In this document: positions 1 to 64,000 of the stretch, one piece after another | Layout: every line of letters begins with the position of its first letter | How positions within the stretch are numbered: the stretch's first letter is position 1 | DNA from: Hydrogenophaga sp. | Lineage (GTDB): Bacteria; Pseudomonadota; Gammaproteobacteria; Burkholderiales; Burkholderiaceae_C | Length of the DNA: 64,000 bases | Direction: 5' to 3' | Assembly (NCBI RefSeq): GCF_025699295.1 | Contig: NZ_JAILWB010000003.1 | Span: forward strand, 62,001 to 126,000 | Notes under the pieces: generated by a model | Database searches by the model: none | What the model saw: the letters and a program-made list of their open reading frames with translations, nothing else | Told to the model about the DNA's origin: nothing | Made by a program: the position numbers and the translations under genes

Positions 1-2
1 AC

Positions 3-587
3 CGTGCCACCGAAGTGGCGATCGTGATCACCGAAGCAGGCCGGGTGGTGGACCGCTACCAGAGCCTGATGAACGCGGGCGTGCGCATCCCGGCCTTCAT
101 CACGCAGCTCACGGGCATCACCAACGCCATGGTCGAGGCGGCTCCGCCGGCCGAGCGGGTGATGCGCGAGGCCGCGCAGTTCGTGGGTGATGTGCCCATG
201 GTGGCGCACAACGCCGCCTTCGACCGCCGCTACTGGACGGCCGAACTCGCGCGCGTTGGCGTGGAGGCGCCGCAGCCGTTCGCGTGCACGGTGCTGCTCT
301 CGCGCCGGTTGTACCCGCAGGCGCCGAGCCACAAGCTGGGGACGCTGGTGGATTTTTTCCGGCTGCCGCGCACCGGCCAGGCGCACCGGGCGCTGGCCGA
401 CGCCGAGATGGCCGCCGAGCTGCTGGGGCGCATCCAGCACGACCTGCGCACGCAGCATGGCGTGGCCACGCCCGACCACGGCTTCCTGATGGCGCTGCAA
501 CGCTGCGCGCGCACCGCGCTGCCGCGCTTCATCGAGGCGCACACGCGGCGCCCGCTACCGCTGGCGCTCAGTACACGCGCAGCTTGA
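3..587 (+). CDS. DEDDh 3'-5' exonuclease (DNA polymerase III epsilon-like), 5' end missing
   Basis: This is the C-terminal part of a DnaQ-fold exonuclease that removes nucleotides from 3' ends of DNA or RNA. The frame is open to the left edge (it reads R-A-T-E-V-A from base 3), so the true start and the Exo I motif with its Asp-x-Glu lie outside the window. The Exo II motif (VAHNAAFD) and the DEDDh-type Exo III motif (HRALADAEMA, His and Asp ligands) are present. It could be a stand-alone epsilon-like exonuclease; no polymerase-binding segment is recognisable. Its last 20 bases overlap the convergent gene that ends at 568. Confidence 0.85.
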   Translation, partial: RATEVAIVITEAGRVVDRYQSLMNAGVRIPAFITQLTGITNAMVEAAPPAERVMREAAQFVGDVPMVAHNAAFDRRYWTAELARVGVEAPQPFACTVLLSRRLYPQAPSHKLGTLVDFFRLPRTGQAHRALADAEMAAELLGRIQHDLRTQHGVATPDHGFLMALQRCARTALPRFIEAHTRRPLPLALSTRAA

Positions 588-1062
588 ACTGCACGATCAC
601 CGCACCATCGACCTTGCCGATGGAAGGAATGACGCCGAAGTTGATGCCATAACGTTTGCCTTCCCAGGTCGCCAGGGGCATGGCCGCGAAGAAGGTGCCG
701 CCGCTGGCCATCGAGGGATAGCCGTCCATGACGCCGATGGCAGCGCCCAGCTTCAGCAGGCCGATCGAAAGCGGCTGCCAGTTCACTGCCGCGTACGAAG
801 TGGTCTTTCGCACGCTGTTGTAGTACGCCCCGGCCATGTACGAGATCTCCGGGCTGGTGCGGTATTCGACGCCCAGGCCCAGGTTGCTTTCGTTGTAGCC
901 CTTGTTGCGCGAGAAGTGGCGCGAGAAGCCGCCGACGTTGAGCCAGACCTCGGAAGAGCGGTCTTCGAATGAGGGGGAGGGGGATGGCGCCGGCACCGAC
1001 TGTGCGAACGCGGGAACTGCGCTCATGCACAGTGCGGCCAGAGTGATGCGGAAAGTATTCAT
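568..1062 (-). CDS. Exported protein, possible small outer-membrane beta-barrel
   Basis: The 164-residue product starts at ATG 1062 with a typical signal peptide (MNTFRITLAALCMSAVPAFA) likely cleaved after AFA. The mature part has a proline-rich linker followed by alternating hydrophobic and polar strands rich in Tyr, Gly and Asn, ending in an aromatic C-terminal residue (KLRVY), as in outer-membrane barrels. The size and the N-x-G-x-G-x-E-Y pattern recall PagP-type or other eight-strand barrels, but I cannot assign a family. Longer upstream starts are less likely because they would precede the signal peptide and run into the DAHP synthase promoter region. The gene is transcribed divergently from the DAHP synthase gene. 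Confidence 0.7.
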   Translation of the reverse strand: MNTFRITLAALCMSAVPAFAQSVPAPSPSPSFEDRSSEVWLNVGGFSRHFSRNKGYNESNLGLGVEYRTSPEISYMAGAYYNSVRKTTSYAAVNWQPLSIGLLKLGAAIGVMDGYPSMASGGTFFAAMPLATWEGKRYGINFGVIPSIGKVDGAVIVQFKLRVY

Positions 1063-1207
1063 GCGTGCCTCGTTTGCCATCCACCGCTGTGGATACGTAA
1101 CCTCATGTTTCGGCCGCCATGTCCCGAACTTGACGCCGGCCATGCCCCAGAATCGGCCGCAGTGCGACTTTTGACCGTGCGCGGGGATACCCCGCCAACG
1201 CCCCAAC

Positions 1208-2305
<1,098 letters not shown>

Positions 2306-2311
2306 GGCGCC

Positions 2312-3340
2312 ATGGCCCTGACGTGGCGCGGCCCGCCGGCCATCAACCTCGCCCTGCAGGGCGGTGGTGCGCACGGCGCCTTCACCTGGGGCGTGCTCGA
2401 CGCCTTGCTGGAAGACGGGCGCCTGCGCTACGACGGCGTGAGCGGCACCAGCGCGGGCGCGATGAACGCCGTGCTGCTGGCGCAGGGCCTGATGGCGGGT
2501 GGAACGCAGGGTGCGCGCGACGCATTGCGCGGCTTCTGGAGCGCGGTGGCCGGCAGCCTGCCTTTCGAGGTCGCGGTGCCCACGGCCGACGGCAAGAACA
2601 TGCGGCTGGCACCGGCGATGCAGCTGATGCTGCAGTGGACGCACTACTTTTCACCCGAGCAGCTCAACCCGTTCGACCTCAATCCGCTGCGCAAGATCCT
2701 GTCGGCGCAGGTGGACTTCGAGCGCTTGCGCGCGCACTGCCCCATCAAGCTGTTCGTGGCGGCCACCAACGTCAACACCGGCAAGCTGCGACTGTTCCGC
2801 GCACCCGAGCTCACGCCCGACGCGGTTCTGGCCTCCGCCTGCCTGCCCACCATGCACCGCAGCGTGGTGATCGAGGGCGAACCGTACTGGGATGGGGGTT
2901 ACGCGGCGAATCCGGCGGTGTTCCCGCTGTTCCACGAGTGCAGCGCGCGCGACATCCTGCTGGTGATGCTCGCGCCGCTCAAGCACAGCGCCACACCGCA
3001 GTCAGCGGCGGACATCAAGAGCCGGATGATGGAACTGGCGTTCAACGCCACGTTCCTGCGAGAGATGCGCATGTTCGCCCACCTGCGCGAACGCGCGGCG
3101 CGCAGCACCTGGTGGCGGCGCGGTGAGCTCGACCGGCGCCTGGCGGGCACGCACTTCCACGTGATCGAGGCCGGAGAGGTCATGGGCGCGTTGAGTACCG
3201 AGAGCAAGGTCGCGGCCAACATGCGCTTCTTCGAGATGCTGTTTGCGCTGGGCCGTGAGCACGGCAGCGCGTGGCTGTCGGCGCACCACGCCGACGTGGG
3301 ACGGCGCAGCAGCGCCGACCTGGGAGCCCTGTTCTACTAG
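2312..3340 (+). CDS. Patatin-like phospholipase
   Basis: This is a 342-residue patatin-fold acyl hydrolase. The oxyanion loop GGGAHG (residues 17-22), the nucleophile elbow GTSAG (Ser47) and the catalytic Asp in DGG (about residue 194) form the usual Ser-Asp dyad. There is no signal peptide, so the enzyme is probably cytosolic or peripheral to the membrane. It most resembles the RssA/YchK-like bacterial patatins, which hydrolyse membrane phospholipids or lysophospholipids; the real substrate is unknown. The start at ATG 2312 lies 6 bases after the DAHP synthase stop. Confidence 0.88.
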   Translation: MALTWRGPPAINLALQGGGAHGAFTWGVLDALLEDGRLRYDGVSGTSAGAMNAVLLAQGLMAGGTQGARDALRGFWSAVAGSLPFEVAVPTADGKNMRLAPAMQLMLQWTHYFSPEQLNPFDLNPLRKILSAQVDFERLRAHCPIKLFVAATNVNTGKLRLFRAPELTPDAVLASACLPTMHRSVVIEGEPYWDGGYAANPAVFPLFHECSARDILLVMLAPLKHSATPQSAADIKSRMMELAFNATFLREMRMFAHLRERAARSTWWRRGELDRRLAGTHFHVIEAGEVMGALSTESKVAANMRFFEMLFALGREHGSAWLSAHHADVGRRSSADLGALFY

Positions 3341-3356
3341 GGCGGAACCGGAAGGA

Positions 3357-3611
3357 TCAGCGCGGCTTGCGCGGCACCATCGGGCCGCGGCCTTCGATGT
3401 GGCGGAAGTTGATGCGGCCCTTGGTCAGGTCGTAGGGCGAGAGTTCCAGCGACACGCGGTCGCCCGCGAGGATGCGGATGTGGTTCTTCTTCATCTTGCC
3501 CGCCGAATAGGCAATCAACTGGTGTCCGTTGTCCAGCGTCACGCGAAAGCGCGTGTCGGGCAGCACCTCGTTGACGATGCCCATCATGTCGATCAGTTCT
3601 TCCTTGGCCAT
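3357..3611 (-). CDS. infA: Translation initiation factor IF-1
   Basis: The 84-residue single S1/OB-fold protein binds the ribosomal A site during initiation. It begins [20 protein letters not shown] and contains the conserved [10 protein letters not shown] and [17 protein letters not shown] blocks. The basic C-terminal tail ([10 protein letters not shown]) is longer than in the 72-residue form that Burkholderiales usually carry in the ribosomal-protein alpha operon, so this is probably the second, isolated IF-1 copy common in this order. No ribosomal-protein genes are near. Confidence 0.93.
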
Positions 3612-3639
3612 GGTGTTTCCTTTGCGTGAAGTGTATCGG

Positions 3640-3915
3640 TCAGTTGGGACGGGCGGCCTGGCGGGCGGTGTCGTGCACCCAGTGAATACCCTGCGCGAGG
3701 GCGTAGTCCGCCGCTTCGTCGTGCGTGGGAAACGCGCTGTCGAATCGCATCACGCGCGCGGTCGAGGCGCTGCCCTGGCCACTGGCGATGGACACCTGCG
3801 CGGCAAACAGGCCACCCGGCAAGGGGCGCGGGAAGGCCGCAATGCGGTACTTGCCCAGGGTGAGAGGTGTCGGTCTCGTATGTGTTGTGCTTGTTGTGTG
3901 AATCATCAAAATCAT
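3640..3915 (-). CDS. Small conserved protein of unknown function
   Basis: This 91-residue protein lies 28 bases upstream of IF-1 on the same strand. The first third is Thr-rich and probably disordered. The rest has a short beta-rich segment ([15 protein letters not shown]) and a C-terminal helix ([21 protein letters not shown]) typical of small stress- or domain-of-unknown-function proteins in this group. I chose ATG 3915; GTG 3933 and ATG 3906 are also in frame, and none has a clear ribosome binding site. No function can be stated. Confidence 0.5.
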
Positions 3916-3967
3916 CGGTGGACCCGTGCGCACTCACGATGAGCGCGCCTGTCAGGCCCGGAACGTG

Positions 3968-4235
3968 TCAAAAAACAGCTGGCAGCCCCAGCGCCGGGGT
4001 TCCCCGCCACGTCATCCGGCATCTGCCCGGTGCAACACGCATCAGGCCAGGGCCAGCGCACGAGCCACGGCAGAGGCATCGGCAACAGCAGGGAGGAAAG
4101 GGTGAGCCACGTTGCCGTGAGAAGGCGGTGTGGCGCGGCGCCTTGCAGGGGCTGGACCAGCACAGCCCCTCTGCCAGGGGCACCTGCATCGTGGCGGTGA
4201 GGCTTTGACGCGGCTGGTCGCTCAAGGCGACCGCG
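3968..4235 (-). ncRNA. Candidate structured small RNA between minE and a small gene
   Basis: This 366-base gap has no convincing protein. On the minus strand it has a TATAAT box at 4237-4242. About 45 bases later come foldable helices: an outer pair 4144-4149/4183-4188, and two mutually exclusive inner helices, 4147-4153 with 4164-4170 and 4165-4170 with 4176-4181. It ends in a 5-bp GC hairpin (3978-3982/3988-3992) followed by six U (3975-3970), a rho-independent terminator shape. No -35 box is clear. I compared it mentally with 6S RNA, RNase P RNA, SRP RNA and tmRNA and it matched none. It is a candidate only. Confidence 0.35.
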
Positions 4236-4236
4236 C

Positions 4237-4242
4237 ATTATA
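4237..4242 (-). promoter_or_regulatory. TATAAT -10 box in the minE downstream gap
   Basis: A perfect minus-strand TATAAT lies just beyond the minE stop codon. The expected -35 position does not resemble TTGACA, so the promoter is uncertain. If real, it would start a transcript of about 260 bases ending at the terminator near 3970. Confidence 0.35.
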
Positions 4243-4281
4243 GCCCGGCTGACTCGAAAGCGCCAGTCCGGGGCCGCCGGC

Positions 4282-4542
4282 TCATTTGCGGTCGGGCAGT
4301 TCGATCTTCACCTCGAGCACGTCCAGGTTGTCCTGGCGGTCGAGCTGGACCTTGATGTCGTCCGGGTTGATCTTGATGTACTTGCCGATCACCGCGACCA
4401 GTTCGCGCTGCAGCGCGGGCAGGTAGTCGGGCTCGGAGGCGCTGCGGCCGCTGCGCTCGTGCGCCAGGATGATCTGCAGCCGCTCCTTGGCGACGCTGGC
4501 GGTTTTTTTCTTCTCGCCGAGCAGGAAGGACAGAAGAGACAT
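4282..4542 (-). CDS. minE: Cell division topological specificity factor MinE
   Basis: MinE is an 86-residue partner of MinD. It stimulates MinD ATPase, displaces MinC and drives pole-to-pole oscillation so the Z-ring forms at mid-cell. The N-terminal [23 protein letters not shown] has the membrane-targeting helix and the anti-MinCD segment. The C-terminal half ([21 protein letters not shown]) is the beta-dimerisation domain. It lies 3 bases after the minD stop, so it is last in the minCDE operon. Confidence 0.95.
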
Positions 4543-4545
4543 GCC

Positions 4546-5361
4546 TTACTTCCCCCCGAACAGGCGCTTGAAGAAGCCGGCTTTTTCGGCTTCGATGAAG
4601 CGCAGCGGCTTGTCGGCGCCAAGGAAACGGTCGATCACATCGCTGTAGGCCTCGGCCACATCGGTCCCCTTGAGGTGGATGGCCGGCGTGCCCTGGTTGG
4701 ACGCGGTGAGCACGTTTTCACTTTCCGGGATCACGCCGATCAGCTTGATGCGCAGGATGTCCTGGATGTCTTCCAGCGACAGCATCTGCCCGTCGGCCAC
4801 GCGCCCGGGGTTGTAGCGCGTGATCAGCAGGTGTTCCTTGACCGGGTCCTTGCCGTCGATCGCACGCTGCGTCTTGCTGCCCAGCATGCCCAGAATGCGG
4901 TCGGAATCGCGCACGCTGGAGACTTCGGGGTTGGTGACGATGAGGGCCTCGTCGGCGTAGTGCATGGCCATGAGCGCACCGGTCTCGATACCCGCGGGCG
5001 AGTCGCAGACGATGTACTCGAAGCCCATGGCGGAGAGGTCGGTCAGCACCTTGTGCACGCCCTCCTGGCTCAGCGCGTCCTTGTCGCGTGTCTGGCTGGC
5101 GGCCAGCACGAACAGGTTGTCGCACTGCTTGTCCTTGATCAGCGCCTGGTTCAGGTTGGCTTCGCCCTGGATCACGTTGATCAGGTCGTAGACCACGCGG
5201 CGCTCGCAGCCCATGATGAGGTCGAGGTTGCGCAGTCCCACGTCGAAGTCGATCACGGCGGTCTTGTGGCCACGCAGGGCCAGGCCGGAAGCAAAGCTGG
5301 CGCTGGTGGTGGTCTTGCCCACACCGCCCTTGCCGGAGGTGACGACGACGATCTTGGTCAT
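4546..5361 (-). CDS. minD: Septum site-determining ATPase MinD
   Basis: This 271-residue deviant-Walker ATPase dimerises on the inner membrane with ATP, recruits MinC and is released by MinE. The P-loop GKGGVGKTT (residues 10-18) has both the signature Lys11 and Lys16. The C-terminal amphipathic membrane-targeting helix (FFKRLFGGK) is intact, so the protein should cycle on and off the membrane normally. It is the middle gene of minC-minD-minE, with 38 bases after minC. Confidence 0.97.
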   Translation of the reverse strand: MTKIVVVTSGKGGVGKTTTSASFASGLALRGHKTAVIDFDVGLRNLDLIMGCERRVVYDLINVIQGEANLNQALIKDKQCDNLFVLAASQTRDKDALSQEGVHKVLTDLSAMGFEYIVCDSPAGIETGALMAMHYADEALIVTNPEVSSVRDSDRILGMLGSKTQRAIDGKDPVKEHLLITRYNPGRVADGQMLSLEDIQDILRIKLIGVIPESENVLTASNQGTPAIHLKGTDVAEAYSDVIDRFLGADKPLRFIEAEKAGFFKRLFGGK

Positions 5362-5399
5362 GGTGACGGTCCTTCTGTGCGAAAAATGGGAGCTGCGGT

Positions 5400-6179
5400 T
5401 CAGTGACCGATGGCGTCGATCACGAGCTTGTCGTCACCGCCGTCGGTGCCGGGCACCAGCCGCACCTGGGCGGTCTTGCCCTGCACCGACTCGGGCAGGG
5501 CGACTTCGCTGGTGCGGTAGATGCCCGCGATGGAAATGAGTTCGGGTGCCATGGAGAGCGCGAAGATGCGCGCGTCGGCATTGCCGCGTGCACCCGCGAT
5601 GGCCTTGCCGCGAAGCGGCGCGTACACATGGATGTGGCCGTCGGCGATAACCTCGGCGCCCGGGTTGACCATGGCCATCACCACCAGGTCGCGACCACGC
5701 GCATACACCTGCTGGCCCGAACGCAGGGGCTTGTCGATCACCAGCGCGCCCGGGATGGGTTCGGGCTGCGCCGGCATCGGCACGGGCTCGGGTGAAGTGG
5801 CGATCTCGGTGGGTGCAAGCACAGGCGCGGTACGCTGCACGCTCGCGTCCGGCGTGGGAGTGAGACCGGCCGCCATGGCCAGCGCGGTCTGCTCGACGGT
5901 CCCGCCGCGCACGGCCAGCGGTGTCAGGCGGTACTGGCGCAGCAGTGTCTGCAGGGCGCCGAAGTCGGGCAGGGCGTTGGCCTCGGCCACATTGAGCGGG
6001 TGCAGGTCGATGACCAGCGGGTCGTGGTCGAAGAAGTCGGGCATGTCGCCGAAGCGTTGGGCGAACTCTTCGGCCAGGCGGTTCAGATCGGACGACTTGA
6101 GCATGAGCGCCACCAGGGGCAGTTGGGCGCTCTTGATTTCGAAGGTGGCGGGCGCGGTTCCTGCGAGGGCAACGGACAT
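5400..6179 (-). CDS. minC: Septum site-determining protein MinC
   Basis: MinC (259 residues) inhibits FtsZ polymerisation where MinD places it. The N-terminal domain (about 1-105) is the FtsZ-antagonist part. A Pro/Thr/Ala-rich linker of about 45 residues precedes the C-terminal right-handed beta-helix (LRSGQQVYARGRDLVVMAMV onward), which carries the R-G-x-A-x-A-G-A-R-G MinD-binding face. The linker is longer than in E. coli, giving a longer protein than its 231 residues. It is the first gene of the min operon. The promoter must lie in the gene-free block 6180-6340. Confidence 0.93.
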   Translation of the reverse strand: MSVALAGTAPATFEIKSAQLPLVALMLKSSDLNRLAEEFAQRFGDMPDFFDHDPLVIDLHPLNVAEANALPDFGALQTLLRQYRLTPLAVRGGTVEQTALAMAAGLTPTPDASVQRTAPVLAPTEIATSPEPVPMPAQPEPIPGALVIDKPLRSGQQVYARGRDLVVMAMVNPGAEVIADGHIHVYAPLRGKAIAGARGNADARIFALSMAPELISIAGIYRTSEVALPESVQGKTAQVRLVPGTDGGDDKLVIDAIGH

Positions 6180-6339
6180 GGGCGAAACGGATCCAATAAC
6201 GGGCCGGCGGCAGGAACGCCGGTGGTGCAGGTCTGTCTGTGACAGCGGCGCATCTTAACAGCCGTTCCATAGCGGTTTCGCAAGCGTCTGTGCGCAGGTG
6301 TCAGGGCATGTTTCAGGGCCACCCGAAGCGTCGCGCGCA

Positions 6340-6560
6340 CAAAGCTGTGTGTAACTTTTGAACAAGTGACAGGTTGTCCACAGACCTCGTTCCAAAGCCA
6401 GAGTTGTCCCCGTTCGCGACCACCGTCGACAGGGCACTTCACACAGCGTTTCGTGTTCCCCAAGTGCTTGTCATGAAAGGAAAAAGGGCGCTTGTCCACA
6501 CCGGACAGCGCCCTCTACTACTACTGCTATCTTTAATTAACAGTATTCATATAGGAGAGA
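6340..6560 (+). other. oriC: Candidate replication origin: DnaA-box-like 9-mers, GC hairpin, DnaA-trio-like run, AT-rich tract
   Basis: Three 9-mers one base away from the DnaA consensus TTATNCACA are seen: TGTGTGTAA 6346-6354 (reverse), TTGTCCACA 6374-6382 and TTGTCCACA 6492-6500. The last is followed by a GC-rich segment to 6513, then five trinucleotides TAC TAC TAC TGC TAT (6516-6530). An AT-rich stretch with TTTAATTAA and ATTCATATA follows to 6555. This order (box, GC cluster, trios, AT-rich) is that of the basal unwinding system described for bacterial origins. parAB, parS-like sites and mnmG-rsmG within 40 kb fit an origin-proximal place. No dnaA gene is in the window, which is why confidence is limited. 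Confidence 0.5.
6473..6513 (-). terminator. Rho-independent terminator downstream of the Spy-like gene
   Basis: The stem 6486-6491/6508-6513 (GGGCGC) extends through 6493-6497/6503-6507 with one bulged base and a 5-base loop. On the minus strand it is followed by TTTTTCCTTT (6485-6476). It would end transcripts of the gene at 6582-7211. The same hairpin encloses a DnaA-box-like 9-mer, so it may serve the origin-like block instead or as well. Confidence 0.6.
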
Positions 6561-6581
6561 GGAAAGCGGAAACGACCCCGG

Positions 6582-7211
6582 TCACGCCGGCTGCTTCGCG
6601 CCCTCGTGAGCACCATGCCGATGGAAGTGGTGGTGTTTTCCGCCATGCTGTCGCTGCATGCCGGCACGCTGGAAGCCCGGCAGACGTTTCGAATCGAAGA
6701 CCTTCTGCTGTTCGGCGTCGAGCGCGGCGTAGAAGCTGCGAATGGCGTCGGCGCGCTGGTCCATGGCGGCGCTGCGCGCCGTCTCGCGGGCCTTCATCCG
6801 GTCCAGGCGCTCGGGCGTGGTCAGTCCGGACCAGTCTTCGCGCTTGTCCTGGCGCATGGCGGTACGGGCTTGCGGCTGGGTACGTGCCACGAAGGCGTTC
6901 CAGGCCGGTTCCTGTGCCGGGGTGATCTTCAGTTCGGCCTTGAAGGCGGCCTGGCGCTCGGCCAGCTTCTGCTGCATGCGGGCCACGCGTTCGGCACGGC
7001 GCTGCTCGCGCTTGGCGTCGCGCTGTGCGGCGTCGGGTGCCGCGGGCTGGGCCGTCTGGGCAGGGGTGGTGGCCTGGGCCAGCAGGCTGGAGCCGGCGGT
7101 GACCTGGGCCGGGTGCAGGGTCGTGGCCTGCACGATTGCAGTGGCGCTGAGTCCGGCCAGTGCGGTGGCCAGTGCCGTGGCGAGAAGGGCGCGTTTCGGA
7201 AGCGTTGTCAT
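6582..7211 (-). CDS. Spy/CpxP-like (LTXXQ) periplasmic protein
   Basis: The 209-residue protein has a signal peptide of about 30 residues and an Ala/Pro/Gln linker. It then has a long, highly charged helical region with LKITPAQEPAWNAF and two further helices, the pattern of LTXXQ-motif periplasmic chaperones such as Spy and CpxP. These respond to envelope stress and metals. The His-rich C-terminus (HGGKHHHFHRHGAH) could bind copper or other metals, which fits the neighbouring copper genes. AGGAG stands about 7 bases before ATG 7211. The link to copper is inferred from context. Confidence 0.75.
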   Translation of the reverse strand: MTTLPKRALLATALATALAGLSATAIVQATTLHPAQVTAGSSLLAQATTPAQTAQPAAPDAAQRDAKREQRRAERVARMQQKLAERQAAFKAELKITPAQEPAWNAFVARTQPQARTAMRQDKREDWSGLTTPERLDRMKARETARSAAMDQRADAIRSFYAALDAEQQKVFDSKRLPGFQRAGMQRQHGGKHHHFHRHGAHEGAKQPA

Positions 7212-7275
7212 GGAGGACTCCTGTGGTTGTTGAAGAAGAATCTCCACAGGACCTGGTGTTGGCTGCGGAGTGGTT

Positions 7276-7803
7276 TCAGTGTCGGGTGCGGGTGTTTCCG
7301 CTCCGTGCCGCCGGTGTGGCGGGCTTGTAAATTTTTGTCCCACTTCGTGCAGCAAATGTGGACGCGGGGTGGCTCAGGTCGTCCAGGATCGGGCAATCGG
7401 GCCGACCATCACCGGGGCACAGGTGCAGCAGGTGACCCAGGGTGCGCTGCATGGCCTGCAGGGCTTCGATGCGCTGGGCCAGGTCGTCCAGGTGTTTCTG
7501 GGTGATGCGCTTGACACTCGCGCTGCTGCGCTTGCGGTTGTGCCACAGGCTCACGAGCTCGGTGATGGCGTCCAGGCCGAAGCCCATGTCGCGCGCGCGC
7601 CGGATGAAGCGCAGCGTGTGCACGTCGGCCAGACCGTACTGGCGGTAGTTGCTGTCGGTGCGCGGTACCTCGGCGAGCAGGCCCAGCGACTCGTAGTGGC
7701 GCAGCATCTTGGGCGAAATGCCGCTGAGTTGCGCCGCCCTGCCGATGTTCACCGGCCAGCGGATGAGCGCGTCGCTGGCCGTGTTGTTGTCGTCGTCGTC
7801 CAT
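7276..7803 (-). CDS. cueR: MerR-family copper-responsive regulator (CueR-like)
   Basis: This 175-residue activator has an N-terminal MerR winged helix (VNIGRAAQLSGISPKMLRHYESLGLL), a long dimerisation helix, and a C-terminal metal loop C-P-G-D-G-R-P-D-C. The two Cys with seven residues between them are the Cu(I) pair of CueR. The family bends promoters with 19-bp spacers, and two such promoters are present at 8037-8067 and 8106-8136. It starts 2 bases after the copZ stop, so it is cotranscribed with copZ and probably autoregulated. The 25-residue tail after the metal loop is variable in this family. Confidence 0.88.
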   Translation of the reverse strand: MDDDDNNTASDALIRWPVNIGRAAQLSGISPKMLRHYESLGLLAEVPRTDSNYRQYGLADVHTLRFIRRARDMGFGLDAITELVSLWHNRKRSSASVKRITQKHLDDLAQRIEALQAMQRTLGHLLHLCPGDGRPDCPILDDLSHPASTFAARSGTKIYKPATPAARSGNTRTRH

Positions 7804-7805
7804 GT

Positions 7806-8003
7806 TCAGGCGGCCACGTCGTAGCCTTCTTCGCGAATCGCCGCGATCAGCGCCTCGCGTGGCTGGGTGGTGTCGACCTCGACCCGGTTCTGGCTGCGGT
7901 CGATGCGCACCTGCGCCTGGGGATCGACCTGTTTGATGGCGCCGGTCACGGCCTTTTCGCAGTGGCCACAGGTCATGCCGGTGACGTTGAGCATCTGGTT
8001 CAT
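7806..8003 (-). CDS. copZ: Copper chaperone, heavy-metal-associated domain (CopZ-like)
   Basis: This 65-residue single HMA domain binds Cu(I) through GMTCGHC (the two Cys at about residues 12 and 15) and delivers it to CopA or the regulator in the cytosol. It is the first gene of a two-gene minus-strand unit with the CueR-like regulator, divergent from copA. The promoter with a 19-bp spacer at 8037-8067 lies just upstream. Confidence 0.92.
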   Translation of the reverse strand: MNQMLNVTGMTCGHCEKAVTGAIKQVDPQAQVRIDRSQNRVEVDTTQPREALIAAIREEGYDVAA

Positions 8004-8036
8004 GAAAAACTCCTTGTAGATCGAGAATGTGCGGCC

Positions 8037-8067
8037 ATTCTGATCCCTGACATGGTGTCAAGGTCAA
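8037..8067 (-). promoter_or_regulatory. CueR-type promoter of copZ-cueR
   Basis: Read on the minus strand, TTGACC (8067-8062) and CAGAAT (8042-8037) are separated by exactly 19 bases, the overlong spacer MerR-type activators correct. The spacer contains the near-palindrome TTGACACCATGTCAGGG. Confidence 0.65.
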
Positions 8068-8105
8068 GGGCAGATGGGTGGACGGTCACAGTTGGCAACA
8101 ACCGC

Positions 8106-8136
8106 TTGACCTTCCCATGGTGACAAACCTTATGCT
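8106..8136 (+). promoter_or_regulatory. CueR-type promoter of copA
   Basis: TTGACC (8106-8111) and TATGCT (8131-8136) are separated by exactly 19 bases. The spacer holds a dyad around CCATGG related to that of the divergent promoter. The copA ATG follows 6 bases after the -10 box, so the transcript would be leaderless or nearly so. Confidence 0.65.
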
Positions 8137-8142
8137 GCCGGC

Positions 8143-10491
8143 ATGAACACACTCACCACCGTTCCCTCCGAATCCGGCGGCCTGTTTTCGTCCGTTCCAC
8201 CCATTCGCATCGATCTGGGCATTGGTGGAATGACCTGCGCGTCCTGCGTGACGCGGGTGGAGAAAGCGCTGAAGAAGCAGCCGGGTGTGAGCGATGCCAC
8301 GGTCAACCTGGCCACGGAATCGGCGCAGGTGGTGCTGGGCGGCGGGGACACTGCCGAGTCGCTGGCGCGCATCAAACGGGCGGTGCGCGATGCCGGCTAC
8401 GAACCCCGTGCCCTGGACTCGATGGATGCCGATGCGGAGGCACGCTGGATGGGCCTGCCACGCGATCTGCTGCCGGTGCTGGCGGGTGTACTGCTCTCGG
8501 CCCCCCTGGTGCTGCCCATGGTGGGCGACCTGTTCGGCCGGCACTGGATGTTGCCGGCTTGGATCCAGTTCATGCTGGCCACGCCGGTGCAGTTCGTGCT
8601 TGGCGCGCGCTTCTACAGGGCGGGATGGCATGCGCTCAAGGCCTTCACCGGCAACATGGAACTGCTGGTCGCCATCGGCACCACGGCGGCCTGGACCCTG
8701 TCCACCTGGCTCTGGTGGCGCGCCGAAGCGGGTGAGATGGTGCACCTGTACTACGAAGCCTCGGCGGTGGTGATCACGCTGGTGCTGCTGGGCAAATGGC
8801 TGGAGGCGCGCGCCAAGCGCCAGACCACCACAGCGATCCGCGCGCTGCACGCGTTGCGGCCCGAAAACGCGCACCTGCTGCCCGATGGCGTGCGGCGCAC
8901 CGAAGCCATCGACGTGGCGGTGGATGAATTGCTGCCCGGCGATGTGGTGCGGGTGCTGCCGGGCGAGCGCTTCGCCGCCGATGGCACGGTGGTGCAGGGT
9001 CACACACAGGCCGACGAATCGATGCTCACGGGCGAGGCGATGCCGGTGCCGAAGGACGTGGGCGATGGCGTGACGGGCGGATCGCTCAACGGCGAAGGTG
9101 CGGTGGACGTGCGGGTTCGCGCGATCGGCGCGCAGAGCGTGCTGGCGCGGATCATCGGTCTGGTACAGGACGCCCAGGCGGCCAAGGCACCGGTGCAGCG
9201 CCTGGTGGACCAGGTGGCCGCGGTGTTCGTGCCGGTGGTGCTGGTGATTGCGCTGTTCACCTTGCTCGGCTGGTGGTGGGTGGGGGCTTCGCTTGAAGAG
9301 GCCCTGCTGCACGCGGTGGCGGTGCTGGTGATCGCATGCCCCTGCGCGCTGGGGCTGGCCACACCCGCGGCCATCATGGCGGGCACCGGTGTGGCCGCGC
9401 GCCACGGCATCCTGATCAAGGATGCGCAGGCGCTGGAGATCGCGCACAAGGTCGACACCGTGGCCTTCGACAAGACCGGTACCTTGACCGAAGGCCACCC
9501 GCGCCTGCAGGTGGTCGAGGCCGCCGAAGGCGTGGACGAAATGGCGGTGCTGCAGGCGGCTGCGGCCCTGCAGGCGCAGAGCGCGCACCCGCTGGCGCGC
9601 GCTGTGCTGGAAGCCGCGGCTTCGCGCGCCATCGGGGTGGCGACCGATGCCGCACAGGACGTGCAGGCGGTGTCGGGCCGGGGCACCCAGGGCCGGGTGA
9701 ACGGTGCCCTGCTGGCACTGGGCAGCCTGCGCTGGATGCAGGAACTGGGCACATCGCTGGGCCCGCTGGACGCGCGGGCCAGGGCCTTGCAGGCCGCAGG
9801 CGCCACGGTGTCGGTGCTGGCCAGCCAGACGCCGGGCGATGCGGCCGCTGCGGCCCAGTGGTCGCCGCTGGCGCTGCTGGCGTTCGGTGACGAACCCAAG
9901 GCCGGCGCGGCCGAGGCCATTGCCGGCCTGCGCGCTCAGGGCCTGCGGCTGGTCATGGTCTCGGGCGACAACCGGGGCGCGGCCCAGGCGATGGCCGCGC
10001 GCCTGGGCATGAATGCCCCTGGTGACGAGGTGATTGCCGAGGTGTTGCCGGGTGACAAGGCGGCGGTGGTGCGCCGCCTGAAGTCGCGCACGCACGACGC
10101 GGGCGGCGAGCGTGGTGGCCTGCACACAGTGGCCATGGTGGGCGACGGCGTGAACGACGCGCCGGCGCTGGCCGCTGCCGACGTGGGCATGGCCATGAGC
10201 CACAGCGAAGGCGCGAGTGCCGACGTGGCGATGCACGCCGCGGCCATCACGCTCATGCGCGGCGACCCGATGCTGGTGGCCGCCGCGCTCGACATCTCGC
10301 GCCGCACGGTGCGCAAGATCCGGCAGAACCTGTTCTGGGCCTTTGCCTACAACGTGGCCGGCATACCGCTGGCGGCGCTCGGTTATCTGAGCCCGGTGGT
10401 GGCTGGTGCGGCCATGGCGCTGAGTTCGGTGAGCGTGGTCAGCAACGCGCTGCTGCTCAAGCGCTGGAAGCCGCCCGTGCGTCCGGATTGA
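8143..10491 (+). CDS. copA: Cu(I)-exporting P1B-type ATPase CopA
   Basis: This 782-residue inner-membrane pump exports Cu(I) to the periplasm. In order it has one N-terminal metal domain with GMTCASC (Cys32, Cys35), transmembrane helices, the actuator loop with TGEAMPV, the membrane metal site CPC ([11 protein letters not shown]), the phosphorylation motif [11 protein letters not shown], the nucleotide-domain His-Pro (QSAHPLARA) and the hinge [16 protein letters not shown]. All key residues are present. The CPC signature and the CueR/CopZ neighbours support copper rather than zinc or cadmium. It is transcribed from the 19-bp-spacer promoter at 8106. Confidence 0.95.
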
Positions 10492-10552
10492 TGCAGGTCA
10501 AGGCGCGCGCCACGCGCCTGCGCGATGCTTCATGCCTGCCGAGGAGACCGAC

Positions 10553-11149
10553 ATGAAGCACGACACCCTGCGCGTCATCCGCAACGAACACGCCAGCCTG
10601 AGCGCGATGCTGCAGTCGCTGCTGCAGATGCTCCGGCGAGGCCCCGAGCCGCAGGGCCGTGATGAGCACGAGCGCTTCTTCGACGTGCTGCGCGCGATGC
10701 TGTTCTACATCGGCGAGTTTCCCGAGAAGCACCACCACCCCAAGGAATCCAACCTGCTGTTCCCGCGCCTGGCAAGGGCCGCACCGCAGGTGATGCACAC
10801 AATCGACCGGCTCGAGCGCGACCACATGGGTGGCGAGACGCGGGTGCGCGAACTCCTGCACCTGCTGCTGGCCTGGGAATACCTGGGGGAGCAACACCGA
10901 CCCGCTTTCGAGAGCGAGACCAGGCGCTATGTGGACTTCTACCTGGAGCACATGCGGCTGGAGGAAAGTGTGCTGCTTCCCGAGGCCGAACGCTGCCTGA
11001 CGGACGATGACTGGCGTGTGCTCGATGCGGCCTTCGCGGCCAATCGCGATCCCCTGAATCCGGAGCAACCGCGCGAACCGCAGTTCGACCGCCTGTTCAC
11101 CCGCATCGTGATGCTCGCACCCGAGCCCGTGGGGCTGGGCGAATCCTGA
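10553..11149 (+). CDS. Hemerythrin domain protein
   Basis: The 198-residue all-helical protein has the His/Glu ligands of a hemerythrin-like di-iron site: RNEHASL near the start, EKHHHPKE around residue 61, then ERDHMGGE and FYLEHMRLEE. Stand-alone proteins of this type bind O2 or NO or handle iron in the cytosol. A GAGGAG ribosome binding site at 10541-10546 supports ATG 10553. It lies 61 bases downstream of copA and may be read from it. The C-terminal 60 residues carry no recognisable domain. Confidence 0.85.
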   Translation: MKHDTLRVIRNEHASLSAMLQSLLQMLRRGPEPQGRDEHERFFDVLRAMLFYIGEFPEKHHHPKESNLLFPRLARAAPQVMHTIDRLERDHMGGETRVRELLHLLLAWEYLGEQHRPAFESETRRYVDFYLEHMRLEESVLLPEAERCLTDDDWRVLDAAFAANRDPLNPEQPREPQFDRLFTRIVMLAPEPVGLGES

Positions 11150-11158
11150 GGCGCGGGC

Positions 11159-12526
11159 TCAAGCCGCTGCGAGCGCAGCCAGCCATTCGTCGAACACCGC
11201 GAGCAGACGTTCCACGTCCGCCGCCTGCGTCGCGGGCGACACCAGCACCATGCTGTGGAACGGCGTGAGAACGACACCCCGGTTGAGCATGAAGAGGTGC
11301 AGCAGTGCCTCCAGGTCGCTCCGCGCCTGCTCGCGCACGTCCTGCGCATGGCGCGGTGTGTGGGGCATGAACTGCAGTTCCATGCGCGCGCCCAGACGCG
11401 TGACCGTCCAGGGCAGGCCGGTGCGGGCGATGCGCTCCACCAGACCCCGTTCGAGCTGCCCGGCCAGCGCGAGCATGTGGTCGTAGCTCGCCTGCGTGTG
11501 CAGGTGTTGCAGCGCCGCGTCGAGCGCGGCCAGCGTGAGCGCATTGCCCGACAGTGTGGTGCCGATGCCGCTGTGGCCCTCGGGCGCGGCGTTCTTGGCC
11601 GCGGTCATGCGTTCGGCCATCTCGCGCGTGAAGCCATAGACCGCGCAGGGCAGGCCGCCGGCCACCGCCTTGCCGATCACGAGGACGTCGGGGTCGAGCG
11701 CATGCGCCTTCGCATAGCCACCCAGCGCGGTGGAGACCGTGTGGGTTTCGTCGCAGACGAACACGGCGCCGTGTTCACGGCACAGCGCGCGCGCCGCGTC
11801 CCAGAAGCCGGGTGCGGGCGGCACCAGACCGAAGTTGGTGAGCGCGGGCTCGGCGAGCAGGCAGGCCACGTCGCCCTGGCCCAGTGCGGCTTCGAGCGCG
11901 GGCAGGTCGTTGAAGGGCACGACGCGGGTGAAGTCGGCGTGGTTGTGCACCTGGCCCAGCACCGAGGGACGCGGCAGCGTGCGGACCGAGGCGGTATCGA
12001 GGTCGACCAGCGTGTCGTCCACCGCGCCGTGGTAGCAGCCGTCGAACACCAGCAGGGTCGGCCGCGCGGTGACGGCGCGCGCCCAGCGCAGCACGAAGCG
12101 GTTGGCGTCGCTCGCGCTCAGGGCCAGCTGCCACATGGGCAGGCCGAACACACGCTGCAGGCCAGCGCCCACGGCGGGTGCGCGGTCGGTGGGCAGCATG
12201 CAGGTAAGGCCCTGGGTGGCCTGGCGCGCGATGGCCTGCGCGACGGCATCCGGGCTGTGGCCGAACATGGCGCCCGTGTCGCCCAGGCAGAAGTCGGCGT
12301 AATCGAGGCCGTCGGCGCAGGTGAGCGTGGCGCCCCGGGCCTGCCGCACGAACAGGCTGGCCGGGCCGGGCCAGTCGCGCATCCAGTGCAGCGGCACGCC
12401 GAACAGGTAGTGCCGGTGCGCGGCCTCGCCGAGAGCCAGGGAGGCCGGGTGCGTGGCGAGGAAGCGTTCGCGCTCGGCGCGCTGCAGCGCAGCGATGCGC
12501 TCGGGGGCGATGAAAGGCGTTGGCAT
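11159..12526 (-). CDS. PLP-dependent class III aminotransferase
   Basis: The 455-residue fold-type I enzyme resembles glutamate-1-semialdehyde mutase and related class III aminotransferases. The PLP-binding Asp is in VFVCDETHT and the Schiff-base Lys in VLVIGKAVAGG. The usual G-S-E-A phosphate-site motif is replaced by ALSASDANRF, and there are short insertions, so it is not HemL itself. The amino-group donor and acceptor are unknown. It is a single gene, convergent with the hemerythrin gene (10 bases apart). Confidence 0.82.
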   Translation of the reverse strand: MPTPFIAPERIAALQRAERERFLATHPASLALGEAAHRHYLFGVPLHWMRDWPGPASLFVRQARGATLTCADGLDYADFCLGDTGAMFGHSPDAVAQAIARQATQGLTCMLPTDRAPAVGAGLQRVFGLPMWQLALSASDANRFVLRWARAVTARPTLLVFDGCYHGAVDDTLVDLDTASVRTLPRPSVLGQVHNHADFTRVVPFNDLPALEAALGQGDVACLLAEPALTNFGLVPPAPGFWDAARALCREHGAVFVCDETHTVSTALGGYAKAHALDPDVLVIGKAVAGGLPCAVYGFTREMAERMTAAKNAAPEGHSGIGTTLSGNALTLAALDAALQHLHTQASYDHMLALAGQLERGLVERIARTGLPWTVTRLGARMELQFMPHTPRHAQDVREQARSDLEALLHLFMLNRGVVLTPFHSMVLVSPATQAADVERLLAVFDEWLAALAAA

Positions 12527-12644
12527 GGCGCCAGCTTAAAGGCGCGTGGGCTTCGTGGGCGTGGCCCACGCCGGTGGACATTTCGGCCTGCAACGAAATG
12601 GCACCGGCGCGGCAAGGCCCCGAATCCACCACAATGGCCCGGCC

Positions 12645-13889
12645 ATGCACGACCAACGCCCGACGGCCCCGCGCCACAGCCTGCCGACGCCACCGGGTGA
12701 CACGCCCGATACCACCCCCTACGTGCGCCTGGCGCTGGCGCTTTCTCTCGGTGCGGCGGTGTCGCTGGGCATCACGCGCTTTGCCTACGGCCTGCTGCTG
12801 CCGCCGATGCGCGAGGACCTGGGCTGGAGCTACACGCTGGCCGGGGCAATGAACACCTTCAACGCGCTGGGCTACCTGGTCGGCGCGCTGGCCACGCCCT
12901 GGCTGATGCGGCGTTTTTCGCCCACCGGCCTGCTGCTCGCGGGCTCGCTGCTGGCCTCGCTGTTCATGGGCCTGAGCGGCTTCTTCACCGCCGCCGCCCC
13001 ACTGCTCGCGCAGCGCCTGCTGGCTGGCGTGGCCAGCGCGCTGGTGTTCATCGCCGGTGGCTTGCTGGCGGCGCGGCTGGGTGCGCGCCAGCCCCGGCGC
13101 AGCGGGTTCCTGCTGGGTCTGTACTACGGCGGCACGGGGCTGGGCATCGTGGTCTCGGCGCTGGGGGTGCCGCCGGTGCTGGCGGCCGCCGCTCAGCAAG
13201 CGCACGCCTGGGCCTGGGCCTGGTGGGCGCTGGCGCTGGTGTGCCTGCTGGCCACCGCGCTCATGGCCTGGCCGGCGCGGGTGCTGTCGCGCATGGAGGG
13301 ACCGTCGTCGGCTGCGCAAGGCGCCCGCGGGCCCGTGTTCCGCGTGCGCGACTTCCTGCCGGCGCTCGCCGGTTACGCGGGCTTCGGGGTGGGCTACATC
13401 GGCTACATGACGTTCGTGATCGCGCTGCTGCGCGAGCAGGGCAGCCCGGCGGCGGCCATCACCACGTTCTACGCCCTGCTCGGGCTGGCGGTGATCGCGT
13501 CCTCGCGCATCTGGGCCGGCCTGCTGGACCGACACCGCGATGGCCAGGCGCTGGCGCGGCTCAACGCTTTGCTGGGTGTGGCCGCCATCGTGCCCGCGCT
13601 CACCGCGAGCTGGCCGCTGGTGCTGGCCTCGGGCCTGGTGTTCGGCGGTGTGTTCCTGTCGGTGGTGGCGTCGACCACGGCGCTGGTGCGGCACAACCTG
13701 CCGCCGGCCCAGTGGGCCGCGGGCATCAGCGCCTTCACCATCGTGTTCGCCGCCGGCCAGATCGTCGGCCCCACGGTGGTGGGCTTCATCGCCGACGGCC
13801 CGGGCGGCCTGGCGCGCGGCCTGGTGTTCTCCGCTATCGCGCTCTGGGTGGGCGCGGCGCTTGCAACCCGACAGAAAGCGCTGGCATGA
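12645..13889 (+). CDS. MFS transporter, YbfB/YjiJ family
   Basis: The 414-residue protein has 12 predicted transmembrane segments. It opens with a short Pro-rich cytosolic tail and the conserved first-helix pattern LGAAVSLGITRFAYGLLLPPM, typical of the YbfB/YjiJ family of the major facilitator superfamily. The substrate is unknown for most members; sugars and aromatic compounds have been suggested. I start it at ATG 12645, which lies just before the family core; in-frame upstream codons add residues with no homology pattern. Confidence 0.85.
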   Translation: MHDQRPTAPRHSLPTPPGDTPDTTPYVRLALALSLGAAVSLGITRFAYGLLLPPMREDLGWSYTLAGAMNTFNALGYLVGALATPWLMRRFSPTGLLLAGSLLASLFMGLSGFFTAAAPLLAQRLLAGVASALVFIAGGLLAARLGARQPRRSGFLLGLYYGGTGLGIVVSALGVPPVLAAAAQQAHAWAWAWWALALVCLLATALMAWPARVLSRMEGPSSAAQGARGPVFRVRDFLPALAGYAGFGVGYIGYMTFVIALLREQGSPAAAITTFYALLGLAVIASSRIWAGLLDRHRDGQALARLNALLGVAAIVPALTASWPLVLASGLVFGGVFLSVVASTTALVRHNLPPAQWAAGISAFTIVFAAGQIVGPTVVGFIADGPGGLARGLVFSAIALWVGAALATRQKALA

Positions 13890-13895
13890 AACACC

Positions 13896-13985
13896 CCCTG
13901 CGCGCCTGCGGCGCTCTCCCCTGGAAGGGAGGCGACACCTGGGGCCGGCGAAGCCGGACCCTCGGTGTCCCTGGGCCGGGCCGTT
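13896..13985 (+). repeat. Dispersed extragenic GC-rich element, copy A
   Basis: The element has a CCCCTGGAAGGGAGG hairpin core, then CGGCGAAGCCGG and CGGTGTCCCTGG. Copy B at 31745-31812 shares the same order of blocks. Both lie after the stop of a plus-strand gene. It is likely a small dispersed palindromic repeat. Confidence 0.55.
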
Positions 13986-14023
13986 TCATGCGATGCGGGT
14001 GACGCCGCAGGCGGCGCGGGGCG

Positions 14024-14629
14024 TCAGATCAAGCCTTCGGCCTTCATCGCGGCCTGCACGGCCGGCCGCGCACCCACGCGGGCGCGGTAGGCGTTCAGGT
14101 TCGCCAGGCCGGTGATGTCCACGCCCACGCGCGGCGCCCAGTTGGTCACGGTGAAGAGGTAGCCGTCGGCCACGCTGAAGGTGTCGCCCATGAGGTACTG
14201 CTTGCCGGCGAGCTGGCTGTCCACCCACTTCAGGCGCCCCGCGAGCTTCTCCTTGGTGGTGGTCTTGAATTCTTCGGGTGTCGCGGGGTTGAACAGCGGC
14301 GAGAAGGTCTTGTGCAGTTCGGTGCCGATGAAGGTCAGCCATTCCTGCAGGCGGTAGCGCTCCAGCGTGCCATTGGCCGGCGCCAGCTTCTTCTGCGGCA
14401 CCTGGTCGGCGACGTACTGCACGATGGCCGGGCCTTCGCGCAGACGCTCGCCGCTGTCGAGTTCGAGCAGCGGCACGTAGCCCAGCGGGTTGATGGTGTA
14501 GTAGTCGGTGCCGTCGGGCAGCTGGTGCGTTTTGGTGGGCGCGGGCACGGCCTCGAAGGCCAGGCCGGCTTCGTGCAGGGCGATGTGCGGGGACAGCGAG
14601 CAGGCGCCGGGGGAGTAATAGAGCTTCAT
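14024..14629 (-). CDS. Glutathione S-transferase, beta-like
   Basis: The 201-residue protein starts MKLYYSPGACSLSPHIALHE, where the CSLSPHI segment is that of bacterial beta-class enzymes with an N-terminal Cys/Ser active site. The thioredoxin-like domain (about 1-80, with EGPAIVQYVAD for glutathione binding) is followed by the all-helical domain (KTFSPLFNP, YLMGDTFSVADGYLF). It conjugates glutathione to electrophiles or reduces peroxides in the cytosol. It is alone and convergent with the MFS gene. A much longer open frame runs upstream on this strand but is only a high-GC artefact opposite other genes. Confidence 0.92.
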   Translation of the reverse strand: MKLYYSPGACSLSPHIALHEAGLAFEAVPAPTKTHQLPDGTDYYTINPLGYVPLLELDSGERLREGPAIVQYVADQVPQKKLAPANGTLERYRLQEWLTFIGTELHKTFSPLFNPATPEEFKTTTKEKLAGRLKWVDSQLAGKQYLMGDTFSVADGYLFTVTNWAPRVGVDITGLANLNAYRARVGARPAVQAAMKAEGLI

Positions 14630-14749
14630 GGGACGGGTCTTCCTCGGGATCGCGCCCCGGGGCGGGGCGCAGGAAACGGATGCTAGCGGCGGCGGTGGTT
14701 TTCTGCCGGGCCAGGGGCATGCCGCGGCCCTGGCCGGCACAATGCGGGC

Positions 14750-16066
14750 ATGCATCGTTTGCTCCGATTTCTGGCGGTCGCCGCAGCCCTGGCCCTGCTG
14801 CTGGGTGCGGCGGTGGTGTTCGCCCTGCACCAGTGGACCGGCAGCGACGGCTTTCGCCAGCGTGTCGAACGCGAGGCCAGCGCGGCGCTGGGCGTGCCGG
14901 TGAAGCTGTCGCGGGTCGACGTGGACGTGTGGCCGCTGCCGGCCGTGGTGCTCGAAGGCCTGGACATTCAGGCGAAGCCGGCACTCACCCTGGCACGCGT
15001 GGAGGCACGCCCGGCCTGGGCGGCGTTGCTGGCGGGTCGGCTGCAGGTGGCCACCCTGGTGGTGCGCGAGGCGGTGCTGCCGCAGGCCACCCTGGTGCTG
15101 CTGGCCGCGCGCCTGCAGGCGCCGGACAAGACAGCGGCGGCCCGCGCGCCGGCGAACGCTGGCGACGAGGGCCTGGACCTGGGCTGGCTGCCGCGCCGCA
15201 TGGTGCTTGACGATGTGACCTGGGTGGGTGAGCAGGGCCGCCGCACGACGGTGAGCGCGCAATCGGACCTGGACGAAGACGGCTGGCCCGCGTCGGCGCA
15301 GGTGCAGATCACCGGCGGCGCGCTGAGTGGTGCCACGGCGCGGCTGCAGCGTGACGCGGACGGCCAGACCGCCTGGACCCTGCGGGTGGACGTGGGCGGT
15401 GGCACGGTGCAGGGGCCGCTGAAGGTGGCACTGCCTGCGGCCGGCGACCCGAAGGCACGGCACATCGTGTTCGAGGGCGAGCTGCAGACGCGCGGTGTGG
15501 AGGTGGCCGCGCTGACCGCGCCGAGCCGACCGCTCACCGGCGAGCTGGATGCGCAGACCACGCTGTCGGCGCGCATCGACCCGAAGGCCGGCGCAAGTGC
15601 CATCACCGAGGCGCTGCGCACACAGACGCGCTTCACGGTCAACGGCGCGGTGCTGCAGGGGCTGGACCTGGCGGCTGCGGTGCTCAGCGTGGGCTTGCAG
15701 CGCGGCGGCATCACCGAGCTGGATACGCTCGCCGGGCAGGTGGCCACGCGCGGCCAGACCATCGTGCTCACGAACCTGGTGGCCAGCTCGGGCGTGCTGG
15801 CCGCCACGGGCGAGGTGACCGTGAACCCCGAACGCAGCCTCTCGGGCCGCGTGCGCGTGGACATGACGCGCGGCGCCGGCGGTCAGGTGGTGGGTGTGCC
15901 GCTGGCGGTGGGCGGCACGCTGGACGAACCCAGCGTCACGCTCACCCGCGCGGCCCTGCTGGGCGCGGCCATCGGCACGGTGATTGCCCCGGGCGTGGGC
16001 ACCGGTGCAGGTGCCAACCTGGGCGACCGCCTCGGCGAAGGCCTCAAGGACCTGTTCGGCAAATAG
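14750..16066 (+). CDS. AsmA-like membrane-anchored protein
   Basis: The 438-residue protein has one N-terminal transmembrane anchor (LLRFLAVAAALALLLGAAVVFAL), the AsmA-family opening (REASAALGVPVKLSRVDVDVWPLPAVVLEGLDI, given here as landmarks only) and long beta-strand repeats in the periplasm. The C-terminal AsmA_2-like block (LSGRVRVDMTRGAGG...VPLAVGGTLDEPSVTL) is present, and a Gly/Ala-rich tail ends at DLFGK. Such proteins shuttle phospholipids or affect outer-membrane assembly. It is shorter than E. coli AsmA or YhjG. The partner is unknown. Confidence 0.75.
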   Translation: MHRLLRFLAVAAALALLLGAAVVFALHQWTGSDGFRQRVEREASAALGVPVKLSRVDVDVWPLPAVVLEGLDIQAKPALTLARVEARPAWAALLAGRLQVATLVVREAVLPQATLVLLAARLQAPDKTAAARAPANAGDEGLDLGWLPRRMVLDDVTWVGEQGRRTTVSAQSDLDEDGWPASAQVQITGGALSGATARLQRDADGQTAWTLRVDVGGGTVQGPLKVALPAAGDPKARHIVFEGELQTRGVEVAALTAPSRPLTGELDAQTTLSARIDPKAGASAITEALRTQTRFTVNGAVLQGLDLAAAVLSVGLQRGGITELDTLAGQVATRGQTIVLTNLVASSGVLAATGEVTVNPERSLSGRVRVDMTRGAGGQVVGVPLAVGGTLDEPSVTLTRAALLGAAIGTVIAPGVGTGAGANLGDRLGEGLKDLFGK

Positions 16067-16189
16067 GCGGCCGGACGCGGGGGTGGACGCCGGTGTCACC
16101 GGGCGATTGGACCCATGGGGTGGGCATGGCGGCGGTATCTTCTGGCACCACTTTGTGTTCCCTGTGCACCATTCCCTGAGGATGTCCCC

Positions 16190-17119
16190 ATGGCCCTGGG
16201 TCAGTTTGCCTACGCCAACAACAGCAACCGTTTCATGGCTTGCGCGCCGCTGGACGCGCAGCCATTCGCGATTGCGGGCGTGCCCTGCGACGGCGTGGTG
16301 ACCAACCGGCCGGGCGCACGCTTCGGCCCGCAGGCGATCCGTGCGGCCAGCCTGATGCTGTGCGACGCCATCCACCCGGTGTTCGACGTCTCGCCGCTGG
16401 CGCAGCTGGGCGACGCGCTCGACATGCGCCTGCCCAACGCCTCGCCCCTGCCCGAGGTGCGCCGCCACATCGAGGCGCAGGCCGCCGCGCTGATGGCGAA
16501 ACACCACTGCGTGTTCCTCGGCGGCGACCATTCGGTGACGCTGTCTTTGCTGCGCGCGGCGAAAGCGAGGCACGGTGGCGAGCCGCTGGCGTTGGTGCAT
16601 TTCGACGCGCATTGCGATACCTGGCGCGACCACTTCGGCGAGCCCTCGGGCCACGGCACCTGGACGTATGAGGCGCTGCAGGAGGGCCTGGTGAGCGCGG
16701 CGCACACGGTGCAGATCGGCATCCGCTCCAGCGGCGAGCGCGCCGCGCGCGAGTACGTGGCCGACCAGGGCGGGCAGATCTTCACCGCGCGCGCGCTGCG
16801 CGGGCTCGACGGCGCGGGCCTGCAGCCCGCCATCGACGCGATCCGCGCGCGCATCGGCCAGCGCCCGTGTTACCTCACGCTCGACATCGACTGCCTGGAC
16901 CCGGCGTTTGCGCCCGGCACCGGCACGCCCGAACCCGGCGGCATGACGAGCTCGCAGGTGCTCACCTTCCTCGAAGAGCTCGCCGACCTGAACTGGATAG
17001 CCATGGACTGTGTCGAGGTGGCCCCGGCCTACGACCACGCCGAGCTGACCAGCAACGCCGCCGCCACCTTCGTCTGGACCTACCTGAGCGGGCAGGTCGC
17101 GAAGCGCCTGAACGGGTGA
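16190..17119 (+). CDS. speB: Agmatinase / guanidino-hydrolase (ureohydrolase family)
   Basis: The 309-residue ureohydrolase has the three di-manganese motifs: GGDHS (111-115), FDAHCDTW (138-145) and DIDCLDPAFAPGTGTPEPGG. It would hydrolyse agmatine to putrescine and urea; guanidinobutyrase is a possible alternative. A gene for putrescine oxidation follows with a 4-base overlap, which favours agmatine as substrate and makes this the entry step of the polyamine locus. ATG 16190 is chosen because a TGAGGATG site precedes it and the alignment to the family begins there. Confidence 0.88.
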   Translation: MALGQFAYANNSNRFMACAPLDAQPFAIAGVPCDGVVTNRPGARFGPQAIRAASLMLCDAIHPVFDVSPLAQLGDALDMRLPNASPLPEVRRHIEAQAAALMAKHHCVFLGGDHSVTLSLLRAAKARHGGEPLALVHFDAHCDTWRDHFGEPSGHGTWTYEALQEGLVSAAHTVQIGIRSSGERAAREYVADQGGQIFTARALRGLDGAGLQPAIDAIRARIGQRPCYLTLDIDCLDPAFAPGTGTPEPGGMTSSQVLTFLEELADLNWIAMDCVEVAPAYDHAELTSNAAATFVWTYLSGQVAKRLNG

Positions 17120-18432
17120 CCCGCGTGGCGCGCGCGTTGATCGGTTCGGATACCCAGCTCAACCAGAAGAGCTACTACGAAGCCAGCGTGCAGCGGCCCG
17201 AACCGCTGCCGCCCTTGCAGGAGGCGCTGGAAGCCGACGCGGTCGTGGTGGGCGCCGGATTTGCCGGCTTGAGCGCAGCGCTCGAACTCGCGCAGCGCGG
17301 CCTCTCGGTGGTGGTGCTGGAGGCCGATCGCATCGGCAGCGGCGCCAGCGGTCGCAATGGCGGCCAGGCCATCGTCGGCTACGCCAGCGGCCTGGGCCCG
17401 TTCGAGCGCCAGCTCGGCGCGGCCGACGCGCAGCGCGCCTGGGACATGTCGCTCGAAGCCATCGACCTGATGGACGCGCGCATCGCCGCGCACGGCATCG
17501 CCTGCGACCGCGTCAACGGTTATGTGTACGTGGCGGACTCCGCGCGCAAGGCGCTGGAGCTGCACGAAGAGATGGAAGGCCTGAAGCGGCGCGGCCTGCA
17601 GGTGGACTGGGCCGAGGGCGCCGACCTGCCACGCCTGATCGACAGCCCGCGCTACGTGGCCGCCGCGCGCGAGCAGCGCTCGGGCCACCTGCACCCGCTG
17701 AAGTACGCGCTGGGCCTGGCGCGCGCCGCGCAGGCCGCGGGCGTGCGCATCTTCGAACACTCACCGGTGACGACGCTGCAGCGCGGCACCAACCTGGTGG
17801 CCCGCACCGCGCAGGGCCAGGTGACGTCGCGTTTCGGCGTGCTCGCGGGCAACTGCATGCTGCCCGAATACGGCCCGCGCGTGGCGCCCGAGGTGGCGCC
17901 GCGCATCATGCCGGTGGGCACCTACATCGTGGCCACCGCGCCGCTCGATCCCGCACTCTGCGCGCGCCTGATTCCCGGCAACGCCGCGGTGTGCGACAAC
18001 AACTTCGTGCTCGACTACTTCCGCTTCAGTGCCGACTCGCGGCTGCTGTTCGGCGGCCGCGTGAGCTACACCACCCGCACGCCGATCAACCTGGAGGGCG
18101 TGATGCGCCAGCGCATGGGCGAGGTGTTCCCCGCGCTGCGCGAGGCGCCCATCGAACACGTGTGGGGCGGCTTCGTCGACATCAGCATGAACCGCGCGCC
18201 CGATTTCGGCCGCCTGGGCGACAACCTGTACTACCTGCAGGGCTTCAGCGGCCACGGCGTGGCCCTCACCGGCCTGGCCGGCCAGCTCGTGGCCGAAGCC
18301 ATCGAAGGCCAGGCCAGCCGCTTCGACGTGTACGCGCGCCTGAAACACCGCCGCTTCCCCGGCGGCCCGCTGCTGCGCACGCCCAGCCTGGCGCTGGGGA
18401 TGCTGTGGCACCGGATGCGGGATGTGATTTGA
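17116..18432 (+). CDS. puuB: FAD-dependent gamma-glutamylputrescine oxidase-like enzyme
   Basis: The 438-residue DAO-family flavoprotein has the FAD dinucleotide motif GAGFAG (46-51) with LEADRIGSGASGRNGGQ after it. Its C-terminal FAD segment is LYYLQGFSGHGVALTGLAGQ. The length and the RNGGQ and FSGHG blocks match PuuB/OrdL, which oxidise gamma-glutamylputrescine to the aldehyde with release of ammonia and H2O2. The GTG start at 17116 shares bases with the agmatinase stop; GTG 17125 is the alternative. Position between agmatinase and puuD supports the role. Confidence 0.85.
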   Translation: MTRVARALIGSDTQLNQKSYYEASVQRPEPLPPLQEALEADAVVVGAGFAGLSAALELAQRGLSVVVLEADRIGSGASGRNGGQAIVGYASGLGPFERQLGAADAQRAWDMSLEAIDLMDARIAAHGIACDRVNGYVYVADSARKALELHEEMEGLKRRGLQVDWAEGADLPRLIDSPRYVAAAREQRSGHLHPLKYALGLARAAQAAGVRIFEHSPVTTLQRGTNLVARTAQGQVTSRFGVLAGNCMLPEYGPRVAPEVAPRIMPVGTYIVATAPLDPALCARLIPGNAAVCDNNFVLDYFRFSADSRLLFGGRVSYTTRTPINLEGVMRQRMGEVFPALREAPIEHVWGGFVDISMNRAPDFGRLGDNLYYLQGFSGHGVALTGLAGQLVAEAIEGQASRFDVYARLKHRRFPGGPLLRTPSLALGMLWHRMRDVI

Positions 18433-18450
18433 CGTGGCTAAAGGTTAGAA

Positions 18451-18483
18451 TTACAAATCTGAAATTCAATTTCTAATTTGTAA
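18451..18483. promoter_or_regulatory. 33-bp AT-rich near-perfect palindrome before a DUF4143 ATPase
   Basis: The two 16-base arms match at 14 positions (TTACAAAT outer, GAAATT/AATTTC inner) around a single central base. It stands out in a region of over 65% GC. It ends 4 bases before the ATG at 18488, so it may be an operator over the gene's promoter or a hairpin ending puuB transcripts; it has no clear T-run. Confidence 0.6.
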
Positions 18484-18487
18484 ACAC

Positions 18488-19654
18488 ATGATCCCGCGCT
18501 TTGCCGCCGACACACTGCAAAGGCTCGAGAAAGGCTTTCCCATCATTGCCGTGACGGGGCCGCGCCAGTCTGGAAAGACAACGCTCGCGCGCCAGCTGTT
18601 CGCGCACAAGCCCTATGTGTCGCTGGAAAATCCGGACGAGCGCGAGTTCGCCGAACAGGATCCGCGCCGTTTTCTCTCCAGGTTCGAGGACGGCGCCGTT
18701 CTGGACGAGGTTCAACGATGCCCCGGTCTGTTCTCCTGGCTGCAGGGCCTGGTGGACGAGCGTCGGCGCATGGGCGATTTCGTGCTCACGGGATCGGCGC
18801 AGTTCGACCTCATGGCCGGCATATCGCAATCGCTTGCTGGCCGGGTGGGGCGGGTCGAGTTGTTGCCTTTGTCCGGGGCTGAACTCGGTCCGGCGCACGC
18901 GCCACCCAGTCTGGACGACATGCTGCTGAAGGGCAGTTACCCGGCCTTGTACGACCGTGAGCTCGTGCCCGCCGACTGGTTTGCCAACTACGTTGCCACC
19001 TACGTGGAACGCGATGTGCGCCAGCTCATTGCGGTTCGCGACCTTGGTCAGTTCCAGCGATTCATCCGCATGTGCGCGGCACGTTCGGGGCAACTGCTCA
19101 ACCTCTCGGCGCTGGGCGCGGATTGCGGCATTTCGTCGAACACGGCGCGTGACTGGATTTCGGTGCTGGAGACCAGCTACCTGGTCACACGCCTGCTGCC
19201 GCACCACCGCAACTTTGGCAAGCGGCTGGTGAAGACACCCAAGCTGTATTTTCTTGACGTGGGGCTGATGGCCTGGCTGCTCGGGATCCGCGACGCGCGA
19301 ACCCTGAGCACGCACGCCGCGCGCGGGGCCCTGTTCGAGACCTGGGTCGTGACCGAGCTGATCAAGCAACGGTACAACGCGGGCCGGAGTGCCGGCCTCC
19401 ACTTCTGGCGCGACAGCCTGGGTCACGAGATGGATATCGTGTTCGAGACGCCCGAGGGGCTGCAGGCGATCGAGGTGAAGTCGGGCAGCACGCTGGCTTC
19501 GGACTGGACAAATGGCCCGCGACAGTGGCAGGAATTTGCCCGACGCGATGGGACGCCCTTGCGCACGCCGGGCCTTGTGTTCGGTGGCAAGGGCCGCTAC
19601 GAGCGGCAGGGCTGCGAAGTGCTGGGCTGGCGTGAATTCGCGGGCATTGACTGA
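18488..19654 (+). CDS. AAA+ ATPase with DUF4143 C-terminal domain
   Basis: The 388-residue protein has a Walker A motif GPRQSGKTT (24-32), a Walker B motif in AVLDEVQRCP and a sensor LTGSAQF. A winged-helix-like middle follows, then a DUF4143 domain ending in a PD-(D/E)XK-like arrangement (EMDIVFE then AIEVKSG). Proteins of this family are scattered, often on mobile DNA, and their function is unknown; some resemble archaeal ATPases. It sits inside the polyamine locus but has no metabolic link to it, and an AT-rich palindrome stands at its start, so it is probably an insertion. Confidence 0.85.
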   Translation: MIPRFAADTLQRLEKGFPIIAVTGPRQSGKTTLARQLFAHKPYVSLENPDEREFAEQDPRRFLSRFEDGAVLDEVQRCPGLFSWLQGLVDERRRMGDFVLTGSAQFDLMAGISQSLAGRVGRVELLPLSGAELGPAHAPPSLDDMLLKGSYPALYDRELVPADWFANYVATYVERDVRQLIAVRDLGQFQRFIRMCAARSGQLLNLSALGADCGISSNTARDWISVLETSYLVTRLLPHHRNFGKRLVKTPKLYFLDVGLMAWLLGIRDARTLSTHAARGALFETWVVTELIKQRYNAGRSAGLHFWRDSLGHEMDIVFETPEGLQAIEVKSGSTLASDWTNGPRQWQEFARRDGTPLRTPGLVFGGKGRYERQGCEVLGWREFAGID

Positions 19655-19688
19655 GGCCGCTCGCCGCCAGCGGCGCGTGCGAGGCCGA

Positions 19689-21191
19689 TCATGCCGCTGC
19701 GCCTCCCAAGGCCTGCCGCACCGCCGCCGCCACCAGCGGCCCGCAGCGCTTGATTTCGGCCAGTGGCGCGTAGCCGTAGCCGATCACCAGACCGCGCAGG
19801 TCCTTGCGCGCCAGGCAGTAGGCCGAGAGTGGCCGCACCGTGAGTCCGTGCTGCGTGGCGATGCGTTGCGCCAGCGCGCGGTCGTCCACCGACTGGGGCA
19901 GGCGCAGGCACAGGTGCAGGCCCTGTTCGGCACCGCTGATGTAGGGGCCTTCCTGGGTGTCGCGCAGCACCGGCCTGAGGGCCTCCAGCAGGCACTGGCG
20001 GCGCTCGCCGTAGTTCAGCCGCGCGCGCCGCAGGGCGCTGGCGAAGTGGCCCATCTCGATGAACTCGGCCAGCGCGGCCTGCACCGGCATCTGGCCCGGG
20101 CGGTTGAGGTCGTAGTGGGCCTGCTTGAAGGCCGCCACCAGCGGCCTGGGCACCACCAGGTAGCCGATCTTCAGGCCGGGGTAGAGCACCTTGGAGAAGG
20201 TGCCCATGTAGAGCACGCGGCCATCGGTGTCCAGCCCCTCCAGACAGGAGATCGGCGGGCCGCTGAAGCGGTATTCGCTGTCGTAGTCGTCCTCCAGCAC
20301 CCATGCGTCGTGGGCGCGCGCGGTGGCCAGCAGCTGGTGGCGCCGCGGCAGGGACATCACCGCGCCGGTGGGGTACTGGTGCGAGGGCGTGACGTAGACC
20401 AGGCGCGGCGGCTTCGCGTTGTCCGCGCTGCGCGGGTTGATGCCTTCCTCGTCCACCGGTACCGGGTGCAGCGACAGGCCGGTGGCCATGAAGGCCTTGA
20501 CCGCGCCCCAGTAGGCCGGGTCTTCCACCCACACGGTGTCGCCGTGGTCGGCCAGCAGGCGCGCGCAGAGTTCGAGCGACTGCTGCGTGCCGGTGGTGAT
20601 GACGACCTGGTCGGCGTCGAGCTGCACGCTGCGGAAGACCCGCAGGTAGTCGGCCACCGCGCGGCGCAGCGGTGCGTAGCCGCCCGAGTCGTTGTAGTCC
20701 AGCATGTCCGGGTAGGTCAGGCGCCAGTGCTTGTTCTGCAGGCGCTGCCAGAGCGTGAGCGGGAAGGCGCTGAAGTCGGCGATGCCGGGGGTGAAGGGCT
20801 GCACCTCCAGTTCGGTGGCGCAGAAGCTGGCCGAGAGCGCCTTGCCGCGGGCCGAGAGCCGGCCAGCCTGCACGGTGGCGGGCTGGCCACCAGCCTGGCG
20901 CGCGCCGCGGCCGGGCGTGGTGCGTGGCACGCTGTCGTTCACATAGGTGCCGCTGCCCACCCGGCTGGCCAGGTAGCCTTCGACGCTGAGCTGGTTGATC
21001 GCGGCCACGACGGTGTTGCGCGAGAGCTTGAGGTCCTGCGCCAGGTCCCGGCTGGAGGGCAGGCGCTCGCCCGCGCCGAGCTTGCCGTCGAGCATGGCGC
21101 GGCGCAGCGCCTCGTAGAGCTGGCGGTGCAGGGGCAGGGCGTCGCGCGCGCCCAGGCGGCTCATTTCGGCCAGCAGGTATTCGGACAGCAT
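19689..21191 (-). CDS. MocR/GabR-type regulator (GntR winged helix fused to aminotransferase domain)
   Basis: The 500-residue protein has an N-terminal GntR winged helix (LYEALRRAML...RLPSSRDLAQDLKLSRNTVVAA, residues about 20-85) and a fold-type I aminotransferase domain. In the latter, YMGTFSKVLYPGLKIGYLV carries the PLP Lys and VLEDDYDSEYR the Asp. MocR proteins sense an amine or PLP adduct and regulate the neighbouring gene. Divergent placement from puuD, with repeated boxes between, points to control of the putrescine genes. The stop is 35 bases after the convergent ATPase gene's end. Confidence 0.9.
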   Translation of the reverse strand: MLSEYLLAEMSRLGARDALPLHRQLYEALRRAMLDGKLGAGERLPSSRDLAQDLKLSRNTVVAAINQLSVEGYLASRVGSGTYVNDSVPRTTPGRGARQAGGQPATVQAGRLSARGKALSASFCATELEVQPFTPGIADFSAFPLTLWQRLQNKHWRLTYPDMLDYNDSGGYAPLRRAVADYLRVFRSVQLDADQVVITTGTQQSLELCARLLADHGDTVWVEDPAYWGAVKAFMATGLSLHPVPVDEEGINPRSADNAKPPRLVYVTPSHQYPTGAVMSLPRRHQLLATARAHDAWVLEDDYDSEYRFSGPPISCLEGLDTDGRVLYMGTFSKVLYPGLKIGYLVVPRPLVAAFKQAHYDLNRPGQMPVQAALAEFIEMGHFASALRRARLNYGERRQCLLEALRPVLRDTQEGPYISGAEQGLHLCLRLPQSVDDRALAQRIATQHGLTVRPLSAYCLARKDLRGLVIGYGYAPLAEIKRCGPLVAAAVRQALGGAAA

Positions 21192-21217
21192 GGGTAGGGA
21201 TGGGGCAAGTGGCACCA

Positions 21218-21270
21218 CACAATGGGTGCAACTGGCCCTCATTGTGATCCAATTGGCCCCCCACAATGGC
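21218..21270. promoter_or_regulatory. MocR-type operator: paired direct repeats in the divergent puuD promoter region
   Basis: ACTGGCCC (21231-21238) and ATTGGCCC (21252-21259) repeat at a 21-base distance, two helical turns. CACAATGG occurs at 21218 and 21262, with an inverted CATTGTG at 21240-21246. MocR-type regulators bind direct repeats of this kind, so this is the likely control site for the regulator and puuD. Confidence 0.5.
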
Positions 21271-21290
21271 ATCCACTGTCTGGAGTCATC

Positions 21291-22103
21291 ATGAACAAGC
21301 CGCCGCCGTGCATGGTCTGGCTGCCTGCCGACCACCGCCTGATGGGCGATCACGGGCACCAGATGCCCTTTCTGCTGCTGGGCGACAAGTACGCGCGGGC
21401 CGTCAAGGTCGGGGCGCAGGCCCAGCCGGTGATGTTTCCGCTGGCCGACACCGGCCAGATCAGCGAGCTGCTCGCGCTGGTGGACGGCGTGATGCTGACC
21501 GGCTCGCCGTCCAACGTGCACCCTTCGCATTTCGACGAGGACGTGGCCGACCCGAGCCTGCCGCTGGACGCCGAGCGCGACCTGCTCACGCTGGCGCTGG
21601 TCAGGGCCTGCGTGCGCGAGGGTGTGCCGCTGCTGGGCATCTGCCGCGGCTTCCAGGAGATCAACGTCGCCCTGGGTGGCACGCTGCACCAGCGCGTGCA
21701 CGAGGTGCCGGGCCTGATGGACCACCGCGAGCCCAAGACCGCGCCACCCGACGAGCAGTACGCGTCGCGCCACGAGGTGCGCCTTGCTCCGGGCAGTGTG
21801 TTCGAGACCTGGGCCGGGGGCCCGGTCGCACAGGTGAATTCCCTGCACGGCCAGGGCATCAACCGCCTGGCCGCCGAGCTGGAGCCGCTGGCACACGCGC
21901 CCGATGGCGTGGTCGAGGCCTTTGGCGTGCGCGGCGCGCGCACCTTTGCCTATGCGGTGCAGTTCCACCCGGAATGGCGTTGCTGGGAAACGCCCTTCTA
22001 TGCCGCCATCTTCGAGGCCTTCGGCCGTGCCTGCCGCCAGCGCACCAGCCAGCGCCTGCAGGCCATGGATCTCGCTCGCAGCGCGGCCAGCACCAGCGCC
22101 TGA
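21291..22103 (+). CDS. puuD: Gamma-glutamyl-gamma-aminobutyrate hydrolase
   Basis: The 270-residue class I glutamine-amidotransferase-like hydrolase releases GABA and glutamate from gamma-glutamyl-GABA. The nucleophile is Cys118 in LLGICRGFQEIN, and the partner His-x-Glu is in AVQFHPEWR. Downstream come gamma-glutamylputrescine synthetase and aminotransferase genes in the same direction, so it opens the main putrescine operon. The ATG at 21291 follows the MocR operator region. Confidence 0.92.
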   Translation: MNKPPPCMVWLPADHRLMGDHGHQMPFLLLGDKYARAVKVGAQAQPVMFPLADTGQISELLALVDGVMLTGSPSNVHPSHFDEDVADPSLPLDAERDLLTLALVRACVREGVPLLGICRGFQEINVALGGTLHQRVHEVPGLMDHREPKTAPPDEQYASRHEVRLAPGSVFETWAGGPVAQVNSLHGQGINRLAAELEPLAHAPDGVVEAFGVRGARTFAYAVQFHPEWRCWETPFYAAIFEAFGRACRQRTSQRLQAMDLARSAASTSA

Positions 22104-22138
22104 CACCCCCATACCCATATCCATAACGGAGACGGCAC

Positions 22139-23509
22139 ATGACAGCCCCCCCCAAGAAGATGAACTTCAATGACCTGGAGAACTGGCTCAACCAGCACCG
22201 CGTGACCGAGGTCGAGTGCCTTGTGCCCGACCTGACCGGCGTGGCCCGCGGCAAGATCCTGCCGCGTGAGAAGTTCACCGAGGACCGCGGCATGCGGCTG
22301 CCGCAGGGCATCGTGGCCATGGGGGTGACGGGGGAGTTTCCGCAGAGCGGCCCGTATTTCGACGTGATCGAGCCGACCGACCGCGACATGCAGCTGCGCC
22401 CGGACCCGACCACGGTGCGCATCGTGCCCTGGGCCACCGACCCCACGGCGCAGGTGATCCACGACTGCTTCGACCACGCCGGCAAGCTCGTTCCCTTTGC
22501 GCCGCGCAGCGTGCTGCGCCATGTGTGCGAGCTGTTCGACGCCGAGGGCCTGGAGCCCGTGGTGGCGCCCGAGCTGGAGTTCTACCTGACGGCGCGCAAC
22601 ACCGACCCGAACACGCTGCTCAAGCCCCCGATCGGGCGCAGCGGACGCGCCGAGACCTCGCGCCAGGCCTACAGCATCGACGCGGTCAACGAGTTCGACC
22701 CGCTGTTCGAGGAGATCTACGACTACTGCGACAAGATGGAGCTCAACGTGGACACGCTGATCCACGAGATCGGTGCCGGCCAGATGGAGATCAACTTCTT
22801 CCACGCCCACCCGCTGGGCCTGGCCGACGAGGTGTTCTTCTTCAAGCGCACGGTGCGAGAGGCCGCGCTGCGCCACGACATGTACGCCACCTTCATGGCC
22901 AAGCCCATTGCCGGCGAGCCCGGCTCGGCCATGCACGTGCACCAGAGCATCCTGGACAAGGCGACCGGCAAGAACATCTTCAGCAACGAGGATGGCTCCG
23001 CGTCCGAGGCCTTCTACCACTACATCGGCGGCATGCAGCGCTACATTCCCGCGGCCATGGTGCTGGTGGCGCCCTACGTGAACAGCTACCGCCGGCTCTC
23101 GCGCCACACGGCAGCCCCCATCAACATCGAATGGGGCCACGACAACCGCACGGTGGGCATCCGCTCGCCGATTTCCTCGCCACAGGCGCGCCGGGTGGAA
23201 AACCGCGTGATCGGCGCCGACGCCAACCCCTATGTGGCCATGGCGATGACGCTGGCCTGCGGCTACCTGGGCCTGAAGAACAAGATCAAGCCCAAGCCGG
23301 AAATGAAGGGCGACGCCTACCTGGCGCCGTACTCGCTGCCGCGCAGCCTGGGCGAAGCGCTGGACTGGCTGCGCCGTGAACCCGACCTGCACGAGGTGCT
23401 GGGCAAGGAGTTCATCACCATCTACACCGAGATCAAGGAGCTGGAGTTCGACGAGTTCATGAAGGTGATCTCGCCCTGGGAACGCGAGCATCTTCTTCTT
23501 CACGTCTGA
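22139..23509 (+). CDS. puuA: Gamma-glutamylputrescine synthetase (glutamine synthetase family)
   Basis: The 456-residue enzyme of the glutamine-synthetase superfamily ligates glutamate to putrescine with ATP. Recognisable parts are the N-terminal beta-grasp (VTEVECLVPDLTGVARGKILPREKF), PELEFYL, the metal/ATP block GAGQMEINFFHAHPL, HVHQSI, and the C-terminal NIEWGHDNRTVGIR. The last two differ from true GlnA. It belongs to the puuA/spuI subfamily. A second, more distant member of the same superfamily lies at 33162, so the two may differ in polyamine substrate. Confidence 0.88.
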   Translation: MTAPPKKMNFNDLENWLNQHRVTEVECLVPDLTGVARGKILPREKFTEDRGMRLPQGIVAMGVTGEFPQSGPYFDVIEPTDRDMQLRPDPTTVRIVPWATDPTAQVIHDCFDHAGKLVPFAPRSVLRHVCELFDAEGLEPVVAPELEFYLTARNTDPNTLLKPPIGRSGRAETSRQAYSIDAVNEFDPLFEEIYDYCDKMELNVDTLIHEIGAGQMEINFFHAHPLGLADEVFFFKRTVREAALRHDMYATFMAKPIAGEPGSAMHVHQSILDKATGKNIFSNEDGSASEAFYHYIGGMQRYIPAAMVLVAPYVNSYRRLSRHTAAPINIEWGHDNRTVGIRSPISSPQARRVENRVIGADANPYVAMAMTLACGYLGLKNKIKPKPEMKGDAYLAPYSLPRSLGEALDWLRREPDLHEVLGKEFITIYTEIKELEFDEFMKVISPWEREHLLLHV

Positions 23510-23531
23510 TCACGCGAACCAAGGACCGACC

Positions 23532-24971
23532 ATGAACACCTCCATCCTCATCGCCCCGCCCGCCCTGGTCCGCCGCGCCGAGCAACAGGACACCCAGGCC
23601 ATCCAGGCGCTGGACAGCGCGCACTTCATCCACCCGTTCACCGACCACGGCGACCTGGCCACTCGCGGCTCGCGCGTGATCACGCACGCCGACAACATCT
23701 ATGTGTGGGATTCCGAGGACCACAAGATCCTCGACGCCATGAGCGGTCTGTGGTGCGTCAACGCCGGCTACGGCCGCAAGGAGCTGGCCGACGCGGCGTA
23801 CCAGCAGATGATGACGCTGCCGTTCTACAACACGTTCTTCCAGACCACCAACGTGCCGGCGGTGCAGCTGGCCACCAAGCTGGCGGCGCTCGCGCCCAAG
23901 GTCGGCGGCAGGCGTTTCGAGCACGTGTTCTTTTCCAGCAGCGGCTCCGAGAGCAACGACACCAACGTGCGCATGGTGCGACGCTACTGGGACCTGCTGG
24001 GCCAGCCGCAGCGCAAGGTCATCATCAGCCGCAACAACGCCTACCACGGCAGCACCATGGCAGGCGCCTCGCTGGGCGGCATGAGCGGCATGCACGCCCA
24101 GGGCGACCTGCCGATTCCCAACATCACCCATATCGAGCAGCCCTATTTCTTCGAGAACGCGCTGCCCGGAGAAAGCGAGGCCGACTTCGGTCTGCGCGCG
24201 GCGCGCTGGCTGGACGAGAAGATCCTCTCCATCGGCGCCGACAAGGTCGCGGCCTTCATCGCCGAGCCGGTGCAGGGCGCCGGCGGCGTGATCATCCCGC
24301 CTTCCACCTACTGGCCCGAGATCCAGCGCATTGTCGACAAGCACGGCATCCTGCTGATCTCCGACGAGGTGATCTGCGCGTTCGGGCGCCTGGGCCACTG
24401 GTTCGCCTACGAGAAATTCGGCATGCGCCCCGACCTGGTGACCTTCGCCAAGGGCGTGACCAGCGGCTACATCCCGCTGGGCGGCGTGATGGTGGGTGAC
24501 CGCGTGGCGCAGGTGCTGGTCGACAAGGGCGGCGAATTCAACCATGGCTACACGTACAGCGGCCACCCGGTGGCCTGCGCGGTGGCGCTGGCCAACATCG
24601 AGCTGATGGAGCGCGAGAACCTGGTGGTCCAGGTGCGCGACGACACCGGCCCCTACCTGGCCGAGCGCTTCGAGGAACTGCGCCACCACCCGCTGGTGGG
24701 TACGGCCGAAGCCTGCGGCTTCGTGGCCGGTCTGTTGCTGGTGAAGAACAAGGCCACGCGCGAGCTGTTCGACCCGGACCTGGGCGTGGGCATGATGTGC
24801 CGCGCCCATTGCTTCCGCAACGGGCTGATCATGCGCGCGGTGGGCGACCGCATGATCATCGCGCCGCCGCTGGTGATGACGCGCGCCCAGATCGACGAGA
24901 TGGTGGCGCTGATCCGGCGCTGCCTGGACGCGACGGTGGACGAGTTGCGGGCTGTGGGCCAGCTGGGGTGA
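23532..24971 (+). CDS. spuC: Putrescine-pyruvate aminotransferase (SpuC-like, class III)
   Basis: The 479-residue PLP enzyme has the class III landmarks FSSSGSESNDT, ISRNNAYHGSTMAG, AFIAEPVQGAGGVIIPP, LISDEVICAFGRLG and the PLP Lys in VTFAKGVTSGYIPLGG. The family uses pyruvate to transaminate putrescine to 4-aminobutanal, a route parallel to the gamma-glutamyl pathway. AAGGA precedes ATG 23532 by about 7 bases. It is 22 bases behind puuA in the same operon. Confidence 0.88.
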   Translation: MNTSILIAPPALVRRAEQQDTQAIQALDSAHFIHPFTDHGDLATRGSRVITHADNIYVWDSEDHKILDAMSGLWCVNAGYGRKELADAAYQQMMTLPFYNTFFQTTNVPAVQLATKLAALAPKVGGRRFEHVFFSSSGSESNDTNVRMVRRYWDLLGQPQRKVIISRNNAYHGSTMAGASLGGMSGMHAQGDLPIPNITHIEQPYFFENALPGESEADFGLRAARWLDEKILSIGADKVAAFIAEPVQGAGGVIIPPSTYWPEIQRIVDKHGILLISDEVICAFGRLGHWFAYEKFGMRPDLVTFAKGVTSGYIPLGGVMVGDRVAQVLVDKGGEFNHGYTYSGHPVACAVALANIELMERENLVVQVRDDTGPYLAERFEELRHHPLVGTAEACGFVAGLLLVKNKATRELFDPDLGVGMMCRAHCFRNGLIMRAVGDRMIIAPPLVMTRAQIDEMVALIRRCLDATVDELRAVGQLG

Positions 24972-25121
24972 CTAGAATGTTTTCCGGACATCCCGCCTGC
25001 GGGGTGCGGGTCACGCGTACCGGCGCCGGGTCTGGAAATTGCTAGCGGCTTTTGCACGCCTTCAGCCTCGTCAGCCGGTTGGGTTCTTTCGGTCAACAAC
25101 CTCCTTGGAGAGAGCAACACC

Positions 25122-26291
25122 ATGAAAAAGCACGTTCTGGTTCTCGCAATGTCAGCGATCCTGCTGGCCGCCTGCGGCAAAAAAGAGGAGCCGGTGGCCG
25201 CGCCCGCCGAGCCCGCAACGGTGGCGGCCGCGCCTGCGGCGCCCGCCGGCCCCGCGATGGACGAAGAGAAGATCCTCAATGTCTACAACTGGCCCGACTA
25301 CATCACCGAGACCCTGGTGGCCGACTTCGAGAAGGAGTACGGCATCAAGGTGAACTACGACACCTTCGAGAACAACGAGGCGCTGCACGCCAAGCTGGTG
25401 GCCGGCAACTCGGGCTACGACATCGTGATCCCCACCGCCGGCTTCGCCAAGAAGCAGATCGACGGTGGCCTGTACCAGCCGATCGACAAGAGCAAGATCC
25501 CGAACTACGCCAACCTCGACGCCGACTTCATGTCCAAGATCGCTGGCGTGGACCCGGAGAACAAGCACCTGGTGCCGTGGGCCTGGGGCTTCACCACCGT
25601 GGGCATCAACAAGCAGAAGGTCGAGAAGGCGCTGGGCGGCATGGCCATGCCCGAGAACGCCTGGGACCTGGTGTTTGACCCCAAGTACTCCAGCAAGCTC
25701 AAGTCCTGCGGCATCGCCTACCTGGATTCGCCCAGCGAGATCCTGCCGGTGGCCCTGCACTACGTCGGCAAGCCGCCTTACAGCGAGAACCCCGAGGACT
25801 TCAAGGCCGCGGGCGAGATGCTGATGAAGGTGCGCAAGGACGTGCGCCTGTTCTCCAGCACCATGATCGACGACATCGCCGGCGGCAAGGCCTGTGCCTT
25901 CATCGGCTGGTCGGGTGACATCAACATCGCGGCCGATCGCGTGAAGGAAACCGGTGGCAAGGACGAGATCGTCCCGCTGCTGCCCACCGGTGGCGGCCTG
26001 GTGTTCATCGACACCATGGCGATCCCGAAGGACGCCAAGCACGTGCTCAACGCCCACCTGTTCATGGACTTCTACCTGCGCGCGGCCAACGGCGCGGCCA
26101 TGGCCAATGAAATGAACTACCCGACCGGCAACAAGGCCGCGCTGGCCGACATCAAGGACGAGGTCAAGAACAACAAGACCATCTTCCTGAGCCCCGAAGA
26201 CACCGCCCGCCTGATCCCCACCGGCGGCTTCTCCAACGACATTTCGGGCGTCCTCAACGACACCTACAACGCCTTCAAGCGCGGCAAGTAA
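25122..26291 (+). CDS. potF: Polyamine ABC transporter substrate-binding lipoprotein (PotF/SpuD-like)
   Basis: The 389-residue protein has a lipoprotein signal with lipobox LLAAC (Cys18) and a Pro/Ala linker. The periplasmic spermidine/putrescine-binding core opens LNVYNWPDYITE and includes YDTFENNEALHAKL, PWAWGFTTVGIN and IGWSGDINIA, the Trp and Asp residues that line the polyamine pocket. It feeds the permease encoded downstream. The lipobox is a difference from E. coli PotF, which is a soluble periplasmic protein. A 150-base gap with its own ribosome binding site (GGAGAGAG) separates it from spuC. Confidence 0.93.
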   Translation: MKKHVLVLAMSAILLAACGKKEEPVAAPAEPATVAAAPAAPAGPAMDEEKILNVYNWPDYITETLVADFEKEYGIKVNYDTFENNEALHAKLVAGNSGYDIVIPTAGFAKKQIDGGLYQPIDKSKIPNYANLDADFMSKIAGVDPENKHLVPWAWGFTTVGINKQKVEKALGGMAMPENAWDLVFDPKYSSKLKSCGIAYLDSPSEILPVALHYVGKPPYSENPEDFKAAGEMLMKVRKDVRLFSSTMIDDIAGGKACAFIGWSGDINIAADRVKETGGKDEIVPLLPTGGGLVFIDTMAIPKDAKHVLNAHLFMDFYLRAANGAAMANEMNYPTGNKAALADIKDEVKNNKTIFLSPEDTARLIPTGGFSNDISGVLNDTYNAFKRGK

Positions 26292-26310
26292 CACACCGCC
26301 TCACGGGCTC

Positions 26311-26350
26311 AAAGGGCTGTTCATCCTGCCGGGTTGAACAGCCCTTTTCA
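26311..26350 (+). terminator. Intercistronic hairpin with T-run after the polyamine-binding protein gene
   Basis: A perfect 13-bp stem, 26311-26323 with 26335-26347 (AAAGGGCTGTTCA), has an 11-base loop and ends in CTTTTCATTT. It probably stops most transcripts after the abundant binding protein and lets some through to the ATPase and permeases. Confidence 0.75.
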
Positions 26351-26379
26351 TTTCCGCCAACGCAAAGACAGGAGAGACC

Positions 26380-27498
26380 ATGGCCGCGCCCGAATGTGAC
26401 ATGACGTATGAACCCGGTTATCTGGTGACCGAGAAGCTGGTCAAACGGTTCGACGAGGCGGTGGCGGTGGACGAGGTCTCGCTCTCCATCGGCAAGGGCG
26501 AGATCTTTGCCCTGCTCGGCAGCTCGGGCTGTGGCAAGTCCACCCTGCTGCGCATGCTCGCGGGCTTCGAGAAGCCGACCTCGGGGCGCATCCTGCTCGG
26601 CGGGCAGGACGTGGCGGCCATGCCGCCCTACGACCGGCCGGTGAACATGATGTTCCAGTCCTACGCGCTGTTCCCGCACCTCAACATCTGGGAGAACGTC
26701 GCCTTCGGCCTCAAGCGCGAAGGCCTGCCCAAGGCGGAAATCCAGCAGCGCACCGACGAAATGCTGGGCCTTGTGCAGCTCACGCCGTTCGCCAGGCGCA
26801 AGCCACACCAGCTCTCGGGCGGGCAGCAGCAGCGCGTGGCGCTGGCGCGCAGCCTGGCCAAACGGCCCAAGATGCTGCTGCTGGACGAACCCCTGGGCGC
26901 GCTGGACAAGAAGCTGCGCGAGCAGACCCAGTTCGAGCTGGTGAACATCATCGAGAAGGTGGGCGTGACGGTGGTGATGGTCACGCACGACCAGGAAGAA
27001 GCCATGACCATGGCCAGCCGCATCGCCATCATGAGCAAGGGGCGGGTGCTGCAGGTGGGCACGCCCGAGGAAATCTACGAGCACCCCACCAACCGCTTCG
27101 TGGCCGACTTCATCGGCAACGTCAACCTGTTCGAGGGCAAGCTCAGCGTGGACGAGGCCGACCGCTGCGCGGCCACCACCGGCATCGGCGAGATCCACGT
27201 CGGCCATGGCGTGAGCGGCACGCTCAACATGCCGGTGGCGATCGCGGTGCGGCCGGAGAAGATGGAGATCGGCAAGCAGCGCCCGGGCGCCGAGGCCGGG
27301 CCCAACGTGTTCAGCGGTCGGGTCAAGGAGATCGCCTACTTCGGCTCGTACAACACCTACATCGTGGTGGCGTCGGACGGCTCGAAGGTCAAGATCACCG
27401 AGGCCAACACCTCGCGCCACGACCTCTCGGACATCACCTGGGAGGACGAGGTGTTCTTCTGGTGGGATGACGTCGCCGGCATCGTGCTGAGGGACTGA
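26380..27498 (+). CDS. potG: Polyamine ABC transporter ATP-binding protein (PotA/PotG)
   Basis: The 372-residue ATPase energises polyamine uptake. Walker A is GSSGCGKST (47-54 region), the signature is LSGGQQQRVALARSL, Walker B is MLLLDEPLGALD, and the switch His is in VMVTHDQEEAMTMA. A C-terminal OB-like TOBE domain (VAIAVRPEKMEIGKQRPG) follows, as in PotA and PotG. Two permease genes follow at 2 and 13 bases. Confidence 0.94.
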   Translation: MAAPECDMTYEPGYLVTEKLVKRFDEAVAVDEVSLSIGKGEIFALLGSSGCGKSTLLRMLAGFEKPTSGRILLGGQDVAAMPPYDRPVNMMFQSYALFPHLNIWENVAFGLKREGLPKAEIQQRTDEMLGLVQLTPFARRKPHQLSGGQQQRVALARSLAKRPKMLLLDEPLGALDKKLREQTQFELVNIIEKVGVTVVMVTHDQEEAMTMASRIAIMSKGRVLQVGTPEEIYEHPTNRFVADFIGNVNLFEGKLSVDEADRCAATTGIGEIHVGHGVSGTLNMPVAIAVRPEKMEIGKQRPGAEAGPNVFSGRVKEIAYFGSYNTYIVVASDGSKVKITEANTSRHDLSDITWEDEVFFWWDDVAGIVLRD

Positions 27499-27500
27499 AC

Positions 27501-28412
27501 ATGGCCTCACTACCCATCCCCGGCAAGCGCTTCGTCATCGGCGTGCCCTATGCATGGCTGATCCTGTTCTTCTTCCTGCCGTTCCTGATCCTGCTGTACA
27601 TCAGCTTCGTGGACATGGGCGGCGACATCAGCCCGTTCAAGCCGATCTGGGACCCCGTCACCGGCATCCTGAGCCTGAAGTACGAGAACTACCTCTCCAT
27701 CTTCCGGGCGGAGGAGGGCGCGCCGCTGTTCAAGACGCTTTACATCGACGCCTACCTGCGCTCGATCTGGTATGCCCTGTGCACCGCTGTGCTGTGCCTG
27801 GTGATTGGCTACCCCTTCGCCTATTTCATCGCGCGCTCGCCTGCGAGCATCCGCCCGGCGCTGCTGCTGATGGTGATGCTGCCGTTCTGGACCTCGTTCC
27901 TGCTGCGCGTGTACGCCTGGAAGGGCATCCTCACCGACCAGGGCGTGCTCAACCGGCTGATGATGACGCTGGGCATCATCGACCAGCCGATCCAGATGCT
28001 CTACACGAACGTGTCGATGCTGATCGGCATGACCTATGTGTACCTGCCCTTCATGGTGCTGCCGCTGTACGCCAACCTGGTGAAGATGGACTTCCGCCTG
28101 CTCGAGGCCGCCTACGACCTGGGCACGACGCCGTTCAAGGCCTTCTGGCTGGTGACCGTGCCACTGTCCAAGGCCGGCATCGTGGCCGGCTTCATGCTGG
28201 TTTTCATCCCCTGCGTGGGCGAGTTCGTGATCCCCTCGTTGCTGGGTGGGCCGGAGAACCTGATGATCGGGCGCGTGGTGTGGGACGAGATGTTCACCGC
28301 CAACGACTGGCCGCGCGCGACCGCGCTGGCCGTGATCATGATCGCGTTGATCGTGATCCCGCTGGCGCTGTACTACCACTACACGGCGGACGCGGCCGAG
28401 CCCCGCAAGTGA
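27501..28412 (+). CDS. potH: Polyamine ABC transporter permease (PotH/PotB-like)
   Basis: This 303-residue inner-membrane permease has six transmembrane segments. The EAA loop (LEAAYDLGTTPFKAFWLVTVPLS) couples it to the ATPase. Typical PotH/PotB features are PYAWLILFFFLPF at the N-terminus and FVIPSLLGGPENLMIGRV in the fifth segment. It partners the next permease in the ABC complex. Confidence 0.92.
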   Translation: MASLPIPGKRFVIGVPYAWLILFFFLPFLILLYISFVDMGGDISPFKPIWDPVTGILSLKYENYLSIFRAEEGAPLFKTLYIDAYLRSIWYALCTAVLCLVIGYPFAYFIARSPASIRPALLLMVMLPFWTSFLLRVYAWKGILTDQGVLNRLMMTLGIIDQPIQMLYTNVSMLIGMTYVYLPFMVLPLYANLVKMDFRLLEAAYDLGTTPFKAFWLVTVPLSKAGIVAGFMLVFIPCVGEFVIPSLLGGPENLMIGRVVWDEMFTANDWPRATALAVIMIALIVIPLALYYHYTADAAEPRK

Positions 28413-28425
28413 ACAAGGCCAGACC

Positions 28426-29262
28426 ATGAAACAACTGCTTGAAAAACACTTCGGCAAGGCCTGGCTGGCGCTGGTGTTCGCCTTCCTCTACATGCCGCTG
28501 GTGTTCATGATCGTGTTCTCGTTCAACAGCACCCGGCAGGACGCGCGCTTCACCGGCTTCTCGCTGCGGTGGTACGAGGCGCTCACGCGCGACAACAGAA
28601 TCGTCGAGGGCTTCTGGCTCTCGCTCAAGGTGGCGACCATCACGGGCCTGCTCTCTGCCGTGCTCGCCACCTTCGCGGCCTTCGTGCTGGTGCGCTACCG
28701 GCGCTTCCTGGGCCGCACCATCTTCTCGGGCATGGTCAACGCGCCGCTGGTCATGCCCGAGGTGATCATCGGCCTGTCGCTGCTGCTGCTCGCGGTGGGC
28801 GTGCAGAACCTGTTCGGCTGGCCGCAGCGCGGCATGCTCACCATCATCGTGGGCCACACGCTGCTGGGCATGGCCTATGGCATGGTGGTGATCCAGTCGC
28901 GCCTGCTGGAGATGGACCGCTCGATCGAGGAAGCCGCCATGGACCTGGGCGCGCGGCCGCACCAGGTGTTCTTCCTGATCACGCTGCCCAACATCTTCCA
29001 GGCCTTGCTGGCGGCCTTCCTGCTGGCGTTCACGCTCTCGTTCGACGACGTGGTGATCGCCGAATTCCTCTCCGGCCCGGGCGTGAACACGCTGCCGCAG
29101 GTGATCTTCGGCTACGCGCGGCGCGGCATCAACCCGACCATCTACGCCGCGGCCACGCTGCTGATCGTGACCGTGACCATCGTCATCGTGAGCTACGCGG
29201 TCTGGGTGGCGCGCTCCACGCGCCGGCGCGAGCGGGAGATTGCGGCGGCGTTGAAGAGCTGA
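28426..29262 (+). CDS. potI: Polyamine ABC transporter permease (PotI/PotC-like)
   Basis: The 278-residue second permease subunit has six transmembrane segments and an EAA loop (IEEAAMDLGARPHQVFFLITLPN). The FNSTRQDARFTGFSLRWYEAL and SFDDVVIAEFLSGPGVNTLPQ blocks are those of PotC/PotI. It is the last gene of the importer operon. Confidence 0.92.
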   Translation: MKQLLEKHFGKAWLALVFAFLYMPLVFMIVFSFNSTRQDARFTGFSLRWYEALTRDNRIVEGFWLSLKVATITGLLSAVLATFAAFVLVRYRRFLGRTIFSGMVNAPLVMPEVIIGLSLLLLAVGVQNLFGWPQRGMLTIIVGHTLLGMAYGMVVIQSRLLEMDRSIEEAAMDLGARPHQVFFLITLPNIFQALLAAFLLAFTLSFDDVVIAEFLSGPGVNTLPQVIFGYARRGINPTIYAAATLLIVTVTIVIVSYAVWVARSTRRREREIAAALKS

Positions 29263-29292
29263 GTTCCGCGGCGCCTGTGCTGATAGCGTGGC

Positions 29293-29754
29293 TTATTCCC
29301 TGGACGCGTGAGAATGCAGGCAGGCTTGCCCGGCGGCGGTCAGGCGGTACCGCTGAAGGCTGCTCTGGGGTTTGTCGGGTACCGTCATCTCGACGAATCC
29401 GCCTGTGATGGCCGGAACCAGATAGGCCGCGCGGAAGTGCTCTCTGTCTTTCAGTCCCAGCGCCGACTGGATGTCGGCGCGCTGCATCTCGCCCTGCATG
29501 ACGACCAGCAGACTCAGAACTTCGGGGGTGACTTGCGGCGCCGCCACCCGCCACACCGTCCGGAGCTGGTTGGCCTCGCGCTCGTCCACCAGATCGATCT
29601 TCGGCCAGGCGCCCAGCGCCCGAGGTACCCCGGTGCCCAGCCCCCGGTACGGCAGGATGTGCGCCGCGTGTTCGGCCAGCACCCGATTGCGGCGGTTGGA
29701 AACGCCGGTACGGATCTGCTCCGGCGTCAGGCTGTCGGGCAGCTCTGAATGCCC
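29293..29754 (-). pseudogene. Remnant of an AlbA_2/helicase-like ATP-binding protein gene
   Basis: The C-terminal part of a protein with a putative DNA-binding (AlbA_2, formerly AAA_4) domain is readable. SLTPEQIRTGVSNRRNRVLAEHA and LPYRGLGTGVPRAL match the conserved C-terminal ATPase-like block, followed by a winged-helix tail. The frame upstream of about 29754 no longer resembles the family and there is no proper start, so about the first 300 residues are missing. Such genes are frequent on mobile DNA. It faces the importer operon. Confidence 0.55.
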
Positions 29755-29919
29755 ACGATCCAAGAGACCGCACCCAGGCGCAAGAAGCCCAGTCGCAAAG
29801 CCGTGCTGCGTGCGGTGGCCAGTTCCACGGCCATCGAAACGGGTCGCCGGGTGGCCGATCTGGAGCGGCAATTGCGGCGCCCCGTGGTGCGCTTTCCGCA
29901 TATCAGGCTGGCCCGCTGA
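29749..29919 (+). CDS. Possible small basic protein, 56 residues
   Basis: A short frame with ATG 29749 and stop TGA 29917 encodes a Lys/Arg-rich start (APRRKKPSRKAVLRAVA) and an amphipathic helix (ETGRRVADLERQLRRPVV). No ribosome binding site is convincing and it overlaps the start of the opposite-strand remnant by 6 bases. It may be a fragment of a larger lost gene. Confidence 0.3.
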   Translation: MPTIQETAPRRKKPSRKAVLRAVASSTAIETGRRVADLERQLRRPVVRFPHIRLAR

Positions 29920-30156
29920 CGCCGACGGTACAAAACCGGCTGGGCTCCTTTCGTGGCCCCGATGGTTGGGTGGCGGCGGGTCATTGCGGTGCTGTCATGA
30001 ACATGCTGGCTTCGGAGTATCGCCGTTTGTCGCCCTGCATTGCACCCGCGCATGCATGGGGAAGCCCCCCCGGACTGGATCGATGCCTGTCCGGGAAAGT
30101 GGATACGCAGTCTGCTGCGTTTCGGGCGTAGCATGGGGCCACTTGTTCATCCCACT

Positions 30157-30229
30157 CCGTTCGGGCTGAGCCGGTCGAAGCCCTGGCCAGCATGGTGGTG
30201 AGCCCTTCGACAGGCTCAGGGCGAACGGG
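30157..30229. repeat. Imperfect inverted repeat of the CCGTTCGGGCTGAGC type
   Basis: The left arm (30157-30183) and right arm (30202-30229) are complementary at most positions: CGTTCGGGCTGAGCCGGTCGAAG on one side and CTTCGACAGGCTCAGGGCGAACG on the other. The same pair of arms is known as a common dispersed palindrome in several proteobacteria. It lies 18 bases before the puuC start and within its likely leader. The intervening stretch 29920-30156 shows nothing else I can support. Confidence 0.6.
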
Positions 30230-30247
30230 ACTTTTCCGCTGTCCAAC

Positions 30248-31744
30248 ATGACCACCACCTCGCCCCAGGCCGCCTCTCTTTCTTTCGACGGCCGCGCCTT
30301 CATCAACGGCGAACGCATCGCCGCGCGCGACGGCCAGACCTTTGACTGCATCTCGCCGGTGGACGGCCGCCTGCTGACGGCCGTGGCGCGCTGCGGCGAG
30401 GCCGACATCGACGCCGCCGTGGCCGCCGGCCGCGCGGCGTTCGAGGACCGGCGCTGGAGCGGCATGGCGCCGGCGCAGCGCAAGCGCGTGATGATCAAGT
30501 TTGCCGAGCAGCTGATCGCGCACGCCGACGAACTGGCGCTGACCGAGACGCTGGACATGGGCAAACCCATCCGGTACGCCAAAAGCGTGGACGTGAACAG
30601 CGCGGCCAACTGCATCCGCTGGTACGGCGAGGCGGTGGACAAGGTCTACGACGAGATCGCGCCCACGGCCAGCACTGCGCTGGCCCTGATCACGCGCGAG
30701 CCGGTGGGCGTGGTGGGCGTGATCGTGCCCTGGAACTACCCCATGATCATGGCGGCCTGGAAGATCGCGCCGGCGCTCGCGGCGGGCAACTCGGTGGTGT
30801 TGAAGCCTTCGGAGAAAAGCCCGCTCACCGCCCTCCGACTGGCCGAACTGGCGCTGGCCGCCGGCATTCCGCCCGGCGTGTTCAACGTGGTGCCGGGCTA
30901 CGGCCCCGAGGCCGGCTCACCGCTGGCGCTTCACATGGACGTGGATTGCATTGCCTTCACCGGCAGCACGCGCGTGGGCAAGCAGATCCACGTGATGGCC
31001 GGGCAGAGCAACCTGAAGCGCGCCTGGACGGAGCTGGGCGGCAAGTCGCCCAACATTGTGTTCGCCGACTGCCCGGACCTGGACAAGGCGGTGGAGGCGG
31101 CGGTGGGCAGCATCTTCTTCAACCAGGGCGAGAGCTGCAACGCGCCCTCGCGCCTGTTTGTCGAGGCGTCCATCAAGGACGCGTTTCTGGAAAAGGCACT
31201 CAAGCTGGTGCCGCAGTACCAGCCGGGCAACCCGCTGGAGAAGGCCACCGTGATGGGCGCCATCGTCGACCAGGTGCAGATGGACAACGTGATGCGCTAC
31301 ATCGGCCTGGGCCAGAGCGAGGGCGCAAAGCTGCTGGCCGGCGGCGCGGCGGCCGAGCCGGTCAAGGGCGGCCACTACGTGCTGCCGACCATCTTCGACG
31401 GCGTGACGCCGCAGATGACGATCGCGCGCGAGGAGATCTTCGGCCCCGTGCTGTCGGTGCTGTCCTTCACCGACGCGGCCGACGTGGTGAAGCAGGCCAA
31501 CAGCAGCGTCTACGGCCTGCAGGCCGCGGTGTGGACGCGCGACATCAACAAGGCGCACGGCGTGGCGCGCGCGCTGCGCGCCGGCACCGTGCATGTGAAC
31601 CAGTACGACGAGGACGACATCACCGTGCCGTTCGGTGGCTTCAAACAAAGCGGTGTGGGCCGCGACAAGTCGCTGCACGCGTTCGACAAGTACACCGAGA
31701 CGAAGACGACCTGGATAAGAATTGACTCCCCCCTGCACCGCTGA
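30248..31744 (+). CDS. puuC: Aldehyde dehydrogenase, probably gamma-glutamyl-aminobutyraldehyde dehydrogenase
   Basis: The 498-residue NAD(P)-dependent enzyme has the family motifs PWNYPMIMAAWKIAPALAAGN, FTGSTRVGKQI, ELGGKSPNIVF with the general base, and the catalytic Cys in FNQGESCNAPS. Most aldehyde dehydrogenases have GQ.C here; GESC is found in PuuC/AldA-like members. Position between the importer and gabT supports oxidation of gamma-glutamyl-gamma-aminobutyraldehyde (or 4-aminobutanal). Other aldehydes are possible. Confidence 0.88.
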   Translation: MTTTSPQAASLSFDGRAFINGERIAARDGQTFDCISPVDGRLLTAVARCGEADIDAAVAAGRAAFEDRRWSGMAPAQRKRVMIKFAEQLIAHADELALTETLDMGKPIRYAKSVDVNSAANCIRWYGEAVDKVYDEIAPTASTALALITREPVGVVGVIVPWNYPMIMAAWKIAPALAAGNSVVLKPSEKSPLTALRLAELALAAGIPPGVFNVVPGYGPEAGSPLALHMDVDCIAFTGSTRVGKQIHVMAGQSNLKRAWTELGGKSPNIVFADCPDLDKAVEAAVGSIFFNQGESCNAPSRLFVEASIKDAFLEKALKLVPQYQPGNPLEKATVMGAIVDQVQMDNVMRYIGLGQSEGAKLLAGGAAAEPVKGGHYVLPTIFDGVTPQMTIAREEIFGPVLSVLSFTDAADVVKQANSSVYGLQAAVWTRDINKAHGVARALRAGTVHVNQYDEDDITVPFGGFKQSGVGRDKSLHAFDKYTETKTTWIRIDSPLHR

Positions 31745-31812
31745 CGCGGTTTCCCCCTGAGGGGGACGGCACTGGCGGCCCGGCAAAGCCGGTTCCGCGG
31801 TGCCCCTGGATC
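31745..31812 (+). repeat. Dispersed extragenic GC-rich element, copy B
   Basis: Directly after the puuC stop, CCCCCTGAGGGGG is followed by CGGCAAAGCCGG and CGGTGCCCCTGG. These are the same blocks in the same order as copy A at 13896-13985. Confidence 0.55.
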
Positions 31813-31854
31813 AGACACTTCGCGCCACTGTGAGCGCATTTTCAGGAGACCAGC

Positions 31855-33165
31855 ATGAACGCACCGCAGAAACCGGAGAACCTGAACGCGCCGCACACCA
31901 ACGCCGCCTGGCATGAACGCCGGCTGGCGGCCACGCCGCGTGGCGTTGGGGTGCATGGCGACTTCTTCATCCAGCGCGCGAAGAACGCGGAGTTCTGGGA
32001 CATCGAGGGCCGGCGCTTCATCGACTTCGCGGGCGGCATCGCGGTGCTCAACACCGGCCACGTGCATCCCAGGGTGCAGGCGGCCATTGCGGCGCAGCTC
32101 GAACGCTTCACGCACAGCTGCTACCAGGTCGTGCCCTACACCGAGTACGTGGCGCTGGCCGAGCGCATCAATGCCATGGTGCCCATCGACGGCCCGGTGA
32201 AGACGGCCTTTTTCTCCACCGGCGCCGAGGCGATCGAGAACGCGATGAAGATCGCGCGCGCGGCCACCGGGCGCAGCGGCATCATCGCCTTCGGCGGCGC
32301 GTTCCACGGCCGCAGCCTGTTCTCGGTGGCGCTCACCGGCAAGGTGCAGCCGTACAAGGCCGGCTTCGGCCCGTTCCCGCCCGAGATCTACCACGTGCCC
32401 TTCCCGATGACGGGCGCGAGCTTCGAGGACGCGAAGAAGGCGATGGAGCACCTGTTCAAGGCCGACATCGAGCCCGCCCGCGTGGCGGCCATCGTGTTCG
32501 AGCCGGTGCAGGGCGAGGGTGGTTTCAACCCCATCCTGCCCGCGGCGGTGAAGTGGCTGCGCGAGCTGTGCGACGCGCACGGCATCCTGCTGATTGCCGA
32601 CGAGGTGCAGACCGGCTTCGCGCGCACCGGCCGCATGTTTGCCATGGAGCACTACGGCGTGAGCCCCGACCTCATGACGCTGGCCAAGAGCATGGCCGGC
32701 GGCACCACGCTGTCGGCCGTGTGCGGCAAGGCGGCGGTGATGGACGGCCCCGCGCCGGGAGGCCTGGGCGGCACCTACGCGGGCAACCCGCTGGCCATCG
32801 CGGCCTCGCACGCGGTGCTGGACGTGATGGCCGAGGAGAAGCTGCCCGAGCGCGCGCAGAAGCTGGGCGACCAGCTCATCGGCCACCTGGTGGCGCAGCG
32901 CGCGGTCTACACGAAACGCATGGGCGAGGTGCGCGGCCTGGGCGCCATGGTGGCCTGCGAGTTCGTTCACCCGGCCACCGGCGCGCCCGACGCCGAGACC
33001 ACGAAGCGGGTGCAGATGGCGGCCCTCCAGCGCGGCTTGCTGCTGCTGACCTGTGGCATCTATGGCAACGTGATCCGCTTCCTGTTCCCGCTCACCATTG
33101 AGGACAGCGTGTTCGCCGAAGGCCTGGCGGCGTTCGACGCGGCGCTGGCCGAGGTGCTGGTTTGA
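31855..33165 (+). CDS. gabT: 4-aminobutyrate-2-oxoglutarate aminotransferase
   Basis: The 436-residue class III aminotransferase converts GABA to succinate semialdehyde. Landmarks are DIEGRRFIDFAGGIAVLNTGH, FFSTGAEAIENAMKIARA, FGGAFHGRS, EPVQGEGGFN, IADEVQTGFARTG and the PLP Lys in LAKSMAGG. It finishes the putrescine route whose earlier steps are encoded upstream. No succinate-semialdehyde dehydrogenase gene is seen here, so that step must be elsewhere or be done by puuC. The stop overlaps the next gene's TTG start. Confidence 0.9.
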   Translation: MNAPQKPENLNAPHTNAAWHERRLAATPRGVGVHGDFFIQRAKNAEFWDIEGRRFIDFAGGIAVLNTGHVHPRVQAAIAAQLERFTHSCYQVVPYTEYVALAERINAMVPIDGPVKTAFFSTGAEAIENAMKIARAATGRSGIIAFGGAFHGRSLFSVALTGKVQPYKAGFGPFPPEIYHVPFPMTGASFEDAKKAMEHLFKADIEPARVAAIVFEPVQGEGGFNPILPAAVKWLRELCDAHGILLIADEVQTGFARTGRMFAMEHYGVSPDLMTLAKSMAGGTTLSAVCGKAAVMDGPAPGGLGGTYAGNPLAIAASHAVLDVMAEEKLPERAQKLGDQLIGHLVAQRAVYTKRMGEVRGLGAMVACEFVHPATGAPDAETTKRVQMAALQRGLLLLTCGIYGNVIRFLFPLTIEDSVFAEGLAAFDAALAEVLV

Positions 33166-34508
33166 ACACACCGATGGACCTGGCGCTGGAAGGCCGCATC
33201 GCGGCCCTGCGCGCCCAGGGCATCCACTCGGTGCTGGCCACCTTCACCGACCTGCTGGGCGCGCCCAAGGGCAAGCTGGTGCCGCTCGATCGGCTGGCGA
33301 ACGCGGTCGAGGTGGGCGCCGGGTTCTCGGGCCCGAGCATCGCCGGCACCGGCCTGCCGCGCATGGGCGCGCGCAGCGAGTACATGGGCCGCGTGCGCCC
33401 CGAGAGCCTGCGCGCGCTGCCCTTCATGCCCGGCGTGGCGCACGCGGTGTGCGACGGCTTTGCCGGCGGCGAGCCGCTGGACACCTGTTCGCGCCAGCTG
33501 CTGCAGCGCCAGCTGGCACGCCTGCGCGAGCGCGGCTGGACGCTGTGGGTCGGCATCGAGCCCGAGTTCTTCCTGCTGCGGCGCGACGCGCAGGGCCGCT
33601 GGGCGGTGGCCGATGGCGACGACCGCCTCGCCAAGCCGTCTTACGACCTGCAGGCCATGGGCCGCAACTTCGGCTTTCTCGACGGCATGCGCCAGACGCT
33701 GGACGCGCTCGGTTTCCAGCTCGAGCAGATCGACCACGAGGACGCGAGCGGCCAGTACGAGATCAACTACCGGCACGACGAAGCGCTGGCCGCGGCCGAC
33801 CGCTACCAGCTGTTCAAGCTCGCCGCGCAGGCGCTGGCACAGCAGCACGGCATGGTGTTCTCCACCATGCCCAAGCCGCTGTCGCAGGCCCCGGGCAGCG
33901 GCCTGCACTTTCACCTGAGCCTGACAGACGGGCAGGGCCGCGCCCTGATGGCCGAACCCGCCGGTGCGCTGGGCCTGAGCGAGACCGGCCACCGTTTCGC
34001 CGCCGGCCTGCTGCACCACGCCGACGCACTGGCCGCGCTGTGCGCGCCCACGGTCAACAGCTACAAGCGCCTGGCCGCCAGCCGCAGCGCCTCGGGCACC
34101 ACCTGGTCACCCGTGTGGAAGGCCATCGGCGACAACAACCGCACCTGCCTCGTGCGCGGCGTGGCCGGGCGCATCGAATGGCGCCTGCCCGACCCGTCGT
34201 GCAACGTCTACGCCGCCCTGGCCGCCACGCTCGCGGCCGGCCTGGACGGCATCGACCTGGCCCTGCCCGCCGCCGAGCCGTGTGCGGACGATCTCTACGA
34301 ACGCCACGCGCGCGGCGAAAGCCTGCCCGCGCGCCTGCCGCGCGACCTGCTGGCCGCGCTCGACGCGCTGGCCGAAGACACGACCCTGCGCGAGGCCGTG
34401 GGACCGGCCTTCTGCACGCAGTTCCTCGCGCTCAAGCACGAGGAGTGGGCGGCCTGGAGCCAGCAGGTGAGCGACTGGGAGCTGCAGCGTTACGCCGCCG
34501 CGCCGTGA
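33162..34508 (+). CDS. Second gamma-glutamylpolyamine synthetase-like protein (glutamine synthetase family)
   Basis: The 448-residue member of the glutamine-synthetase superfamily has VLATFTDLLGAPKGKLVPLDRL, GIEPEFFLLR, QYEINYRHDEAL, HFHLSLTDGQG and CLVRGVAGRIEWRLPDPSCNVY. It is clearly diverged from the puuA at 22139 and may act on another amine, such as spermidine, ethanolamine or diaminopropane. TTG 33162 is chosen over ATG 33174 because GAGGTG sits 5 bases before it and the overlap with gabT fits translational coupling. Confidence 0.8.
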   Translation: MNTPMDLALEGRIAALRAQGIHSVLATFTDLLGAPKGKLVPLDRLANAVEVGAGFSGPSIAGTGLPRMGARSEYMGRVRPESLRALPFMPGVAHAVCDGFAGGEPLDTCSRQLLQRQLARLRERGWTLWVGIEPEFFLLRRDAQGRWAVADGDDRLAKPSYDLQAMGRNFGFLDGMRQTLDALGFQLEQIDHEDASGQYEINYRHDEALAAADRYQLFKLAAQALAQQHGMVFSTMPKPLSQAPGSGLHFHLSLTDGQGRALMAEPAGALGLSETGHRFAAGLLHHADALAALCAPTVNSYKRLAASRSASGTTWSPVWKAIGDNNRTCLVRGVAGRIEWRLPDPSCNVYAALAATLAAGLDGIDLALPAAEPCADDLYERHARGESLPARLPRDLLAALDALAEDTTLREAVGPAFCTQFLALKHEEWAAWSQQVSDWELQRYAAAP

Positions 34509-34512
34509 GTCT

Positions 34513-34545
34513 GGCAGATCTGCCCCGGGGGCTTTTCGGGATAAT
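34513..34545 (+). promoter_or_regulatory. Promoter region of the kinase-like gene with palindromes
   Basis: A perfect 12-bp palindrome (34513-34524) and CCCCGGGG (34523-34530) precede a GATAAT -10 box at 34540-34545. The GTG start at 34555 is only 9 bases beyond the -10 box, so the mRNA would be leaderless or nearly so. Confidence 0.4.
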
Positions 34546-34554
34546 CGCGCCCTT

Positions 34555-35307
34555 GTGAGCACACCCGCCCCACCCCCGTCGTCCTTCAAGACCTGGACCA
34601 AGACCGCCGACCGGCCCTTGCGCAGCCTCGGCAAGTCGGTGGGCATCTGGGTGTTCGCGCATTTCGTCGGTGTGCCCGTGCCCTGGCGCGCGGTGCGCCA
34701 GACCGATGGCCGTGCCCTGCTGGCCTACGAACACGAGCGCCTGCAGGCCCTGGCCGCGGCGGGGGAGCAGGTGCCACCGGTGCTGTCCTTCGACGGCTTC
34801 TCGCTCACCACCGGCGACGTCGGCGACACGGTGGACCACCAGCTGCACCGCATGCCCGAAGGCGAACGCCTGCCGCTGATGTGCGCGGCCAGCGCCGATC
34901 TGGCCGCTTTCCATGCGCGCGGCCACTGGCACGGCGGCGCGCAACTGCGCAATACCACCTGGGACGGTGAGCGCTTCGCCCGGCTGGATTTCGAGGAACA
35001 GCTGCAGCCCGGCATGGCGCTGGGCACGGTGCAGGTGTACGACGTGCTGCAGATGCTGCTGTCGCTCGCGCGCTTCCTGCAGCCACTCGGGCCGGGTGCG
35101 GTGCTGGCCGTGCTGCAGGCCTACGACGCCGCTGGCCCCGGCGGGCCCGCCCTGCGCAGCTTCATCGAACACCTGCTGCCGCGCCTGCAGCGCGTCTCAC
35201 GCATCGCGGCGTGGTCGAAGCGGCTGGACACGTCGCGCGAGCTGATGCGCCTGCGCACCGTGCTGGAGGGGATGGCGGCGTTTGTCGCACAAGCCTCGCG
35301 CGTCTGA
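34555..35307 (+). CDS. Protein-kinase-like fold protein (BUD32/InaA/WaaP-like)
   Basis: The 250-residue protein has a kinase-like core. A catalytic loop HWHGGAQLRNTTW (His-x-Gly...Asn) is followed by a metal motif FARLDFEEQ in place of Asp-Phe-Gly, as in bacterial lipopolysaccharide (InaA, KdkA) and BUD32-like kinases. It might phosphorylate a lipid A core sugar or another small molecule; the substrate is not shown. The GTG start is 9 bases after a -10 box. It is at the border of the polyamine locus with no evident metabolic link. Confidence 0.65.
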   Translation: MSTPAPPPSSFKTWTKTADRPLRSLGKSVGIWVFAHFVGVPVPWRAVRQTDGRALLAYEHERLQALAAAGEQVPPVLSFDGFSLTTGDVGDTVDHQLHRMPEGERLPLMCAASADLAAFHARGHWHGGAQLRNTTWDGERFARLDFEEQLQPGMALGTVQVYDVLQMLLSLARFLQPLGPGAVLAVLQAYDAAGPGGPALRSFIEHLLPRLQRVSRIAAWSKRLDTSRELMRLRTVLEGMAAFVAQASRV

Positions 35308-35311
35308 TGGC

Positions 35312-36082
35312 TCAGGTCCTGTACCCCGCATCCAGCTTCTCCACCTTGCGCAACAACGCCGGCCACGCCAGCTGCGCGCCCTGGCCCGCGGTGGCGATGC
35401 GCATCACGTCGGCCATGCCGGCGAGGATCTTCGGGTCGACCTGGGTGAGTTCGCTGCCGCCGGCCAGGGCGTCGATCTGGATGCGGCAGGTGTTCTCGAA
35501 GGTGTACATCGAGAGGAAGGCGTCGGCGATGGTGCGGCCCACGGTGAGCAGGCCGTGGTTGCGCAGCACCAGGTAGTTGGCCTTGCCCAGGTCGGCCTGC
35601 AGGCGCGACTTTTCCTCGTCCCGCAGGGCCACGCCTTCGTAGTCGTGGTACGCGAGCGAAGACAGCACGAAGGTGCTCTGCTGGCTGATCGGCAGGATGC
35701 CGGCCTTCTGCGCGCTCACGCCCACGCCGGCACGGGTGTGGGTGTGCAGCACGCAGCCCGCTTCGGGCCGCGCCTCGTGCACGGCGCTGTGGATCACGAA
35801 GCCGGCCGGGTTCACCGGGAAGGGCGACTCGTGCAGCTTGTTGCAGGCCATGTCGACCTTGACCAGGCTGCTGGCCGTGATCTCGTCGAACATCAGGCCA
35901 TAAGGGTTGATGAGGAACTGGTGCTCGCCGCCGGTGACGCTGTCGGGCAGCTTGGCGCTGATGTGGGTGAAGACCAGATCGCTCCAGCCATAGGCCGCCA
36001 CCAGGCGGTAGCAGGCGGCGAGGTCGCAGCGCAGCGCCCATTCTTCGGCGCTGACGACTTCCCGCAGGGAGGGGATGTGCAT
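35312..36082 (-). CDS. Class II aldolase/adducin family protein
   Basis: The 256-residue protein has the metal-binding His pair in HTHTRAG, another His in LRNHGLL and the phosphate-loop-like FTHISAKLPD, so it has the FucA/AraD aldolase/epimerase fold. Members act on sugar phosphates or are diverged; here the substrate is unknown. The start ATG 36082 is near a perfect 14-bp palindrome at 36119-36132 in its upstream region. It is convergent with the kinase-like gene (4 bases apart). Confidence 0.8.
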   Translation of the reverse strand: MHIPSLREVVSAEEWALRCDLAACYRLVAAYGWSDLVFTHISAKLPDSVTGGEHQFLINPYGLMFDEITASSLVKVDMACNKLHESPFPVNPAGFVIHSAVHEARPEAGCVLHTHTRAGVGVSAQKAGILPISQQSTFVLSSLAYHDYEGVALRDEEKSRLQADLGKANYLVLRNHGLLTVGRTIADAFLSMYTFENTCRIQIDALAGGSELTQVDPKILAGMADVMRIATAGQGAQLAWPALLRKVEKLDAGYRT

Positions 36083-36118
36083 GGTGAATGTCTCCTGTAC
36101 CGCGCTCGGGGCCAGGAT

Positions 36119-36132
36119 GGCACGCGCGTGCC
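36119..36132. promoter_or_regulatory. Perfect 14-bp palindrome upstream of the aldolase-family gene
   Basis: GGCACGCGCGTGCC is fully symmetric and lies 37 bases before the start codon at 36082. It may be an operator; no -10 box is obvious next to it. Confidence 0.3.
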
Positions 36133-36191
36133 GCCACTGTAGGCGCAAGCGGCGCGCCTGTCTTGTCGCTGCGAGGACAGCGTGGGAAGCG

Positions 36192-36386
36192 CTACGGCTT
36201 CTTCATCGAGCAGGTGTTGAAGCCCAGCATGGCATACGGTGGGCACCAGCCTGCCAGGCCGGTGAGCAGGGGCACCACGCCGAGGTAGCCCCACAGGCCG
36301 ACGGTGCCGGTGGCGGCGGCGGCGATGAGGGCCAGGCCGATGGCGATGCGAAGGGTGCGGTCAATGCCGCCAACGTTGCGTGTCAT
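36192..36386 (-). CDS. Small YgaP-like inner-membrane protein (DUF2892)
   Basis: The 64-residue protein starts MTRNVGGIDRTLRIAIG and has two hydrophobic helices ending in GWCPPYAMLGFNTC, the pattern of DUF2892 proteins and the C-terminal membrane part of YgaP. The Cys pair near the end is conserved. It is often next to rhodanese or redox genes; here a Cys-cluster protein gene and an FMN reductase gene lie upstream on the same strand. Confidence 0.85.
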   Translation of the reverse strand: MTRNVGGIDRTLRIAIGLALIAAAATGTVGLWGYLGVVPLLTGLAGWCPPYAMLGFNTCSMKKP

Positions 36387-36461
36387 GGTGGGTCTCCGTT
36401 CGCGAGCGATCTTGCTCACCACCATTGGACGCCCGGCACGCGGGCGCCGGTTTGATCCAGA

Positions 36462-36719
36462 TCAGGTCGGCGCGGTGGCGTGTTCCAGCCGGGCCAGCCA
36501 CCGCAGGGCGTGGGCGCGATCGCCGCCGCACATGTCGGCATGGGGCTGGAGGCTGGCGCACACCGCCGGGCGCTCGGGCCGGCCGAAGAGCTGGCAGCGC
36601 AAGGCGGCGTCCAGGTGCGGGCAGGGCATGCCCGCCGGCTTGCCATGGGGCAGGCCGGGCAGGGGGCTGCTGATGGACGGCGCGGTGCAGCAGGCACCAC
36701 AGCCTGGACGGCATTCCAA
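36462..36719 (-). CDS. YkgJ-family cysteine cluster protein
   Basis: The 85-residue protein starts [20 protein letters not shown]. The C-x2-C-x2-CC cluster, CPHLDAAL and the later [13 protein letters not shown] are those of the YkgJ zinc/iron-chelate family, which probably binds a metal cluster; the role is unknown. The start is TTG 36719, ten bases after the FMN reductase stop, which suggests coupling. No in-frame ATG precedes the first Cys. Confidence 0.8.
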
Positions 36720-36729
36720 GGGGTTGTCT

Positions 36730-37326
36730 CTATGGGTTCGTGAGCCTGCGGGCGGCCCACAGGGTTTGTTCGACCACGCCCCGCACGGCCTGGCGGGCGG
36801 GCTCGGCGATCAACTGGCCGTCGGCATCGAAGGCGTCGGCCGCGCGGGACAGCGCGAACTGCTTCGGTGTCAGCCAGCATTGCAGGTTCAGGAGCATCGG
36901 GGACAGATGGGAGAGGCTGCGCAGGCCGCCCAGGGCGCCGGGCGAGGCGCTGAGCAGGCCCACGACCTTGCCCTCGAAGGGCTTGAGGCCATCGCCCCAC
37001 GCCGGATCGGACCGGACGGGGCTGGAGACCCAGTCGATGGTGTTCTTGAGCAGGCCGGTGTAGCTGCCGTTGTACTCGGGCGAGCAGATCACCCAGGCCG
37101 GGTGGGCGTGGAAGAGTTCCTTGAGGCGGATGGCGGCATCGGGCGTGCCGCGCGCTTCCAGGTCGGCGTTGTACAGCGGCAGTTCGTAGTCGGCCAGTTC
37201 GATGTGCGTGACGGCGGCGCCCTGGGCGCGCGCCATGTCGGCGGCGACGCGCGCGAGCTTACGGTTGTGGGACTGGGTGCGTGTGCTGCCCGCGAAGATC
37301 AGCAGGGGAAGGGGGATGTTGCTCAT
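36730..37326 (-). CDS. NADPH-dependent FMN reductase (NADPH quinone/azo-reductase-like)
   Basis: The 198-residue flavodoxin-like protein binds FMN through [15 protein letters not shown] at the start and [21 protein letters not shown] (near residue 77). It reduces FMN, quinones or metals such as chromate in the cytosol with NAD(P)H. A start at 37335 (MEGM) is also in frame; ATG 37326 is chosen as the family alignment begins with [13 protein letters not shown]-like residues. Confidence 0.88.
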
Positions 37327-37349
37327 GCCCTCCATTGTCGCGGCAGGCT

Positions 37350-37736
37350 TCAGAACGAGCTGTCGAAGAAGCCGGAATCCTCGAAGTCCGGGGGCGGTGC
37401 GGCCATCGGGGCGGGCGCAGGCGGAGCCGGCGGGCAGCGGGTGCTGGAGACACCCCAGGCCACCTGGTAGCGCTCGCGCAGCAGGTCGCGACCGAAGGTC
37501 ACCGTGGTGCGTGTGAAGTTGTAGCCCACGCCGACGTCGAACCCGACCCCCTTGGGGAAGAAGCTCACACCGGCCGCCAGCACGGGCTTGTCGCGTTTGT
37601 CCGAGGACAGGATCTTGAAGGTGACGCCGGTGTCGCCGCCGAAGTTGTGGCTGATGCCGAACATGAAGGCCGCGCCCGCGTGGGCGTTGAGGCAGGCCAG
37701 TGCGGTGGAACCGGCCACGAGCCAGGGTGTTTTCAT
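37350..37736 (-). CDS. Exported hypothetical protein
   Basis: The 128-residue product has a signal peptide ([20 protein letters not shown], cleavage after AHA). It then has Gly-rich beta strands ([31 protein letters not shown]) resembling half of a small barrel. The C-terminal 40 residues are Pro-rich and end in SGFFDSSF. No family is recognised. It is near a group of small redox/membrane genes on the same strand. Confidence 0.65.
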
Positions 37737-37945
37737 GGGGAGTCCTTCCCGGGGAAACCGCCCGAAGGTTGGGCCGGTTCAGCTTAGGAAGGCAGGCATG
37801 CCGTGCCCATCCGCGCGGGGCGCGAGGCGCGGCGCGCCAGGGTGGCGGGCGGATGGCGCACGAGGCAGAAAACACGCATCGGTGGGACAATTGCGGGTTG
37901 CGCGGGGCCAGGCGGGCCCGCCGCACCCTTGAAGCGATCACCACC

Positions 37946-39922
37946 ATGTTGTACCCACAGGAATTCGATGTCATCGTCGTCGGCGGCGGGCACGCCGGCA
38001 CCGAAGCCGCGCTGGCCGCCGCGCGCATGGGCTGCGCCACGCTGCTGCTCACGCACAACATCGAGACCCTGGGCCAGATGAGCTGCAACCCGTCGATCGG
38101 CGGCATCGGCAAGGGCCACCTGGTGAAAGAGGTGGACGCACTCGGCGGCGCGATGGCGCTGGCCACCGACGAAGGCGGCATCCAGTTCCGCATCCTCAAC
38201 AGTTCCAAGGGCCCGGCCGTGCGCGCCACCCGCGCCCAGGCCGACCGCGTGCTCTACAAGGCCGCGGTCCGCCGCACGCTGGAAAACCAGCCGAACCTCT
38301 GGCTGTTCCAGCAGGCGGTGGACGATCTGATGATCGAAGGTGACCGTGTGGTGGGCGCTGTGACGCAAGTGGGCATTCGCTTTCGCGGTCGCACGGTGGT
38401 GCTGACCGCCGGCACCTTCCTGGACGGCAAGATCCACGTCGGCCTGAACAACTACGCCGCCGGCCGCGCGGGGGATCCGCCGGCGGTGTCGCTCTCGGCG
38501 CGCCTGAAGGAACTGAAACTGCCCCAGGGCCGCCTGAAGACCGGCACGCCGCCGCGCCTGGACGGCCGCAGCATCGACTATTCGAAGTGCACCGAGCAGC
38601 CCGGCGACGGCGTGCCCGGCGGCATGAACCCGGACAAGCCGGTGCCGGTGTTCAGCTTCTTGGGGCAAACGGCCATGCACCCGCGCCAGGTGCCGTGCTG
38701 GATCACCCACACCAATGAACGCACGCACGAGATCATCCGCTCCGGCTTCGACCGCAGCCCCATGTTCACCGGCAAGATCGAGGGCGTGGGCCCGCGCTAC
38801 TGCCCGAGCGTGGAGGACAAGATCAACCGCTTCGCCGACAAGGACAGCCACCAGATCTTCCTGGAGCCCGAGGGTCTGACGACGCACGAGGTCTACCCCA
38901 ACGGCATCTCGACCAGCCTGCCGTTCGACATCCAGTACCAGCTGGTGCGCAGCATGGCCGGGCTGGAGAACGCGCATATCCTGCGCCCGGGCTACGCCAT
39001 CGAGTACGACTACTTCGACCCGCGCTCGCTCAAGAGCAGCTTCGAGACGAAGCAGATCCAGGGCCTGTTCTTCGCGGGGCAGATCAACGGCACCACCGGC
39101 TACGAAGAGGCGGCGGCCCAGGGCCTGTTCGCCGGCATCAACGCCGCGCTGCAGTGCCGTGGCGAAGCAGCCTGGCTGCCGCGCCGCGACGAGGCCTACC
39201 TGGGCGTGCTGGTCGACGACCTCGTGACCCAGGGCGTGACCGAGCCCTACCGCATGTTCACCAGCCGCGCCGAGTTCAGGCTGCAGCTGCGCGAGGACAA
39301 CGCCGACATGCGCCTGACCGAGGCCGGCCGCCACCTGGGCCTGGTCGACGACGCGCGCTGGGACGCGTTCTGCCGCAAGCGCGACGCGGTGGCCCGCGAA
39401 ACCGAACGCCTGAAGGCGACCTGGGTGAACCCGCGCAACCTGCCGGCGCAAGAGGGCGAGCGCGTGCTGGGCAAGGCCATCGAGCACGAGCACAACCTGT
39501 TCGACCTGCTGCGCCGCCCGGGCGTGGCCTACGCGGATCTGGTCGGCATGGACGGCGGCAAGTACGCGGCGGCCGAGGTTTCACGTGAAACATTGGCCGA
39601 CCTGCTGGAGCCGGTGGTGGAGCAGCTGGAGATCGCGGCCAAGTACTCGGGCTACATCGACCGGCAGAAGAACGAAGTGGAGCGCGCCGCCCACTACGAG
39701 GGCCTGAAGTTGCCGGCCGACCTGGACTACCTGCAGGTTGCGGCGCTGTCTTTCGAGGCACGGCAGAAGCTGGCCCAGCACCGCCCCGAAACCCTGGGGC
39801 AGGCCTCGCGCATCTCGGGCATCACGCCCGCGAGCATTTCGCTGCTGCTGATCCATCTGAAGAAGGGTGGCTTCAAGGGCTTTGCCACGGTGCCGGCCGC
39901 TGCGGACGCCGCCGAGGCATGA
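37946..39922 (+). CDS. mnmG: tRNA uridine-5-carboxymethylaminomethyl(34) synthesis enzyme MnmG
   Basis: This 658-residue FAD protein works with MnmE to modify the wobble uridine of several tRNAs. FAD binding is at [19 protein letters not shown]. The family blocks [45 protein letters not shown] and the C-terminal [14 protein letters not shown] are all present. ATG 37946 is the family start. A parS-like site lies inside the gene at 39577-39592, encoding VSRET. The gene overlaps rsmG by 4 bases. Confidence 0.97.
39577..39592. other. parS-like site 1, inside mnmG
   Basis: GGTTTCACGTGAAACA differs from the parS consensus TGTTTCACGTGAAACA only at the first base. It is within the mnmG coding region, 3 kb from parB. 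Confidence 0.75.
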
Positions 39923-40593
39923 GCGACCTGCGCACCACGCTGCAGTCCGGGCTGCGGGCGCTGTCGCTGGACCTGGATGCGCGCCAGGCCAACCTGCTGC
40001 TCGACTACCTGGGCCTGCTCCAGAAGTGGAACAAGGTCTATAACCTGACGGCCGTGCGCCAGCCCGAAGAAATGATGACCCACCACCTGCTGGACAGCCT
40101 GGCGGCGGTTGGCCCGCTGCTGCGGCAGACGCAGGGGCGGCCTGTGCGCCTGCTCGATGTGGGCTCGGGGGGTGGCCTTCCCGGTGTGGTGGTGGCGATC
40201 GCCTGCCCGCAGATCGACGTGACCTGCGTGGACACGGTGGCCAAGAAGGCGGCCTTCATCCAGCAGGCGGCGGCGTCGCTGGTGCTGCCGAACCTGCATG
40301 GTCTGCACGCCCGGGTCGAAACCCTCAATGCCTTGTCGGGCCCGGGTTACGACCTGGTCTGCTCGCGCGCCTTTGCCTCGCTGGGGGACTTCACCACCTG
40401 GTCGGGCGCCGCGCTCAGTCCTGGTGGTATGTGGATGGCCATGAAAGGCAAGCACCCTGCCGACGAACTCGAGGCCCTGAAAGCGGCCGCACCTTCCGTG
40501 GATGTGTTTCACGTGGAACAACTCCAGGTGCCCGGGCTGGATGCCGAGCGCTGCATCGTCTGGATGCGGCCGGCACCCACCGCTGTTGCCTGA
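39919..40593 (+). CDS. rsmG: 16S rRNA (guanine(527)-N7)-methyltransferase RsmG
   Basis: The 224-residue SAM-dependent enzyme methylates G527 of 16S rRNA; loss confers low-level streptomycin resistance in many bacteria. Conserved blocks are [45 protein letters not shown] (SAM site) and [11 protein letters not shown]. It overlaps mnmG by ATGA. A parS-like site at 40505-40520 falls in its last part. Confidence 0.95.
40505..40520. other. parS-like site 2, inside rsmG
   Basis: TGTTTCACGTGGAACA matches the parS consensus except for one base (G for A at position 12). Confidence 0.7.
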
Positions 40594-40682
40594 GCATCAC
40601 AGCCGGCGCCTCCTCGGCGCGATGAGGGCAGGGCGCTGAAACCCTTCACGTAAACTCGACCCTCCACTTCCGGGGATCCTCC

Positions 40683-41297
40683 ATGTTCGGCATCGCAGAT
40701 TACGGCGCTTTTGCGGCCGCCATCGTCGTCTTTTTGCTCATCCCGGGGCCGGGCAACCTGGCGCTGATCACCTCCACCGGCAAGGGCGGCCTGCGCGGCG
40801 GACTGGCCGCCACCATGGGCCTGATCGCGGGCGACCAGGTGCTGATGTGGCTGGCGGTGGCCGGTGTCGCGGCCCTGCTCGCGGCCTACCCCGCAGCCTT
40901 CAGCGCGGTGCAGTGGCTGGGCGCCGCCTACCTGGCCTGGCTGGGCTGGAAGATGCTGACCGCCCGACCCGGCGACGCACCGGTGCTCAACATCCGCCCG
41001 CGCCAGTACTTCCAGCAGGCGTTCACCATCACGCTGCTCAACCCAAAGGCCATCGTTTTCTACATGGCCTTCTTTCCGCTGTTCGTGGACCCGGCCCGCC
41101 ACCAGGGTCTGGTCACTTTCGGCGCCATGGCCGCCACCATCGCGGTGCTGACCTTCGCCTATGGGCTGGGCGTCACGCTGCTGACCCACTTCCTGGCCGA
41201 GCGCATGCGCGCCAACCCGGTCATCGGGCGCGCGCTGGAAAAGGTCGCGGGCGTGTTCCTCATCGGCTTCGGCATCAAGCTGGCCATCTCCAAATAA
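40683..41297 (+). CDS. LysE-family amino-acid exporter
   Basis: The 204-residue protein has about six transmembrane segments and the family pattern LIPGPGNLALITSTGKGGLRGGL with the second-helix AATMGLIAGDQVLMWLAV. LysE/RhtB proteins export amino acids from the cytosol; which one cannot be told. It sits between rsmG and parA, a conserved position in several Comamonadaceae (my recollection), but has no evident role in segregation. Confidence 0.9.
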   Translation: MFGIADYGAFAAAIVVFLLIPGPGNLALITSTGKGGLRGGLAATMGLIAGDQVLMWLAVAGVAALLAAYPAAFSAVQWLGAAYLAWLGWKMLTARPGDAPVLNIRPRQYFQQAFTITLLNPKAIVFYMAFFPLFVDPARHQGLVTFGAMAATIAVLTFAYGLGVTLLTHFLAERMRANPVIGRALEKVAGVFLIGFGIKLAISK

Positions 41298-41308
41298 GAA
41301 GCGGCACC

Positions 41309-42079
41309 ATGGCGAAAATTTTCTGCGTGGCCAACCAGAAGGGCGGCGTCGGCAAGACCACCACCACCGTCAACCTGGCCGCCGGCCTGGCCAAGGTGGG
41401 CCAGCGGGTGCTGATGGTGGACCTGGACCCGCAGGGCAACGCCACCATGGGCTCGGGCGTGGACAAGCGCCAGATGGCGCTGTCGATCTACGACGTGCTG
41501 CTCGAATCCGCCTCGGTGGCGGAGGCGGCGGTGTTTTCGGACAAGTGCGGCTACCACGTGCTGGGCGCCAACCGCGAACTGGCGGGCGCCGAGGTCGAGC
41601 TGGTCGAGGTGGAGCGGCGCGAGAAGCGCCTGAAGACCGCGCTGGCCGAGGTGGCCGACGACTACGACTTCGTGCTGATCGACTGCCCGCCGTCCCTGAG
41701 CATGCTCACCCTCAACGGCCTGTGCGCGGCGCATGGCGTGATCGTGCCCATGCAGTGCGAGTACTTTGCGCTTGAGGGCCTGACCGATCTGGTCAACACC
41801 ATCAAGCAGGTGCACGCCAATCTCAACCCCGACCTCGCCATCATTGGGCTGCTGCGCGTCATGTTCGACCCGCGCATCACCCTGCAGCAGCAGGTCAGCG
41901 ACCAGCTCAAGGCGCATTTCGCCGACAAGGTGTTCGACACCGTGATCCCGCGCAATGTGCGCCTGGCCGAAGCCCCCAGCTATGGCCTGCCCGGCGTGGT
42001 GTTCGACCCGGCGGCGCGCGGCAGCCAGGCCTTCGTGGCATTCGCGCAAGAGATGGTCGAGCGCATCCACAAACTCTGA
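41309..42079 (+). CDS. parA: Chromosome partitioning ATPase ParA
   Basis: The 256-residue deviant-Walker ATPase binds DNA nonspecifically as an ATP dimer and moves ParB-parS complexes. KGGVGKTTTT (11-20) is the P-loop with signature Lys11, and DLDPQGNATMGSG and FVLIDCPPSLSMLTLNGL are typical of chromosomal ParA/Soj. The short N-terminus (no HTH) is that of chromosomal rather than plasmid type Ia ParA. It is followed by a hydrolase gene and parB. Confidence 0.96.
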   Translation: MAKIFCVANQKGGVGKTTTTVNLAAGLAKVGQRVLMVDLDPQGNATMGSGVDKRQMALSIYDVLLESASVAEAAVFSDKCGYHVLGANRELAGAEVELVEVERREKRLKTALAEVADDYDFVLIDCPPSLSMLTLNGLCAAHGVIVPMQCEYFALEGLTDLVNTIKQVHANLNPDLAIIGLLRVMFDPRITLQQQVSDQLKAHFADKVFDTVIPRNVRLAEAPSYGLPGVVFDPAARGSQAFVAFAQEMVERIHKL

Positions 42080-42091
42080 ACCCGATCCGAC

Positions 42092-42107
42092 TGTTTCACG
42101 TGAAACC
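42092..42107. other. parS-like site 3, covering a start codon between parA and parB
   Basis: TGTTTCACGTGAAACC matches the parS consensus except for the last base. The GTG start of the next gene (42100-42102) is part of the site's centre. Confidence 0.8.
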
Positions 42108-42639
42108 ACACAACGTTCTCGTCCTTCCGGGCTGGCAGAGCAGCGGCCCGGACCACTGGCAGAGCCGTTGGGAAGCCACCCATGGCTACCGCCGCGTGGA
42201 CCAGCACGACTGGCTGCGCCCGAAGCGCGGCGACTGGATCGCCCGGCTCGAAGAGGTGCTGCTCGGCTGCGACGAGCCCGCCGTGCTGGTGGCGCACAGC
42301 CTGGGCTGCCTGCACGTGGCGGCCTGGGCCTCGCACTCGCAGAATACCGACCGGGTGAAGGCCGCGCTGCTGGTGGCCCCGGGCGATGCCGAGCGCGAGG
42401 AGATGCGCCCGGTGCTGCCGAGCTGGTCGCCCATTCCGCTGCAGCGCCTGCCCTTCCCGAGCGTGCTGGTAGGCAGCCGCAACGATCCGTATTGCAGCTT
42501 CGAGCGCGCGCAGGCGTTTGCCATGGCCTGGGGCGCACGCTTCGTCGACCTGGGTCAGGCGGGGCATATCAACGCCGAGTCCGGCCTGGGGGACTGGCCC
42601 GCCGGCCACGCAGTGCTCGCCGAACTCCTCAATCTCTGA
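42100..42639 (+). CDS. RBBP9/YdeN-like alpha/beta hydrolase
   Basis: The 179-residue serine hydrolase-like protein has HNVLVLPGWQSSGPDHWQSRWE at the start, the nucleophile elbow AHSLG (Ser in LVAHSLGCLHVA) and a C-terminal His (GQAGHINAESG), as in the RBBP9/YdeN family. The substrate is unknown. GTG 42100 is the only plausible start, and it lies within a parS site; no ribosome binding site of normal strength precedes it. Confidence 0.88.
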   Translation: MKPHNVLVLPGWQSSGPDHWQSRWEATHGYRRVDQHDWLRPKRGDWIARLEEVLLGCDEPAVLVAHSLGCLHVAAWASHSQNTDRVKAALLVAPGDAEREEMRPVLPSWSPIPLQRLPFPSVLVGSRNDPYCSFERAQAFAMAWGARFVDLGQAGHINAESGLGDWPAGHAVLAELLNL

Positions 42640-42661
42640 CTTTTCGAAAGCAAGACGATCC

Positions 42662-43585
42662 ATGGTCACCAAAAAACCCAAGGGCCTCGGCCGCGGACTC
42701 GAGGCCCTTCTGGGCCCCAAGGTGGTGGAGGGCGTTGTCGCCACCACGACCGAGCGCGACGGGCTGCCATCCACCCTGGCGCTGGACCAGCTGGTGGCCG
42801 GCATCTACCAGCCGCGCACCCGCATGGACGAAGGCGCCTTGTACGAGCTGGCCGAGAGCATCAAGGCCCAGGGCGTCATGCAGCCGATCCTGGTGCGGCA
42901 GCTCGCGGGCGGCCCGAACGCCGGCAAGTACGAAATCATTGCCGGCGAACGGCGCTTTCGCGCCTCGAAGCTGGCCGGTCTGGACAGCGTGCCGGTGCTG
43001 GTGCGCGACGTACCCGACGAGGCCGCGGCGGCGATGGCCCTGATCGAGAACATCCAGCGCGAAGACCTCAACCCGCTGGAAGAGGCCCACGGGCTGCAAA
43101 GGCTGGTGAAGGAGTTTGGACTCACTCACGAACAGGCGGCGCAGGCCGTGGGGCGTTCGCGCAGCGCCGCCAGCAACCTGCTGCGCCTGCTGCAACTGGC
43201 CGAACCGGTGCAGACCATGCTCATGGCCGGCGACCTCGACATGGGTCACGCGCGTGCCCTGCTCGCGCTGGACAAGGCCAGCCAGATCACGGCGGGCAAC
43301 CAGATCGCGGCGAAGAAGATGTCGGTGCGCGAGGCCGAGAGTCTGGTCAAGCGGCTGGGCGCCGAGTTCGCGTTGTCGCCGCAGAAGCTCAAGAAAGAGA
43401 AGTCGCGCGACATCCGCCGCGTCGAAGAGGAACTGGCCGACCTGCTGACCGCCGAGGTCGAGGTGCGCGTGAAGAAGCGCGTGAAGCGGCACGGCCGCTT
43501 CGAGGACATGGGCGAGGTCGCGATCCAGTTCGGCTCGCTGGACGCGCTCAATGGCCTGATCGACCGCCTGCGCGGCGGGCACTGA
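42662..43585 (+). CDS. parB: Chromosome partitioning CTPase ParB
   Basis: The 307-residue protein binds parS and spreads on DNA as a CTP-dependent clamp. The N-terminus KGLGRGLEALLGPK carries the ParA-stimulating arginine. GERRFRASKLAGL and ALIENIQREDLNPLEEA form the CTP pocket. The HTH is THEQAAQAVGRSRSAASNLLRLL, and the C-terminal dimer domain ends GLIDRLRGGH. Three parS-like sites lie within 3.1 kb upstream. Confidence 0.96.
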   Translation: MVTKKPKGLGRGLEALLGPKVVEGVVATTTERDGLPSTLALDQLVAGIYQPRTRMDEGALYELAESIKAQGVMQPILVRQLAGGPNAGKYEIIAGERRFRASKLAGLDSVPVLVRDVPDEAAAAMALIENIQREDLNPLEEAHGLQRLVKEFGLTHEQAAQAVGRSRSAASNLLRLLQLAEPVQTMLMAGDLDMGHARALLALDKASQITAGNQIAAKKMSVREAESLVKRLGAEFALSPQKLKKEKSRDIRRVEEELADLLTAEVEVRVKKRVKRHGRFEDMGEVAIQFGSLDALNGLIDRLRGGH

Positions 43586-43589
43586 GCGC

Positions 43590-43615
43590 AGGCAGCGGGG
43601 TGTTGCCCGCCGCCT
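43590..43615. terminator. GC-rich hairpin between convergent parB and yegP-like genes
   Basis: Arms 43590-43599 and 43606-43615 pair over ten positions with one mismatch and a 6-base loop. No T-run follows on either strand, so termination would not be classic rho-independent. Confidence 0.4.
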
Positions 43616-43629
43616 GAATGCGGCTCAGT

Positions 43630-43965
43630 TCAGGAGCCGCCGCCCTTGACCACCTGGCTGTGGCCGTTGCTGCGCACCGACTCGATGCCGGCGTCGCGGC
43701 TGGCCGCCGACTTGTACATCTGGCTGGTGCCGATGACCTGGTGGTTGGCCGCCTTGAGGTTGAAGTAGAAGCGCCCGTCCGTGGCGTCGCTGCGTTCGTA
43801 GCTCGCGGCGTTCGGGCTGTTCTTCTGTACCGAGGCGATGCCGTTCTCCGCCGAGGCCCGCGTCTCGTAGCCTTCGCTGCGCAGGATGACCTCGCCATTG
43901 GCGGCTTTCAGGACAAAGGAAAACTTGCCTTTTTCGTTCTGATGCAATTCGTACCAGCCGGACAT
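43630..43965 (-). CDS. YegP-family protein (two DUF1508 repeats)
   Basis: The 111-residue protein has two similar halves: GKFSFVLKAANGEVILRSEGYETRASAENGIASV (residues about 13-46) and GRFYFNLKAANHQVIGTSQMYKSAASRDAGIESV (64-97). Each is a DUF1508 unit with the F-x-L-K-A-A-N motif. The function is unknown. It ends 45 bases after the convergent parB stop. Runs are split here; the motif to check is FxLKAAN. Confidence 0.85.
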   Translation of the reverse strand: MSGWYELHQNEKGKFSFVLKAANGEVILRSEGYETRASAENGIASVQKNSPNAASYERSDATDGRFYFNLKAANHQVIGTSQMYKSAASRDAGIESVRSNGHSQVVKGGGS

Positions 43966-44078
43966 GTGACCTCCATGAAGGGGTGAGTGGACAGGACCTT
44001 CATCTTATGCACACCCGCGCGGCGCGAAAGCGGGTCTTCCCGTGGGCTCGACGCCCCAGGCGGCCACCCACCCGGTGG

Positions 44079-45503
44079 TCAGAGCGAGAAGATCTTGCCC
44101 GGGTTCAGGATGTTGTCCGGGTCGAGCGCGCGCTTGATGGTGCGCATCATGTCGACCGCGCCGGCACCGGCCTCGGTGAGCAGGAACTCCATCTTGTGCA
44201 GACCCACGCCGTGCTCGCCGGTGCAGGTGCCTTCCAGGCTGAGCGCGCGCGCCACCAGCTTGTGGTTCAGCTCCTCGGCCAGCGTGTGCTCCTCGGGCTT
44301 GTTGGGATCGATCAGGTAGCCGAAGTGGAAGTTGCCGTCGCCCACGTGGCCGACCAGGAAGTAGGGCAGCCCGGCGGCGTCCGCCTCGGCCACCGAGTCG
44401 AGCAGGCAGTCGGCCAGACGGCTGATGGGCACGCAGGTGTCGGTGCTGATCGCGCGGCATCCGGGCTTGCTCTGGATGGCGGCGAAGTACGCGTTGTGCC
44501 GCGCTGTCCACAGGCGCGTGCGCTCCTCGGGCGTGACGGCCCATTCGAAGGCATTGCCGCCGAACTCGCTGGCGATTTCCTGCACCGTCTCGGCCTGTTC
44601 CTTCACGCTCGCGGGCGAGCCATGGAACTCCATCAGCAGCATGTTTTCCTCGCGCAGGCCGAGCTTGCTGTGGGTGTTGACCATGCGCACGGTGTTGTGG
44701 TCGATCAGTTCGCAGCGCGCGATCGGCACGCCGAGCTGGATCACCTGGATGACGGTGCGCACCGCGGCCTCGATGCTCGGGAAGGAGCAGGTGGCGGCCG
44801 AGATGGCCTCGGGCAGCGGGTAGAGCTTGAGCGTCACTTCCGTGATCACGCCCAGCGTGCCTTCGCTGCCCACCATCAGGCGCGTGAGGTCGTAGCCGGC
44901 GCTGCTCTTCTTCGCGCGCGTGCCGGTGCGGATGACCTCGCCGCTGGCGGTGACGACCTCGAGCGCGAGCACGTTCTCGCGCATGGTGCCGTAGCGCACC
45001 GCGTTCGTGCCCGACGCGCGCGTGGCGCACATGCCGCCGATGGAGGCGTCGGCGCCCGGGTCGATCGGGAAGAACAGGCCCTCGCTCCTGACCGCCTCGT
45101 TGACGGCCTTGCGCGTCACGCCGGGCTGCACCGTCACCGTGAGGTCCTCGGCGTTGATCGAGAGCACGTTGTTCATGCGGCTCACGTCGATGCTGATGCC
45201 GCCCTGCACCGCGAGCAGGTGGCCTTCGAGCGAGGAGCCCACGCCGAACGGAATCACCGGCACGCGGAACTGTGCCGCCAGCTTCACGGCGTCGGCCACG
45301 TCCTGCGTGCTCTGTGCGAACACCACCGCCGCCGGTGGGGGCACCTGGTACACCGACTCGTCGCGCCCGTGCTGCTCGCGCACCACCATGGCGGTGGAGC
45401 ACTGCGCGCCGAAACGCGACTGCAGCGCGGCGAGAAACTCGGGCGCGATGGCGCGCTGGTGGACTTCGGGGGCCAGGTGGCTGAGGGTGGCGGGCGCGTT
45501 CAT
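44079..45503 (-). CDS. FAD-linked oxidase, D-lactate/glycolate dehydrogenase type
   Basis: The 474-residue protein has a PCMH-type FAD domain (VIPFGVGSSLEGHLLAVQGGISIDV, PGADASIGGMCATRASGTNAVRYG) and a GlcD/Dld C-terminal domain (GHVGDGNFHFG, GEHGVGLHKMEFL). It would oxidise D-lactate, glycolate or a related 2-hydroxy acid and pass electrons to the respiratory chain at the membrane. No glcE/glcF follow, so it is more like the single-subunit cytochrome-linked D-lactate dehydrogenase. Substrate is inferred only. Confidence 0.85.
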   Translation of the reverse strand: MNAPATLSHLAPEVHQRAIAPEFLAALQSRFGAQCSTAMVVREQHGRDESVYQVPPPAAVVFAQSTQDVADAVKLAAQFRVPVIPFGVGSSLEGHLLAVQGGISIDVSRMNNVLSINAEDLTVTVQPGVTRKAVNEAVRSEGLFFPIDPGADASIGGMCATRASGTNAVRYGTMRENVLALEVVTASGEVIRTGTRAKKSSAGYDLTRLMVGSEGTLGVITEVTLKLYPLPEAISAATCSFPSIEAAVRTVIQVIQLGVPIARCELIDHNTVRMVNTHSKLGLREENMLLMEFHGSPASVKEQAETVQEIASEFGGNAFEWAVTPEERTRLWTARHNAYFAAIQSKPGCRAISTDTCVPISRLADCLLDSVAEADAAGLPYFLVGHVGDGNFHFGYLIDPNKPEEHTLAEELNHKLVARALSLEGTCTGEHGVGLHKMEFLLTEAGAGAVDMMRTIKRALDPDNILNPGKIFSL

Positions 45504-45529
45504 GGGCTTGTCTCCGGTGTCGGCTGTGA

Positions 45530-45757
45530 TCAGCCGGCCAGTTTACGCCCAGAGTTCCGCAGCGCGGAGGTGCCGCGGTGCGCGTTCGGCACGTCGCTGC
45601 CACTGCTCTGGGAGGTGGCCGTGCCGGCCTGTCCTGTGACGCGCGCCGACGGCGTGCCGTGCACGGCCGCCACGCCGGCCAGTCCCAGGGTGCACGCGGC
45701 GATCAGTTGGACGCTGCGGGCTTCGAAATCGGCAAGTCGCTGGCGGGAACGTGGCAT
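45530..45757 (-). CDS. Small single-pass membrane or exported protein
   Basis: The 75-residue protein starts at ATG 45757 after AAGGAG (7 bases). A short basic segment (MPRSRQRLADFEARSV) precedes a hydrophobic stretch (IAACTLGLAGVAAVHG), followed by Thr/Ser/Gly-rich sequence. No family is recognised. It lies 26 bases upstream of the FAD-linked oxidase, same strand. Confidence 0.5.
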   Translation of the reverse strand: MPRSRQRLADFEARSVQLIAACTLGLAGVAAVHGTPSARVTGQAGTATSQSSGSDVPNAHRGTSALRNSGRKLAG

Positions 45758-45980
45758 CGGTGACTCCTTGGAAAGGCAGAAGTGGAAACGAGCGCCCATT
45801 ACGGACTGAACCGGCGACGCGCGCCAGCGGTTTTTCCGCTCGTTGCCAGCATGCATGCGCCCTTGCCTGAGACACATTTCCCAGCATGCGGTTACTCGGC
45901 CGTGTACTGCGGCGCATCCCGCACAATGTGCTTCTTCCTGCCGGGCCCGCGCCCGCAGCCAACCCGTTTGAAGGATCCTC

Positions 45981-46547
45981 ATGGGCAACCGACTCACCCA
46001 GATCGCCACCCGCACCGGCGACGCCGGCACCACCGGCCTGGGCGACAACACCCGCGTCTCCAAGGACAGTTTGCGCGTGCACGCCATGGGCGACGTGGAC
46101 GAACTCAACTCGCAGATCGGCCTGCTGCTCTGCGAGGACATGGGCGACGACGTGCGCACGCTGCTGGTCGAGATCCAGCACCAGCTCTTCAACCTCGGCG
46201 GCGAGCTGTCGATCCCGGGTTTCGAACTGCTCAAGCCCGAGGCCGTGCTGGCGCTGGACGAAGCCCTGGCCACGCACAACGCGGCCTTGCCGCGCCTGCA
46301 GGAATTCATCCTGCCCGCGGGCAATCGCGCGGCCAGCCAGGCCCATGTCTGCCGCACCGTGGCGCGCCGCGCCGAGCGCGCGGTGGTCGCGCTGGACAAG
46401 GCCGAGACCCTGAAGGACACGCCGCGCCAGTACCTCAACCGCCTCTCCGACCTGATGTTCGTGCTGGCGCGCGTGCTCAACCGCATGAACGGCGGCGACG
46501 ACGTGTACTGGAAGAGCGAGCGCATGCAGCAGGGCGCGGGCGCATGA
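45981..46547 (+). CDS. Cob(I)yrinic acid a,c-diamide adenosyltransferase, PduO type
   Basis: This 188-residue enzyme transfers the adenosyl group of ATP to cob(I)alamin to make coenzyme B12. The N-terminal TRTGDAGTTGLGD and GDVDELNSQIGLL bind ATP, and PAGNRAASQAHVCRTVARRAERA is the conserved active-site helix. The last 4 bases overlap the next gene. No cobalamin riboswitch was recognised in the 220 bases before it. Confidence 0.93.
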   Translation: MGNRLTQIATRTGDAGTTGLGDNTRVSKDSLRVHAMGDVDELNSQIGLLLCEDMGDDVRTLLVEIQHQLFNLGGELSIPGFELLKPEAVLALDEALATHNAALPRLQEFILPAGNRAASQAHVCRTVARRAERAVVALDKAETLKDTPRQYLNRLSDLMFVLARVLNRMNGGDDVYWKSERMQQGAGA

Positions 46548-46900
46548 AACCGCACCGTGCCCTGGCGCTGGGTGTGTTGTGGTTGCCGCTGGCTGGCGGC
46601 GCGGGCGCACAGTCCTCGCCGGCCGCGCCACAGGCTGCTGGCGACGTGACGCTGGTGTGCGAGGCCGTCTACCTGCCCGCGCGCACCACCTGGACGCGCA
46701 CCGTGCGCATCGGCTACGACCAGCAGCGCGTGCGCTCGGTGCGGATCGACGACGTGCCGGTCTACACCTTCTCGATCCGCGAGACGGTCATCCTTACCGC
46801 CATCGATAACGAGCGCATCCAGATCGACACCGCGGCCCAGACCTGGACCAGCGATTTCCGCGGCCAGGCGACGGCGATGGGGCGCTGCGAGCGGGGTTAA
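46544..46900 (+). CDS. Exported hypothetical protein
   Basis: The 118-residue protein has a signal peptide (ALALGVLWLPLAGGAGAQS) and a small beta-rich domain with two Cys (VCEAVYLPARTTWTRT...MGRCERG) that could form a disulfide. The start overlaps the adenosyltransferase stop by ATGA, which suggests coupling. No family is recognised. Confidence 0.7.
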   Translation: MKPHRALALGVLWLPLAGGAGAQSSPAAPQAAGDVTLVCEAVYLPARTTWTRTVRIGYDQQRVRSVRIDDVPVYTFSIRETVILTAIDNERIQIDTAAQTWTSDFRGQATAMGRCERG

Positions 46901-46958
46901 CGCGCGGCGGACGGCTGCTTTGTATGATGGTGCGGCTTGGCATTCGCGGGAGCAGCAC

Positions 46959-47246
46959 ATGCATCTGATCAAGGCGGTGATCGCCCTTTCACTGGCGGCA
47001 GCAGGCGCATCCGCGCTGGCCGCCGACGCCGCAGAGCGGCGCTTCATCCGTGCGGGCATGGGTGAGGGCGAGGTCCTCTTCAGGATCGGCAAGCCGGACC
47101 ACGAGGCCTTCGTCCGGATCGTCAAGGGACAGGCCGAAGAGAAGACCTGGACGTACTTCCCGCACCCGCAAGACCGGCAGACGCTGACCATCCTGACGCT
47201 GCGCGCCGGCGTGGTTTCCACGATCGAACGCAAGATCGCTCGCTGA
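46959..47246 (+). CDS. Exported protein, DUF2845/SmpA-like
   Basis: The 95-residue protein has a signal peptide (MHLIKAVIALSLAAAGASALA) then RFIRAGMGEGEVLFRIGKPD. That is the pattern of small periplasmic proteins in which one helix and three strands follow a G-M-x-x-x-E-V-x-x-x-x-G-x-P motif, seen in SmpA/OmlA and DUF2845. The function is unknown. TATGAT at 46922 may be its -10 box. Confidence 0.7.
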   Translation: MHLIKAVIALSLAAAGASALAADAAERRFIRAGMGEGEVLFRIGKPDHEAFVRIVKGQAEEKTWTYFPHPQDRQTLTILTLRAGVVSTIERKIAR

Positions 47247-47266
47247 CCCGGAACAGGGCACACCCG

Positions 47267-47812
47267 ATGAAGGCACAGGAACGTGACACCCTGCTGGAGC
47301 AGCTCCAGCGCCGATTCGAGCAACACGCGCGGCGCCACCCCGGCATCGCCTGGGCGGACGTGCTCGCCAGGCTCAAGGCCTCCGCCACGGCACTGGAAGC
47401 CCTGGCGCGCATGGAAAGCACGGGGGGCGAACCCGACGTGATCGGGCAGGCCAGCGACACGGGGCAGTTCATCTTTTGCGACTGCGCCGCCGAGAGCCCG
47501 ACGGGGCGCAGAAGCCTCTGCTACGACGACGCGGCCCTGAAAGCCCGCAAGGAAAACAAGCCCCAGGGCAGCGCGGTCCAGATGGCCGCCGACATGGGCG
47601 TGGAGCTGCTGTCCGAAGAGCAGTACCGCGCGCTGCAAGAGCTGGGCGAATTCGACGTCAAGACCTCGAGCTGGGTCGCCACGCCCAAGTCCATCCGCTC
47701 ACTGGGCGGGGCACTGTTCTGCGACCGCCGCTACGGCCAGGTGTTCACGTACCACAACGGGGTGCAGTCGTACTACGCGGCCCGGGGCTTTCGCGCGCTG
47801 CTGCGCGTGTGA
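47267..47812 (+). CDS. DUF4256 family protein
   Basis: The 181-residue cytosolic protein matches DUF4256: RFEQHARRHPGIAWADV near the start, FCDCAAESPTGRRSLCYDDAAL, DMGVELLSEEQYRALQELGEFD and C-terminal FCDRRYGQVFTYHNGVQSYYAARGFR. The function is unknown; members occur singly in many bacteria. It follows the small exported protein gene by 20 bases. Confidence 0.85.
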   Translation: MKAQERDTLLEQLQRRFEQHARRHPGIAWADVLARLKASATALEALARMESTGGEPDVIGQASDTGQFIFCDCAAESPTGRRSLCYDDAALKARKENKPQGSAVQMAADMGVELLSEEQYRALQELGEFDVKTSSWVATPKSIRSLGGALFCDRRYGQVFTYHNGVQSYYAARGFRALLRV

Positions 47813-47883
47813 TGCGAGGTTCTTCTTCTGGCGGGCAAGGGCGACTAACATGACGCCCTCTCATCCTCTCCCAGGAGAACGCC

Positions 47884-48261
47884 ATGCCCGCCAGCCCCCA
47901 TGCCCTGAACTGGTTCGAGATCCCCGTGGCCGACTTTGCCCGGGCCAAAGTCTTCTATGAGACCGTGCTGGGCCGCACCATCGAGCCAATGTCCATGGGC
48001 CCCAGCACCATGGGCATGCTGTCTTCAGATCCGGGCGCCGTGGGTGGCGCCATCGTGCACGGCGACGGCGCGGAGCCCGCGCGGCAGGGCACCCTGGTCT
48101 ATCTCAACGGCGGCGACGACCTGGCGGTGATGCTGGCCCGGGTCGAGGGCGCCGGTGGTTCCGTGGCCGTGCCCAAGACCGAAATCGGCAATGGCTTCGG
48201 CTTCTTCGCGCACTTCATCGACACCGAGGGCAACAAGGTCGGCCTGCATTCGATGCAGTGA
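47884..48261 (+). CDS. VOC (glyoxalase/bleomycin-resistance) family protein
   Basis: The 125-residue protein has two beta-alpha-beta-beta-beta halves of the vicinal oxygen chelate fold: LNWFEIPVADFARAKVFYETVLG and LVYLNGGDDLAVMLARVEGAGG. The C-terminal FIDTEGNKVGLHS gives the Glu/His metal ligands. Substrate unknown; single-domain members often bind small lipophilic molecules. Confidence 0.9.
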   Translation: MPASPHALNWFEIPVADFARAKVFYETVLGRTIEPMSMGPSTMGMLSSDPGAVGGAIVHGDGAEPARQGTLVYLNGGDDLAVMLARVEGAGGSVAVPKTEIGNGFGFFAHFIDTEGNKVGLHSMQ

Positions 48262-48284
48262 CGCGCCCGCAACGGCCCGAGGAC

Positions 48285-48707
48285 TTACCTCGGCGCCAGC
48301 ACCGCCATCGTGATGCGCGAAACGCAGGTGAGTTCGCCCGCGTCGTTGCTCAGGTCGATCTGCCACACCTGCGTGGTGCGGCCGATGTGCACCGGCCGCG
48401 TGACGCCGGTGACCCAGCCGCTGGTGGCGCCCTTGAGGTGGTTGGCGTTGATGTCCAGCCCGACCGCGCGGTGGCCTGGCGCGCAGCTGTAGGCCGCGCC
48501 GCAGGAACCCAGCGTCTCGGCCAGCACCACGCTCACGCCGCCGTGCAGCAGGCCATAGGGTTGCTTGGTGCGGGTGTCCACGGGCACGCGCGCACGGATG
48601 AAGTCGGGTCCGACTTCGAGGAATTCGATGCCCAGGTGCTGCACGGCCGTGTCTTTGTGGATGGCGGTGAGTTCCTCGACGGAGATGGGGCGGGTCCAGA
48701 CGGTCAT
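48285..48707 (-). CDS. PaaI-family hotdog thioesterase
   Basis: The 140-residue hotdog-fold protein has YGLLHGGVSVVLAETLGSCGA, the helix with Gly-Gly and acidic residue used for catalysis in 4-hydroxybenzoyl/phenylacetyl-CoA thioesterases, and AVGLDINANHLKGATSGWVTGV. It hydrolyses acyl-CoA esters in the cytosol. It starts 5 bases after the permease stop and is cotranscribed with it, though the two have no evident common pathway. Confidence 0.88.
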   Translation of the reverse strand: MTVWTRPISVEELTAIHKDTAVQHLGIEFLEVGPDFIRARVPVDTRTKQPYGLLHGGVSVVLAETLGSCGAAYSCAPGHRAVGLDINANHLKGATSGWVTGVTRPVHIGRTTQVWQIDLSNDAGELTCVSRITMAVLAPR

Positions 48708-48712
48708 GGTGT

Positions 48713-50074
48713 TCAGGCAGAAGCTTTGGATCGGTTGAGCAGGGCGTACAGGATGATCGCGCCGAAGGTGGCGGTACCGATGCCGCCGAGCGCGAAGCCG
48801 CCGAACTTCAGCGTGTAGTCGCCCGTGCCCAGGATCAGCGTGATCGCGGCCACCAGCAGGTTCTTGTTGTCCGAGAAGTCGACCTTGTTCTCGACCCAGA
48901 TGCGCGCGCCCGCGATGGCGATCAGGCCGAAGACGACGATGGACACGCCGCCCATCACGGCCAGCGGAATCGCCTGGATCAGCGCGCCGAACTTGGGGCT
49001 GAAACCCAGCAGGATCGCGATGCACGCGGCCACCACGAACATGGCGGTGGAGTAGATCTTGGTCGCGGCCATCACGCCGATGTTTTCCGCGTAGGTGGTC
49101 ACGCCGGTGCCGCCCGAGGCGCCACTGACCATGGTGGCCACGCCATCGCCGATGAAGGCCTTGCCCAGGTAGGGGTTCAGGTCGCGCCCGGTCATGGCGC
49201 TCACGGCCTTGATGTGGCCCAGGTTCTCGGCCACCAGGATCAGCGCCACCGGCGCGATCAGCAGCATGGCCTGCGCCTCGAACACCGGCGCGGCGAACTT
49301 CGGCAGGCCGAACAGCGGCGCGCTCGACAGCGCCGAGAGGTCGATCGGCTTGCCCAGGCCCAGGCCGTTGGTGAGCACCGCGTAGATCAGGCTGGCCACG
49401 ATCAGGCCCACCAGGATCAGCAGCCGCTGCGTCATGCCACGCGTGTACACCGCCACCAGGCCCACGCTGACGAAGGTGACGGCCTGCATCCAGGCGTCGA
49501 AGCCGGTGGGCGCCATGTTCTTGATCGGAATGGCCGCCAGATTCAGGCCGATCACCGCCACCACCGCGCCCGTCACCACCGGCGGCATCAGGCGCTCGAT
49601 CCAGTGCACGGCCACGTCGTTCTCCACCTCCTCCACCTCCATGCCCTTCATGGGGCTGGAGCGCGTGTGGCGCTCATTGGTCAGGTGCACGATCACGCCG
49701 ATGACGGTGTAGAGTGCGCCGCAGGCAATGATGCCGCCCAGCGCCACACCCAGGTTGGCATTCAGCCCCGGGCCCGCGTAGCCGCTGGCGGCGATCACCA
49801 CCCCGATGAAGGCAAAGCTCGAGCCCAGATAGCTCGGCACCTTGCCGCCGGTGATGACGAAGAAGATCAGCGTGCCGATGCCGCTCATGAGGATGGCGAC
49901 GTTGGGGTCGAAACCCATCAGCAGCGGCGCCAGCACCGTGGCGCCGAACATGGCGATGACGTGCTGCACGCCCATCACCCCCGTCTGCGGCCAGGGCAGG
50001 CGCTCGTCGGGCGCGATCACGCCGCCGTTGTCGAGTGTGGAAGCCGGTTTCTCCGTCCAGTTGAGCAGGCCCAT
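48713..50074 (-). CDS. uraA: NCS2-family uracil/xanthine permease
   Basis: The 453-residue inner-membrane carrier has about 14 transmembrane segments and the nucleobase-ascorbate-transporter pattern: QHVIAMFGATVLAPLLMGFD at the start, MPPVVTGAVVAVIGLNLAAI, and the signature block LVAENLGHIKAVSAMTGRDLNPYLGKAFIGDG, with ASGGTGVTTYAENIGVMA. UraA/RutG-like members carry uracil with protons. ATG 50074 is chosen since the first-helix segment begins soon after. A 6-bp hairpin (50103-50108/50115-50120) sits in its leader. Confidence 0.9.
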   Translation of the reverse strand: MGLLNWTEKPASTLDNGGVIAPDERLPWPQTGVMGVQHVIAMFGATVLAPLLMGFDPNVAILMSGIGTLIFFVITGGKVPSYLGSSFAFIGVVIAASGYAGPGLNANLGVALGGIIACGALYTVIGVIVHLTNERHTRSSPMKGMEVEEVENDVAVHWIERLMPPVVTGAVVAVIGLNLAAIPIKNMAPTGFDAWMQAVTFVSVGLVAVYTRGMTQRLLILVGLIVASLIYAVLTNGLGLGKPIDLSALSSAPLFGLPKFAAPVFEAQAMLLIAPVALILVAENLGHIKAVSAMTGRDLNPYLGKAFIGDGVATMVSGASGGTGVTTYAENIGVMAATKIYSTAMFVVAACIAILLGFSPKFGALIQAIPLAVMGGVSIVVFGLIAIAGARIWVENKVDFSDNKNLLVAAITLILGTGDYTLKFGGFALGGIGTATFGAIILYALLNRSKASA

Positions 50075-50260
50075 GGTTGTCTCCGTGTTGTTGAGGGGGG
50101 CGGGCGCGCCTCTTCGCGCCGGGTGGGATTGTGCACGGCAAAGGCGGTGTGCGCCTGTCGGCTGACGCTGCAACGCGGACCGCCCGCCCCCCAAACAAAA
50201 CCTCGGCCCGGTAGACGAACACCTTCCCGCTCAGCACGCTTTCGGCGGGTAGCGGCCTCG

Positions 50261-50359
50261 TTAGTGCACCCAATCCCGCAGCCTGACTCCGAATCGCGCA
50301 AGCGTGCAGACCGAGACAGCGAGGGAGACGGCCATCACAAGCCCCGCAATGTTCGTCAT
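50261..50359 (-). CDS. Small single-pass membrane peptide, 32 residues
   Basis: This frame starts at ATG 50359 with AAGGAA about 9 bases before it and stops at TAA 50261. The peptide, MTNIAGLVMAVSLAVSVCTL then ARFGVRLRDWVH, is one hydrophobic helix with a basic C-terminus. It lies 48 bases downstream of the 736-residue gene on the same strand and may be cotranscribed. Other parts of 50075-50407 hold the permease leader and no further gene I can see. It is too short for confident family assignment. Confidence 0.45.
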   Translation of the reverse strand: MTNIAGLVMAVSLAVSVCTLARFGVRLRDWVH

Positions 50360-50407
50360 TGCCGCGTTCCTTCGCCGTCCCCGTCGTCCGTCAGGTCGCT
50401 CCTGGAT

Positions 50408-52618
50408 TCAGACGCCGCTCTTGACGATGTCGGAGATGTCCTTCAAGGCATACCTTGCGAACCCCGATACGAGCTTGTCTCCCGGCTGCAGCGCCTCAAG
50501 AACCCGATCGGCGACCTTCGTTTCTGCATATACGCGCGCAAGAACTTCTTCATCGACCTCCAGGAAAGAGGCGATGAGAGCGGGCGTGCTGAAAAAAGTG
50601 TGCGCCTCTTCTGCAGTTTTGAAGAAATGCCGCGCCTTGTCGCCGCGCTTCAGTGCGATGACGAATTTGCCATTCTTGCCGTTGTCCAGAACTGTGGTGT
50701 ACGGCCATTCGCCATCTTCGGACTTTGCGCCGGGGATGTTGGTTTTCAAGACCTTGTCTGGGCCCTCCAGCTGGTCGAGCATCTGAACGCAAATCTTCAT
50801 GAGTCGGTACGTCACCCTGAGACGCGGCTCGGACACGTTGAGCAGCGCCGCTTCGACTTGCTCCATGAGTGGCTTGTCGTCCAACAGCACGTCGGCAGCC
50901 GTCTCGGCGATGGTGTAGTCGCTCAGGATCCCCCTGACGTATTCCACGCCGTACGACTGCAATGGCTGCTTGTTGCGGTAGTTGACCAGATCGTCGAGCG
51001 CTTTGACGAAATTCAATGCGCCGATCTGCGTGACGTTGCCCGGAAACAGTCCGTTCACGAATCGCGCATTCGACGCGTGCTCGTCTTGTCCCTCCATGGG
51101 CCAAACGAGGAGCTTCGCATCCCGGCAGCCGTTGACGACCGAATACGCGAATTCGCTCGACGTTCCCATCCCGGCCTGCATCACGGCATCGGCGCCCATG
51201 AGATTGCAATACATCATCGTATTGGTCTTTTGTGGGATGTCACTTGCGGCCGCCGGTAACTGAGCTGCGTTGAATGCCCCGCCGGCGCAAATTGCAAACA
51301 CGATATTCTCGTAGCCGGTGTTCCCTTTGTGCAATTGGTCGTAAATGTGCTTTGCGACGACAGACGTGGCGTCGCTGAGGTACAGGTAGACGAAGCCCTT
51401 GACTTGGTCGAGATGGAGCCCGCTGAGCTTGGGATCCGTGGGCCCTCCCTTGCCGTACACAAAACCGCCGATGGTGCTTATGTTTGGTTTCAAGAGGGTT
51501 TCCGCGGGCAGTTGTACACCCGCCTGCTGGATCACGCTCCAAGCAAAATCACGAAGTTCTTCCCCCCCGTCCTTTAGCCCCTTCCCTCCCACCGTCCTTG
51601 CCCTTGTGTAGACGTCTCCACCCGGCTTGTTGACCAGTGCCGTCACCATCGAACGCAACTGAAGCAAGGTGTTGGGTTGTTTAAGACCTTCGATGTCCGG
51701 GGTCGACAACGAAATGTGCGCCGTTTTGCTCAGGTATATGAGCTTCTTGCCGCTGGGATCGCTGGGGTCCTTCACGGGTTGGCCGTCTTTGTAGGCGACG
51801 TCGCTTGGGAGAACCTTTCCCATGTAGCAGTATTCCAGCAACGACTGACCGGCGTAGGGGTTTTCGACGAACAGGTTCAGAATGCTTTCGTGATCCACGA
51901 CTTGGTTCGCCAAGGCTCCTATTTTGTGCATGGCGCGCGTCAAGGCGAAGTCCATGTCGGTGGAACACCAGATCTTCTTCACGTCTCCGCAGGCAGCGGC
52001 GACCTGGGGCACGAGATCCATCATGGAAATCTTCTGGCAGGTGTTGAGAAACTCCCTGAACACCTTTTTGAAATCGTCTCCCTGCTTCCCCGCCAGACTC
52101 TGGATCAGTTTTTCATTCGAAGTGCGCTGGGTTTTCTCGTCCGTGTCGAAGGCGATCCACTGGGGTGGCATGTCGTCGAACGGGAAGCGCGCGTGCCGCC
52201 GAAGGATCGCCGGCCGGCCCCCCTGCTTTTCATAGAGTGAGGTGGCGCTTTTTGTTCCGCGGTACACGACGACGTGCAGTCCCAATTCGGGTTTCCGCAA
52301 CTCCTGGATAAATGCGTGCGCATTTGCGAAATACATGCCTTCTGACACGGGCCATTCCGGCGGCAGAACGACGATGACGGCGCTTCCCTTGTCGAGGCAC
52401 TTCCTGGCATTCTTTTGCTGTTCGTCAGTACCCTTCTTGTTGAATGAGCGGTCAATGACGGAGCGCACGACATTGAATTCGCGATCCGTGTGCCCGCCGC
52501 CGGTGGAACAGAAGCCAACGAAAAGGACGCTAGGCACGCCCTTGAGGATGGTGTTGACGTCTTTGTGGTAGCTGACTTTCGAGATGTCGATGGTGGGCTG
52601 GGAGACTTGGGTTTCCAT
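50408..52618 (-). CDS. Large protein of unrecognised family, possibly GT-B glycosyltransferase-like
   Basis: The 736-residue protein has no signal peptide or membrane helix. Residues 30-50 (PSVLFVGFCSTGGGHTDREF) look like the first strand and Gly-rich loop of a Rossmann domain with a GGGH motif, as at the N-terminus of MurG/MGDG-synthase glycosyltransferases. Residues 475-525 (GADAVMQAGMGTSSEF, then LLVWPMEGQDEHASNARFV) resemble their C-terminal donor-binding segment with a G-x-G-T-x-x-E helix and a P-x-x-x-Q-x-x-N-A turn. Between and after are long regions with nothing I know. Codon use is less GC-extreme than in neighbours, suggesting transfer. I cannot name the substrate. Confidence 0.65.
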   Translation of the reverse strand: METQVSQPTIDISKVSYHKDVNTILKGVPSVLFVGFCSTGGGHTDREFNVVRSVIDRSFNKKGTDEQQKNARKCLDKGSAVIVVLPPEWPVSEGMYFANAHAFIQELRKPELGLHVVVYRGTKSATSLYEKQGGRPAILRRHARFPFDDMPPQWIAFDTDEKTQRTSNEKLIQSLAGKQGDDFKKVFREFLNTCQKISMMDLVPQVAAACGDVKKIWCSTDMDFALTRAMHKIGALANQVVDHESILNLFVENPYAGQSLLEYCYMGKVLPSDVAYKDGQPVKDPSDPSGKKLIYLSKTAHISLSTPDIEGLKQPNTLLQLRSMVTALVNKPGGDVYTRARTVGGKGLKDGGEELRDFAWSVIQQAGVQLPAETLLKPNISTIGGFVYGKGGPTDPKLSGLHLDQVKGFVYLYLSDATSVVAKHIYDQLHKGNTGYENIVFAICAGGAFNAAQLPAAASDIPQKTNTMMYCNLMGADAVMQAGMGTSSEFAYSVVNGCRDAKLLVWPMEGQDEHASNARFVNGLFPGNVTQIGALNFVKALDDLVNYRNKQPLQSYGVEYVRGILSDYTIAETAADVLLDDKPLMEQVEAALLNVSEPRLRVTYRLMKICVQMLDQLEGPDKVLKTNIPGAKSEDGEWPYTTVLDNGKNGKFVIALKRGDKARHFFKTAEEAHTFFSTPALIASFLEVDEEVLARVYAETKVADRVLEALQPGDKLVSGFARYALKDISDIVKSGV

Positions 52619-52665
52619 GATTGAATCCTTGAATGAGGCGCGCGACCGCCTCGTCGTTTAGGTGG

Positions 52666-53409
52666 TCATAGGACGCCCGTCGCGGGGCGCGTCAGGGATG
52701 GCGTGAGGCCGGAGCACCCGGCCCCGCTGATCAGCAGGCTGGGCGGATGGTGTGCTTCGGTAGGAGGTGCGAAATTCCGATCCTCGAGACCAGAATTCCC
52801 CGGCGCATGCGCCGGTGTCGGCACCGCGTCCATCGGGCTGGTCGGCGCGCGGCGGAGTTCGAAAGCCCGTTTTGAGTCGGCAGCGTACTCGCCCACGAAA
52901 GAGAAGCCGAGCCCGGCCAGCAGTCCCGACGAGCGCTCGTTGGTCGTCTCTACTTCCGCGCAGATCCGGTGGAGCTGCATCGATTCGAAGGCTGTCCGCA
53001 AGACGTGTGTGAGCGCGCGGCGCATGAGGCCCCGCCCCCAGTGCGCCGGCGAGAGCGCATAGGTGAGGTAGGCGCTCGGGTCGCTATCGCGCGAGATGTC
53101 CTTCAGCCCGCACATGCCGACCAGCGGCCCGCGGTGCAGCGCGAGGGCCCAGCGACGCATGTCCATCGCACGCTCCCGCTCGCTCCAGGTGTCAAGCAGC
53201 CGACCGGCCTCCTGCGGGGTCGCGGGCGCCTGGATGCGGCAAGGCTCGGCGACGCGGCGGTCTGCGTACAGGCGGTGCAACGCGCGGGCATCTCGCTGCA
53301 GCAGAGGGCGCAGGACGATGAGCTGGCCGTGGGTGACGGCAAGGGGAATGGCGGCGTATCCCAGCGGATGCGGCCGGCGTTGGCAGGCCCTGCGGCGTGC
53401 GCGCGTCAT
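52666..53409 (-). CDS. GNAT acetyltransferase, RimJ/RimL type
   Basis: The 247-residue protein has a GNAT domain (about residues 25-190): LIVLRPLLQRDARALHRLYAD, the acetyl-CoA loop in YALSPAHWGRGLMRRAL, and HRICAEVETTNERSSGLLAGLGF, the last being typical of RimJ/RimL N-acetyltransferases. The C-terminal 55 residues are Pro/Ser-rich and unlike the family. A basic N-terminal tail suggests the true start might be GTG near VTHGQLIVL. It follows a broken sigma-factor gene by 7 bases. Confidence 0.75.
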   Translation of the reverse strand: MTRARRRACQRRPHPLGYAAIPLAVTHGQLIVLRPLLQRDARALHRLYADRRVAEPCRIQAPATPQEAGRLLDTWSERERAMDMRRWALALHRGPLVGMCGLKDISRDSDPSAYLTYALSPAHWGRGLMRRALTHVLRTAFESMQLHRICAEVETTNERSSGLLAGLGFSFVGEYAADSKRAFELRRAPTSPMDAVPTPAHAPGNSGLEDRNFAPPTEAHHPPSLLISGAGCSGLTPSLTRPATGVL

Positions 53410-53416
53410 GGCGTGT

Positions 53417-53809
53417 TCACCGCCGCCAGCGCCAGTGCCGCCCGTGGGCCGCCTCGGCCCCGCTCGGGTGCCGGCACCGCAGCGTCGTCTCGTGCGCGTC
53501 GAAGGTCTCCAGCCGCCAGCGCCAGCGCGCGGTCAGGTTGACGTGATCGCGCGCGATGTTCGACGCGATCCCGAAGACCCGCGTGGAGAACGATGCCCCG
53601 CCTCGATAGCCATGCAGGTTTGACAGTGCATCCGCGAAGGTCTGTTGCGCGGGTTCGGTCGCATCTGCTTCGTTGCCCACCTTCTTCAGGATGAAGTAAC
53701 GCGGCGCAAGGCCGTGGTCGGCGATGAGCCCGCGGAAAAGGGCTTCGGTGTAGGGTTGCGCAAGGCTCCCTTCCGATCTCGTGAGATTGGCGCTGTCGAG
53801 CATTCGCAC
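53417..53809 (-). pseudogene. Truncated ECF-like sigma-70 factor, region 2 only
   Basis: Of a sigma-70 region 2, LKKVGNEADATEPAQQTFADALSNL and FSTRVFGIASNIARDHV (core-binding and -10 recognition helices) are recognisable. After residue about 108 the sequence turns into low-complexity Arg/His-rich residues and stops, so region 4 (-35 recognition) is missing. It cannot act as a normal sigma factor. A frameshift near 53480 is the likely cause. Confidence 0.65.
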
Positions 53810-53811
53810 AA

Positions 53812-54060
53812 TCTACGTACGGGACGTCGCCGCATCCATACGGACGTCGCCGTATCCATTCCGCACGGGCAGCAAAAATATCGGAACCGGCCGAAATGCA
53901 TCGGCCAGTCGATGGTCACGCCGACGGACGGACCCCACAGAAACCCGATGAGGGTGACTGGGTGCCGGTTGGCCGGCAATTCGGTTTCTTTTTCGAACCC
54001 CTTTCCTTCGAACCAAATGTTCGGCGGCGTCCCGGTTCCGACAGGAAGGCTTTCGAGCAA
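53812..54060 (-). pseudogene. Possible decayed coding sequence of unknown type
   Basis: The minus-strand frame reads PPNIWFEGKGFEKETELPAN followed by HPVTLIGFLWGPSVGVTIDW, which has the look of protein, but it loses coherence after about 65 residues and there is no clear ribosome binding site. A 20-base tandem repeat (GGACGTCGCC..., 53822-53840 and 53842-53860) sits at its downstream end. The rest of 53810-54111 shows nothing else. Confidence 0.25.
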
Positions 54061-54111
54061 ATCCGCGTCTCGGCCTGATTCAGCCGCGGGGCCATCCTGC
54101 CCTGTTGTCGG

Positions 54112-55062
54112 TCAAGGTTGCGCGTGCCTGCGGCGCTCGGCAGCCTCTCGCAAGCAGTCGACCAATAATTTCGCGGCAGGGGACAACCTCGCGCCACGGC
54201 GGGTTGCGATCCCGAATGCTTCATGGCGTGTCTTGAAGCGGATGGGCAAGCGCCGCGCAATGCCGTGCTCCACACAGAAGTCCATGGTCGGAGACGCCAT
54301 CAGAGCAACCAGCTGGTCATCCTCCTTGAGCATCAGCATCGTTGTCAGGGACGAGCCTGTCTCCAGCGGATAGGACGGCAGGTCCAGTCCCGCGTTACGA
54401 AACTCCTGCTCGAGAAGTTTTCGAAGAGGCATGTTCCCGGGATAGACAATCCACCGGTACTTCGCCAGCTCCGCAAGCGTCACTCGCTTGGCCTTCGCAA
54501 GCGGATGACCGGGCCCCACCGCCGCCGCAGGGATCTCTTCCATGAGTGGCTCGTAGTCGAACTGGTCGGTATTGCTCAAAACCGAGGTGCGACACACGGC
54601 CAGGTCCAGTCGCCCTTCGGCAATCCAACCGAGCAGGTCCAAGCTGATCCCCTCGCGTACTTCGACCGACACGGAGGGCTGACTCCGTCTCAACTGCGAA
54701 ATGGAATCGACAAGCAGACCATGCAGTGCGCCCGTGATGGCTCCAACGGCCACCCGTCCGCCGCAGCCTTGCAGCACGCCGTTCATGTGCTCTCTCAGGT
54801 GGCCCAGATCGGCCTCGAACACGCGGGCATACTGGACGAGGCATCGACCCAGCTCGGTGGGTTGCACGCCGCTTTTCGACCGCACGAAAAGTTGGACTCC
54901 GAACGTCGACTCGATCTCGTGAAGCGCCCTGGACAACCCAGGCTGAGTCATCGACAGGCGCTCGGCTGCCTTGTGGAGGCCTCCGCACTCTTCAAGGGCG
55001 ATCAGTACAGACAGCTGGCGAAACCGGAGCCGCGCCAGCAGTGATGGGAGGGTGGGGATCAC
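54112..55062 (-). CDS. LysR-family transcriptional regulator
   Basis: The 316-residue protein has an N-terminal winged helix (LRFRQLSVLIALEECGGLHKAAERLSMTQPGLSRALHEIE, in two parts: 12-30 and 31-51). The periplasmic-binding-protein-like effector domain begins GRVAVGAITGALHGLL. It is most like the PBP2-type GbpR/CbbR-related subfamily. GTG 55062 is chosen because AAGGAG lies 7 bases upstream and it gives the usual LysR length. The neighbour on its promoter side is the sugar operon regulator, so it may also act on sugar or aromatic genes; that is inference. The 250 bases to 55313 hold its promoter only. Confidence 0.88.
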   Translation of the reverse strand: MIPTLPSLLARLRFRQLSVLIALEECGGLHKAAERLSMTQPGLSRALHEIESTFGVQLFVRSKSGVQPTELGRCLVQYARVFEADLGHLREHMNGVLQGCGGRVAVGAITGALHGLLVDSISQLRRSQPSVSVEVREGISLDLLGWIAEGRLDLAVCRTSVLSNTDQFDYEPLMEEIPAAAVGPGHPLAKAKRVTLAELAKYRWIVYPGNMPLRKLLEQEFRNAGLDLPSYPLETGSSLTTMLMLKEDDQLVALMASPTMDFCVEHGIARRLPIRFKTRHEAFGIATRRGARLSPAAKLLVDCLREAAERRRHAQP

Positions 55063-55313
55063 GACGGACTCCTTGGCGCTTGTACCTGATGCGCACGATT
55101 CATAGTGCAAAAGTACCGTGGGCTTAGTTCGGATGATGTTCGAGTTCGCAGGGTCAGGCTTCACTCTGCGCGACTCGGCCAGATTCCTTTGGGCCGGTCC
55201 GATCGCGGGCGCGGTGAACGATCTGCACGGCAACCTTCGCCGCCCAACATGTCAGCCGGTGATTCCGCGACTGGAGGGCTACCGCCGGAGTTTCTTCCGC
55301 TTCGAAACGGGCC

Positions 55314-56360
55314 CTAATCCGATCCCGAGCGTTCGTTGATGTAAGGCGGCTTCGGCGCCGCATAGTTGGTGCGTACGGAGTCCATGCGACGGATCAACTT
55401 CAGGCACGAATCTTCGAGATGCTTGCGCAGCTTGTTCTCGGCCGCGCCGACGTCTCCACGTGCGACCGAATCGAGGATAGACCGGTGCTCGGACATAAAG
55501 GGATCATGCTTGGGCATCGGTGCCGATACGCCGAGCACGTGCTTGCTCAATGTGAGCAGACAATGCGTGCGTTCGAGGCTCTGGAGTAAATCGCGGTTCG
55601 GGCAGCGAGAAAGCAAGGTCACGTGCAGGTCGTGCTCGAGATCGTCCATCTGCGTGCGCGAGATCTGCGGGTAAGCGTCGATGGCCCTGCGCAGATCGGT
55701 GGTCATTCGTTCCACGTCACCGGCCGGCGTCGCACCGATCGCACCCCGGAGCGCCACAGGTTCGAGCAGCCACCGAAGCTCGTAGAGATGGTTGATGCGA
55801 TTCGCATCCAGGGGCTGAACGACCCAGCGCAGGCGCTCGTCCTTTTCCAGCAACCCGAGGCGCTCCAGGCGCAAAAGCACGTCACGGGCCACCGCCCGGC
55901 TGACGCCGTAGTGTCTCGCCAACTCCAGTTCGTTTACCCGGTAGGCATCGAACACCGATAGATGCACCAGATCGCGCTCGACCTCGTCATAGATTGCTTC
56001 CCACCCGAGGGTCTTGCGGACGGGTCCGGCGCCATCGTCGAGCATCGCGGCCTCAAGCTTGACCCGTCTGGGAGGAGTGCCCGGCGGGCCCGCGACATAG
56101 CCGCGCCCATCGAAGCGGCTGACGACGCCGTCCTCTTCCAGCTCTTGCAGCGCCTGGCGCACGGGGGTGCGCGTCGATCGCAGGATCTCGGCAATCGGAC
56201 CTTCGAGGATGACCGCCCCCTCTTCGATGGAACCATCGAGGATGGCGCGCCTCAGCACCTGGGCGATCATCGAGTACAGCGGCGGCGAGGCGGCCCGCGC
56301 GCCTTCTGCCGCTTCCGCGGCCCGGGGGCGGCGACCTTCTTGAGAACGATCAAGCATCAT
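55314..56360 (-). CDS. GntR/FCD-family regulator with two winged-helix domains
   Basis: The 348-residue protein has two GntR-type winged helices, at about residues 28-90 (ILRSTRTPVRQALQELEEDG) and 121-183 (LARHYGVSRAVARDVLLRLE). An FCD ligand domain follows (about 188-325), with the metal/ligand His residues in EHDLHVTLL, EHRSIL and LRKHLED. FadR-type regulators have one DNA-binding domain, so the duplication is unusual. It is divergent from the sugar operon and most likely represses it, released by a sugar acid. Confidence 0.85.
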   Translation of the reverse strand: MMLDRSQEGRRPRAAEAAEGARAASPPLYSMIAQVLRRAILDGSIEEGAVILEGPIAEILRSTRTPVRQALQELEEDGVVSRFDGRGYVAGPPGTPPRRVKLEAAMLDDGAGPVRKTLGWEAIYDEVERDLVHLSVFDAYRVNELELARHYGVSRAVARDVLLRLERLGLLEKDERLRWVVQPLDANRINHLYELRWLLEPVALRGAIGATPAGDVERMTTDLRRAIDAYPQISRTQMDDLEHDLHVTLLSRCPNRDLLQSLERTHCLLTLSKHVLGVSAPMPKHDPFMSEHRSILDSVARGDVGAAENKLRKHLEDSCLKLIRRMDSVRTNYAAPKPPYINERSGSD

Positions 56361-56475
56361 GGCAAATCTGCATTCTGCGCCTCTCGAGCATTGAGCGCTG
56401 TATCACCAAGCATAGGCCGATCGGCTGTTAGGGAAAACCATAACGACTATTGTCTGCAAACGTCGTCCTAGCAAA

Positions 56476-56504
56476 TTGACTACTGTCGGCAGCAATCATA
56501 TACT
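56476..56504 (+). promoter_or_regulatory. Sigma-70 promoter of the sugar-acid operon
   Basis: TTGACT (56476-56481) and TATACT (56499-56504) are separated by 17 bases. The operon's first ATG is at 56539, giving a leader of about 25 bases. The divergent GntR gene starts at 56360, so its operator is expected between 56361 and 56510. Confidence 0.75.
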
Positions 56505-56538
56505 GCCCTCAACGCATCGCTTAGACCCTTCAGCCGAC

Positions 56539-58092
56539 ATGTCCCTCGAACAACCCCTGGCCGCACGCACGGCGCGAGTGCTACGCCTGCATCCTGACGA
56601 TGACGTGGTCATCACGCTCGATCAGCTGGTCTCCGGGACGTACATCGCCTCCGAAGGCGTCACCGCGCTCGGCCTGATTCCCCCGGGCCACAAGATGGCA
56701 ACGCGGGCCATCGCTCAAGGCTCGCCGGTCCACCGCTACGGCCAGATCATCGGGTTCGCGAGCCAGCCGATTTGCCCTGGCCAGCACGTGCATCTGCACA
56801 ACATGGCCATGGGCGATTTCGCGCGCGACTATGCCCACTCGGCACAGGTGCGGCCGACGTCCTTGGTCGAGCGCCAGGCTACATTCGGCGGCATCGTGCG
56901 TGAAGATGGCCGTGTCGCGACGCGGAACTACATCGGCATCCTGACTTCGGTGAATTGCTCGGCCACAGTCGCCCGCGCGATTGCCGACCATTTCCGGCGC
57001 GACATCCATCCCGAAGCGCTCGACCGCTTCCCGAACGTCGATGGGGTGATCGCGCTGACGCACGGCAGCGGCTGCGGAGTCGACACGCAGGGCGAAGGCA
57101 TGCGCATCCTGCGACGCACGCTTGCCGGCTACGCCACCCATCCGAATTTTTGGGGGGTGCTGATGGTTGGCCTCGGATGCGAGGCCAACCAGATCTCGAC
57201 ACTTCTCGAGGCACAGGGACTCAGTGAAACATCCCGGCTGAAGACCTTCACGATTCAAGACAGCGGTGGAACCACCAAGACCATCGCTCGCGGCATCGAA
57301 ATGATCGAAGAGATGCTGCCGCTGGCCAACGATGTGCGCCGGCAAGAGGTGGCGGCGAGCCACCTCGTCGTCGGATTGCAATGTGGCGGATCCGACGGCT
57401 ACTCGGGCATTTCAGCCAACCCGGTGCTCGGCGCGGCGGTGGATCTGTTGGTGGCAAACGGTGGCACCGCGATCCTCTCCGAGACGCCTGAGATCTATGG
57501 TGCCGAGCATCTGTTGACGCGCCGCGCGCGGACGCCGGAAATCGGCCGCAAACTGGTGAGCAGAATTCAGTGGTGGGAGGAACACTGCGCACGGGGCGGC
57601 GCGCAGATGAACAACAATCCTTCCGCCGGCAACAAGGCAGGTGGCCTGACGACCATCCTCGAAAAATCGCTGGGTGGCATTGCCAAAGCCGGGTCGACCA
57701 ATCTCAACGAGGTCTATGAGTACGCGGAGCCAGTGCGCGCCAGCGGACTCGTCTTCATGGACACGCCGGGGTACGACCCGGTGTCGGCCACTGGCCAGGT
57801 CGCCGGCGGCGCCAACCTGATCTGCTTCACCACCGGGCGAGGCTCGGCCTACGGCTGCGCACCTTCGCCGTCGCTCAAGCTTGCAACCAACAGCGCGCTG
57901 ATGCAGCGCCAATCCGACGACATGGACATCGACTGCGGCGAGGTCCTCGCCGGCACGAAGTCGATCCCCGAACTCGGCGCAATCTTCTTCGACATGATGC
58001 TGCGGACCGCCTCGGGCGAGCGTTCCCGCAGCGAAACACACGGCTATGGGCAGAGCGAGTTCGTGCCGTGGCAGATCAGCGTTGTGACCTGA
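56539..58092 (+). CDS. UxaA/GarD-family sugar-acid dehydratase
   Basis: The 517-residue protein has an N-terminal SAF domain (about 11-85, with VVITLDQLVSGTYIASEGVTALGLIPPGHKMA as landmark pieces) and the UxaA catalytic part: GGIVREDGRVATRNYIGIL, ALTHGSGCGVDTQGEG and CGGSDGYSGISANPVLGAA with iron-binding Cys/His. It dehydrates an aldonate such as altronate, galactarate or, by context, L-fuconate or L-rhamnonate. An earlier TTG at 56476 is in frame but is part of the promoter's -35 box, so ATG 56539 is used. Confidence 0.85.
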   Translation: MSLEQPLAARTARVLRLHPDDDVVITLDQLVSGTYIASEGVTALGLIPPGHKMATRAIAQGSPVHRYGQIIGFASQPICPGQHVHLHNMAMGDFARDYAHSAQVRPTSLVERQATFGGIVREDGRVATRNYIGILTSVNCSATVARAIADHFRRDIHPEALDRFPNVDGVIALTHGSGCGVDTQGEGMRILRRTLAGYATHPNFWGVLMVGLGCEANQISTLLEAQGLSETSRLKTFTIQDSGGTTKTIARGIEMIEEMLPLANDVRRQEVAASHLVVGLQCGGSDGYSGISANPVLGAAVDLLVANGGTAILSETPEIYGAEHLLTRRARTPEIGRKLVSRIQWWEEHCARGGAQMNNNPSAGNKAGGLTTILEKSLGGIAKAGSTNLNEVYEYAEPVRASGLVFMDTPGYDPVSATGQVAGGANLICFTTGRGSAYGCAPSPSLKLATNSALMQRQSDDMDIDCGEVLAGTKSIPELGAIFFDMMLRTASGERSRSETHGYGQSEFVPWQISVVT

Positions 58093-58110
58093 AGGCCGCA
58101 AGGAAGACGC

Positions 58111-59178
58111 ATGACTACCACTCCCGCCCGACGTTTCGTGGGTCGCTCCGGTCGTCCACTCGACTTCAGCGCACTCGGATTCGGCAGCGCCCCAATCGGC
58201 AATCTTTATCGAGCGATCGACAACGCTCAGGCGCTGCAAACCTTGCAAGAAGCCTGGACCCAAGGGATTCGCTACTACGACACGGCGCCGCTGTACGGAT
58301 ACGGACTCGCCGAAGTGCGGGTCGGCTCCTTTCTGCGCGAGAAGCCCCGCGACTCCTACCTCTTGTCGACCAAGGTCGGCCGCCTGCTGGAACGCTGCCC
58401 CGCCGGCGAGCGCGACGGCATCGGAAAGTTCTTCGACGTTCCCTCGCGCCGCGTCGTGTACGACTACTCCTACGACGGCGTGATGCGCTCCTTCGAGGCT
58501 TCTTTCGAGCGGCTCGGCCACGATCGCATCGATATCGTGCTGTGCCACGATATCGATGCGTTCACGCACGGCAGTGCGGAGGCGTCGGTCCAGCGCACGC
58601 GGGAGTTCCTCGACGGTGGGATGCACGCGCTATCCGACCTTCGCAGCCAAGGCGTCGTCTCCGCGATCGGCATCGGCGTCAACGAGTGGCAAGTCTGCGA
58701 GACGGTGGCCCGCAACAGCGATGTCGACCTTTTTCTGCTCGCCGGCCGCTATACGCTGTTGGAGCAGGAGGCTCTCGATTCGTTTCTGCCTTTGTGCACC
58801 GACAAGGGTATGGGTGTCATCATCGGCGGCCCGTTCAATTCGGGAATTCTGGCCACCGGTCCGCGGCCCGGCGCCTGGTTCCAGTACGCACCGGCATCGC
58901 AGCAAATCCTCGATCGCGTCACCGCGATCCAGAAGGTTTGCGAGGCCCACGACACTCGATTGCGAGATGCGGCGCTACAGTTCCCGCTGCTGCATCCGGC
59001 CGTCGTGAGCGTGATCCCCGGCGCGGTCAGCATCGATGAAGTGCGCGGCAACGCCGCATCAATGGCGCGCCGCATCCCCGGTTCGCTGTGGAGCAATCTC
59101 GCCGCGGAGGGGCTGCTTCGCGCTGACGCTCCAGTGACGGCACCAGTGACCGCGTCAGGTGCGATCGATGCGCGTTGA
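58111..59178 (+). CDS. Aldo/keto reductase, L-fucose/D-threo-aldose 1-dehydrogenase type
   Basis: The 355-residue NAD(P)-dependent TIM-barrel enzyme has GFGSAPIGNLYR, the catalytic Tyr in DTAPLYGYGLAEVRVG, Lys in LSTKVGRLL and His in VLCHDIDAFTHG. Members of this subgroup oxidise L-fucose, L-galactose or D-arabinose at C1 to the lactone. A lactonase gene follows and overlaps it by 11 bases, which fits that reaction order. It lies 18 bases after the dehydratase gene. Confidence 0.88.
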   Translation: MTTTPARRFVGRSGRPLDFSALGFGSAPIGNLYRAIDNAQALQTLQEAWTQGIRYYDTAPLYGYGLAEVRVGSFLREKPRDSYLLSTKVGRLLERCPAGERDGIGKFFDVPSRRVVYDYSYDGVMRSFEASFERLGHDRIDIVLCHDIDAFTHGSAEASVQRTREFLDGGMHALSDLRSQGVVSAIGIGVNEWQVCETVARNSDVDLFLLAGRYTLLEQEALDSFLPLCTDKGMGVIIGGPFNSGILATGPRPGAWFQYAPASQQILDRVTAIQKVCEAHDTRLRDAALQFPLLHPAVVSVIPGAVSIDEVRGNAASMARRIPGSLWSNLAAEGLLRADAPVTAPVTASGAIDAR

Positions 59179-60001
59179 TTCGCACCTGCACTTCTGGCGC
59201 CCAGAAAGGGGCGACTATCCATGGATGCTCGACGCTCCGCCGGTGCTCAAGCGGCGGTACGGGCCGGACGAACTCGCGCCGTTGCTGGCCGAGGCCGGCA
59301 TCACGGCGACGATCTTGGTGCAGGCGGCTCCGACCGTTGCCGAAACCGACTATCTGCTTGGCATCGCCGACGCCATACCGTGGACGGCCGGCGTGGTGGG
59401 CTGGATCGATTTCGAGCGACCCGACGAGCGAGGAACACTCGACCGGCTCGCGGCTCATCCGAAGCTGGTTGGCGTGCGGCCGATGGTGCAGGACATCGCC
59501 GACGACGACTGGATAACAGGCCCGGGCATCGCCTGGGCATTCGACGCACTGCAGGAGCGTGGACTGGCTTTCGACGCTCTCGGCTATTCGCGCCACGCCC
59601 GACGCTTCCTGAAGCTCTGCGAAACCCATCCCGACCTGCGCGTGGTGATCGACCATGGCTTGAAGCCCGCCATCGCGCGGGGTGAGTTCGAACCGTGGGC
59701 GGCCGACATGCGCGATCTCGCGCGGAATAGCGGCGCGTTCTGCAAGCTTTCCGGTCTCGCCTCTGAAGCTGCTTACGGGGCACCGGTCGTATCCCTACAG
59801 CGGTATGCAGACGTTCTGCTCGAGACCTTCGGCCCTTCCCGGCTGATGTGGGGATCCGATTGGCCCGTCTGCACGACGGCGATCGGCTATAGCGAATGGC
59901 TGCTGGCTTGCGAGACCTGGATGGCTCCGCTCGACCCGGACGCCAGAGCGCGCGTGTTCGGCGCCAATGCGCTGGCCTTCTATCAGATTCAAGGAGAGTG
60001 A
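59168..60001 (+). CDS. Amidohydrolase-family sugar lactonase (L-fuconolactonase/L-rhamnonolactonase type)
   Basis: The 277-residue amidohydrolase has the metal His-x-His (DSHLHFW, residues 4-10), a mid-barrel His in VVIDHGLKP and the Asp in LMWGSDWPV. This subset hydrolyses 1,4- or 1,5-lactones of deoxy-sugars to aldonates. The start overlaps the reductase gene by 11 bases. Place in the operon: reductase makes lactone, this opens it, the dehydratase acts on the acid. Confidence 0.88.
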   Translation: MRVDSHLHFWRPERGDYPWMLDAPPVLKRRYGPDELAPLLAEAGITATILVQAAPTVAETDYLLGIADAIPWTAGVVGWIDFERPDERGTLDRLAAHPKLVGVRPMVQDIADDDWITGPGIAWAFDALQERGLAFDALGYSRHARRFLKLCETHPDLRVVIDHGLKPAIARGEFEPWAADMRDLARNSGAFCKLSGLASEAAYGAPVVSLQRYADVLLETFGPSRLMWGSDWPVCTTAIGYSEWLLACETWMAPLDPDARARVFGANALAFYQIQGE

Positions 60002-60003
60002 CG

Positions 60004-60906
60004 ATGAACACCACCCAAGCCCTTCAGCAACTGGGCGTCTCGACTGATGCGTTGACGCCCGAACAGCTGCGCCATTTCGACGAACAAGGCTACGTGATCA
60101 TTCCCGATGTCTTCAGCGCGGAGGAGGTCACCGACATGTGTGCGGAAATCGACCGGCTGCAGAAGATCGAGGGACAGTACGGTGGCCACGAAGTGCATAT
60201 CGAGCCGGGAGCGCTGCGCCTGTCGAATCTCTTCAACAAGTCGCCGGCGTTCGATCGCTGCCTGCGCTGCGCACCGACGCTGGCCGCCGCGCATCGTCTG
60301 TTGGGCGAGATCCGTGTCTATTCGCTCAACGCCCGCAATCCCGCCAAGGGGCAGGGGCAGCAGCCGCTGCACAGCGATGCGCCGCGTGCCTACCCAGAGG
60401 ACTGGCGTGTCGTGAACACGATGGTGATGCTCGACGACATGACCGAGCACAACGGTCCGACACGCCTCGTTCCAGGTTCGCACAAGCTCGTGCCAATCAA
60501 CGTGCCCGACGTCAACATGGCCGAGATCGACCGTGTCCAGCTGACCCCGGAAGAAGAAGCGATCGTGCCGAAAGATCCCCTGGCTCGGCATCCGCGCGAG
60601 ATCCTCGTTACCGGCAAAGCAGGCTCGATCGCGGTGATCAACGGCCGTATCTGGCATGGCGGCACGCGCAACGAAAGCGGCGCTTCGAGACGCGTGCTGC
60701 ATCTGGCGATCGGCCGGCGCGACATTCCACAGCAGTTCAACGAACGGGAGCACCTGACGCAAGCGCTCCATGATCGTGCCGGACCCGCCGAACGCTTCCT
60801 GCTCGACATCGAAGGCGCTACACCGACAGTGGACGATCCGCTGGCGATACCCGACGACGCACGCGTCTGGAAAGCCGCCGAAGCGGTCGTCGTCGACCGC
60901 TATTGA
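60004..60906 (+). CDS. Phytanoyl-CoA dioxygenase family Fe(II)/2-oxoglutarate oxygenase
   Basis: The 300-residue oxygenase has the double-stranded beta-helix with His-x-Asp in PLHSDAP, the distal His in GRIWHGGTRNES and the 2-oxoglutarate-binding Arg in ASRRVLHLAIG. Such enzymes hydroxylate or oxidatively demethylate small molecules with O2 and 2-oxoglutarate. It is embedded 2 bases after the lactonase gene and 12 before a mutarotase gene, so it is part of the sugar pathway. No established (deoxy)aldose route that I know has this step; a modified (for example O-methyl) sugar is one possibility. Confidence 0.85.
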   Translation: MNTTQALQQLGVSTDALTPEQLRHFDEQGYVIIPDVFSAEEVTDMCAEIDRLQKIEGQYGGHEVHIEPGALRLSNLFNKSPAFDRCLRCAPTLAAAHRLLGEIRVYSLNARNPAKGQGQQPLHSDAPRAYPEDWRVVNTMVMLDDMTEHNGPTRLVPGSHKLVPINVPDVNMAEIDRVQLTPEEEAIVPKDPLARHPREILVTGKAGSIAVINGRIWHGGTRNESGASRRVLHLAIGRRDIPQQFNEREHLTQALHDRAGPAERFLLDIEGATPTVDDPLAIPDDARVWKAAEAVVVDRY

Positions 60907-60918
60907 TTGGAGGTCGCG

Positions 60919-61248
60919 ATGGAACGCATGGGCTTCGTGCTCGGCATCAAGGCGGAAGCCATCCCGGAGTACAAGCGGCTGCACCGCGAAACGTGGCCCG
61001 AGATCCTGGAGATCATCTCGCGGGCCAACATTCGCAACTACTCGATCTTCCTGAAGGAGCCCGAAAACCTGTTGTTCGCGTACTGGGAGTACGTGGGCAG
61101 CGATTTCGCGGCGGATCAAGCGCGGCTTGCGACAGAGCCGCGCATGAAGGACTGGTGGCAGATCTGCGAACCGATGCAGTTGCCACTGGAGACGCGCCGG
61201 CCCGGTGAATGGTGGGCTCGGCTCGAAAACGTGTTCTACAAGCCCTGA
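60919..61248 (+). CDS. rhaM: L-rhamnose/L-fucose mutarotase (RhaM family)
   Basis: The 109-residue RhaM-family protein (formerly DUF718) interconverts anomers of an L-6-deoxysugar. The conserved IKAEAIPEYKRLHRETWPEI, IRNYSIFL, YWEYVG and PMKDWWQIC-like (here RMKDWWQICEPMQ) blocks are present, with Tyr and His of the active site. GGAGG precedes ATG 60919 by 7 bases. Confidence 0.9.
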   Translation: MERMGFVLGIKAEAIPEYKRLHRETWPEILEIISRANIRNYSIFLKEPENLLFAYWEYVGSDFAADQARLATEPRMKDWWQICEPMQLPLETRRPGEWWARLENVFYKP

Positions 61249-61272
61249 CATGGGCATTCAACTAGGAGACAG

Positions 61273-62319
61273 ATGATGCAAGCAATTCGATCAATGGCCT
61301 TCTGCACGGCCGCTTCGATGATCGCCGCCGCGGCAGCACTGACGACTGACATCGCGCGCGCCGACGAGAAGAACCCTACGATCGCAGTCGCGATGAAGAC
61401 GCAGGTGCAACGTCGCTGGGCTTTTGATGTCGCGGCGATGGAACGCGAGGCGAAGAAACACGGTGCCAAGCTGATCGTGCAATGGGCCAACGACGATCCG
61501 GCGCTGCAGGCGTCACAGGTAGAGAACCTGTTGAGCCAGAAGCCCGACGCGCTGATCATCGTGCCGGTGGACAGCCAGGCGGCTGGCCGCATCGTGCGCT
61601 CGGCGCACGACCAAGGCGTACCGGTCATCGGCTACGACGTTGGCATCACAACCGCAAGGCTCGACTACTTCCTGATGCGCAATAACAAGCGTGTGGGAGA
61701 GTTGCAGGCGGAGGGCGCGCTGAAGATGGCGCCCAAGGGTACCTTCGCACTCGTCAAGGGTGATCCGGGCAACGACGTGGCGCAGGCAATCGCCAAGGAG
61801 TACGACGCGCGCATCTTGAACAACAACAACGTCAAGGTGGTGTTCAATCAATTCATCCGCGGTTGGGATCCGAAGGCCGCACTCTCCAATGCGGAGAACG
61901 TGTTGAGCGCGCAGGCCGACAAAGTGGACGGCTTCGTCACTGCCAACGACGGCATGGCGCTTGGCATCTCGCAGGCGCTGAAGGCCCGCGGCCTGGCTGG
62001 CAAGGTGTACCTCTCGGGTCTCGACGCGGATGCCGCCAACCTGCAGTTGATCGCCCAGGGTGTGCAGACCATGTCGGTTTGGACCGATCTCGACGACGCC
62101 GGTAGTTCCGCGGTGAAAGCGGCCGTCGCCTTTGCGCGCAAGCAGAAGCCGAGCCATATGACGGAGGTGGACCTCGGCGCCGGCAAGGTGCCGACGCATC
62201 TGGTAAAGGTCATCCCGGTCACCAAGGACTCGCTCTGCAGCTTCATCTCGAAGGATGCGCCGAAAGGCTGGGTGACCGAGGCCGATGTGTTTGGCGCCGG
62301 CAAGTCGCCCTGCCGCTGA
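61273..62319 (+). CDS. Sugar ABC transporter periplasmic binding protein
   Basis: The 348-residue protein has a signal peptide (about 1-29, ending ARADEKN) and a type I periplasmic-binding fold: TIAVAMKTQVQRRWAFD, QKPDALIIVPVDSQAAG, GVPVIGYDVGI, and GFVTANDGMALGISQAL. It is of the xylose/ribose group (XylF/RbsB) and supplies sugar to the following ATPase and permease. AGGAGA precedes ATG 61273. Confidence 0.9.
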   Translation: MMQAIRSMAFCTAASMIAAAAALTTDIARADEKNPTIAVAMKTQVQRRWAFDVAAMEREAKKHGAKLIVQWANDDPALQASQVENLLSQKPDALIIVPVDSQAAGRIVRSAHDQGVPVIGYDVGITTARLDYFLMRNNKRVGELQAEGALKMAPKGTFALVKGDPGNDVAQAIAKEYDARILNNNNVKVVFNQFIRGWDPKAALSNAENVLSAQADKVDGFVTANDGMALGISQALKARGLAGKVYLSGLDADAANLQLIAQGVQTMSVWTDLDDAGSSAVKAAVAFARKQKPSHMTEVDLGAGKVPTHLVKVIPVTKDSLCSFISKDAPKGWVTEADVFGAGKSPCR

Positions 62320-62335
62320 GCGGAGAGGATCGACA

Positions 62336-63874
62336 GTGGGTCACGCCGATCCCTTCGTGAGCACCGCAGCGCTGGAGCTTCGCGGCGTAGGCAAGTCCTT
62401 CGGCGGCACGGCGGCGGTCAGCGGCGTTGACCTGCAGGTGCGCGCCGGCGAGGTGGTGGCGGTGATCGGCGAGAACGGCGCCGGCAAATCCACGCTGATG
62501 AAGATCATCTCGGGAGTGCACGCTGCTGACGAGGGCGAGTTGTTGCTCGACGGACGAGCCACACGCTTTCGCGGCATACGCGAGGCCGAGGCGGCCGGCA
62601 TCGTGCTGGTACCGCAGGAGCTTCATATCGCGCCGAACCTCAGCATTGCCGAGAACATGTTCATGGGCATGCTCCCGGCGCGCTTCGGCTTCGTCGACCA
62701 AGCGAAGCTGCACGCTGCTGCGATGGAGCGGCTTGCGTTCTTCGGTGTCGAGGCGGATCCCCTCGCGCCGGTGCGCGAGCTAAGCCCCTCTGCGCAGCGA
62801 CTGGTGACGATCGCCGCGGCCCTTTCCAAGGCCGCGGCCCGGATCCTGATTCTCGACGAGCCGACGGCCTCGCTGACGCATGGCGAGGCGGTGCATCTCT
62901 TCGAGCGCATGCGCCAAATCCGCGCGCAAAAAGTGGGCTGCATTTACATCACCCACCGGCTGGATGAGATCGCGCTGGTGGCCGATCGCGTTGTCGTGAT
63001 GCGTAACGGTCGCGTCGTCGCGAATTTCGACAGTGCTCAGGGCCCGATCTCCGAGATGGTGCGCGCCATGATTGGCCGCGATCCAGAGCCCCCGGAAGAG
63101 CGCCCGCCAGTACCGCCGTCTGTGCCAGTTTTGTCGGTGCGCAAGCTCAGCGTTCGCGAATCGTTCGGAGCACAGCGCTGCCGCGTCAACGAGGTCAGCC
63201 TGGAGTTGCGCCAAGGCGAAATCCTGGGACTCTTTGGGTTGGTGGGCGCTGGCCGCACCGAACTCGCCAAGGCGGTCTTCGGAGCATGGCGGGGCAATAT
63301 CGACGGCGAGATCCACATCGGAGGCCGGGCAGGGCGCGTCCGATCGCCTCGCGAGGCGATTTCGCTCGGCCTGGGAATGCTCACAGAGGATCGCAAGCAG
63401 ACTGGTCTCGTCGAAGGCCACAGCGTATCCCACAACATCAGCGCTGCGAGCATCCGTGACGTATCAGGGCCGCTGCTGATCAACGAGAGGCAGGAGACGA
63501 GCCGCAATCAGGCGCTGATCGAACGACTCGACCTGCGCCCGCCGCGGCTGGATGCGAAGGTTGAGGCCTTCAGCGGCGGCAATCAGCAGAAGGTCTTGCT
63601 CGCGCGCTGGATCGCGACGAAGCCGCGCGTGCTGATTGTCGACGAGCCCACCTATGGTGTGGACATCGGCGCACGCTACGAGATCTATCGGCTGCTGCGC
63701 GAGATCGCGGCCGAAGGCAGCGGCGTGCTGATGATCTCCAGCGACATGAATGAGATCCTCGAGGAGAGCGACCGCATCCTCGTCATGTACAAGGGGCGCA
63801 TCACCGGCGAGTTCGATCGGCGCGCCAGCCGCCAGCAGCTGATGGCTGCGGCAACCGGAGAAACCTTCCAATGA
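62336..63874 (+). CDS. Sugar ABC transporter ATP-binding protein (RbsA/XylG type)
   Basis: The 512-residue protein has two nucleotide-binding domains. The first has Walker A GENGAGKST, and its signature is degenerate (ELSPSAQRLVTIAAAL). The second has a degenerate P-loop GLVGAGRTEL and the signature FSGGNQQKVLLARWI with Walker B VLIVDEPTYGVDIGA. This arrangement is usual in CUT2 sugar importers. GTG 62336 follows GGAGAGG at 62322. The end overlaps the permease start by 4 bases. Confidence 0.92.
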   Translation: MGHADPFVSTAALELRGVGKSFGGTAAVSGVDLQVRAGEVVAVIGENGAGKSTLMKIISGVHAADEGELLLDGRATRFRGIREAEAAGIVLVPQELHIAPNLSIAENMFMGMLPARFGFVDQAKLHAAAMERLAFFGVEADPLAPVRELSPSAQRLVTIAAALSKAAARILILDEPTASLTHGEAVHLFERMRQIRAQKVGCIYITHRLDEIALVADRVVVMRNGRVVANFDSAQGPISEMVRAMIGRDPEPPEERPPVPPSVPVLSVRKLSVRESFGAQRCRVNEVSLELRQGEILGLFGLVGAGRTELAKAVFGAWRGNIDGEIHIGGRAGRVRSPREAISLGLGMLTEDRKQTGLVEGHSVSHNISAASIRDVSGPLLINERQETSRNQALIERLDLRPPRLDAKVEAFSGGNQQKVLLARWIATKPRVLIVDEPTYGVDIGARYEIYRLLREIAAEGSGVLMISSDMNEILEESDRILVMYKGRITGEFDRRASRQQLMAAATGETFQ

Positions 63875-64000
63875 AACCAAGATCCATGATCTCGTCCTCG
63901 GTAGGCTTTTCTGCGCCGAACCGCGCAGCGCCGGCGGGGGCACGCGGCCCGCTCGTCGATCCGCGCACGCTGACGATGGTGATTGTTTTCGTCGTCCTGG
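63871..64000 (+). CDS. Sugar ABC transporter permease, 3' end missing
   Basis: Only the first 43 residues are in the window. ATG 63871 overlaps the ATPase stop. The cytosolic N-terminus is Ser/Ala/Pro-rich, then DPRTLTMVIVFVVL begins the first transmembrane helix. By context it is the RbsC/XylH-type membrane subunit of the CUT2 importer. The rest lies beyond the right edge. Confidence 0.75.
   Translation, partial: MKPRSMISSSVGFSAPNRAAPAGARGPLVDPRTLTMVIVFVVL

Follow-up and report, generated by a model that had tools for sequence, protein, structure and literature searches.

In the published search for the basal unwinding system (BUS) of bacterial oriC, as its description has it, DnaA-trios were considered when at most 16 bp separated them from a DnaA box (PMC8287927); the BUS is treated also in PMC6669920 and PMC10721633. 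Origins of replication located apart from dnaA are presented as established in the relevant passages of two sources (PMC4285127, section 4; PMC9584773). For example, the oriC of Escherichia coli is described as lying in a gene context other than that of dnaA (PMC4285127, section 4), and a cyanobacterial example is mentioned in an account of DoriC (PMC6323995). Chromosome 1 of Cupriavidus metallidurans CH34 is described as having a skew transition at ~90 kb from the dnaA-dnaN-gyrB cluster, adjoining three DnaA boxes that lie within 213 nt (PMC2864759). Among the matches listed in the open-access literature, we found no paper that deals with the Hydrogenophaga oriC or with an origin displaced to the vicinity of minC.

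The locus analyzed here belongs to a 64,000-nucleotide stretch of DNA from Hydrogenophaga sp. (hereinafter, the window) that corresponds to bases 62001-126000 of the contig C23 (299,811 bases) in a genome of 4.69 Mb assembled in 42 contigs (G000). By minC, the best-matching named relatives, among the 80 best loci, are Hydrogenophaga. The initial annotation pointed to an origin-like block in a gene-free stretch beside minC; in C23, this block lies at ~68.4 kb. The gene-free character of this stretch is borne out: between the minC start at 6179 and the end of the LTXXQ-family gene at 6582, there is no supportable gene, and the block is overlapped only by two mechanical ORFs (6083-6499 on the minus strand and 6374-6925 on the plus strand), taken from the ORF list. 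The LTXXQ-family gene is followed by that of a MerR regulator. Positions 6346-6555 of the window comprise a complete origin unwinding module in the canonical order, namely, boxes, GC-rich spacer, trios and AT-rich DNA. The features of the block and the two adjacent genes are the following:

5400-6179, minus strand: minC (Pfam MinC_C and MinC_N), the left neighbor, with its start 161 bp from position 6340
6346-6354, minus strand: weak DnaA box TTACACACA, the counterpart of a box that many relatives have 28 bp ahead of the 6374 box
6374-6382, plus strand: DnaA box TTGTCCACA, one mismatch from TTATCCACA, which relatives often have
6404-6409, plus strand: conserved partial box-like motif TTGTCC, from the alignment of 18 modules
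6440-6473, plus strand: two inter-box motifs conserved in alignments, CACACAG and CAAGTGCTTGTCA (the latter often CAAGTCCTTGAT)
6440-6542, plus strand: match to the sequence model R1 (see below), 85.3 bits, unique within both the contig and the genome, with the window among the training sequences
6483-6516, minus strand: GC-rich inverted repeat around the 6492 box, followed by TTTTT on the minus strand; terminator-like for the LTXXQ-family gene and the GC cluster of the module
6492-6500, plus strand: trio-side DnaA box TTGTCCACA, one mismatch from TTATCCACA, the presumed DnaA loading box
6501-6514, plus strand: GC-rich spacer of 14 nt after the 6492 box
6515-6529, plus strand: five DnaA-trios CTA CTA CTA CTG CTA (on the other strand, 3'-GAT GAT GAT GAC GAT-5')
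6530-6555, plus strand: AT-rich tract, presumably the first DNA to melt, AT-rich by eye also in the 18-module alignment
6582-7343, minus strand: LTXXQ-family gene (Pfam LTXXQ), the right neighbor, reading towards the block, start codon uncertain

The intergenic block contains a cluster of three DnaA boxes, two with one mismatch and one with two mismatches, in a span of 155 bp. The initial annotation counted three one-mismatch boxes, which is correct for those at 6374 and 6492 but not for the one at 6346-6354 (TGTGTGTAA on the minus strand): this box differs from TTATCCACA in two positions and is one mismatch away only under the relaxed DnaA-box consensus TTWTNCACA. At the position of this weak box, the aligned relatives read, for example, TGTGTATAA or TGTGGATAA. 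The boxes at 6374 and 6492 are 118 bp apart; in the conserved segment between them, CAAGTGCTTGTCA at 6461-6473 is CAAGTCCTTGAT in many relatives. The five trios start after a 14-nt spacer, that is, within 16 bp of a DnaA box, and read away from it. Two side-by-side boxes at the trios are absent; there is a single box (at most two mismatches) near the trios, and the next one lies 118 bp upstream. The hairpin, the five trinucleotides and the AT-rich tract reported at the outset are all real, the original TAC/TGC/TAT being the CTA and CTG trios read in another phase, and the order that was likened to the basal unwinding module (box, GC cluster, trios, AT-rich DNA) recurs across the genus and the family.

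The hairpin at 6483-6516 has a folding energy of -23.9 kcal/mol (z = -3.7), and only 1 of 200 shuffled sequences folds as well. On the minus strand, TTTTT comes right after the stem, the site scores as terminator-like, and the LTXXQ-family gene is transcribed into it, so that the hairpin might be a mere intrinsic terminator of this gene, with boxes and trios occurring nearby by chance. However, in four relatives (L069, L070, L081 and L083), the GGGCGC/GCGCCC arms are gone and the box, a 13-15-nt spacer and the trios are kept; hence, the stem is not the core of the module. Furthermore, a terminator explains neither the box spacing nor the copies of the module in the dnaA-dnaN gap described below. 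The terminator-only reading was rejected, and we consider its probability to be virtually nil. A double role, as a terminator and as a part of the origin, is possible, and the terminator-like stem may also shield the origin from transcription.

As for chance occurrence of the other elements, the pattern TTRTCCACA is found 28 times in the 4.69 Mb of the genome compared to 27 times for the reversed control pattern, so that boxes are not enriched genome-wide. From these 28 sites, we estimate that ~0.02 close pairs (within 150 bp) would be expected by chance in the entire genome, and three were observed, namely, in the block, in the dnaA promoter and at C41:98072/98204. The C41 pair, which consists of two TTGTCCACA boxes on opposite strands of the window genome without a model match, is a candidate site of DnaA titration or control. 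In the 300-kb contig, the block is the only place where a box with at most one mismatch is followed, 8-20 nt on, by CTACTACTA. A scan of stretches totaling 1.99 Mb from three relatives likewise yielded a single occurrence of this pattern, in the complete congener G024, at the site homologous to the block; the modules of the other two relatives, G147 and G282, lie outside the scanned stretches. Chance was rejected as the source of the boxes and trios.

The conservation of the trio run and of the spacing in relatives, which the initial annotation proposed as a check, is seen across the genus and the family. The minC-upstream regions were sampled as 900 bp from each of the 80 best loci, of which 76 were examined (L067, L074, L075 and L095, with short flanks, were left out). 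At 13 of the 76 loci (L055-L063, L069, L070, L081 and L094), two boxes, in some cases including a one-mismatch box, are located exactly 118 bp apart in the same orientation as in the window, and in L090 and L100, the module is inverted upstream of minC. The other minC-upstream loci contain no module within 900 bp; in several of these, it was located farther off by R1, a sequence-only model of 106 positions that was trained on 18 modules including the one in the window. According to R1, the module is present in the fetched DNA of 39 of the 80 minC loci, counted as distinct loci. The conserved parts in the alignment of the 18 modules are a box, TTATCCACA, TT.TCC, CACAG, CAAGTCCTTGAT, a box, the spacer and the trios, and the remainder is variable.

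Within the genus, R1 matches 63 of the 67 genomes, the window genome included; 48 of these have a single match and 15 have two or three. Across the family, the model matches 370 of the 398 sampled genomes (completeness at least 95%) from 111 of the 115 genera, the genomes that supplied training modules, which match by construction, being a small part of the 398; the 28 family genomes missed by R1 count against the origin reading. In other families of the order, for which 23 of the 24 genomes in the set were searched (G041 was left out), 5 of the 23 yielded weak matches and 18 none. Usually, one place or a few neighboring places per genome match the model, and many relatives have 2-4 matches, some of them kilobases apart. 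A strict pattern retrieved the box and trios from 59 of the 82 module loci, which are the best matches and not a random sample, with the upstream box at a distance of 118 bp in 39 cases and 119 bp in 15; the other 23 loci, identified as R1 matches, are missed by the pattern, and some of them have trios that it disallows.

The 64-kb window contains no dnaA match. This gene was found on the same contig, at C23:18398-19744, so that the block lacks direct linkage to dnaA, the end of which is 48.6 kb to the left of window position 6340; this agrees with the initial expectation of a separation greater than 6 kb should dnaA lie on the left. In the window genome, dnaA ends near C23:19750 and dnaN starts at C23:19860, and the gap between the two contains no box. 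Elsewhere in the family, the module can occupy this gap. We compared module positions in 40 complete, single-contig family genomes that were picked as R1-positive from 46 listed (left out were G342, which has no R1 match, G307, G331, G394, G453 and the congener G025); because of this preselection, the presence of the module in 40 of 40 gives no frequency. In 14 of the 40 genomes, the module resides in the dnaA-dnaN gap, with the match starting 123-301 bp from the end of the dnaA match (for example, L233, L247 and L250). Both dnaA and dnaN were read beside the module in 10 of 11 gap loci, the exception being L230, where the contig start cuts off dnaA; the placement in G194, G253 and G335 rests on coordinates. 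In G304, the match and dnaA are on either side of the contig start, and this genome, which would otherwise score as displaced, was counted among the 14 because L230 holds dnaN beside the module.

In 25 of the 40 genomes, the nearest copy of the module is 16-504 kb away from dnaA, the most distant one, in G426, being a weak match of 27.9 bits. The one remaining genome, G186, carries a copy upstream of dnaA across the contig start (~0.3 kb, as judged from coordinates and the extent of L255 only) and another copy 13 kb off, beside minC. Of the 23 other module loci, comprising displaced ones (21, with two congeners among them) and the dnaA-upstream copy of G186, 10 encode a homolog of LTXXQ, MerR or minC within the 1.5-kb flanks. 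These neighbors suggest shared descent of the displaced position, with the caveat that the LTXXQ matches, at 39-53% identity, could include paralogs. A minC match was obtained in 37 of the 40 genomes; minC adjoins the module in G103, G270, G282 and G186 and is far off in others, across several genera. The dnaA-dnaN gap was presumably the ancestral place of the module, from which the origin would have moved.

A different interpretation of these placements is that, in the window genome, the true origin is at dnaA (C23:18.2-18.4k, with the rpmH-dnaA box pair), and the block beside minC is a DnaA-binding regulatory site, either a titration or reactivation locus like datA/DARS or a site of DnaA control of minC. 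The dnaA-dnaN-gyrB layout is, indeed, classical, and the dnaA promoter contains TTATCCACA and TTGTCCACA, 49 bp apart (C23:18251/18300) and 50 bp apart in G024. However, these promoter boxes come without trios (by eye) and without an R1 match, whereas the block is a full unwinding module, and it is this same module that elsewhere sits between dnaA and dnaN. Nor is the module tied to minC, which is 19-20 kb away from it in G025 and far from it in several genera. Taking into account also the skew and parS data below, we regard the dnaA-located origin as very unlikely. The box pair upstream of dnaA, at C23:18251-18308 in the window genome and devoid of trios, probably serves dnaA autoregulation.

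The evidence from strand composition is mixed. The leading-strand gene layout originally invoked around the block turned out to be weak: in heuristic ORF calls, the plus strand carries 60% of the predicted coding bases in the 50 kb to the right of the block and 47% from dnaA up to the block. The genes surrounding the block thus show no uniform orientation, which counts against an origin there, as does the location of dnaA-dnaN-gyrB on the plus strand to the left of the block, that is, head-on to forks from the block. Whole-chromosome skew is not computable for the window genome because the assembly consists of 42 contigs. Within C23, the cumulative skew reaches its minimum at 38147, at a distance of 20 kb from dnaA and 30 kb from the block; thus, the minimum within a few kilobases of the block that the origin reading predicted is not seen in this contig, where the skew is too weak to be decisive, and the right-arm-like skew at 38-68 kb counts against the block as well. 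In G024 (module at 4300.0k and dnaA at 4358.4-4359.8k), the lowest point over the 400 kb analyzed falls at 4429663, separated by 130 kb from the module and by 70 kb from dnaA, on the side of the latter. Both minima favor dnaA, but the skew in C23 and G024 was set aside as undecided because it fluctuates locally over distances as large as the 50-60 kb between the two sites.

The largest distances between the module and dnaA among the 40 genomes, apart from the weak G426, are those in G147 and G282, and for these, we fitted the position of the skew switch; raw skew was used because the third-codon-position skew in both genomes was too noisy. In G147, the modules, at 394.7 and 398.8 kb, are 260 kb away from dnaA, which is at 134 kb. 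The sampled skew has the same value, -0.011, to the left of dnaA and in the interval from dnaA to the module, and it is +0.017 over the 140 kb that adjoin the module on the right. A fit assuming that the terminus is opposite the origin puts the best switch at 385-400 kb, at the module, with dnaA worse by ~9 log-likelihood units, and the module is preferred in 97.7% of 300 bootstraps; for the position of the switch, the bootstraps give a wide 5-95% range, 30-445 kb, and the next best position is 260 kb. In G282, where the module is at 673 kb and dnaA at 972 kb, the module is favored by 3.4 log units and in 83% of 500 bootstraps. The skew is -0.015 to the left of the module and +0.007 from the module to dnaA; to the right of dnaA, it is -0.002 instead of positive, which counts against the module. 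Overall, the skew in G282 leans towards following the module, less firmly than in G147.

The parS-like sites, identified with the parS consensus, also argue against an origin at dnaA. Within the stretches scanned, such sites were found in three of the four genomes (G000, G024 and G147), and in each of these, they are nearer to the module than to dnaA. In the window genome, they are at C23:101.6-104.1k, 33-36 kb from the block and 82-84 kb from dnaA, corresponding to window positions 39577, 40505 and 42092 (one mismatch each) in the mnmG-rsmG-parA stretch; in G024, at 4267-4270k, 30-33 kb from the module vs ~90 kb from dnaA; and in G147, at 419.7-422.3k, 21-28 kb from the modules vs ~285 kb from dnaA. 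No parS was detected in the scanned stretches of G282.

We conclude that the block is, with high probability, the chromosomal oriC of this Hydrogenophaga-type bacterium, as predicted from its sequence. The displaced-origin reading draws its support from the parts of the module and their conserved order and spacing, the single model match, the homology with the module in the dnaA-dnaN gap and the skew switch in a relative, G147. In this strain, DnaA binding, melting and replication start would all take place at the block. DnaA would bind the boxes at 6346, 6374 and 6492, and a DnaA-ATP filament would be guided from the 6492 box past the GC-rich spacer to reach the trios (6515-6529); the filament would then open the AT-rich DNA at 6530-6555, where the helicase would be loaded. 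The upstream half-module (the box pair and CAAGTCCTTGAT) probably nucleates DnaA or else is bound by a bending or control protein.

The newest part of these findings is the presence of double and triple modules, with two or three R1 matches 0.3-29 kb apart, in 19 of the 40 complete genomes (in G186, around the contig start). Five loci, namely, L064 (Hydrogenophaga taeniospiralis, with twin modules at 2927-3028 and 3515-3615 on the minus strand), L072, L073, L078 and L080, contain diverged tandem copies separated by a few hundred bases, with the upstream box, spacer, box and trios, including a variant trio in some. L078 has, in addition, a third module ~6 kb away. In G320, one copy is in the dnaA-dnaN gap and another 29 kb away (C1:2386122 and 2357560), and the G186 copies are at C1:4936357 and 14646. 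These two genomes possibly represent halfway stages of origin relocation, for which duplication followed by loss would be a plausible route. Given that the element occupies the dnaA-dnaN gap in some genomes and other sites in others, and may be present in two or three copies, the relocation route becomes testable.

The multiplicity of modules raises the question of whether the block is only one of several active origins, sharing initiation with unrecognized sites, which would be compatible with its identification as oriC. At least two R1 matches were found in the 19 complete relatives mentioned above, and two or three in 15 of the 67 genus genomes; the window genome, however, has a single match, with no second one in the 300-kb contig, and for the block, we deem this interpretation extremely improbable. 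For the family at large, we put forward, tentatively and with doubts outweighing confidence, that oriC is a portable ~200-bp cassette subject to duplication and to displacement inside the region around the origin, such that initiation may be shared or switched between diverged cassettes. If so, G320 and G186 are relocations caught midway. With the block taken as oriC, the module provides a sequence handle on the origin for a large family in which dnaA is an obvious but often wrong origin marker; this matters for read-depth growth-rate estimates, for work on strand bias, and for the choice of where genome records are opened.

Compared with the described BUS, the block has the same succession of a DnaA box, a spacer of at most 16 bp, a run of 3'-GAT-5' trios and AT-rich DNA (PMC8287927). 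Unlike the BUS of Bacillus subtilis, which is described with the neighboring boxes #6 and #7 (PMC8287927), the block has one box at the trios, and it differs from the BUS also by the addition of a conserved half-module 118 bp upstream. The C. metallidurans region and the block both come from Burkholderiales and have boxes apart from dnaA (PMC2864759). The C. metallidurans description includes boxes, without trios or a family-wide module (PMC2864759). The modules in the dnaA-dnaN gap of other family members (for example, L233, L247 and L250) fit the same R1 model as the block, with matches that start 134-248 bp from where the dnaA match ends, and are not displaced. The E. coli oriC, which is located ~44 kb from dnaA in the mnmG-mioC context, resembles the block in its separation from the dnaA-dnaN cluster, which is of similar size, and differs from it in the architecture of the boxes and the unwinding region and in its neighbors. 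Thus, the displaced origin as such is already known, from E. coli and Cupriavidus, and the block would add another case.
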